A DNA stretch of 32,686 nucleotides from positions 1-32,686 of the forward strand of contig CAJQQZ010000002.1 of the NCBI GenBank assembly GCA_905480575.1, read 5' to 3'. Position 1 is the stretch's first letter; the number at the start of each line of letters is the position of its first letter. The notes below the pieces were generated by a model. That model was not told the origin of the DNA. It saw only the letters and a list, made by a program, of their open reading frames with translations, and ran no database searches. Source of the DNA: an uncultured Alphaproteobacteria bacterium (GTDB taxonomy: Bacteria > Pseudomonadota > Alphaproteobacteria > UBA7985 > CAJQQZ01). Shown piece after piece: positions 1-32,686 of this stretch. Both the position numbers and the translations under genes were made by a program.

Positions 1-182
1 GTAGAATTAGTGCAATAACTGTTGCCAAGTATCCCCTAGATCGCTGTCCATCGAAAACCCTGACTGCAGATCCAAGAACAGTTAACATCATGCAAAACCT
101 ACCGATGGCATTTATCAATACCAAGCATTCCAAAGCAGAAGCTTTTCTCAAGTTATCAAAGGAATTCAGCATCATTAAGTGA
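1..182 (+). CDS. Possible C-terminal fragment of an unknown protein, cut by the window edge
   Basis: Reading from base 3, about 59 codons run without a stop to the TGA at 180-182. The translated end, including LPMAFINTKHSKAEAFLKL, looks like ordinary protein and has an amphipathic lysine-rich tail. It loosely recalls the C-terminus of periplasmic solute-binding proteins, but I do not recognise a family. An open frame of this length can occur by chance at roughly the five percent level, so the call is tentative. It lies in the accessory segment left of the tRNA fragment and would be cargo of that element. Confidence 0.33.
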   Translation, partial: RISAITVAKYPLDRCPSKTLTADPRTVNIMQNLPMAFINTKHSKAEAFLKLSKEFSIIK

Positions 183-311
183 CATGCTTTTACTGGAGTA
201 CGTTTCCAACCGTAGACTCCCGCGTCGTGCCAAACAACGCTTAAAATGGTGAGCCTGTGGGTAACTCAAAGCTCCTGTGGAATTACGGTGACAGTAACCG
301 AATTAGATTCC

Positions 312-386
312 TGTGTGCGGCGGTGCAAAATTAGTCCACGGTAGCGGCGGCATTGTGTTGTCGCGGGCGGCGTAAAAGTCGTCCAC
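312..386 (+). mobile_element. Solo end of an IS21-family-like insertion sequence
   Basis: Two 21-bp direct repeats, 319-339 and 366-386, match at 17 of 21 positions. Each has the form GGCGG-N-G-N-AAAA-N-T-N-GTCCAC. Upstream is TGTGTGC, compatible with a TG-starting terminus at 312. Repeated GGCGG...AAAA...CCAC units near a TG terminus are what I recall of IS21-family ends. No istA or istB reading frame follows, so this would be a remnant or solo end. The family assignment is from memory and not confirmed. Confidence 0.42.
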
Positions 387-560
387 TTTATCCCTTTCGT
401 TTTGTCGGGAGGGTTTGAGGATAGTCACGCCTTTTCAGATTTGGTCACATATTTTAGAAATTATCTTTTTAAATCAAAGGCTTATTTTTTGACTTGTCCA
501 TGCCTTTTGAAACGCTGTCCACATACCTTTCAAGCTTAGAAACGCATAATCCTATTCAGA

Positions 561-585
561 AAAAGAACGAAACACAGCGTTCTTT
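561..585 (-). terminator. Probable Rho-independent terminator of the minus-strand island gene
   Basis: AAAGAACG (562-569) and CGTTCTTT (578-585) form a perfect 8-bp stem with an 8-nt loop. Read on the minus strand, the 3' arm runs into a five-T stretch. It lies about 100 bases past the stop of the gene ending at 682. The stem is not very GC-rich. Confidence 0.4.
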
Positions 586-681
586 AGATAGCTGAAGAGG
601 AATTAGGAAAGTTTCGTCGTCACCGCGTTCGAAATCGGGCCTGGGTTGTTTCTGTCCATTTCAATTGTCTTTTTGTTGGGG

Positions 682-1107
682 CTAGAGCTTGGTCACTAAA
701 TGCAGCCAGTAACAAAGCTCCGGTCGAGTAGGACCGACCACGTCGTTCGCGCCGGTGTTGTGGATAACTTCACCCCCATTGCAGATCACCACATGCCCAA
801 CTCCATCGCCCGTTTCGCCCCCTAAGAGGTAAGGTTGGTCAGGGCAAAAATGCGAAAATAGTGTTGCAGCCTCTTCCGCTGATGCCGTCGCAGTCGAATA
901 GAACGGTATAACTGCCAGGCCGTACCCTTTTGTAGAAAGGTAACCACGCATTACTTCGTTTTGGCGTCGACCTGTCTCATCGGGCCTGTGCGAATGGGGG
1001 ACTTCTTCAGGGTCCACATCGAGCAAACAGGCGACGCTTGTTCTAAAGCAGTCTCCGTAGATCCCGTTCTCCGGGTCGTGTTTGTATTTTTGCTTGTGCG
1101 GTGTCAT
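682..1107 (-). CDS. Papain-fold (C39-like) small protein of phage or island type
   Basis: This 141-residue protein has the N-terminal signature GDCFRTSVACLLDVDPEEVP (from residue 18, with Cys20) and the later motifs GHVVICNGGEVIHNTG (His about 105). The pattern GDC-x(5)-A-x-LLD-EEVP, then GH-VV and VH-(N/D), recurs in small phage and prophage proteins. I associate it with a papain/C39-like fold in which the Cys and His would form the active pair. No signal peptide or membrane segment is present, so it should be cytoplasmic. The ATG has a good ribosome site, AAGGA, eight bases upstream. It stands alone in the island, with its own hairpin terminator and two operator-like repeats in front. Whether it acts on peptide bonds is unknown; the Asp/Asn third residue is uncertain. 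Confidence 0.62.
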   Translation of the reverse strand: MTPHKQKYKHDPENGIYGDCFRTSVACLLDVDPEEVPHSHRPDETGRRQNEVMRGYLSTKGYGLAVIPFYSTATASAEEAATLFSHFCPDQPYLLGGETGDGVGHVVICNGGEVIHNTGANDVVGPTRPELCYWLHLVTKL

Positions 1108-1122
1108 GCCGTGCGTCCTTTC

Positions 1123-1181
1123 GAGTTCGACAAATTCGCCTCGTGACTCCTGCGGGAAGTGCAGAGTTTGACGAATTTGCG
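1123..1181. repeat. Paired 18-bp repeat, possible operator
   Basis: GAGTTCGACAAATTCGCC (1123-1140) and GAGTTTGACGAATTTGCG (1164-1181) agree at 14 of 18 positions and lie 41 bases apart, close to four helical turns. Their cores CAAATTCG and CGAATTTG are also exact reverse complements. The pair sits directly upstream of the minus-strand island gene starting at 1107, where its promoter should be. An operator for an island regulator is the simplest reading, but no regulator is visible in the window. Confidence 0.3.
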
Positions 1182-1389
1182 GTTGTTAAGTCGTTGATTC
1201 CGACCTGTGCAATTCGGTCTTAAAATCCGTTTCGCTTTTTGAGTTTCGTTCAGTGGCCGTTTGTTGTACACGTGTACAAAATTAGGGTGTTTCTTGGACG
1301 TGTTTCTGTAATGTTCCGGGCTAAACGGTTTGCAGGCGAAAATAAAGTCGTGTAATTTCAAACAGTTAGCCTTAAGTTCAGCACAAATC

Positions 1390-1439
1390 CTACACTGGGG
1401 GTGAAGGGGTCGTAGGTTCAAATCCTGCCGTTCCGACCA
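1390..1439 (+). tRNA. tRNA-Pro(GGG) 3' half only: probable attachment site
   Basis: The sequence folds as the 3' half of a tRNA. It has an anticodon loop CTGGGGG (1395-1401, anticodon GGG at 1397-1399), a 3' anticodon stem TGAAG, a five-base variable loop, and a T-arm GTAGG-TTCAAAT-CCTGC (1412-1428). The acceptor strand CGTTCCG, discriminator A and CCA (1437-1439) follow. The matching acceptor CGGAACG and a D-arm are missing from the bases where they should be (from about 1363). The 5' anticodon strand CTACA has one mismatch to TGAAG, so homology starts near 1393. This is the footprint left by site-specific integration into a tRNA gene: the element lies to the left and the intact tRNA should be at its far end. 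The fragment itself cannot be a working tRNA. Confidence 0.8.
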
Positions 1440-1446
1440 TTTTTGC

Positions 1447-1469
1447 AAGCGGCACTTTCGCCGTTTTGT
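1447..1469 (+). terminator. Hairpin with T-stretch behind the tRNA fragment
   Basis: AAGCGGC (1447-1453) pairs with GCCGTTT (1460-1466, one G-T pair) around a six-base loop, and the 3' arm runs on into GTTTC. It starts seven bases after the CCA end of the tRNA fragment. It is best read as the original terminator of the tRNA-Pro gene, now cut off from its promoter. Confidence 0.42.
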
Positions 1470-1538
1470 TTCTTGCGCCCTTGGCCCGAAACTCCCAAAT
1501 AGAATTGGCACACAGATTGTATTCTTTGGGATAAAACA

Positions 1539-2936
1539 ATGAGCGACATGAATTTCGATATTGCGATAATTGGCGGTGGTCCAGGTGGCTACGTGGCGGC
1601 GATAAGAGCCGCCCAACTTGGTTTCAACACAGTTTGCATAGAAAAACGCGGCGCTCTGGGTGGAACTTGCTTGAATGTAGGCTGTATTCCATCAAAAGCC
1701 TTGCTGCATTCATCCCATCTCTACGATGAAGCCAATGGGCACCTTGAAGAGCATGGGATCGGCATCAAGGGGTTGAGTCTTGACCTCTCCGCAATGTTGG
1801 CACGGAAAGATAAGGTTGTTGACGATCTGACCAAAGGTATTGAGTTCCTCTTCAAAAAGAACAAGGTGACTTACATCAAAGGTGCCGCATCCCTGCTAGG
1901 CGGTGGAAAAATCGCTGTTGAGGGGTCTGACGAGGTGTCCGCAAAGCACATCATCCTAGCTACTGGATCTGAAGTAACACCTTTGCCTGGTATTGAAATC
2001 GATGAAAAGCGGATTGTGTCCAGCACAGGTGCGCTGGAACTCAAAGAGGTTCCTAAAGAGTTAGTCGTTATCGGTGGCGGCGTGATTGGCCTTGAACTGG
2101 GTTCAGTGTGGAGCAGATTGGGTGCCAATGTCACCGTGGTTGAGTTCTTGGATCGAATTATCCCAGGCACAGACAGTGAAATTGCCAAGACTTTCCAGAG
2201 AAGCCTCAAAAAACAAGGTCTGAAGTTTAAACTCTCAACAAAAGTTACTGCTGCTAAGACTAAAGGAAAGAAAGTTAATCTGACGGTTGAGTCTGTAAAG
2301 AAGGGCACAAGCGAAGAAATGAGCGCCGACGCTGTTTTGGTTGCCATAGGCCGTCGTCCTTACGTCGAAGGCCTTGGGTTGGATGCTGCCGGTGTTGAGC
2401 TGACTGAGCGTGGCCAGATCAAGATTTCCGAGGGCTACAAAACAACCGCTGCTGGTGTTTACGCTATCGGCGACGTCGTCGAAGGACCAATGCTGGCCCA
2501 TAAAGCCGAAGAAGAGGGCGTGGTTCTTGTTGAGCTGCTTGCCGGTCAAAAGCCTCATTTGAACTATGGTCTGATTCCTGGGATCATCTACACAAATCCT
2601 GAAGTTGCAACAGTTGGCCAAACAGAAGACGAGTTGAAAGAAGCCGGTGTTGACTATCGCGTTGGTAAATTCCCGATGCAGGCCAATTCTCGGGCTCGAA
2701 CCTCTGGTGCTACCGATGGCATGGTGAAAATCATAGCAGATGCAAAAACAGACCGCGTCTTAGGTTGCCATATCATTGCTTCAGACGCAGGTGCATTGAT
2801 CCACGAAGCTATCGCTGTGATGGAGTTTGGTGGTTCAGCAGAAGATATCGCTAGAACCTGTCATGGTCACCCAACCTCGTCTGAAGCAGTTAAAGAAGCA
2901 GCTTTAGCCGTTGATGGTCGTCCTATTCATATTTAG
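1539..2936 (+). CDS. lpd: Dihydrolipoyl dehydrogenase (E3)
   Basis: This 465-residue flavoprotein reoxidises dihydrolipoyl groups of 2-oxoacid dehydrogenase complexes with NAD+. It shows the FAD-binding GGGPGG (12-17) and the redox disulfide in GGTCLNVGCIPSK (Cys44 and Cys49). The NAD-binding motif VIGGGVIGLELG, the second FAD motif VYAIGDV, and the C-terminal His-Glu active-site segment CHGHPTSSEAVKE are also present. Length and motifs are standard. The annotated ATG at 1539 is preceded only by a weak TTGGGA; a second ATG lies three codons on. In related bacteria this gene usually follows odhA-odhB. Here accessory DNA and a tRNA fragment lie immediately upstream, so it must be transcribed from its own short leader or from a promoter at the island edge. 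xerC converges on it with 11 bases between stops. Confidence 0.97.
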   Translation: MSDMNFDIAIIGGGPGGYVAAIRAAQLGFNTVCIEKRGALGGTCLNVGCIPSKALLHSSHLYDEANGHLEEHGIGIKGLSLDLSAMLARKDKVVDDLTKGIEFLFKKNKVTYIKGAASLLGGGKIAVEGSDEVSAKHIILATGSEVTPLPGIEIDEKRIVSSTGALELKEVPKELVVIGGGVIGLELGSVWSRLGANVTVVEFLDRIIPGTDSEIAKTFQRSLKKQGLKFKLSTKVTAAKTKGKKVNLTVESVKKGTSEEMSADAVLVAIGRRPYVEGLGLDAAGVELTERGQIKISEGYKTTAAGVYAIGDVVEGPMLAHKAEEEGVVLVELLAGQKPHLNYGLIPGIIYTNPEVATVGQTEDELKEAGVDYRVGKFPMQANSRARTSGATDGMVKIIADAKTDRVLGCHIIASDAGALIHEAIAVMEFGGSAEDIARTCHGHPTSSEAVKEAALAVDGRPIHI

Positions 2937-2947
2937 TGATTGGGAGC

Positions 2948-3919
2948 CTAAGCTCTCGGATGGGCCTTGAAGTAAGCGTCCATCAATAGGGCTGTGTCGA
3001 CGTCCGTATAGCGTTGGGTCGTCGACAATGATGCGTGGCCCAAGAGTTCCTGAATAGAACGCAGATCGCCACCTGCACCAAGCAGGTGGGTCGCGAAACT
3101 ATGCCTAAGGGCGTGTGGTGTGGTTCTCTCCGGCAGACCTAAATAGGCACGAACATGTTGCAGATTTTTCTGGACAGCTCTGGCACCCATTGGTCCGCCA
3201 CGACTGGCTTTGAACAGTGGCTGATCGGCAACCAAGGGATAGGGGCAGCTTTTCTTGTAGGCTTCGATTGCCTCAAACACCAAGGGGAGGAGGGGAACAC
3301 GCCGCTCTTTTCGCCCTTTGCCCAAAACCACAAGGATCGGGTTCGTCGGGCGTGGCATTTGTTCTGGTGTTAGAGACAGAGCCTCACTGATACGAAGGCC
3401 GCAGCCATAGAGCAACGTGACGATGGCGATGTCGCGTTGTGCTTGCCATCCGCTTTCATTCTGATCTTCCATTGTCTCGATGAGGTCGTCCATTTCACCA
3501 ACAGTCAGTGCCTTGGGGACTGCCGCTGGGGTTTTGGGGTTTCTCATGTTGAGGATGATGGGGTTATCAACCAACCCTTCACGCCCTGACCAGCGAAAAA
3601 AGTTCCTGACGACAGAGAGTGCTCGTGAAGTTGAGACTGCAGACAAGTTTTTCTTTTGCCGCCAAGCTAACCAGGAGCGAACGTCCAGACGTTTGAGTTC
3701 GCCTAGGCTCTCAAGTGTAAGCGTTTCCCCACGGTGACTGGCAAGAAAATTCAGGAAACCGGAGAGATCTCTGCGGTAGGCCTCAAGGCTGTGATCAGAC
3801 AGCCTTCTCTCGTCACTGATCCAGGTCCACCAGTCCCGAATGTTACTGGCGAGAACTTTGTCGACGGGAAGGAGTTCGAGTCCTAAACCGCCGCTAACTT
3901 GTTCTGTTTGGCCAGCCAT
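2948..3919 (-). CDS. xerC: Tyrosine recombinase XerC
   Basis: This 323-residue tyrosine recombinase, with XerD, resolves chromosome dimers at dif during division. The N-terminal SAM-like DNA-binding domain covers about residues 25-115. The catalytic domain has Arg176 (GCGLRISEAL), Lys201/204 (GKGRKERRVPL), His269-x-x-Arg272 (HALRHSFATHLL), His295 (LLGHASL) and the nucleophile Tyr304 (TQRYTDV). All six catalytic positions are present. Its first 37 bases overlap the end of the DUF484 gene in another frame, so the two are translated from one message. It is the chromosomal XerC and not the integrase of the left-hand island: it lies in conserved core synteny and on the core side of the tRNA fragment. 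Confidence 0.95.
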   Translation of the reverse strand: MAGQTEQVSGGLGLELLPVDKVLASNIRDWWTWISDERRLSDHSLEAYRRDLSGFLNFLASHRGETLTLESLGELKRLDVRSWLAWRQKKNLSAVSTSRALSVVRNFFRWSGREGLVDNPIILNMRNPKTPAAVPKALTVGEMDDLIETMEDQNESGWQAQRDIAIVTLLYGCGLRISEALSLTPEQMPRPTNPILVVLGKGRKERRVPLLPLVFEAIEAYKKSCPYPLVADQPLFKASRGGPMGARAVQKNLQHVRAYLGLPERTTPHALRHSFATHLLGAGGDLRSIQELLGHASLSTTQRYTDVDTALLMDAYFKAHPRA

Positions 3920-4590
3920 CCGCTGATTACACCTTCCACAGCTTTCGAAAGGAAAGACACGATTTGTGTGCCGTCTTCTTTTGAGAAGTATTCGGGTTCA
4001 TAAGATCCGAAGGCCAGCACGCCTTCCATACCCAACTGCTCAATATAGATGCGTGTCAGTATGCAGGATTGAACGACGTCGTCAGTACCGCCGAACACCA
4101 TGGCCTCTTGGTAGGCTTGCGGGACAACCATCAAATCATTGTCGAGCATGAGGTTCATGATACTACCTTGGGTCAGACGGTAAAAACCTTTGGCTTTTGT
4201 GTCGGAAAGGAGGCCCATAGGATCTTCCAGCGCAACAACTACTTCATCAACCTTCATGGTCTGGGCCATGTCAGCGGTAATTGTCTCCAGAGCGTCTTCC
4301 AGTCTTGGCGCAGAGATCATCTGCAAGACAGCGCGTTCTAGGCGGGATAGGGTAACAGTGTTTGACTTCGCTGCTTGAACCAAAGATCTTTGTCTTTGTT
4401 CAAGGTCTTCAACTCTTTCCCTCAAGCGTTCGATTTGCAGTCTCTGAAAGTCGACAATGGAGCCATTTTTCAGGCCCAAATCCTGTTTTTCAAAGACAGC
4501 AGGGTTCTCGGCTAGAAAGTCAGGGTTTTTGTTGAGGAAGCGTATAACGGCCTTGGCGGAAACGCCATTGGCATAATCTTGAATATCCAT
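3883..4590 (-). CDS. DUF484 family protein (GAF-like)
   Basis: This 235-residue protein begins with the DUF484 hallmark FLNKNPDFLAENPAVF (residues 18-33). A predicted coiled coil (about 50-75, RLRERVEDLEQRQ) and a GAF-like domain (about 80-225) follow. The family is typically encoded directly before xerC, as here. It has no established biochemical role, and a regulatory or partner role to XerC is only suggested by linkage. No membrane segment is visible. The ATG at 4590 has no Shine-Dalgarno sequence; the bases in front are one arm of a large inverted repeat (4592-4638). Translation may therefore be leaderless or controlled by that element. The gene overlaps xerC by 37 bases. Confidence 0.88.
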   Translation of the reverse strand: MDIQDYANGVSAKAVIRFLNKNPDFLAENPAVFEKQDLGLKNGSIVDFQRLQIERLRERVEDLEQRQRSLVQAAKSNTVTLSRLERAVLQMISAPRLEDALETITADMAQTMKVDEVVVALEDPMGLLSDTKAKGFYRLTQGSIMNLMLDNDLMVVPQAYQEAMVFGGTDDVVQSCILTRIYIEQLGMEGVLAFGSYEPEYFSKEDGTQIVSFLSKAVEGVISGWLAKQNKLAAV

Positions 4591-4591
4591 A

Positions 4592-4638
4592 ATAGGTCAG
4601 GAACTAATAAAATAATTTAAATATAGTTCCTAACCTAT
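4592..4638. promoter_or_regulatory. 47-bp near-perfect inverted repeat in front of DUF484
   Basis: Arms 4592-4608 and 4622-4638 are 17 bp each with a single mismatch (4598 against 4632), around a 13-base AT-only spacer. The core of each arm is AGGTCAGGAACTA or its complement TAGTTCCTAACCT. On the minus strand the repeat ends one base before the DUF484 start codon and contains TATATT and TTATTTT words that could serve as a -10 box. There is no T-tract beyond the stem, so a standard terminator is unlikely. An operator or a structured leader fits better. Confidence 0.6.
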
Positions 4639-4654
4639 ATGATATATTAGATTT

Positions 4655-5311
4655 TTACAAGATTGTTTGACCGGTTTTTTTCCAGTCTTCGAGGAAAGCG
4701 TTGAGGCCTTTTTCTGTCAAAGCGTGCTCATACATGTCCCAAACGATTTTTGGAGGCAACGTGGATACATGTGCGCCGATCAATCCGGCCATCTCAACAT
4801 GGTCGATTGACCGAATGGAAGCGACCAACACTTGAGTGTCTAATTCAGGATACATATCATACATTTGCACGATGTCGGCGATGAGGTCCATGCCAACTTC
4901 GCCGATGTCATCAAGGCGTCCCACAAACGGTGAAATGTAGGTTGCGCCAGCTTTTGCTGCGAGCAGAGCTTGTGCAGAGGAGAAGCAAAGGGTTACGTTA
5001 ACTTCGCGGCCGTTCGAGGTGATGGCACGACAGGCCTTGAGGCCGTCAATGGTCAATGGCACCTTGATCGTCACGTTGTCGGCCAAAGCCGCGAGTTTAT
5101 CAGCTTCTTTCATCATGGTTGGGAAGTCAGTAGCCGTTACTTCAGCGCTAACCGGACCTGGGACAAGGTCGCAGATTTCTTTGATGACTTCGAGGATGTC
5201 ACGGCCAGATTTTGCAATCAAAGAAGGGTTGGTTGTAACGCCGTCAACTAGACCAGTCTCGGCGAGCGCTTGAATTTCACTGATATCAGCAGTGTCGATA
5301 AAGAATTTCAT
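4655..5311 (-). CDS. fsa: Fructose-6-phosphate aldolase / small transaldolase family protein
   Basis: This 218-residue protein is the length of the FsaA/TalC-type small transaldolases, TIM-barrel enzymes that act on sugar phosphates through a Schiff base. Motifs seen are MKFFIDTAD at the start, GVTTNPSL (24-31), TIKVPLT with the Schiff-base lysine Lys83, [16 protein letters not shown], and [11 protein letters not shown]. Sequence alone does not separate transaldolase from fructose-6-phosphate aldolase activity. The ATG at 5311 has GAGGG a suitable distance upstream. It heads the minus-strand set fsa-DUF484-xerC but is separated from DUF484 by the inverted repeat, so the lower genes may have their own promoter. 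priA diverges from it. Confidence 0.92.
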
Positions 5312-5377
5312 GGTTTTTATCCCTCAGAATCGGCATATGTTTGGAAGGTTGAACCCACGAATGAGCCCGCGCTAGCT

Positions 5378-7612
5378 TTGTGCCCGTCTAATAACGCTAT
5401 TGATGTCAAAGGTCCAGAGTCGCCGTTAACGAGAGTTGCGGTTGGTTTGCCGCTGCCTATGGCCGGTGTTTATGACTACTTGGTACCTTCGGACATTAGT
5501 GTTAAGCCCGGCGACCTTGTGACTGTGCCTTTTGGTCCTCGCAAACTTACGGGCGTTGTTTGGAGTTTTCGAGACTTAGACGTCGATGATCTACCGCTCG
5601 ACAAACTCAAGTACATCGACTGTCAGTTGGATTGCTCGGCTTTAGACCCAGCAATTCTCAAGTTCGTGGAGTGGGTTGCGGCATATACCCTGTCGCCGCA
5701 GGGCGTTATTTTACGCATGGTTCTGTCTGTGCCGGACGCAACAGAGGCTCCGAAGCAGAAACTTGATTACGCCCTGGCAAGCTCCTTTTCCTGGGAAGCA
5801 GCCGATCTCCGCAAAACAGCAGCGCGCGAGGCTGTCGTCGCTTTGATGACCGAACAACGGCAATTACCACAAAAAGATATCGAACGGAGGGCAGGAGTTG
5901 GCGCTTCTGTCGTGAAGTCGTTAGTAAAGGCGGGTGCCTTAGAGGCTAAACTCAGGCCAATCACAAAAGCTTTTCACTGGCCCAGCCCAGATTTGTCGGG
6001 TCCCACATTGGCGCCAGAGCAAGACACAGCAGCAGGAAAGCTGGTTAGTTCGGTCGAAGACAACAAGTTTTCCGTCACCGTTCTGGACGGTGTGACGGGT
6101 TCAGGTAAAACAGAAGTCTATTTCGAAGCAATTGCCGCCGCCCTCAAACAAGGACGGCAGGTGATGGTTCTGTTGCCGGAAATCGCCTTGACGTCGCAAT
6201 GGTTGGATCGTTTTAAGCAGCGTTTTGGTGTAATGCCCGCAGAATGGCATTCGGATCTCAATGGCAGAGAACGACGCCAATGTTGGCGCGCAGTGATTTC
6301 CGGCGAGGTAGCAGTGTTGGTAGGCGCGCGGTCTGCGCTCTTCCTGCCTTTCCCCAAGTTGGGACTGATCATTATCGACGAGGAGCACGATCAGGCATTC
6401 AAGCAAGAGGACGGTGTGCGCTATCATGCTCGTGACATGTCTGTGGTTCGGGCGAAACAATCTAAATGCCCGCTGATCCTTTCTTCAGCGACGCCATCAA
6501 TGGAGTCATTGAACAACGTCAATCACGGCCGGTATATACGTGTGATATTGCCCAGGCGGTTTGCAGGGGCGAAACCGCCTAAAATCATACCCCTTGACCT
6601 CAAAATCGATGTCCCCGATCGTGGAGCATGGTTGGCCCCGTCGTTGGTTGAAGCAATAAAGGAAGCGACGGAAAGAGGGGAGCAGTCCTTGCTCTTCTTG
6701 AACCGCCGCGGTTACGCCCCATTAACGCTTTGCAGGTCTTGCGGGCATAGGCTGGAATGCCCGAGCTGTTCCGCTTGGTTGGTTGAACATCGCTTACTGA
6801 AGAAATTGCAATGTCATCATTGTGGCTATGGATTGCCTTTGCCTGAGGCTTGCCCCAAATGCGAAGAGAAGCAATCGCTTGTGCCTTGCGGCCCTGGTGT
6901 CGAACGTGTGGCGGAGGAAGTCTCACTCCGCTTTCCGGAAGCGCGAGCAATGGTGGTGTCTTCCGATACCGTTAGAGGTCCCGTTGCAGCGGCAGAGTTC
7001 GTTTCCATCGTAGAGCGTAAAGAAGTTGATATTCTTATCGGTACTCAGCTGATTTCGAAGGGCTATCACTTTCCACACCTGACTGTGGTTGGGGTCGTGG
7101 ACGCTGATCTAGGATTGTTTGGCGGTGATTTCCGCGCCTCTGAGCGTTCTTTCCAGCTGTTACAGCAGGTTGCAGGTCGAGCGGGCAGGGACTTAGAGCA
7201 TCCCGGTAAAGTTTTTCTGCAAACGCATGATCCCAATCATCCGGTCATGTGTGCACTGGCCGCAAATGACCGCGATGCCTTCTATGCGGCCGAAGCCAAA
7301 GAAAGAGCCGAAGCCAAAATGCCTCCTTTTGGAAGGATGGCCGCGCTCATCTTGTCGGACACAAAAGAAAGTTCTGTTGATGAGGCCTGCGCAAGGTTGG
7401 CGCGCGATGCCCCTAACGGTAAAGGCTTGCAAGTTTGGGGACCTGCACCTGCTCCTATAACCTTGCTTCGTGGTCGCTATCGCCGCAGATTCCTCATTCA
7501 GGCGGATTTGGATAACCGCTTACAGCCTATTCTTTTCAAATGGCTATCGGCGGTGAAGCTACCATCTTCTGTTAGGTTGTCTGTGGATATCGATCCTTAC
7601 AATTTCCTTTAG
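5378..7612 (+). CDS. priA: Primosomal protein N' (replication restart helicase PriA)
   Basis: PriA recognises stalled forks and reloads the replicative helicase. The conserved 3'-DNA-binding domain starts at RVAVGLPLPMAGVYDYLVP. The helicase core has Walker A in GVTGSGKTE (about residue 240) and DEEH (about 333). The eight-cysteine zinc-binding segment lies at about 450-500 (CRSCGH, CPSC, CHHC, CPKC), followed by QLISKGYHFP and QVAGRAGR. The start is uncertain. The longest frame begins at a TTG (5270) inside the fsa coding region, which is unlikely. The next in-frame option is the TTG at 5378 (744 residues, normal PriA size), used here although it has no good ribosome site. The next ATG (5459) would remove conserved residues. 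Confidence 0.93.
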   Translation: MCPSNNAIDVKGPESPLTRVAVGLPLPMAGVYDYLVPSDISVKPGDLVTVPFGPRKLTGVVWSFRDLDVDDLPLDKLKYIDCQLDCSALDPAILKFVEWVAAYTLSPQGVILRMVLSVPDATEAPKQKLDYALASSFSWEAADLRKTAAREAVVALMTEQRQLPQKDIERRAGVGASVVKSLVKAGALEAKLRPITKAFHWPSPDLSGPTLAPEQDTAAGKLVSSVEDNKFSVTVLDGVTGSGKTEVYFEAIAAALKQGRQVMVLLPEIALTSQWLDRFKQRFGVMPAEWHSDLNGRERRQCWRAVISGEVAVLVGARSALFLPFPKLGLIIIDEEHDQAFKQEDGVRYHARDMSVVRAKQSKCPLILSSATPSMESLNNVNHGRYIRVILPRRFAGAKPPKIIPLDLKIDVPDRGAWLAPSLVEAIKEATERGEQSLLFLNRRGYAPLTLCRSCGHRLECPSCSAWLVEHRLLKKLQCHHCGYGLPLPEACPKCEEKQSLVPCGPGVERVAEEVSLRFPEARAMVVSSDTVRGPVAAAEFVSIVERKEVDILIGTQLISKGYHFPHLTVVGVVDADLGLFGGDFRASERSFQLLQQVAGRAGRDLEHPGKVFLQTHDPNHPVMCALAANDRDAFYAAEAKERAEAKMPPFGRMAALILSDTKESSVDEACARLARDAPNGKGLQVWGPAPAPITLLRGRYRRRFLIQADLDNRLQPILFKWLSAVKLPSSVRLSVDIDPYNFL

Positions 7613-7623
7613 GATTCTGTCAG

Positions 7624-8169
7624 TCAAATCAAAGCGGCTACCTGGTGGGCGATCTCGGCTGGTGAGGCTGTCTCAGTATTGACGTCCAAGTCGTAAGTCT
7701 TGCCATGTTGAACAAGATCGTACTGCCATCTGGCTAAGCCAATTAAACGGTCACCACGCTCACGTTCTCTCGCCTCGAGTGTTTCCAGTGAGGCATGAAC
7801 ACCGACCGTGAGCAACTCAAAGGGTGCTAGAAGACGTTGATACTCAGAAAAGCCGTCATCCAAGATAACGTCATCTATGATCAAATTATTCCCGGTATCC
7901 GCCATAGCTTTGATGGCGGAACGCATGCCAATCATGACCTGAGCACCGAACGGTCCTTCACTGATTTTGATCGAAGCTTTGCCGCCAATGGTAGTTTCTT
8001 CGAAAAGAAACCCTTGGCTGTGATTCTGCAGCTTCTTGGGCATCATTTCAAAGAACGTATCCATTTGAATATGAAGGAAAGGCGCTGGCAGAATCTCCTG
8101 CAACGCCTTTGCTAAGGAGGATTTTCCGGCGCTGCCGACACCGTTGAGGAGGATAATTGTGCTTGTCAT
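7624..8169 (-). CDS. Chloramphenicol phosphotransferase-like P-loop kinase
   Basis: This 181-residue protein starts MTSTIILLNGVGSAGKSS, with Walker A GVGSAGKS at 10-17, then HIQMDTFFEMMP with Asp37. In chloramphenicol 3-O-phosphotransferase the catalytic aspartate is in the equivalent segment, and the overall pattern (IILLNG, F-HI-MD-F, later VGVHASLETLEARERERGDR) matches that family. Many members are not resistance enzymes, so the natural substrate is unknown. I chose the ATG at 8169. A longer frame to 8262 would begin with TTG and add an unrelated 31-residue stretch. No strong ribosome site is visible. It converges on priA with 11 bases between stops, and no terminator is visible there. Confidence 0.75.
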   Translation of the reverse strand: MTSTIILLNGVGSAGKSSLAKALQEILPAPFLHIQMDTFFEMMPKKLQNHSQGFLFEETTIGGKASIKISEGPFGAQVMIGMRSAIKAMADTGNNLIIDDVILDDGFSEYQRLLAPFELLTVGVHASLETLEARERERGDRLIGLARWQYDLVQHGKTYDLDVNTETASPAEIAHQVAALI

Positions 8170-8336
8170 CAGGCGCTTATAGTAACAGTCGGTCACGCCT
8201 ATTGGCAAGAGTCCGTGAGGTGACACACAGGCGCTCACCAAGCCGTGTAGAGGGCTAGGCAATTGAAAGATTTGCGCTCAGGTTAGATTCACGGGCATCA
8301 AACTTCGTCCGCAACTTATACTCTGAGGAGCAAGAC

Positions 8337-8633
8337 ATGCTTAAGAACGGATTTAAAATTCTAGCAGCGACTTCCTTTGCACTAGCAATGGCGATGGGCA
8401 CTGCAAATGCTTACTATTCTGGCGTTACGACAAGCCAAACTGAGATCAAAGTCAACAAAGGTGACAACCATCGAACAGTTTCCAGGCCTGGTGCTGGTAA
8501 GTGGTTAATGTTTTCGCACTGTAATGCCGGATGGTGCGAGCTAAGCGATCGAAACCTCTATTCTGGTTGGATCAAACGCTCAGACTTGAACCGCGTAAAG
8601 CGTTGCCCAGCAGCGGTTTGTGGCGATCAATAG
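8337..8633 (+). CDS. Small secreted SH3b-like protein
   Basis: This 98-residue protein has a clear signal peptide: a Lys-rich start, a hydrophobic stretch, and ANA at 23-25 before Tyr26. The mature part ends in a pattern typical of bacterial SH3 domains, MFSHCNAGWCELS followed by YSGWIKRSDL, where the Trp-Cys and GW-x-x-x-x-L positions match. Four cysteines in the mature chain suggest disulfides in the periplasm. Such domains often bind cell-wall peptides, but no partner domain is present. A strong ribosome site (GAGGAG, eight bases before ATG) and a strong terminator at 8682-8740 make it a monocistronic unit. Confidence 0.72.
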   Translation: MLKNGFKILAATSFALAMAMGTANAYYSGVTTSQTEIKVNKGDNHRTVSRPGAGKWLMFSHCNAGWCELSDRNLYSGWIKRSDLNRVKRCPAAVCGDQ

Positions 8634-8681
8634 AAAAAAGTTACACGATCTGCGTTTGCCCCTAAAACGGGAACATTGATG

Positions 8682-8740
8682 AAGAGTTCGAGCCATGTGA
8701 GGTCCTCCCTGCTTACATGGCTCGGACTCTTTTGGTTTTT
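8682..8740 (+). terminator. Strong Rho-independent terminator
   Basis: Arms 8682-8698 and 8715-8731 form a 17-bp stem with one G-U pair (core CGAGCCATGT with ACATGGCTCG) and a 16-base loop. TTTTGGTTTTTG follows. It lies about 50 bases after the SH3-like gene and ends that transcript. Confidence 0.88.
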
Positions 8741-8836
8741 GAGGGGGTAATGAACAGCTCAACGCTAGCAAGTTGTTGAGGAAGTTGTTAGCTTTGTTAC
8801 AGGTAAAAAAATGTAACGAGTTAACCGGACCCAAAA

Positions 8837-9655
8837 ATGAGCCAGCTCTATAAAGACTTCACAAACCTCACGATTGAAGGCCCTACGGACGGCATTCTAA
8901 CCATCATCATGGGCCATCCAGAAGGCGAAAGTAAGCTCAGTTCTGCAAACGCGGGAATGCATTACGAGCTGGCTGAGATTTGGCGGGTTCTGGACCGAGA
9001 TCCTGATGTGAACTGTGCCATTATCAAAGGCCGGGGGAAAGGGTTCTCCGCTGGTGGAGATTTCGAACTTGTCAAAGACATGTCCAATGATTTCAACGTT
9101 CGTTCTCGAGTTTGGAGAGAAGCAAAGGACCTCGTCTACAACATCATTAACTGCAACACGCCTATCGTTTCCGCAATGCACGGCCCAGCAGTTGGCGCTG
9201 GATTGGTGGCAGGGTTGTTGGCTGACATATCGATTGCCACCAAAACTGCTAAGATTGTTGATGGTCACACAAGGCTCGGGGTTGCAGCTGGTGATCACGC
9301 AGCCATCGTCTGGCCTCTGTTGATCGGTATGGCCAAAGCCAAGTATTACCTCATGCTATGCGAACCAGTAAACGGCGAAGAAGCCGAGCGTATGGGGCTG
9401 GTTTCTCTCTGTGTTGAGGAAGATGAATTGGAAGCCAAGGCACAAGAGGTAGCAGAAAAACTCTGCCGAGCGTCACATACAGCCGTGCGTTGGACCAAAT
9501 ACTCACTCAACAACTGGCTTAGGATGGCGGGCCCGACCTTTGATGCTTCGCTAGCGCTGGAGTTTATGGGCTTCACTGGTCCCGATGTTCACGAAGGGGT
9601 TGCGTCGCTTCAGGAACGACGTAAACCAGAGTTCCAGAAGAAGTCACCTTTCTAG
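8837..9655 (+). CDS. Enoyl-CoA hydratase/isomerase family protein (crotonase)
   Basis: This 272-residue crotonase-fold protein acts on acyl-CoA thioesters. Oxyanion-hole segments are KGFSAGGD (68-75) and GPAVGAG (116-122). The places where classical hydratases carry two catalytic glutamates here read [19 protein letters not shown] (142-160), with His144 and Asp153. This is a recurrent crotonase subgroup pattern, so simple hydratase activity should not be assumed. The start ATG has only a weak GGA upstream. The gene stands alone, 200 bases after the previous gene, and converges on the DUF3179 gene with two bases between stops. A GTTAC/GTAAC inverted pair lies 15-40 bases upstream. Confidence 0.85.
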
Positions 9656-9657
9656 GG

Positions 9658-10641
9658 TTACTGGACTAACGTGCCCTCAGGCCTGAATGCTTTGAAGACG
9701 AATGCGAATGTCACGTCATACGGCACATCAACTCGTTTGCCATGATCTTCTATTCTTTGGACAACGACATTCCCAACGTGCTTGCCATGGCCAATGTCTT
9801 CGGCGTCGAGCGCGGAGTTTTGGCCTGGGGACCAGGAGATTTCAAGGTCTCCATGGCGGATGCTTCCTTTGGATTTCAGCAAGGTCAAACTCCAAGCAGT
9901 TTCGTTCACGGCAATGACCCGTGCCAGAGCGGGGATACCGTCGGGCAGTGGGCCGCGGAACAAGAATGGAAACTGTGAGCTGTCGTAATTCAAATAGGGG
10001 TTTTTACCGTAAGCGCGTCGACTGGCTTCATTGGGGACCAGGACTTTGCCATGCGGAAACCGTTGGGTGAAACGTTCAAAGCTCTCTAAACGACTGGCAA
10101 GAACCTTCAATTCCGTGCCTGTTTGTTCCCCGACAATCGCCTTGCCTGAGAACTGTTGCCACCAACTCTCGGTCAAACGATCATACATTACGAGGTCTGA
10201 GTTTCGTAGCTTGCCCGTTGTTCCGAAGGTTGTCCGCTGACCCTTCACGCGAGATTCAAAAACGATAGCCGCGTTGCACAGGGGGCAATAGGTGACTGCG
10301 AGAGGCGTTTCACCGATGACATCATTAACAATCTCATGCCACATCAAAATGCGCAGCGGATAGGCTCTGGCATCGCCACCAATCTCTATCGAAATAACCG
10401 GTTCTGTTGGAGCAAGAACGCTGCTTTGCAGTGCGATAGATTGAAAAATGGGAGTGTCTATCGACGGGATACCATCTTTAGACGGACCGCCACTAATTAT
10501 CTCTTTGAAGTCAACTGACGCATTTTCGAACGCAGTTTCGGGCCACTCCCATTTCCAATAGGAGGGGACTCCGTCTTGGGCATTAACAGTGGGCACCCCT
10601 ACTAAAAATAGGGTGAATCCGAGAAACAGGAGTCTAACCAT
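9658..10641 (-). CDS. Secreted DUF3179 domain protein
   Basis: This protein of about 327 residues has a signal peptide (MVRLLFLGFTLFLVGVPTVNA) and a full DUF3179 domain. Typical segments are VDFKEIISGGPSKDGIPSID, ARAYPLRILMWHEIVND, LAVTYCPLCNAAIVF, TFGTTGKLRNSDLVMYDR and TESWWQQFSGKAI. The paired cysteines in TYCPLCNA and several conserved Trp and Gly residues are present. The function of the family is not established; export to the periplasm is inferred from the signal peptide. The longest frame reaches 10704, but GAGGAG lies six bases before the ATG at 10641, and translation from there begins exactly at a signal peptide, so I use it. Confidence 0.85.
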   Translation of the reverse strand: MVRLLFLGFTLFLVGVPTVNAQDGVPSYWKWEWPETAFENASVDFKEIISGGPSKDGIPSIDTPIFQSIALQSSVLAPTEPVISIEIGGDARAYPLRILMWHEIVNDVIGETPLAVTYCPLCNAAIVFESRVKGQRTTFGTTGKLRNSDLVMYDRLTESWWQQFSGKAIVGEQTGTELKVLASRLESFERFTQRFPHGKVLVPNEASRRAYGKNPYLNYDSSQFPFLFRGPLPDGIPALARVIAVNETAWSLTLLKSKGSIRHGDLEISWSPGQNSALDAEDIGHGKHVGNVVVQRIEDHGKRVDVPYDVTFAFVFKAFRPEGTLVQ

Positions 10642-10843
10642 CTTCATCTCCTCATTTTGGTAGCAAACTATAGCAGGACTCCTGGGTTTACGATTCACTT
10701 TCACATGATCAAAATGCGAGATTTCTTTTTTTGCATATCAATTAAAGTAACCGATTTAAGCTAAAAAAAACCAATGAATCCAACGACTCCTCAAAAACAT
10801 GGAGTCATATTTATTTTGAGTAGTTGGCACCCTTATTGCTTTT

Positions 10844-10957
10844 ATGTTGGACGTAGACAGCAGCATAAGACTGCGTCACAAAAAAAGACTAAAAAGTCAG
10901 TGTCTCGACCTATGGCTGGGAAGTGGCCTGATATCACCAGATGAAGAGAGAGTGTGA
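10844..10957 (+). CDS. Candidate leader ORF 1 (37 codons)
   Basis: ATG at 10844 opens 37 codons to the TGA at 10955. The peptide is rich in Arg and Lys in its middle and ends CLDLWLGSGLISPDEERV. No Shine-Dalgarno sequence is seen. It overlaps leader ORF 2 by 17 bases. The repeated 17-mer is read here in the phase Leu-Asp-Leu-Trp-Leu-Gly. It may be a leader peptide, or only a chance frame across a structured RNA. Confidence 0.22.
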   Translation: MLDVDSSIRLRHKKRLKSQCLDLWLGSGLISPDEERV

Positions 10958-11006
10958 CCTAGAGATAATCTGGGAACACTCTCTCTTTGTCGACCTAAGG
11001 CTGGGA
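10905..11006 (+). repeat. Duplicated 17-mer flanking a hairpin
   Basis: TCGACCTATGGCTGGGA (10905-10921) and TCGACCTAAGGCTGGGA (10990-11006) differ at one base and are 85 bases apart in the same orientation. A long hairpin lies between them. Both copies lie in the leader of the protein starting at 11033. Confidence 0.7.
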
Positions 11007-11036
11007 GTGGGAATCGCGTGCGACTTTCCCAAATGA
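10941..11036 (+). CDS. Candidate leader ORF 2 (31 codons)
   Basis: ATG at 10941 opens 31 codons to the TGA at 11034-11036. That TGA overlaps the ATG of the following gene as ATGA (11033-11036), a classical coupling arrangement. It reads the second 17-mer in the same phase as ORF 1 (Val-Asp-Leu-Arg-Leu-Gly). It has no good ribosome site, so the coding claim is weak. Confidence 0.25.
   Translation: MKRECDLEIIWEHSLFVDLRLGVGIACDFPK
10943..10988 (+). promoter_or_regulatory. Long leader hairpin
   Basis: AGAGAGAGTGT (10945-10955) pairs perfectly with ACACTCTCTCT (10976-10986), extended by A10944-T10987. Inside, CCTAGA (10958-10963) pairs with TCTGGG (10969-10974, one G-U) around a GATAA loop, with a small asymmetric internal loop between the two stems. 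Only three T bases end the 3' arm, so it is not a clean terminator. It may act as an attenuator or sensor element. Confidence 0.55.
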
Positions 11037-11419
11037 GAAAACACGCAAAATCAGCGTTTGTCGGAGCTTGTCTTGCCTCGGCCGTTGCTCCTGCCAGCTA
11101 TGCTAATTCTGAAATTCCGATCAAAGAAGCGATATATCTCCAAAAAGTTCTGGAATATTGTGGTGGTGATTCCTGGCACACACAGCAAGGCTACAGGCTT
11201 CTCCGTCGTTCGCTTGGTGAAGCCGATATAGTCGCCCAACAGATGGATTTTGATTCGGTCGTAGAGGAAATTGAAACTTGGTTGTTAGATCGCCAGGGTG
11301 CTGCATTCTCTGTTTGGTGTGAGAGCAAAACAGCGAGCGCACGGAAGTTTTTCATCGATCAATGGTCCAACAAAATGGACTCAGATCTGGATGACCTGAT
11401 CGCCGGTCTTCTTCAGTAA
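11033..11419 (+). CDS. Secreted protein of unknown function
   Basis: From the ATG at 11033 this is a 128-residue protein with a signal peptide (MRKHAKSAFVGACLASAVAPASYA, cleavage after about residue 24). A GTG at 11018 would add five residues and has a GTGGGA ribosome site six bases upstream, so either start is possible. The mature part is mainly helical and acidic, with two cysteines (YCGGDSW and VWCES) that could form a disulfide. I do not recognise a family. It follows the structured leader at 10844-11032, and a TGGGAA/TTCCCA hairpin (11008-11031) abuts the ATG, which suggests regulated translation. Confidence 0.7.
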   Translation: MRKHAKSAFVGACLASAVAPASYANSEIPIKEAIYLQKVLEYCGGDSWHTQQGYRLLRRSLGEADIVAQQMDFDSVVEEIETWLLDRQGAAFSVWCESKTASARKFFIDQWSNKMDSDLDDLIAGLLQ

Positions 11420-11461
11420 AAAAATAACACCTCTTGATTTGTCACTTGACTTTGTTTGTTC

Positions 11462-12001
11462 ATGCAGAGACAAAGTTCGAGTCTTCATTGCCTTTTGAGA
11501 TGGTTGTTAACTGTGGAAAAAACATCGTTTGATCTTCGTCTCGCCCAAGCGAACGATTATACAGCTGTGGAAGCTTTGGCACGTCAGCTGTACCGTGTTC
11601 GCGAAGTCGCTCACCCAACTGTTTTTGTCGTTGCGGATGCGGCATTGATCGATCCTAAGGAATGGCAGTTCGCCTTGGATGATGAAGATCACATTATAGC
11701 GGCAGCCGAAGTCGATGGAACCGTTTCCGGTTTTGTTCATGCATCAATTCAAAGAGTTAAGCAGTCACTGCGTCATCAGGAAAGACAGTATGCCGTGATC
11801 GAAATGATGGCTGTTTCGCCTGAGCATCGCCGTTCTGGCATTGGCCGTGGGCTCGTACAGCACGTCCAAGATTGGGCATCAGAACAAGGCTTGAGTGAAG
11901 TCGAACTAGAAGTCTACGACGCTAACAGAGATGCCATTGGCCTCTATGAGGCACTGGGCTATCGGTCCATTAAGCGAACCATGTCGATTGCTGTCCGCTA
12001 A
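11462..12001 (+). CDS. GNAT family N-acetyltransferase
   Basis: This protein has the acetyl-CoA binding motif A, VIEMMAVSPEHRRSGIGRGL, followed by ELEVYDANRDAIGLYEALGY. These are the hallmarks of GNAT acetyltransferases. The substrate, either an amine of a small molecule or a protein N-terminus, cannot be deduced. The domain proper starts at FDLRLAQANDY. The ATG at 11462 gives 179 residues but has no ribosome site and adds a stretch unlike the family. A GTG at 11513 would begin just before the domain and may be the true start. The 3' end faces recG with 15 bases between stops. Confidence 0.82.
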   Translation: MQRQSSSLHCLLRWLLTVEKTSFDLRLAQANDYTAVEALARQLYRVREVAHPTVFVVADAALIDPKEWQFALDDEDHIIAAAEVDGTVSGFVHASIQRVKQSLRHQERQYAVIEMMAVSPEHRRSGIGRGLVQHVQDWASEQGLSEVELEVYDANRDAIGLYEALGYRSIKRTMSIAVR

Positions 12002-12016
12002 GACGATTAAGACGAT

Positions 12017-14110
12017 TTAACCCTCAAGGTACCTAATTGCGGTATCTTTCTCGAATAAGTACAGCAAAGTGCGCGCTGCTTGGCCTCTGGGTGACGTTAA
12101 CCCTGGATCTAACTCCAAAAGTAATCGGGCATCGTCGTGGGCGACTTGCAGCAGCTTAGTGTGCGCAGCGACGTCGACGACCTTGAATTCGGGCAATCCG
12201 CTTTGTTTGGTGCCAAGGACTTCACCGCCACCGCGAAGTTTTAGATCTTCCTCTGCGATCCTAAAACCATCCTCGGTTTCGCGCATAATGGCGATACGAG
12301 AACGGGATACTTCACCAAGAGGGCCTTGATAAAGCAAGATACAGGTCGACTGCCCTGAGCCTCTGCCAATGCGACCTCTCAACTGGTGTAACTGAGCGAG
12401 ACCAAACCGCTCAGCGTGCTCAATGACCATGACGGTAGCCGCAGGCACGTTAACGCCAACCTCAATCACAGTTGTTGCGACCAGAACATCGACGTCACCA
12501 GAGATAAAGCTCTCCATCGCAGCATCTTTCTCGGCGCCTTTCATCTTCCCATGAACCAGACCGACTTTTCCGGCCATTCCATAGTTCTCGAAGGCTTTAA
12601 CGAGCGTGTTGTGGCGGTTTTCTGCAGCAGCGAGATCGATTTTCTCTGAATCTGTCACGAGCGGACAAACCCAGTAAACTTTACTGCCTTTTTCTACAGC
12701 CCTGATGACAGCTTCAGCGATTTCCCCAAGCTGGGTAAGGGGTTTGGTGATCGTAGTGACAGGCAATCGACCTGGCGGTTTCTCTGTAATTCTAGAGCAA
12801 TCCAGGTCGCCGTAGACGGTCATCGTTAAGGTCCGCGGAATTGGTGTTGCTGTCATAACCAGCATGTCGAGCCCGTCACCTTTGGCACTAAGCGCTAACC
12901 TTTGGTGAACACCGAAGCGATGTTGTTCATCGATGACAACGACAGCTAAGTCTTTGAATTCAACACTTTCCTGAAAGAGCGCGTGCGTGCCGATGATAAT
13001 TTGAGCGGAACCATCGGCGATTGCCGCGAGTTTTTCTTTTCTGGCCTTGCCTTTGTCCCGTCCTGTGAGAAGGAGCACCTTCACGCCGATTGAAGCGCCG
13101 AGATCTTCCATGCCTTCCAGATGCTGGCGTGCGAGAATTTCAGTCGGGGCCATGATGGCTGCTTGAGAACCGATCTCAACGGCATGCAACATGGTTAAGA
13201 GGGCGATAACTGTTTTACCACTGCCAACATCCCCCTGTAACATCCGCATCATTCGTTGCGGGCTTGCCATGTCAGTTTTGATCTCGTGCAGGCTTAACTC
13301 CTGCGAGGCCGTGAGATGAAAGGGCAGCAGTGCCCTGATTTTATCTTCCAGGACATTGTCGGTCTTGATCACTCGGCCTGGGCGTTTGTTTTGACGTGTC
13401 CTGACCAGGGAAAGGGCAAGTTGTCCCGCCAACAGTTCATCATACCCCAAACGCTGACGAGCAGATGAAAGAGGGGTGGCATCAGCCGGTGATTCGGGTT
13501 TGTGAGCAGCCTGAACGGCTTTTTGCCAGCTGGGCCATTCTTGTTTCTGTAATAGGGAAGAATCGATCCACTCCTCTAACGCAGGCGCTCTTTTAACGGA
13601 CTCGCTAATGAAACGGAGCAATTGCTTCAGCGAGAGGCCGCCCGTTAGTGGGTAGACCGGTTCAATCTTTGGGATTTGCCAAACGTTGTCTTCCGTTACG
13701 ACATAATCGGGGTGGGAGATCTGCCAGCCGTCACGAAAGGCTTCCAGCTTACCGGATATTACACGCGTTCCGCCTTCGGGGTAATTCTTGTTCAGCCAAT
13801 CTCTTGGTGCGTGGAAGAAAACCAAGCTCAAAAACCCCTGATCACTCTGACAGTCGATCCGATAAGGCGCCTTTTTTGATGGCGCCGGGCGGTGTTTTAC
13901 AATGGTGATCGTCAGTGTAACGATAGTACCAGATATGGCTTCATTCAGGTCTGGTGCATTATATCTGTCGATTGCAGACGTGGGCAGATGGAAGATCAAA
14001 TCAACGATCCGGGAACCACAAAGGTTCTCCAGGAGTTTGGCCACGCGTGGGCCTACGCCCTTCAGGTTAGCGCTGTCTGCAAAAAGAGGTGTTAATTTAT
14101 CGGGCCGCAT
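12017..14110 (-). CDS. recG: ATP-dependent DNA helicase RecG
   Basis: This 697-residue branch-migration helicase remodels stalled forks and Holliday junctions. The N-terminal wedge/OB domain occupies about residues 50-150. The helicase core has Walker A GDVGSGKT (293-300), APTEILARQH, the DEQH box (394-397), TATPIPRT, and the C-terminal segment QLHQLRGRIGRG followed by FRIAEEDLKLRGGGEVLGTKQSG. Length is typical. The ATG at 14110 lies 49 bases from the divergent sdhE start, so both promoters lie within or next to that gap. No SOS-type box (GTTC-N7-GTTC) is visible there. Confidence 0.96.
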   Translation of the reverse strand: MRPDKLTPLFADSANLKGVGPRVAKLLENLCGSRIVDLIFHLPTSAIDRYNAPDLNEAISGTIVTLTITIVKHRPAPSKKAPYRIDCQSDQGFLSLVFFHAPRDWLNKNYPEGGTRVISGKLEAFRDGWQISHPDYVVTEDNVWQIPKIEPVYPLTGGLSLKQLLRFISESVKRAPALEEWIDSSLLQKQEWPSWQKAVQAAHKPESPADATPLSSARQRLGYDELLAGQLALSLVRTRQNKRPGRVIKTDNVLEDKIRALLPFHLTASQELSLHEIKTDMASPQRMMRMLQGDVGSGKTVIALLTMLHAVEIGSQAAIMAPTEILARQHLEGMEDLGASIGVKVLLLTGRDKGKARKEKLAAIADGSAQIIIGTHALFQESVEFKDLAVVVIDEQHRFGVHQRLALSAKGDGLDMLVMTATPIPRTLTMTVYGDLDCSRITEKPPGRLPVTTITKPLTQLGEIAEAVIRAVEKGSKVYWVCPLVTDSEKIDLAAAENRHNTLVKAFENYGMAGKVGLVHGKMKGAEKDAAMESFISGDVDVLVATTVIEVGVNVPAATVMVIEHAERFGLAQLHQLRGRIGRGSGQSTCILLYQGPLGEVSRSRIAIMRETEDGFRIAEEDLKLRGGGEVLGTKQSGLPEFKVVDVAAHTKLLQVAHDDARLLLELDPGLTSPRGQAARTLLYLFEKDTAIRYLEG

Positions 14111-14159
14111 AGTCGATTAGCACTGACAAAAAGAGAATCGATGCCTATATCACTACCCG

Positions 14160-14438
14160 ATGAATGATCCATTGAACAGTATCAGAAAAAAACTTCGTTG
14201 GCGGGCCTGGCACCGAGGTACAAAAGAATTGGACCATCTTTTGGGACAGTTTGCCGACCGCCATTTGCCTGCAATGAATGAAGATCAATTGAACGATTTC
14301 TCTGCGTTCATGCAAGAGCCTGAACCGGATCTGATGGTGTGGTTGACTGACAGTTCAACGCTGCCACCGAATTTACCAACGTTCCTTAGAGATTGGTTGG
14401 CGGACTATCGCTTTGATCCAACTTACAACGAGCAATAA
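14160..14438 (+). CDS. sdhE: Succinate dehydrogenase assembly factor SdhE
   Basis: This 92-residue protein carries the RGxxE motif (Arg19-Gly20-Thr-Lys-Glu23) that defines the SdhE/YgfY/Sdh5 family. The family assists covalent attachment of FAD to the flavoprotein subunit of succinate dehydrogenase and fumarate reductase. Flanking features (IRKKLRWRAWHRG, LDHLLGQFADRHL, DLMVWLTD) also match. It is cytoplasmic. Its stop is five bases before mfd, so the two form an operon, an arrangement common in alphaproteobacteria although the functions are unrelated. Confidence 0.93.
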   Translation: MNDPLNSIRKKLRWRAWHRGTKELDHLLGQFADRHLPAMNEDQLNDFSAFMQEPEPDLMVWLTDSSTLPPNLPTFLRDWLADYRFDPTYNEQ

Positions 14439-14443
14439 TCACA

Positions 14444-17400
14444 ATGACTGAATTGGATCTTGAAGACCAAAGCTTAGCCAGTGGCGCAGTACTGTTAACA
14501 AGAGTGCCCGATGGCGGGGAAGCTGCAGTTGTTGATCAATTGGTCACCCAGCTGGACGGTGGGCCGCTGATTTTCGTTGCAAGAGACGATGCTCGCGCAT
14601 TTCGTATCATGAAAACGCTGGCCTTCTTGCGGCCCGAAGTGCGAACCCAGTGGTTTCCTGCATGGGATTGCTTGCCCTATGACCGTGTTAGCCCAAATCG
14701 CGAAATCGCCGCTCAACGTATTGCTACGCTGACGCTGCTTGCCAATCGCGGTGATAAGCTTTTCAAGAAACCTTTTGTTCTCTTCACGACAGTTAATGCC
14801 TTTACTCAAAAGCTACCGACTAAAGACACCTTTAAGGGCGCTCTGAAGAAGCTCGCTTGTGGGGATGTTATCAAAACAGAGGAGCTGGTCGCGTTTTTGG
14901 AAGGTCATGGGTATCTCCGGTCTTCCACCGTTGTAGATGCCGGAGATTATGCCGTTAGGGGCGGGATCGTTGATATCTTTCCGGCGGGGCACAGTAGGCC
15001 TTACCGCTTGGACTTCTTTGGTGATGAGTTAGATACCATCCGTGTTTTTGATCCCTTGTCCCAGAGAACGGTGCGGGAAGAAAAATCGGTCACCCTATCA
15101 CCCGTGGCCGAATATCCACGAGACGACGAAAGTCGAGAACGCTTTCGAACCAGATACCGTGAAATGTTTGGCATCAGCCGCAAAGAAGACCCGCTTTATG
15201 AGTCTGTTTCTGCCGGTCGTCACTATGCGGGTATCGAGCATTGGTTGCCGTTGTTCTACCCGAAAATGACCTGCCTCCATGACTATGTGCCAGGTGCAGC
15301 GTTAGTTTTGGATCAGCAAGCAGGTGACGCTAAGACGACACGCCTTGAAGCTATCGCTGATTTCTATGATGCCCGTAAGACTTTTATGCAGCAAGAAAGT
15401 GCGAGTTTCGAAGACAGCTATAAACCTATCCCATCCGATCTGCTCTATTTCACGGAAGATGATTGGGACGCTCTAGGGAACAGTCACCAAATCTGGCAGA
15501 TTACCTCCTATGCTGTGCCTGCAGCTGTGGGACGCGAGATCGCAGATCCTAACATCCGCATTGGGTTAGACTTCTCTGAAGCGCGGCAAAATCCCGACAT
15601 ATCATTCTACCGACAAGTGGTTGTCGATATGCGGGCTGCGCAGGCCGAGGGGCGCCGTGTTGTCGTGTCTGCTTTGTCTGAAGGTAGCAAAACCAGGCTC
15701 ATCAACTTGTTAACTGAAAATGGCCTGCCCGATGCACCGGAAGTTAAGACGGCCCCAGAGCTAAGCGAGTTACGGAAGAAGGCCATTGCTTTCACAGTCT
15801 TGCAGCAAGAGCGCGGCTTTCGAACTGACAAGTTGATCTTTGTCACCGAACAGGACATCCTTGGCGAGCGCATGGTTCGCCCGCAAAGCCGCCGTCGCAA
15901 AGCTGATAACTTTCTGAAAGAAGTATCTTCAATCGAAATCGGTGATTTGGTTGTTCATATGGACCATGGGATCGGCCGTTATGAAGGTTTGGAAGTCCTG
16001 GAGATAGGCGGTGCGGCGCACGACGTTTTAAAGCTGGTTTATCACGGTGAAGACAAGCTGTTCTTGCCGATTGAAAATATCGATCTCTTGTCACGGTACG
16101 GCAATGAAGAAGGCGCGCAATTAGACAGGCTGGGGGCTGGGAACTGGCAGGCACGTAAGAGCCAAGTTAAAAAGAACCTTCGGGCAATCGCAGCTGATCT
16201 CATGAAGATTGCGGCAGCAAGGCATCTGAAAAAAGCGCCAGAGATGCAAGACCCCGATGCCGGGTATGCTGAGTTTTGCGCTAAGTTTCCTTTCGCGGAA
16301 ACTGAAGACCAGATCCGTGCTATCGATGAGACAATCCAAGATATGTTGGAAGATAGGCCAATGGACCGCTTGGTTTGTGGCGACGTTGGTTTCGGGAAAA
16401 CAGAAATAGCCCTGAGGGCCGCTTTCGTTGCGGCCTTGTCAGGTTGGCAAGTTGCTGTTGTAGTGCCAACGACATTGTTAGCGCGTCAACACTTTAATAA
16501 TTTCATGGAACGGTTTGACGGTTTTCCGGTGCGGATTGCGCAGCTTTCTCGATTGGTTTCTCAAAAGGACCAGAACCTGACGAAAGCAGAAGCCAAAGGC
16601 GGTAAAGTCGATATCATCATCGGGACTCACGCACTGCTTTCAGGTGCCGTTGATTTTGACCGCCTTGGTTTGTTGATCATTGATGAAGAGCAACGCTTTG
16701 GCGTGAAACAAAAGGAACGGTTGAAGGAACTACGCGAAACCATCCATGTCTTGACGTTAACAGCAACGCCGATCCCGAGAACACTGCAGTTGGCCTTGTC
16801 GGGCGTGAAGGAATTGAGCCTCATCTCAACACCGCCGGTTGATCGCCTGTCGGTCAGGACTTTCGTCATGCCTTGGGATGCCATGATCGTTCGTGAAGCT
16901 TTGATGCGAGAGCATTTCCGCGGCGGACAATCATTCGTTGTTTGCCCAAGACTGAGAGATCTAGAGCAACTGCAAGAACGTCTGGGTACTATAGCCCCGG
17001 AACTCAAAATTTGTGTGGCTCATGGTCAGCTGACGCCTGGTGCATTGGAAGAGGTCATGACGGACTTCTATGACCGTAAGTACGATATTTTGCTTTCCAC
17101 CAACATTGTTGAATCTGGCCTCGATATTCCAACCGTAAACACGCTGGTTATTTATAAAGCGGATATGTTTGGGTTGTCGGGCCTTTACCAGTTACGCGGC
17201 AGAGTAGGGCGTTCTAAACTTCGCGGATACGCCTACCTCACACTTAGTCCGAACCGTCGCTTAACTGACAATGCACGTAGACGCCTGGAAGTTATGCAAA
17301 CGCTCGATGGACTTGGCGCTGGTTTCTCTCTGGCTAGTCATGACTTGGATATTCGTGGTGCGGGCAACTTAGTTGGCGAAGAACAATCCGGCCATGTTCG

Positions 17401-17944
17401 CGAAGTGGGTATTGAGCTTTATCAGCAGTTGCTGGAAGAGGCCGTGAACAATCACAACATGGCTCCAGACGAAAAACTAAAAGCCCTTGAGGATTCCTGG
17501 TCACCGCAAATCAATCTGGGGATTACGGTCATGATCCCAGACAACTACGTGACTGATTTGTCCGTTCGCCTGGGGCTTTATCGTCGTCTCGGTGGTTTGG
17601 ATAGCAAGGGCGATATTGACGCTTTTGCTGCAGAGCTGATTGACCGCTTTGGCAAACTGCCTGCTGAAGTGGAGAATCTGCTCCAGGTAGTGCAGATCAA
17701 AGCCTATTGTCGCAAAGCCAATGTCGAGAAAGTCGAAGTTGGACCTAAAGGCGCGGTCATCACATTTAGGCATAACAAGTTCCCTAAACCAGAAAAGTTG
17801 ATGGGATGGATCCAAAAGAACGGCAAAGTGCTGACAGCTCGACCTGATCAAAAACTCTTCTATCGTCGCAGTTTTGGAAATGAAGATGACCGGTCAACGG
17901 CTACACAGAGAGTTATCCGCAACTTAGCGAAGCTTGCAGCTTAA
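14444..17944 (+). CDS. mfd: Transcription-repair coupling factor Mfd
   Basis: This 1166-residue translocase removes RNA polymerase stalled at lesions and recruits UvrA. Visible domains in order: the N-terminal UvrB-like region (FPAWDCLPYDRVSPN, GDYAVRGGIVDIFPAG), the RNA polymerase interaction domain (GDLVVHMDHGIGRYEG, about 499-514), then translocase motifs. The motifs are Walker A GDVGFGKTE at about 646, DEEQ at about 747, TATPIPRTLQLAL, QLRGRVGRS, and DLDIRGAGNLVGEEQSGH. The C-terminal regulatory domain completes a full-length protein. It is the second gene of the sdhE-mfd unit. The ribosome site is weak and the short gap suggests coupled translation. Confidence 0.97.
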   Translation: MTELDLEDQSLASGAVLLTRVPDGGEAAVVDQLVTQLDGGPLIFVARDDARAFRIMKTLAFLRPEVRTQWFPAWDCLPYDRVSPNREIAAQRIATLTLLANRGDKLFKKPFVLFTTVNAFTQKLPTKDTFKGALKKLACGDVIKTEELVAFLEGHGYLRSSTVVDAGDYAVRGGIVDIFPAGHSRPYRLDFFGDELDTIRVFDPLSQRTVREEKSVTLSPVAEYPRDDESRERFRTRYREMFGISRKEDPLYESVSAGRHYAGIEHWLPLFYPKMTCLHDYVPGAALVLDQQAGDAKTTRLEAIADFYDARKTFMQQESASFEDSYKPIPSDLLYFTEDDWDALGNSHQIWQITSYAVPAAVGREIADPNIRIGLDFSEARQNPDISFYRQVVVDMRAAQAEGRRVVVSALSEGSKTRLINLLTENGLPDAPEVKTAPELSELRKKAIAFTVLQQERGFRTDKLIFVTEQDILGERMVRPQSRRRKADNFLKEVSSIEIGDLVVHMDHGIGRYEGLEVLEIGGAAHDVLKLVYHGEDKLFLPIENIDLLSRYGNEEGAQLDRLGAGNWQARKSQVKKNLRAIAADLMKIAAARHLKKAPEMQDPDAGYAEFCAKFPFAETEDQIRAIDETIQDMLEDRPMDRLVCGDVGFGKTEIALRAAFVAALSGWQVAVVVPTTLLARQHFNNFMERFDGFPVRIAQLSRLVSQKDQNLTKAEAKGGKVDIIIGTHALLSGAVDFDRLGLLIIDEEQRFGVKQKERLKELRETIHVLTLTATPIPRTLQLALSGVKELSLISTPPVDRLSVRTFVMPWDAMIVREALMREHFRGGQSFVVCPRLRDLEQLQERLGTIAPELKICVAHGQLTPGALEEVMTDFYDRKYDILLSTNIVESGLDIPTVNTLVIYKADMFGLSGLYQLRGRVGRSKLRGYAYLTLSPNRRLTDNARRRLEVMQTLDGLGAGFSLASHDLDIRGAGNLVGEEQSGHVREVGIELYQQLLEEAVNNHNMAPDEKLKALEDSWSPQINLGITVMIPDNYVTDLSVRLGLYRRLGGLDSKGDIDAFAAELIDRFGKLPAEVENLLQVVQIKAYCRKANVEKVEVGPKGAVITFRHNKFPKPEKLMGWIQKNGKVLTARPDQKLFYRRSFGNEDDRSTATQRVIRNLAKLAA

Positions 17945-18041
17945 TCGATTCCGATTTCGATTCCCAAAAAAGCCAAAATTCTATATAAGTTGGGCAAAAC
18001 AAGAAGAATCGCTTTTTGGCTGGATGATATTGGGAGAGGAC

Positions 18042-19109
18042 ATGATCCGCTCAAATTTCGCACGAAAATTGAAACTCTGCTCCTTTGCAATGGTGGCGGC
18101 AGGTCTGCTGTTGTCGGCTTGCGAACCAGTTGAAGAGGGCGCTGGCACTGTTGAAACCAACGCTGCTTTCGACAGCGAACTTCGCCAGAATGGCCACAAG
18201 TTCGGTGCCTACCGTCTTGGCGACCACTATACAATCAACGGCGTGAGCTATCAGCCTGTTGAAAATCTCGCTTACACCGAAGAAGGCAACGCTTCTTGGT
18301 ACGGTGTCGGGCTAGAGGGTAATGTTACAACAAACGGTGAAAGCTTCGATCCGACTAAAATGACGGCGGCTCATCGAACCTTGCCGTTCTCAACCGTCGT
18401 CAAAGTGACCAATCTAGAGAATAATTTGAGCACTTTCGTGCGGATCAATGACAGAGGGCCGTTTATCTCTAACCGCCTTATTGATTTGTCGCAGGCAGCT
18501 GCTGCGACTTTGGGGTTTGCCGACAAAGCTTCTGCCCGTGTGAGAATTGACGTGGATGAACAACGCACCCGACAAGTGGCTGGCAGAGCTGGTGGTGCCG
18601 TTGGTCAATTATCGGCTGGAGCTACAACACCAACCTATCAGCCGCTCGTTTCTGCGAACACACCGATTAGAGATCGCAGTTATACGGCAACTAAACTTTC
18701 TTCAACGGGGACTACAAACAGAACACAAACTTATTCTGCGCCGTCCTCTGTTCCAAGCACCAAGCCTTTGTCTTTAATCCCAAACTCGACTGTGACCTCG
18801 ACACCTACTGTTGTTGGAACGCCGACACCAGTTACGCCACAGCCAGCGACACCACAGGCAACTCCATCTGGCGTATCCGGCAACGGATTCTTCATTCATG
18901 CAGGTTCCTTTTCAGACCCAGGCAATGCGGAGCAGCTCAGATCACGGTTGGCATCGCTGGGTAAAGTAGGTGTTGAGCAAGCGAACGTGAATGGGAAATC
19001 CGTTCAGCGTGTGATGGTTGGGCCGATGGGAACTCAAAAAGAAGCTCAGCTGATGTTGGGCCGCGTTATTGGTGCTGGCAGTTACGATGCCCGCATCATC
19101 AAGCGATAA
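18042..19109 (+). CDS. rlpA: RlpA family septal lytic transglycosylase lipoprotein
   Basis: From the ATG at 18042 (GGGAGAGGA just upstream) this is a 355-residue lipoprotein. A signal peptide ends in the lipobox Leu24-Ser-Ala-Cys27. The double-psi beta-barrel domain reads GNASWYGVGLEGN through MTAAHRTLPFSTVVKVTN to VRINDRGPF, retaining the conserved His and Asp. A long Thr/Pro/Ser-rich linker follows, then a C-terminal SPOR domain (FFIHAGSFSDPGNAEQLRSR). SPOR domains bind denuded glycan at septa, and RlpA enzymes cleave such strands. A longer frame starting inside mfd is ignored because it would bury the signal peptide. It opens the cluster rlpA-dacA-tmk-holB. Confidence 0.93.
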   Translation: MIRSNFARKLKLCSFAMVAAGLLLSACEPVEEGAGTVETNAAFDSELRQNGHKFGAYRLGDHYTINGVSYQPVENLAYTEEGNASWYGVGLEGNVTTNGESFDPTKMTAAHRTLPFSTVVKVTNLENNLSTFVRINDRGPFISNRLIDLSQAAAATLGFADKASARVRIDVDEQRTRQVAGRAGGAVGQLSAGATTPTYQPLVSANTPIRDRSYTATKLSSTGTTNRTQTYSAPSSVPSTKPLSLIPNSTVTSTPTVVGTPTPVTPQPATPQATPSGVSGNGFFIHAGSFSDPGNAEQLRSRLASLGKVGVEQANVNGKSVQRVMVGPMGTQKEAQLMLGRVIGAGSYDARIIKR

Positions 19110-19138
19110 CTTCTTCAAGTCTTTAAAATAATAGTCCT

Positions 19139-20296
19139 ATGAATTCGATGATTAGAAAAATCACACAATCTTTCTCGCCAGTCATTCTGTTTTTTGGTTT
19201 GTCTTTCTTGGCTGTGCCTCTTGCGCACTCCTTATCAACGGTGGCTAAAGAAGCCCTCGTCTTGGATGTGGGAACCGGGACAGTGTTGTTTGAGAAGAAC
19301 CCAGACAACCGCATGGCACCTTCGTCAATGACTAAGATCATGACGGCTTATGTGGCGTTTAATCAGGTGCAGGCTGGCGTTGTCTCTTTGGGGACACAAT
19401 GCAAAATCAGTAAAAAGGCTTGGGCTAAAGGTGGTTCCAAAATGTTCGTCGGCGAAGGCACTTTCGTAACGGTCGAAAACCTTTTGAGAGGCGTGATTAT
19501 TCAATCGGGCAATGACGCGGCGATTGCATTGGCGGAATGTATCAGTGGTCGGGAAGAGGATTTCGCTGGGCTAATGAACTATACAGCTCAGCAAATTGGC
19601 ATGAATAACAGCAGTTTCCGTAATTCAAGCGGGTGGCCGGATGAGAACCATTATTCAACTGCAAGGGATATAGCAACCTTGTCAGTGCGTTTGATCGAGG
19701 ATCATCCAACTTACTATCGGATGTTCAGTGAAACAGAATTCACGTTCTCGAAGGTCAGACAGTTGAACCGCAACCCTCTTCTGAAACGGAAACTTGGTGT
19801 TGACGGCATCAAAACGGGACATACCAAAGTTGGTGGGTACGGTCTGGCGGCTTCCGGTGTACGTGACAATCGGCGGGTTGTCCTTGTCCTTAATGGAATG
19901 AACTCCAAGGCGACAAGAGCCTCTGAGAGTGAACGTTTGATGGATTGGGCGCTACGCACTTTCTCTAACTATTCTCTGTTCAGACCAGGCCAGGTTGTTG
20001 AGTACGCGCCTGTTTGGAATGGTTTGAAAAACCATGTCCCCCTGATTGTAGCCAACGGCATGACGGTAACGTTGCCTCTCAATGCTAGAGAAAACATGAG
20101 AGCGCAACTCTCCTACAATGGTCCGATACCTGCTCCTGTGACTGCAGGGCAGCAAGTCGGTGAAATCTTAGTTGTGGCACCTGGCATTCAACCCCTGCGC
20201 GTTCCGATGCTTGCGGGAGAATCTGTGCAGGCCAACGGAAAAATTGGCTCTGTTCTCAATGGTGTTCAGTATTCCTTGTTCGGGGTAGGGGATTGA
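19139..20296 (+). CDS. dacA: D-alanyl-D-alanine carboxypeptidase (PBP5/6 type)
   Basis: This 385-residue penicillin-binding protein trims the terminal D-Ala of peptidoglycan stem peptides in the periplasm. It has a signal peptide (hydrophobic 14-31) and the serine peptidase S11 triad of motifs: Ser63-Met-Thr-Lys66, Ser123-Gly-Asn125, Lys225-Thr-Gly227. A C-terminal PBP5-like domain (about 290-385) follows, ending without an obvious amphipathic anchor. A second ATG lies three codons after the first, and the ribosome site is weak for both. Its stop overlaps the tmk start as TGATG, so translation of the two is probably coupled. Confidence 0.94.
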   Translation: MNSMIRKITQSFSPVILFFGLSFLAVPLAHSLSTVAKEALVLDVGTGTVLFEKNPDNRMAPSSMTKIMTAYVAFNQVQAGVVSLGTQCKISKKAWAKGGSKMFVGEGTFVTVENLLRGVIIQSGNDAAIALAECISGREEDFAGLMNYTAQQIGMNNSSFRNSSGWPDENHYSTARDIATLSVRLIEDHPTYYRMFSETEFTFSKVRQLNRNPLLKRKLGVDGIKTGHTKVGGYGLAASGVRDNRRVVLVLNGMNSKATRASESERLMDWALRTFSNYSLFRPGQVVEYAPVWNGLKNHVPLIVANGMTVTLPLNARENMRAQLSYNGPIPAPVTAGQQVGEILVVAPGIQPLRVPMLAGESVQANGKIGSVLNGVQYSLFGVGD

Positions 20297-20928
20297 TGTC
20301 CGCTGTTGAAAAACCGCTATTCATTACCTTCGAAGGTGGTGAGGGAAGTGGAAAGTCCACCCAGATTAAACTTCTTTATCAGGAGCTGATGGTCAGAGAA
20401 ATTCCCGTTGGCATCACCCGTGAACCGGGCGGCAGCGAAGGTGCGGAAGAAATTCGAGAATTGATCGTCAATGGTGACAAAGGGCGTTGGGATGCTTGGA
20501 GCGAAACTTTGTTGGTTTGGGCGGCTCGGCGTGATCATGTTGAAAAAGTCATCAAGCCAGCTCTTGCAAGGGGATCATGGGTGCTTTGCGACAGGTTCTT
20601 TGATTCAACTTTTGCTTATCAGGGTTATGCCGGCGGGTTGCCGACTGGCGACTTGCAGCGGCTTAGGGAAATGGTGATTGGTGACTTTGGACCTTCCAAA
20701 ACAATTTTCTTCGATATTGATCCCGCACTCGGTTTAGAGCGGACTGTTGAGAGAGGCCTTGAGAGCGAAGGACGGTTTGAGTCGTTTGATCTCACTTTTC
20801 ACCAAAGACTTCACGATGGGTTTAAAGAATTGGCGCGCCGTGAGCCTGAGCGCATTGTAACAATTGACGCCAGCCAATCGGTAGAAGCCATTCAAAGAGA
20901 AGTTTTGAAGGCCGTAGGTTTGCACTGA
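20296..20928 (+). CDS. tmk: Thymidylate kinase
   Basis: This 210-residue kinase phosphorylates dTMP to dTDP. The P-loop GGEGSGKST is at 14-22, GITREPGGSEGAEEIR gives the substrate-binding Arg-Glu-Pro-Gly, and LCDRFFDSTFAYQGYAGG gives the DR motif. DIDPALGLERTVERG lies near the lid. The frame can be extended one codon to a TTG, but the ATG at 20296 overlaps the dacA stop by one base and is the natural start. holB follows one base after the stop. Linkage of tmk and holB is widespread in bacteria. Confidence 0.96.
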   Translation: MSAVEKPLFITFEGGEGSGKSTQIKLLYQELMVREIPVGITREPGGSEGAEEIRELIVNGDKGRWDAWSETLLVWAARRDHVEKVIKPALARGSWVLCDRFFDSTFAYQGYAGGLPTGDLQRLREMVIGDFGPSKTIFFDIDPALGLERTVERGLESEGRFESFDLTFHQRLHDGFKELARREPERIVTIDASQSVEAIQREVLKAVGLH

Positions 20929-20929
20929 T

Positions 20930-22021
20930 ATGGCGGAAGAAACTTCTTCTGAACCACAAACCTCAATAGAGCCGCAGTGGAGCCAGTCTTTCACCGGACA
21001 TGCTGACATCGAAGCATCACTTGCAAAAAATATAGTGGACAAGCGGGTACCGCAAGCCTTGTTGTTTGCTGGACCGCAAGGCGTTGGCAAAGCGACGTTG
21101 GCTTATCGCCTCGCTCGGGATCTGCTCGATGATCCAGTCGTTGATACAATCGGTATGTTTGGGGACGAACCTGCATCATCTCAGTTGCGGGAAATTGATC
21201 CCGGTTCAAACTGCTTTCGGCTCGTTGCTAGCAAAGCACATCCTGATCTGCTCGTTGTGGAGCGAGAAGTAAACGCGACAACAAAGCGGCTCCGTCCAGA
21301 AATTGTCGTGGAGCAGATCCGCAAAGTTGGCAATTTCTTGCATTTGACACCATCGCTCAGCAAGCGACGTGTTGTTATTGTCGACGGTGCCGACCGTCTG
21401 AATAGGAATGCTGCTAACGCTTTGTTGAAGTCGCTGGAGGAACCGCCAGTCAACACGACTGTCATACTTGTCGCATCTGTTTTGGGACGCGTTCTGCAGA
21501 CCCTCCGCTCTCGCTGCATTATCAAGAATTTTAAGCCGCTCTCTTCGACTGAAACACTGTCTATTATGAACAGTTTGAAAGAAGAAGGCCGTTTGGACAT
21601 GAACTTTAATAGTGAAGGTTTTTCTGATCTCTCCACCTCTGCTGGGCAATTGGTCCGGCTGAATCAATCCAACAGCGAGGCTGCTTTTGAGCTTTGGCAA
21701 AAACTGATGTCTGAAATGCCGAGAGTGTCCTGGCCTGAGGTCCACGCATTGGCAAGTGATGTCGCCAAGACAGGGCGAGAGCAAACCTGGGAGTTGTTAA
21801 CCGATGCGCAGTTAGACTGGATAGGGCGGTGCGCCAAGTCTCTAGCTTCTCAAAAAGCTGACCCGGGATTTTTAACGGGGACAAAACTTGATCAATGGTT
21901 GGCGCTGTGGGAAAAGACGCGCAAGCTTTTCAATGATGCCGACCGGCTCAACATCGACAAAAATCAAACCTGGGTAACAGCCTGGTTCCAGTTGGAAAAA
22001 GTGCTGCAAAACCGCGGGTGA
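20930..22021 (+). CDS. holB: DNA polymerase III subunit delta'
   Basis: This 363-residue AAA+ protein is a clamp-loader subunit. The P-loop-like GPQGVGKA (48-55) is present, together with RRVVIVDGADRLNRNAANALLKSLEEPP, the characteristic strand and helix before the LRSRC sensor segment (TLRSRC). N-terminal residues 1-20 are poorly conserved. The C-terminal collar domain (about 250-363) is divergent, as usual for this family. One base separates it from tmk, so the two are cotranscribed; metG starts 28 bases later. Confidence 0.93.
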   Translation: MAEETSSEPQTSIEPQWSQSFTGHADIEASLAKNIVDKRVPQALLFAGPQGVGKATLAYRLARDLLDDPVVDTIGMFGDEPASSQLREIDPGSNCFRLVASKAHPDLLVVEREVNATTKRLRPEIVVEQIRKVGNFLHLTPSLSKRRVVIVDGADRLNRNAANALLKSLEEPPVNTTVILVASVLGRVLQTLRSRCIIKNFKPLSSTETLSIMNSLKEEGRLDMNFNSEGFSDLSTSAGQLVRLNQSNSEAAFELWQKLMSEMPRVSWPEVHALASDVAKTGREQTWELLTDAQLDWIGRCAKSLASQKADPGFLTGTKLDQWLALWEKTRKLFNDADRLNIDKNQTWVTAWFQLEKVLQNRG

Positions 22022-22049
22022 GATTGATGACGACACCAAGAGAAAAATA

Positions 22050-23597
22050 ATGTCCAACGACGCTAAGTCATACTACATCACGACGCCGATTTACTACGTG
22101 AACGATATTCCTCATATCGGTCATGCTTATACCTCTTTGGCCTGTGATGTCATGGCACGCTTTAAGCGGTTGGACGGCTATGATGTCCACTTTTTGACCG
22201 GTACTGACGAACACGGTCAGAAGGTAGAAGCCTCGGCGGAAAAGAAGGGCATTGATCCCAAGGTGTTCACGGATGAGGTCTCACAATCGTTCAGAGATCT
22301 TGCTGTTGCTATGAACTTCAGTAACGATGATTTTATCAGAACAACAGAGCAGCGCCATTATGATGCTTGTCAGGCTTTGTGGGAAAGATTGCTGGAAAAG
22401 GGTGAGATCTACCTCGGTTCTTATTCAGGGTGGTATGCCGTTCGTGATGAAGCTTTCTATACGGAAAAAGAAGTCACCAAAGACGAGGACGGCGTGATGC
22501 GCGGCCCAATGGGTGTCGAGGTTGCTTGGGTGGAAGAGCCATCCTATTTCTTTAAGCTGTCTGCCTGGGGTGATCGTTTGTTGGCGCTCTATGATGCCGA
22601 CCCAGATTTCATTCTGCCAAAGTCACGTCGAAACGAGGTGATATCCTTTATCAAGGGCGGTCTTATGGATCTTTCCGTCAGCCGTACGACGTTCAATTGG
22701 GGTGTGCCTGTTCCCAACGACGATAAGCATATCATGTATGTGTGGTTGGATGCGTTGACAAACTATATCACGGCAGTTGGTTATCCCGATGAAGAGAAGG
22801 ATAGCTATAAGAAGTTCTGGCCAGCAGATTTACACATGGTTGGCAAAGACATTTTGCGGTTCCATACGATCTATTGGCCCGCCTTCCTAATGGCGGCGGA
22901 TCTGCCCACACCCAAGCGCGTTTTTGCACATGGTTGGTGGACCAATGAAGGCCAAAAGATTTCAAAATCACTTGGCAACGTGATCAGTCCATACGATCTT
23001 GTTGAACGTTATGGCCTGGATCAAACACGCTATTTCCTTTTGCGCGAAGTGCCATTCGGCAATGACGGTGATTTTGCTCACGAAGCAATGGTGACGAGGA
23101 TGAATTCTGACCTCGCCAATGCTTTGGGGAATTTGGTTCAACGTGGCCTGTCGATGATCACAAAGAACTGCGAAGGCAAAATTCCTGAGTCTGGCGAACT
23201 CAGTGCTGAGGATGAGAAACTTCAAGCCTCTGTCGACGCTCTTTTGAGTGACGTGCGTTCAGAGTTGGATGTGCAAGGCTTTAGTCGCGCGCTGGAACGT
23301 ATTTGGCGCTCTGTGTCCGACGCCAATATCTACGTCGATGAGCAAGCACCCTGGGCTTTGCGCAAGACCGATTTCAAACGGATGGAAACGGTCTTGTTTG
23401 TTTTGACGGATGTTTACCGCAAACTTGCGCTCGTGCTGCAACCCTATATGCCTGAATCAACCGCAAAGATTTTGGACCTTTTATCGGTTGCTGAAGAGCA
23501 ACGTAGTTTCGACAATTGGTCAGACGGGATGAAGGCGGGAACCGAATTGCCAAAACCAGCGGGTGTGTTCCCGCGTTATGTTGAGCAGGATTCTTAA
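22050..23597 (+). CDS. metG: Methionyl-tRNA synthetase
   Basis: This 515-residue class I synthetase has the HIGH motif PHIGHAY (His22-Ile-Gly-His25) and the KMSKS-type loop KISKS (303-307). The Met-binding stretch VWLDALTNYITAVGYP and the anticodon-binding helical domain (about 360-510) are also present. The connective peptide lacks the four-cysteine zinc knuckle of the E. coli enzyme: SGWYAVRDEAFY stands where Cys pairs would be. This matches the short zinc-free type common in alphaproteobacteria. There is no C-terminal dimerisation extension. Confidence 0.96.
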   Translation: MSNDAKSYYITTPIYYVNDIPHIGHAYTSLACDVMARFKRLDGYDVHFLTGTDEHGQKVEASAEKKGIDPKVFTDEVSQSFRDLAVAMNFSNDDFIRTTEQRHYDACQALWERLLEKGEIYLGSYSGWYAVRDEAFYTEKEVTKDEDGVMRGPMGVEVAWVEEPSYFFKLSAWGDRLLALYDADPDFILPKSRRNEVISFIKGGLMDLSVSRTTFNWGVPVPNDDKHIMYVWLDALTNYITAVGYPDEEKDSYKKFWPADLHMVGKDILRFHTIYWPAFLMAADLPTPKRVFAHGWWTNEGQKISKSLGNVISPYDLVERYGLDQTRYFLLREVPFGNDGDFAHEAMVTRMNSDLANALGNLVQRGLSMITKNCEGKIPESGELSAEDEKLQASVDALLSDVRSELDVQGFSRALERIWRSVSDANIYVDEQAPWALRKTDFKRMETVLFVLTDVYRKLALVLQPYMPESTAKILDLLSVAEEQRSFDNWSDGMKAGTELPKPAGVFPRYVEQDS

Positions 23598-23602
23598 GTC
23601 AA

Positions 23603-24388
23603 ATGTTGGTCGATTCACATTGTCATTTGGACTTTCTGGATTTCGCCGATAACCGCGATGAATTTGTTGAACGGGCAAGGCGCGCAGGGGTTGGCCGTAT
23701 TGTAACGATAGGGACAAGGCCATCACAGTTCGACGGTGTTCGTGCGATTGCAGAAGCCTATTCGGATGTTTTCTGCTCTGTTGGTGTGCATCCTCACAAT
23801 GCTGGGGAAGAAGGCTTGAGTGAACCGGAGTTTCTACTGGAACAAGCCAAGCATCCAAAGGTCGTGGGTATCGGTGAATCTGGCTTAGACTATTTCTACG
23901 ACAAAGCGCCTCGCGATCGTCAGGCTGAAAGTTTCCGTGTCCATATCGAGGCCGCTCGTGAAACCGGTTTGCCGTTGATCGTTCACACCCGTGATGCAGA
24001 CGATGACACTATAGCAATCTTGAAAGAAGGGCACGAAGCGGGCGCTTTTCCATGCGTGATCCATTGCTTCACCGCCAGCCAGAAGCTAGCGGATGCCTGT
24101 TTAGCGATGGGGCATTATATTTCGTTCTCAGGAATTTTGACGTTTAAGTCCGCCACAAACATTCATGAAGTTGCCAAAGTAATTCCGGCTGACCGAATGC
24201 TTGTTGAAACAGATTCGCCTTATTTGGCCCCTGTCCCAAAACGCGGTAAAAGCAACGAGCCTTCATATGTAGCTCATACAGCTGCATTTCTTGCCGAGCT
24301 GAGGGGAATGGATTACCAAACTCTGCTAAATCAAACGGGGGAGAATTTCTTCCGTTTGTTCTCGAAGGTACCTTCAGGGGAGCTTTAG
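23603..24388 (+). CDS. tatD: TatD family metal-dependent hydrolase/DNase
   Basis: This 261-residue TIM-barrel amidohydrolase has the full metal set: DSHCHLD (His6, His8), GIGESGLDY, LIVHTRDAD, VIHCFTAS and VETDSPYLAPVP. TatD proteins have been described as 3'-5' exonucleases and D-aminoacyl-tRNA hydrolase relatives; this sequence does not settle the substrate. It starts five bases after metG, a linkage seen across bacteria, and its TAG overlaps the next GTG start. Confidence 0.93.
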   Translation: MLVDSHCHLDFLDFADNRDEFVERARRAGVGRIVTIGTRPSQFDGVRAIAEAYSDVFCSVGVHPHNAGEEGLSEPEFLLEQAKHPKVVGIGESGLDYFYDKAPRDRQAESFRVHIEAARETGLPLIVHTRDADDDTIAILKEGHEAGAFPCVIHCFTASQKLADACLAMGHYISFSGILTFKSATNIHEVAKVIPADRMLVETDSPYLAPVPKRGKSNEPSYVAHTAAFLAELRGMDYQTLLNQTGENFFRLFSKVPSGEL

Positions 24389-25167
24389 TGGCGCAAAATT
24401 TGAAAATCACAGTCTTGGGCTCTGGCACTTCTAGCGGTGTTCCACAAATTGGCGGCAATTGGGGCGTTTGCGAACCGAGTAATCCCAAGAACCGCCGCAG
24501 GCGGCCTTCGATCCTGATCCAAAGCGAAACAACAACAATTTTAGTCGACACTGGTCCTGATATTCATGAGCAGTTGACGCTTTGGCCCACCGAACGTATT
24601 GACGCTGTGATCTATACCCATGACCACGCTGACCATACGCACGGCATTGATGATCTGCGTTTCCAAATGTATGAACAGGGCAGAGGTGCAATTCCACTGT
24701 ATACTGATGCCGCTGCTCTTGCCTCTGTACAGGCCAAGTTTGGTTACGCCTTCGTCTCCACCACAAAAAGTAAGTTTTACCCGGCATTGCTTGACGACCG
24801 CATGGGGCACGACAATCCTTTTGTGATCGGTGATTTGGAGGTGCAATGGTTTGAACAGCCTCATGGCGCGATCCATTCGCTCGGACTGCGGATTGGTGAC
24901 TTTGCCTATTCCACTGATGCTGTCAATTTCACCGAAGATCATTTTCAACACTTGGAAGGCATAAAAACCTGGATTGTTGATGCCGTCCGGTATGAGCCTC
25001 ATCCTAGCCATGCGCACTTAGACATGGCTTTGTCTTGGGTCGATAGACTTAAGCCAAAAATGACTTACCTTACCCATATGTCCAATCTGATGGATTATGA
25101 TACTCTGTGTGCAGAATTGCCCGCAAATGTCCGGCCAGCCTACGATGGTTTGGTCATCGAAGTTTAA
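24388..25167 (+). CDS. PhnP-like metallo-beta-lactamase fold hydrolase
   Basis: This 259-residue protein has the metal motif Thr77-His-Asp-His-Ala-Asp-His83, LVDTGPDI at 52-59, and the later ligands EQPHGAIHSLG, AYSTDAVNF and SHAHLDMA. The early GSGTSSGVPQIG is the signature of the PhnP/cyclic-phosphodiesterase subgroup. In E. coli PhnP hydrolyses a cyclic phosphate, but no phn genes lie nearby, so only phosphodiesterase-like activity is suggested. The GTG start overlaps the tatD stop (TAGTG) and has AGGGGAG upstream. tatD followed by this gene is a typical alphaproteobacterial pair. Confidence 0.87.
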   Translation: MAQNLKITVLGSGTSSGVPQIGGNWGVCEPSNPKNRRRRPSILIQSETTTILVDTGPDIHEQLTLWPTERIDAVIYTHDHADHTHGIDDLRFQMYEQGRGAIPLYTDAAALASVQAKFGYAFVSTTKSKFYPALLDDRMGHDNPFVIGDLEVQWFEQPHGAIHSLGLRIGDFAYSTDAVNFTEDHFQHLEGIKTWIVDAVRYEPHPSHAHLDMALSWVDRLKPKMTYLTHMSNLMDYDTLCAELPANVRPAYDGLVIEV

Positions 25168-25196
25168 AAGCGCAGTCCATCAAAGGAGGTTAAGAA

Positions 25197-25823
25197 ATGA
25201 TCGGTGAGATTAATCTCTTTATTATTCTAGCTGCGGCCTTGATTGGGGCTGGCAGCCCGGGACCGTCAAACCTCGCTATCGCTGGCACTTCGATGAACGG
25301 AGGAAGACGCTTTGGCGTTGCTTTGGCTTTGGGGATCACAACGGGATCTTGGATATGGTCGATAGCGGCTGCATTTGGCTTAGGGGCCGTGATGCTGGCC
25401 AATGCTTGGGCGTTCGAAGTGCTTAGATATTTTGGTGCCTGTTACTTGTTGTTTCTGGCTTACAAATCTGCACGTTCGGCCATGACGGCAGAAGTTTCCA
25501 AATCCAATTACTCAGTGGCATCTACACTACCAGCATCCTATGCCAAAGGGCTGGCGTTGCATCTGACCAATCCGAAAGCTATCTTCTTCTTTGGTTCTTT
25601 GTTTTCAATTGGTGTCCCAGTTGGGTCTTCGGCAATGGATCTAGCGATCGTGATTTGTGCGGTTGGCATTCAAAGCAGCCTTATTTTTGTTGGCTATGCT
25701 TTGTTGTTTTCTAGTCCTGCTATGGTAGCAGGGTATACGAAGCTCCGCCGGTGGTTTGAAGGGGTGTTTGCTGTGGCTTTTGCCCTGGCGGGTTTGAAAG
25801 TGTTAACGGCTCGAATGAGCTAA
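25197..25823 (+). CDS. LysE/RhtB family exporter
   Basis: This 208-residue inner-membrane protein has about five to six hydrophobic segments and the family signature SPGPSNLAI near residues 21-29. LysE/RhtB carriers export amino acids and derivatives by proton antiport; the substrate here is unknown. The start is supported by an excellent ribosome site, AAAGGAGG. It follows the metallo-hydrolase by 29 bases and precedes the GFA gene by 31, so it may head the operon below or be the link between two clusters. Confidence 0.9.
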   Translation: MIGEINLFIILAAALIGAGSPGPSNLAIAGTSMNGGRRFGVALALGITTGSWIWSIAAAFGLGAVMLANAWAFEVLRYFGACYLLFLAYKSARSAMTAEVSKSNYSVASTLPASYAKGLALHLTNPKAIFFFGSLFSIGVPVGSSAMDLAIVICAVGIQSSLIFVGYALLFSSPAMVAGYTKLRRWFEGVFAVAFALAGLKVLTARMS

Positions 25824-25854
25824 ATGTCTGTAAAGTCATAGAAAGTGTGAGCTT

Positions 25855-26238
25855 ATGAAAAAGGGATCGTGCCTGTGTGGAGATGTCGCTTTTGAAGTCG
25901 AAGGCGAAATGAGAGAAATTATGGCTTGCCATTGTACGCAATGCCGGAAAACATCGGGTCACTTTTGGGCGGCCACGAGTGCTCCGCATGACAAGATCAC
26001 CCTGCGTGAAGACAGAGGCTTGAAATGGTTCCGGTCTTCAGAATGGGCACAGCGGGGCTTTTGTCAAAGCTGTGGTTCGTCGGTGTTCTGGAAAATGGAT
26101 GACCGAGAAGACATGTCGATCGCAGCCGGAAGCCTGGACGACGCAACTGGACTGAAGACCAAAAAACATATTTGTATGGCAACCAAAGGCGAATATTACG
26201 AGATTGCCGACGGATTGCCCCAAGAGGAGAAGTGGTAG
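25855..26238 (+). CDS. GFA (CENP-V/GFA) family zinc protein
   Basis: This 127-residue protein has the Mss4-like zinc fold of the GFA family. Ligand cysteines are in GSCLCGDV (Cys6, Cys8), ACHCTQCRK (Cys25, Cys27, Cys30) and GFCQSCGSSVF (Cys70, Cys73). The founding member was described as glutathione-dependent formaldehyde-activating enzyme, though that activity has been disputed and most members are unassigned. No substrate can be read from sequence. Its stop overlaps the MOSC start (TAGTG), which binds the two genes in one translation unit. Confidence 0.88.
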   Translation: MKKGSCLCGDVAFEVEGEMREIMACHCTQCRKTSGHFWAATSAPHDKITLREDRGLKWFRSSEWAQRGFCQSCGSSVFWKMDDREDMSIAAGSLDDATGLKTKKHICMATKGEYYEIADGLPQEEKW

Positions 26239-26819
26239 TGTCAATTCTTAAGCGCACGAAGATTTACGGTAAAGCTGAGGCTTTGCTGGTCAACGGATCA
26301 CCGGATGTATCCTTGGCGACGGACAGTGTTAAGAAAGTGGTAGCAGACTATGCAGGATTTGTGGGTGATAATCATTATGGTGAAACCAGAGCTTCTTGCG
26401 TTCGTGTGAAAGCGCAATTTCCTGAAGGGACGGAAATCCGCAATGTGCGTCAGATATCTATCCTTTCCGTGGAAGAGCTGGCGATCGTTGCGGAGCGTAT
26501 GGGTATTCCGGAAGTCAAACCTCAATGGGTTGGGTGCAATCTTCTGGTTTCGGGCATTCCTGACTTCACATTGGTACCGCCGTCGTCACGACTTATTTTT
26601 GAAGGTGGCGTGGTGCTGACAATCGATATGGAAAACGGACCGTGCCGATACCCTGGCGACGTCATGGAGGAATTTCATCCTGGGTGCGGAAAGCTCTTTG
26701 CTCCCTCAGCGCAAAACCTACGCGGTGTGACGGCCTGGGTTGAAAAAACAGGTGAAATTGAAGTTGGTGAAACTTGCCGCCTGCACATTCCGCCACAAAG
26801 GATCTACTCACATGCCTGA
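26238..26819 (+). CDS. MOSC domain protein
   Basis: From the GTG at 26238 (AGAGGAG about eight bases upstream) this is a 193-residue MOSC protein. Typical elements are GDNHYGETR (43-51), VRQISILSVEELAIV and the conserved cysteine in NGPCRYPG (Cys136). The N-terminal beta domain of larger MOSC enzymes is absent. Stand-alone MOSC proteins are predicted sulfur or pterin-cofactor handling enzymes, and a few detoxify N-hydroxylated compounds through molybdenum cofactor. The longer frame from 26172 overlaps GFA and is not favoured. The next gene begins eight bases before its stop. Confidence 0.85.
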   Translation: MSILKRTKIYGKAEALLVNGSPDVSLATDSVKKVVADYAGFVGDNHYGETRASCVRVKAQFPEGTEIRNVRQISILSVEELAIVAERMGIPEVKPQWVGCNLLVSGIPDFTLVPPSSRLIFEGGVVLTIDMENGPCRYPGDVMEEFHPGCGKLFAPSAQNLRGVTAWVEKTGEIEVGETCRLHIPPQRIYSHA

Positions 26820-27891
26820 GGTTAGGGCTGAGTTTAGGGTCCCAACCAAGGATCTGAAGGACGACTTGCCTTTCTTCACAAAGAAACTTGGGTTCAGACT
26901 AGACGAGATCTTTCCAGCTGATGACCCCAGTGTTGCTGTTATCTCTGGCCATGGGCTGAGGTTGAGGCTCGATAGAGAAGCGTCTGAACAGCCTGGAACC
27001 ATTCGAATCTTAACCGATGATCCTCAAGAGTTTGCGGAAGGCGAAATTGATCTCGTTGCTCCCAATGGATCGAAGATCGAGATACGGGAACTGGATCCTC
27101 CCTTAGAAAGTCCAGTAACGCAACACTCGTTCGTGGTTCGCCGCCTAAAGGATCAGGCGCCATGGGTGATTGGACGAGCGGGTATGCATTACCGTGATCT
27201 GATACCAGACCGCCTTGGTGGCTCGATAATCGCCTCGCACATCCGCATTCCCGATGCGGGCCCTGTCCCAGACATGGTGCACTATCATACTGTCGGTTTT
27301 CAGTTGATTTACTGTTACAAAGGTTGGGTTAGACTGGTTTATGAGGATCAAGGGCCAGAGTTTATTCTGGGAGCAGGTGACTGTGTCATCCAGCCGCCAC
27401 AAATTCGCCATCGGGTTCTTGAATCGTCGGAAAACCTTCAAGTGATTGAGATTGGTGTGCCAGCGGAGCATATCACGACGATTGATCATGATATGGAGCT
27501 ACCCAACGGTAATTATAATCCTGATCGTGATTTCTCAGGGCAAAAATTCTGCCATCACAAAGTTGCGGAGGCAGTTTGGAAACCTTGGCGGATAGAGGGC
27601 TTTTCTCATCGTGAGACAGGCATCAATGACGCTACCCAAGGCGTCGCTTCGGTTCAAGTTGCAAAGTATTCCGGTGGACCAACGGTAACGACCAAGCATA
27701 ACACTGACATTTTGTTCACGTTTGTTATGGAAGGCACAATGACGCTCGAAGGAGAGAGCCAGGAGGCTAAGCCGCTAGAGCCAGGAGATGCATTCGTCAT
27801 CCCACCTGGAATGAGTACTTCCTATAGTGCCTGTTCAGAAGATTTGGAATTACTCGAGGTGTCCTTGCCGGGTGTGTTCGAGACAAAATAG
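26812..27891 (+). CDS. VOC-cupin-cupin fusion protein
   Basis: From the ATG at 26812 (AAAGGA nine bases upstream) this is a 359-residue protein. Residues 1-95 look like half of a vicinal-oxygen-chelate module (FRVPTKDLKDDLPFFTKKLG, then GHGLRLRLDR). Residues about 140-215 form a first cupin with likely metal ligands His157, His159 and His200 (VHYHTVGFQLIYCYKG, GAGDCVIQPPQIRH). Residues about 275-350 form a second cupin with His296 but no clear closing histidine (PPGMSTSYSA), so that site may be dead. No signal peptide is present. Dioxygenase, isomerase or ligand-sensing roles are all possible. I know no characterised protein with this order. It closes the GFA-MOSC operon. Confidence 0.8.
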   Translation: MPEVRAEFRVPTKDLKDDLPFFTKKLGFRLDEIFPADDPSVAVISGHGLRLRLDREASEQPGTIRILTDDPQEFAEGEIDLVAPNGSKIEIRELDPPLESPVTQHSFVVRRLKDQAPWVIGRAGMHYRDLIPDRLGGSIIASHIRIPDAGPVPDMVHYHTVGFQLIYCYKGWVRLVYEDQGPEFILGAGDCVIQPPQIRHRVLESSENLQVIEIGVPAEHITTIDHDMELPNGNYNPDRDFSGQKFCHHKVAEAVWKPWRIEGFSHRETGINDATQGVASVQVAKYSGGPTVTTKHNTDILFTFVMEGTMTLEGESQEAKPLEPGDAFVIPPGMSTSYSACSEDLELLEVSLPGVFETK

Positions 27892-27906
27892 CAAGAGCCC
27901 TGGACG

Positions 27907-27925
27907 AACAGGTTGAAAACCTGTT
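27907..27925. other. Short perfect hairpin after the cupin gene
   Basis: AACAGGTT (27907-27914) and AACCTGTT (27918-27925) form an 8-bp stem with a three-base loop, 15 bases after the stop at 27891. No T-stretch follows on either strand, so it could be a weak terminator or an mRNA 3'-end stabiliser. Confidence 0.45.
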
Positions 27926-28062
27926 GCAAAACGCATGAATGATACGAGTTTTTGTACGATAGGTATAAAAATATGAACTGTGGGAAATGTAGACTCCACA
28001 TAAACAGTCCTAAAGTGAGATCAGCTCAAATGAGTTAATTTATCATGCCTAAGGAAATGTTC

Positions 28063-28419
28063 ATGTCTGTTCGCTTTGTCACTAAAGAAATCCACGCTTA
28101 TCTTGATTACCCCGTTGCTATAGCACTGTTTGCTTTGCCATTCGTGCTTGGCCTTGGCCAGTCTAACCCGCTTGCTCTTTGGCTTTCTGTTGCCACAGGC
28201 ATTGCAGCACTTATTCTAACTGTGCTGACAGATCATCATTTAGGGGTGATAAAGGTTCTTTCCTATAAATTTCACCTGACGGTAGATTTGTTGGTCGGGC
28301 TAACATTTATTGTCGCTCCGCTTATCCTGAAATTTGCGGGTCTAGATGCCATGTATTATTGGGCGAACGGTATCGCTGTTCTCATTGTTGTATCTCTCCA
28401 TAAGCCTGAAGCGGCATAA
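28063..28419 (+). CDS. Small SPW-repeat-like membrane protein
   Basis: From the ATG at 28063 (AAGGAA six bases upstream) this is a 118-residue membrane protein with four hydrophobic helices in two similar halves. The halves are HAYLDYPVAIALFALPFVLG and then FHLTVDLLVGLTFIVAPLIL with MYYWANGIAVLIVV. The duplicated pattern and the D-x(4)-G-x(5)-P core resemble SPW-repeat inner-membrane proteins, although the Ser-Pro-Trp itself is not kept. The frame also opens at 28045, six codons earlier. Function is unknown. A terminator for this gene lies at 28501-28530, inside the convergent neighbour. Confidence 0.7.
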   Translation: MSVRFVTKEIHAYLDYPVAIALFALPFVLGLGQSNPLALWLSVATGIAALILTVLTDHHLGVIKVLSYKFHLTVDLLVGLTFIVAPLILKFAGLDAMYYWANGIAVLIVVSLHKPEAA

Positions 28420-28420
28420 T

Positions 28421-29041
28421 CTAGTCAAGTTGGCTTGCCATTAGTTTAGTGAGGCTCGAAATTTCCGAGCCTAATTGAGCTTGATTGGCACCTGTTACTG
28501 CCCCGGCTCTTGCGGCCGGGGTTTTGTTTTGTGACAATTTCCAAGTTCCCTGGATATCCTCAACCTTCATGGCGATTGGCACGATCTGGATTGCCATCCT
28601 GTCAAAAGCACGCTGGTCCATCTTGTCGATGGTCCAGGGCTTTTTGGGTCTCAAACGTTCTTCCATCGATGCGCTTAAGCGTTCAAGCACTCCCCGCAAT
28701 TCGCCGGTTGGTAACTTTTTAAGCTTGCCTCTCAAATGCACAGCGACATAATTCCAAGTCGGCACTTGATTCTCTACCCCATACCAATCAGGGGAAATAT
28801 AGCAATCACCACCGGAGACAGCGATGACTGCATCCCGCTCTTCATCGAGCAAAGATAGAATGGGGTTGTTTCGCTGAAGATGAGCTTCCAGGTAGGTCCC
28901 ATCCTCTGAAAGCAGGAAGGGGACGTGACTAATAAGAGGCCCTGTCGCTGCATTTAACGATAGAATCCCGAAACTCCGTTCTCTCGCGAATTCAATATTT
29001 TGTTCTTTGGGCTCTTGTTTGTAAATCGGATTTGGATGCAT
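28421..29041 (-). CDS. PaiB-type FMN-binding family protein
   Basis: This 206-residue protein has the split-barrel flavin-binding fold of the PaiB family. Its segments are FGILSLNAATGPLISHVPFLL, HLQRNNPILSLL, DCYISPDWYG and VPTWNYVAVHLRG. Bacillus PaiB is annotated as a transcriptional regulator of sporulation and protease genes, but family members are best described as FMN-binding proteins. No helix-turn-helix is obvious here. CGAGGAAT precedes the ATG. One base separates its stop from that of the SPW-like gene, and its last part encodes, on the other strand, that gene's terminator. Confidence 0.86.
   Translation of the reverse strand: MHPNPIYKQEPKEQNIEFARERSFGILSLNAATGPLISHVPFLLSEDGTYLEAHLQRNNPILSLLDEERDAVIAVSGGDCYISPDWYGVENQVPTWNYVAVHLRGKLKKLPTGELRGVLERLSASMEERLRPKKPWTIDKMDQRAFDRMAIQIVPIAMKVEDIQGTWKLSQNKTPAARAGAVTGANQAQLGSEISSLTKLMASQLD
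28501..28530 (+). terminator. Rho-independent terminator within the opposing coding sequence
   Basis: CCCCGGC (28501-28507) and GCCGGGG (28515-28521) form a perfect GC-rich 7-bp stem with a seven-base loop. TTTTGTTTTG follows. It lies about 80 bases past the SPW-like gene and inside the C-terminal codons of the minus-strand PaiB-type gene. Confidence 0.8.
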
Positions 29042-29136
29042 CTAGATTATTCCTCGGTTTCTAAACACAACTCTAGTCATGATTGGTTTAGCGAAAAGAT
29101 CCTATAAGGGAGAAAACAGCAAACCAATTGCAGCGC

Positions 29137-29166
29137 AAAAAAAAGCCCGGGTAGAACCCAGGCTTT
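29137..29166 (-). terminator. Rho-independent terminator of gltA
   Basis: On the minus strand AAAGCC-T-GGGT pairs with ACCC-G-GGCTTT across a short loop and ends in an eight-T run (plus-strand A run at 29137-29144). It starts 24 bases after the gltA stop. Confidence 0.9.
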
Positions 29167-29189
29167 CTTGATGAAGAATATGTAGAATT

Positions 29190-30491
29190 CTATCTCTTGT
29201 CGATTTCCACAAAGTCACGCGGTGTAGAGCCAAGATAAAGCTGGCGTGGGCGACTGATCTTGTGGACAGGATCTTCGATCATTTCTTTCCACTGAGAAAT
29301 CCAACCAACCGTTCTGGCAACTGCGAACAACACGGTGAACATAGATGTTGGGAAGCCCATAGCCTTCAAGATGATGCCTGAATAGAAATCAACGTTGGGG
29401 TAAAGCTTGCGAGCAACGAAGTATTCGTCTTCAAGGGCGATCTTCTCTAGAGCCATCGCAAGTTCCAACTGAGGATTATTAACACCCAAATCGGCCAGCA
29501 CTTCGTGAGCAGCCTTCGCCAACAACTTAGCACGAGGATCGAAGTTCTTGTAGACACGGTGTCCAAAGCCCATCAAACGGAATGGATCGTCTTTGTCCTT
29601 TGCGCGAGCAATGAATTCGTCAACGCGGCTAACGTCACCGATTTCATCCAGCATTTTCAAGACAGCTTCGTTGGCACCACCGTGAGCAGGTCCCCACAGG
29701 CAAGCAATGCCAGCAGAAATACAGGCGAATGGGTTTGCACCGGAAGAACCGGAAATTCTCACCGTTGATGTCGAAGCGTTCTGTTCGTGATCGGCATGAA
29801 GAATGAAGATAAGATCCATAGCCTTCTCAAGCACAGGATTAACGACGTATTCTTCGCAAGGAACGGCAAACATCATTTGCAGGAAGTTTGCGGAGAAAGA
29901 CAGGTCATTCTTTGGGTAAACAAAAGGTTGGCCCTTGGAATACTTGTAAGCCCAGGCTGCGATTGTAGGCATCTTGGCGATCATCTGACGCGCAGCAATC
30001 ATGCGGCGCTCAGGGTCCGAGATATCGGTCTGATCATGATAGAAAGCTGACAAAGCGCCGACAACCCCAACCATGATAGCCATCGGGTGTGCGTCTCTGC
30101 GGAAGCCACGGAAAAGAAACTGCATTTGGTCGTGAATCATCGTGTGGTGAGTGATGATGTCGACGAACTCATCTTTCTGATCTTTTGTTGGTAATTCACC
30201 GTTCAATAGAAGGTAACATACTTCCATGAAATCGCTATTTTCAGCCAACTGCTCGATTGGGTAACCACCATGCAAAAGCACGCCCTTGTCACCGTCGATG
30301 TAGGTGATTTCGGAATCACAAGATGCTGTAGACGTAAAGCCTGGGTCATAGGTGAAAACGTCGGCTTGAGCGTAGAGTTTTCGAATATCGATGACATCCG
30401 GACCGGTGGTACCTGAGAGAACTGGTAATTCGTAAGTTTCGCCAGTTTCGTTATTTGTTAGTGTATAAGTTTTACTTGGCTTATCTGACAT
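29190..30491 (-). CDS. gltA: Citrate synthase
   Basis: This 433-residue type II citrate synthase condenses oxaloacetate and acetyl-CoA, the entry step of the citric acid cycle. Active-site residues are His270 ([11 protein letters not shown]), His311 ([13 protein letters not shown]) and Asp368 (PNVDFYSG). [10 protein letters not shown] lies at 232-241. The N-terminal beta domain typical of Gram-negative hexameric enzymes is present. It lies downstream of gltX in the same direction with a 122-base gap that probably contains its own promoter. A palindromic TTGCGCGCAA (30543-30552) lies in that gap. A strong terminator follows the gene. Confidence 0.97.
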
Positions 30492-30613
30492 ATATGCGTT
30501 CCAATCTACCCCTCATTGGTTGAAAAAAGTCTCTGCTGCGAATTGCGCGCAACATAGTTGCAAACGTCTGAAATAGCAAATACTCGACGTCCTTTTGTCT
30601 TATATTGTCGGAT

Positions 30614-32014
30614 TTAGTCAGTAAGACAGGAATTTATGCGTTCTATCACCATCTCTTGACCCAGTGTGTATGCTACTTCAGTGACAGAAGGAGAATTCAT
30701 GGTCCCTGTTAAGGCAGCTCGCAAGGGTTGGAATACTTGTCCAAGCTTTAGTTCTTGAGATTCGGCGAAAGAACGCAATGACGAATCGATTTGCTCTTCC
30801 GTCCAGTCACTTAGTTCAGACAAAATCACTTTCAATTGGTCCAAGCATTTTTTTCCATCTTCATTGAGCGCTTTGCCTGCCTTCGCATCCAACGGTAAAG
30901 GAATTGGATGGACGTAGAAGACAGCCGCATCGGCTAACTCCAAAAGCGTTTTTGCCCTTGGTTTCAATCCTGGCATTGCTTTACTCAGTAATAAGCCTTC
31001 TGCTTCACCGTGAGGTAGACCTTTTTCAGCAAGTAATGGCAGGACAAGACGTGCGGCGCGATCATTGTCCAATTCTTGAATATAGTGAGCATTAACGCTT
31101 TGTAACTTCGCTACATCGAAGCGTGACGGGCCCTTGCCGACAGAATCCAGGTCGAACCATTCAATGGCTTGTTTGATTGAGATGATTTCTTCGTCTCCAT
31201 GGGACCAACCCAGGCGAAGGAGGTAGTTTTTGAGGGCTTCCGGCAAGAAGCCATCGTCACGGTAGGCTTCCACTCCCAACGCCCCATGACGTTTAGACAG
31301 TTTTGCGCCATCTTGACCATGAATCAGGGGAATGTGAGCATAGACTGGCACAGGCCAACCCAAGGCTCTAATCATCTGTGATTGCCTGAATGCGTTGGTC
31401 AGATGGTCATCGCCCCTGATCACATGAGTGACGCCCATGTCGTGATCATCGACAATCACGGACAGCATATAGGTGGGGCTGCCGTCCGCTCTCAGCAAAA
31501 CAAGGTCGTCCATTTCGCTGTTTTGAACAGTAACCGACCCCTGAACTTGATCATCAAGTGTTGTCGACCCTTCCTGAGGGGCCTTGAAACGAACCACAGG
31601 ATCAATGCCTGCAGGAGCCTCATCTTCACCACGGTCTCTCCAACGTCCGTCATAACGCATTGGACGGCCCTCAGCTTTGGCAAGCTCCCGCATTTCGGTC
31701 AGTTCTTCAGGAGAGCAGTAACAGCGGTAGGCCATTCCCTTATCAAGAAGTTCCTGCGCGACTTCGGCATGGCGGGACTGCCTTTGTGACTGGAATACAA
31801 TCTCCTCGTCCGGTGGTAATCCAATCCAGTCGAGACCTTCAATGATGGCGTCAATTGCTTCTTGAGTTGAGCGTTTCTTGTCTGTGTCTTCAATGCGCAG
31901 TCGGTAAACACCACCGTGATGCTTGGCATAGAGCCAGTTAAAGAGTGCGGTACGGACACCTCCAATATGAAGGAAACCGGTAGGCGAAGGTGCGAAACGT
32001 GTAACAACTGTCAT
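30614..32014 (-). CDS. gltX: Glutamyl-tRNA synthetase
   Basis: This 466-residue class I synthetase charges tRNA with glutamate. It has FAPSPTGFLHIGG (HIGH motif His16-Ile-Gly-Gly19), the catalytic GDDHLTNAFRQ, and the KMSKS-type loop KLSKR (238-242). A C-terminal helical anticodon-binding domain covers about 310-466. A CYC pair near residue 98-100 is present. Length is normal for the discriminating or non-discriminating bacterial enzyme; the two cannot be separated here. Alphaproteobacteria often carry two gltX genes, and the copy next to gltA is the conserved arrangement. Confidence 0.96.
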   Translation of the reverse strand: MTVVTRFAPSPTGFLHIGGVRTALFNWLYAKHHGGVYRLRIEDTDKKRSTQEAIDAIIEGLDWIGLPPDEEIVFQSQRQSRHAEVAQELLDKGMAYRCYCSPEELTEMRELAKAEGRPMRYDGRWRDRGEDEAPAGIDPVVRFKAPQEGSTTLDDQVQGSVTVQNSEMDDLVLLRADGSPTYMLSVIVDDHDMGVTHVIRGDDHLTNAFRQSQMIRALGWPVPVYAHIPLIHGQDGAKLSKRHGALGVEAYRDDGFLPEALKNYLLRLGWSHGDEEIISIKQAIEWFDLDSVGKGPSRFDVAKLQSVNAHYIQELDNDRAARLVLPLLAEKGLPHGEAEGLLLSKAMPGLKPRAKTLLELADAAVFYVHPIPLPLDAKAGKALNEDGKKCLDQLKVILSELSDWTEEQIDSSLRSFAESQELKLGQVFQPLRAALTGTMNSPSVTEVAYTLGQEMVIERINSCLTD

Positions 32015-32259
32015 TGAAATGCTCTGTCGAGAAGGAAAGTAAATTCAGGCGCCTCGATTACCACAGGCAGATTCGACCTGACAAATGAATTCGGTAAGTC
32101 GTTGTGGATCCTCCAAAAGGCAATGGTGAAAAAATAAGTCCATCAAGGATAAAGGAATATTGTGCTTTCTAAAGTTGATCAGCTGTACAATTGGATTGTT
32201 TTCGCCTTTGAATTGCCGAGTTCTTATGGCATTGTTTAAAAAAAAATTGGGAGTAGAAA

Positions 32260-32586
32260 ATGAAAAAATCAATTTTGACTACAGGTGTTGGAACCCTTCT
32301 ATTGTCTGTTGCTTTACTAGCAGCTCCGGTCAGTGCGGCGAGCCCTAATGGAATGTGGAAGACCGCCAAGGGAACCTTCATCAAAGCTTATTCTTGTGGT
32401 GGCGGATTAGGGCTTAAAGTTACTTCAGGTTCTGACAACGGCACGGTGTTGACTTGCGGCGCGATGCCTTCAGGCACAAACAAGTGGTCTGGTGACCTCT
32501 TTAACCCTGAAGATGGCAAGACGTATCAAGGGCATGCTGAACTCAAAGGTAACATCGGCAAAAGTCCGGGTAATTTTTTTCCGTAG
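32260..32586 (+). CDS. DUF2147-like secreted protein, short at the C-terminus
   Basis: This 108-residue protein has a signal peptide (MKKSILTTGVGTLLLSVALL, cleavage after AAPVSA at about residue 26). DUF2147-like segments follow: GMWKTAKGTFIKAYSCGGGL, then PSGTNKWSGDLFNPEDGKTY. Family members normally continue for roughly 15 more residues with a cysteine-containing Trp-rich end. Here the chain stops at PGNFFP straight after a poly-T run, which suggests either a natural short form or a frameshift. GGGAGTAG precedes the ATG. Function of the family is unknown; export is inferred. Confidence 0.68.
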   Translation: MKKSILTTGVGTLLLSVALLAAPVSAASPNGMWKTAKGTFIKAYSCGGGLGLKVTSGSDNGTVLTCGAMPSGTNKWSGDLFNPEDGKTYQGHAELKGNIGKSPGNFFP

Positions 32587-32610
32587 AGAGATTCACAAGG
32601 GGCACGAATT

Positions 32611-32686
32611 GTGCGAGTCTCTTCGTTGATGACACAATTGCTTGCTCCTATTGATGATCTGGATATTGAAGAGTTAAAGAAGCTGC
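32611..32686 (+). CDS. Start of an unidentified gene, cut by the window edge
   Basis: GTG at 32611 opens a frame without stop to the end of the window (25 codons). AAGGGGC lies about eight bases upstream. An in-frame ATG at 32629 is an alternative and would begin MTQLLAPIDDLDIEELKKL. The start region lies within an imperfect inverted repeat (AGAGA-CACAA with TTGTG-TCTCT, about 32585-32625). Too little is present to assign a family. Confidence 0.42.
   Translation, partial: MRVSSLMTQLLAPIDDLDIEELKKL

Follow-up and report, generated by a model that had tools for sequence, protein, structure and literature searches.

A displaced tRNA-Pro(GGG) 3′ half as the probable attachment site of a temperate phage element in an uncultured alphaproteobacterium

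Phage insertion into a tRNA gene is a common and well-understood route of settling in the chromosome, and partial tRNA copies arise in genomes for other reasons too. The window analyzed here, a stretch of 32,686 nucleotides that is the entire contig C2 of a 189-contig genome (G000), carries the 3′ half of a tRNA-Pro(GGG) gene near its left end, which raises the question of how this half came to lie there. The fragment is very probably an attR, formed when a temperate tailed phage, or a phage-derived element, entered the tRNA-Pro(GGG) gene of this uncultured alphaproteobacterium.

The tRNA fragment and its intact counterpart

The fragment lies at positions 1393-1439 on the forward strand, starts at the last anticodon-stem base, runs through the anticodon loop to CCA, and is identical over 47/47 bp to positions 31-77 of the intact tRNA-Pro(GGG) gene at G000:C153:24591-24667. 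The initial annotation had described a perfect tRNA 3′ half at 1390-1439. Those coordinates are correct, with 49/50 bases matching the intact gene, and the description as perfect holds for 1393-1439 but not for 1390-1392, where two matching bases are followed by the single mismatch at 1392. The absence of a D-arm and 5′ acceptor strand was likewise borne out, as neither precedes the fragment, ARAGORN found no complete tRNA in the window, Rfam at gathering scores found no tRNA there, and a permissive Rfam search of positions 1-1600 returned only a chance hit. With up to three mismatches allowed, the window contains a single occurrence of the 47-mer and 100 dinucleotide-preserving shuffles contain none, which puts the match far above chance expectation. 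A 170-aa open reading frame on the reverse strand (1104-1616) runs antisense across the fragment, has no Pfam match, and is most likely spurious.

A search for a second copy in the same genome recovered the full tRNA-Pro(GGG) on a separate contig, C153, next to an integrase gene in the right orientation, in agreement with the earlier proposal that both lie beyond the left end of the window. The 3′ end of the integrase gene starts 62 bp past the tRNA CCA, on the opposite strand, and the C-terminal 159 aa are present before the contig ends. Matches to PF00589 (2.2e-13) and phrog_1 (1.7e-19) identify the product as a predicted tyrosine integrase. The element lies to the right of the tRNA on C153 and to the left of the fragment in the window, and the resulting order, tRNA(+)-element-fragment(+)-lpd, is the layout expected from integration into a tRNA 3′ half. 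On C153, the intact tRNA is preceded by ihfA and merR (names from sequence reading and synteny), relatives of which adjoin tRNA-Pro in 12 of 29 loci from other genomes (L006-L034, including a few whose proline anticodon is different), so this neighborhood looks like the usual home of tRNA-Pro(GGG).

This arrangement resembles the tDNA islands collected by Islander, where 2083 of 3919 candidates have an anticodon-centred site and 3760 have a 3′ fragment (PMC4383910). As described there, these islands carry a tyrosine integrase and are bounded by an intact tDNA and, at the opposite end, by a 3′ fragment that points the same way. Here, too, the intact tRNA and the 3′ fragment occur in one genome and in the same orientation, with the C-terminal part of a tyrosine integrase within the element. 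The Islander signature also places tRNA and fragment 2-200 kb apart on one replicon; unlike Islander-type islands, this element spans a contig gap, and its length is not measurable.

Viral contigs sharing the attachment core

IMG/VR supplied the strongest evidence. A scan of its 2.9 million contigs with a degenerate att-core pattern matched two contigs and no others, 3300025890_000063 (L177) and 3300034374_010341 (L176). A protein search of the same collection with the integrase fragment, independent of the pattern scan, returned 116 relatives, and the top two (59%) belonged to these same two contigs. Their att cores are identical to that of the host element over 46 bp, and the exact 47-mer has no match in the viral contigs because the phage core begins one base later. 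Both carry the half tRNA with the integrase on its CCA side, in the same position and orientation as in the host element, and no intact tRNA in the stretch read; in L177, the half tRNA is 74 bp from the integrase stop. The remaining DNA of both contigs has diverged from the host element.

L177 additionally has the window arm in common, on the side of the core opposite the integrase. L177:2524-2654 matches window positions 1105-1235 (86% over 131 bp, E 1e-39), and L177:2922-2994 matches a second conserved stretch at 608-680 (79% over 73 bp), both collinear and on the same strand relative to the core. The best score of the arm match was 156 bits, compared with a maximum of 30 in 200 shuffles. 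With both arms around one core, this related phage contig shows the attP arrangement to be expected if one phage type has its two arms at the left end of the window and the right end of C153. The core and integrase arm of the host element recur in L176, whose match to the window is limited to the core and four bases past it, leaving the window arm unmatched.

An endolysin gene lies near attP in both viral contigs. In L176/L178, the attP neighborhood also encodes a tail fibre, a central tail protein, and recombination functions of the Erf, RecE, and NinB types. The largest open reading frame of L177 belongs to phrog_9880, of unknown function. Judged by their annotations, the genes near these attP sites are those of tailed temperate phages. 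The earlier description of positions 1 to about 1390 as the distal end of an island therefore holds and can be sharpened: because L177 holds counterparts of the window's left arm, of the core, and of the integrase arm in one piece, the element is better described as a prophage or phage-derived element than as an unspecified island. The attachment site also ties two unassigned viral contigs to a type of host, namely alphaproteobacteria that carry this tRNA-Pro(GGG), and illustrates how half a tRNA at a contig end can lead to a partner contig and a related free phage.

In the proposed mechanism, the tyrosine integrase would recombine the phage attP with the chromosomal tRNA gene, which serves as attB. 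The attP would carry the tRNA 3′ half from the anticodon loop to CCA, the phage copy would rebuild a complete tRNA on contig C153, at the left end of the element (attL), and the displaced 3′ half would end up next to lpd as the attR of the right end (window 1393-1439). We infer the strand-exchange chemistry at these att sites.

Visible ends, missing interior, and competing origins

The element is visible for 544 bp on C153 and for 1,392 bp on C2, and both contigs end inside it. Because its interior is missing from the assembly, we infer the link between C153 and C2, which would together represent one insertion. A full viral integrase used as query of the host assembly matched the C153 fragment only, and the remainder of the integrase is not in the assembly. 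The largest protein of L177 found no match there, an endolysin query gave two matches, both weak and local, and the last 113 bases of C153 matched only themselves.

In the window, the visible right end of the presumed prophage covers positions 1-1392, of which 608-1392 have phage homology and 1-607, where none was found, are assigned by position. Within it, a 141-aa open reading frame on the reverse strand (682-1107) matches phrog_5845, of unknown function (E 9.2e-27), and 12 phage records gave tblastn matches to it at 30-40%; no relative was found in L176-L257, including the stretches read of the two att-core contigs, or in the viral-contig scan. The DNA upstream of this frame is the strongly conserved, non-coding stretch at 1105-1235, which contains two similar short boxes, gttcgacaaattcgc and gtttgacgaatttgc, and is perhaps a phage promoter or regulator site. 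Nearer the contig end, positions 49-273 form a repeat with 91% identity to contig C166 (L144:12412-12635), seen with the first 160 window bases as query, and the open reading frames near the C166 copy resemble pieces of an IS256-like transposase. Positions 281-305 match a 25-bp unit present in two copies at L144:11256-11307.

The unseen interior leaves room for an array at tRNA-Pro(GGG), and the fragment could end a different integrative element, such as a satellite, an ICE/IME, or the second element in a tandem array, with the C153 integrase not its partner. The Islander report describes tandem insertions at a single tRNA for sites of this kind (PMC4383910); even so, L177 unites homologues of the window arm and of the C153 arm around one core, which argues for a single element type and makes a separate element improbable. 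A chimeric left contig end, assembled through the 47-bp repeat from reads of free phage (attP) and uninserted chromosome (attB), is a shade less credible again. The assembly does stop within the element, after 544 bp on one contig and about 1.4 kb on the other, with the interior absent, and loss of an interior can occur when phage and host coverage differ, but both contigs extend well beyond the core on each side with no break at the core, and the att pairing implied would be the same even for a chimera. A tRNA pseudogene, or a chance or non-mobile partial duplication involving no mobile element, can be dismissed with near certainty, since an integrase adjoins the parent gene, the element side has phage-arm homology, and two phage contigs carry the same half tRNA.

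Integration of a temperate phage or phage-derived element is retained as the very probable origin of the fragment. A more specific version, put forward tentatively and at somewhat less than even confidence, is that C153 and the window end form the two ends of a prophage of an unnamed temperate-phage lineage, with its integrase and tRNA-Pro attP common to the two uncultivated viral genomes, and that its interior is missing because the phage was excising or was variably present in the population sampled.

The chromosomal site and related integration systems

The first chromosomal gene outside the element is lpd, encoding dihydrolipoyl dehydrogenase (1539-2936, forward strand; PF07992, PF02852), which belongs to an lpd-xerC-DUF484-fsa-priA cluster common to several loci of the class. 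The class norm is for lpd to follow sucAB, and sucB lies within 3 kb upstream of lpd in 47 of the 71 class loci having more than 1.5 kb upstream (80 loci fetched). In this genome and its congener G001, sucAB is found at another place with no lpd after it, and lpd stands apart from sucAB in this genus (L145, L152). In three genomes of family f2, which is in the same order, a divergent tRNA-Pro(GGG) is present upstream of lpd at a distance of 0.9-1.8 kb; a fourth has a contig end 179 bp past the tRNA (L156), and a fifth has short flanks only (L034). The f2 arrangement makes linkage of tRNA-Pro and lpd plausible, and the two would have been neighbors before the insertion. The empty-site comparison involved G001, the sole congener analyzed (84% complete), the other families of the order being too diverged to show this insertion. 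The tRNA and the ihfA-merR-tRNA region had no match in G001, and the neighbor of xerC there is an S8-protease-like open reading frame (by reading) rather than lpd, so this genome is uninformative on the empty site, and the comparison revealed no relative with one.

The biology proposed here is ordinary and textbook in kind, and the same att site has been published for other phages. Phage phiLM21 and the phiLM21-like prophage phiSM11-017 of Sinorhizobium use tRNA-Pro(GGG) as attB, with an attP that includes about 45 bp identical to the tRNA 3′ end (PMC12429752, PMC5537653). According to the same sources, these are, like the element proposed here, temperate phages with a tyrosine integrase whose integration restores the tRNA (PMC12429752, PMC5537653). 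Their Sinorhizobium hosts differ from the host here, the C153 integrase matched 17 phage records, none of them phiLM21 itself, and Phi3LM21, which targets tRNA-Pro(CGG), matches that integrase at only 25%.

Across 385 genomes of the class, a search with the integrase (E 1e-20) matched 13 genomes, including its own, at 17 places. Excluding the home locus, a tRNA gene of varied identity lies beside 10 of 16 places, and the other six have no tRNA in their 1.5-kb flanks. In nine of the ten tRNA-adjacent places, the tRNA and integrase genes have their 3′ ends toward each other, the exception being L163 (orientations from coordinates). Two of the ten have tRNA-Pro(CGG), and one of these adjoins the closest of these relatives (44%). 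The signature recurs in another genome of the class, G014, where half of the tRNA-Pro(GGG) is duplicated on a different contig over 53 bp at 98%, the two loci being L260:4815-4867 (G014:C3) and L261:5931-5983 (G014:C12). On the element side of the half tRNA, L260:3306-4640 holds a tyrosine integrase gene that encodes arm, central, and catalytic domains.
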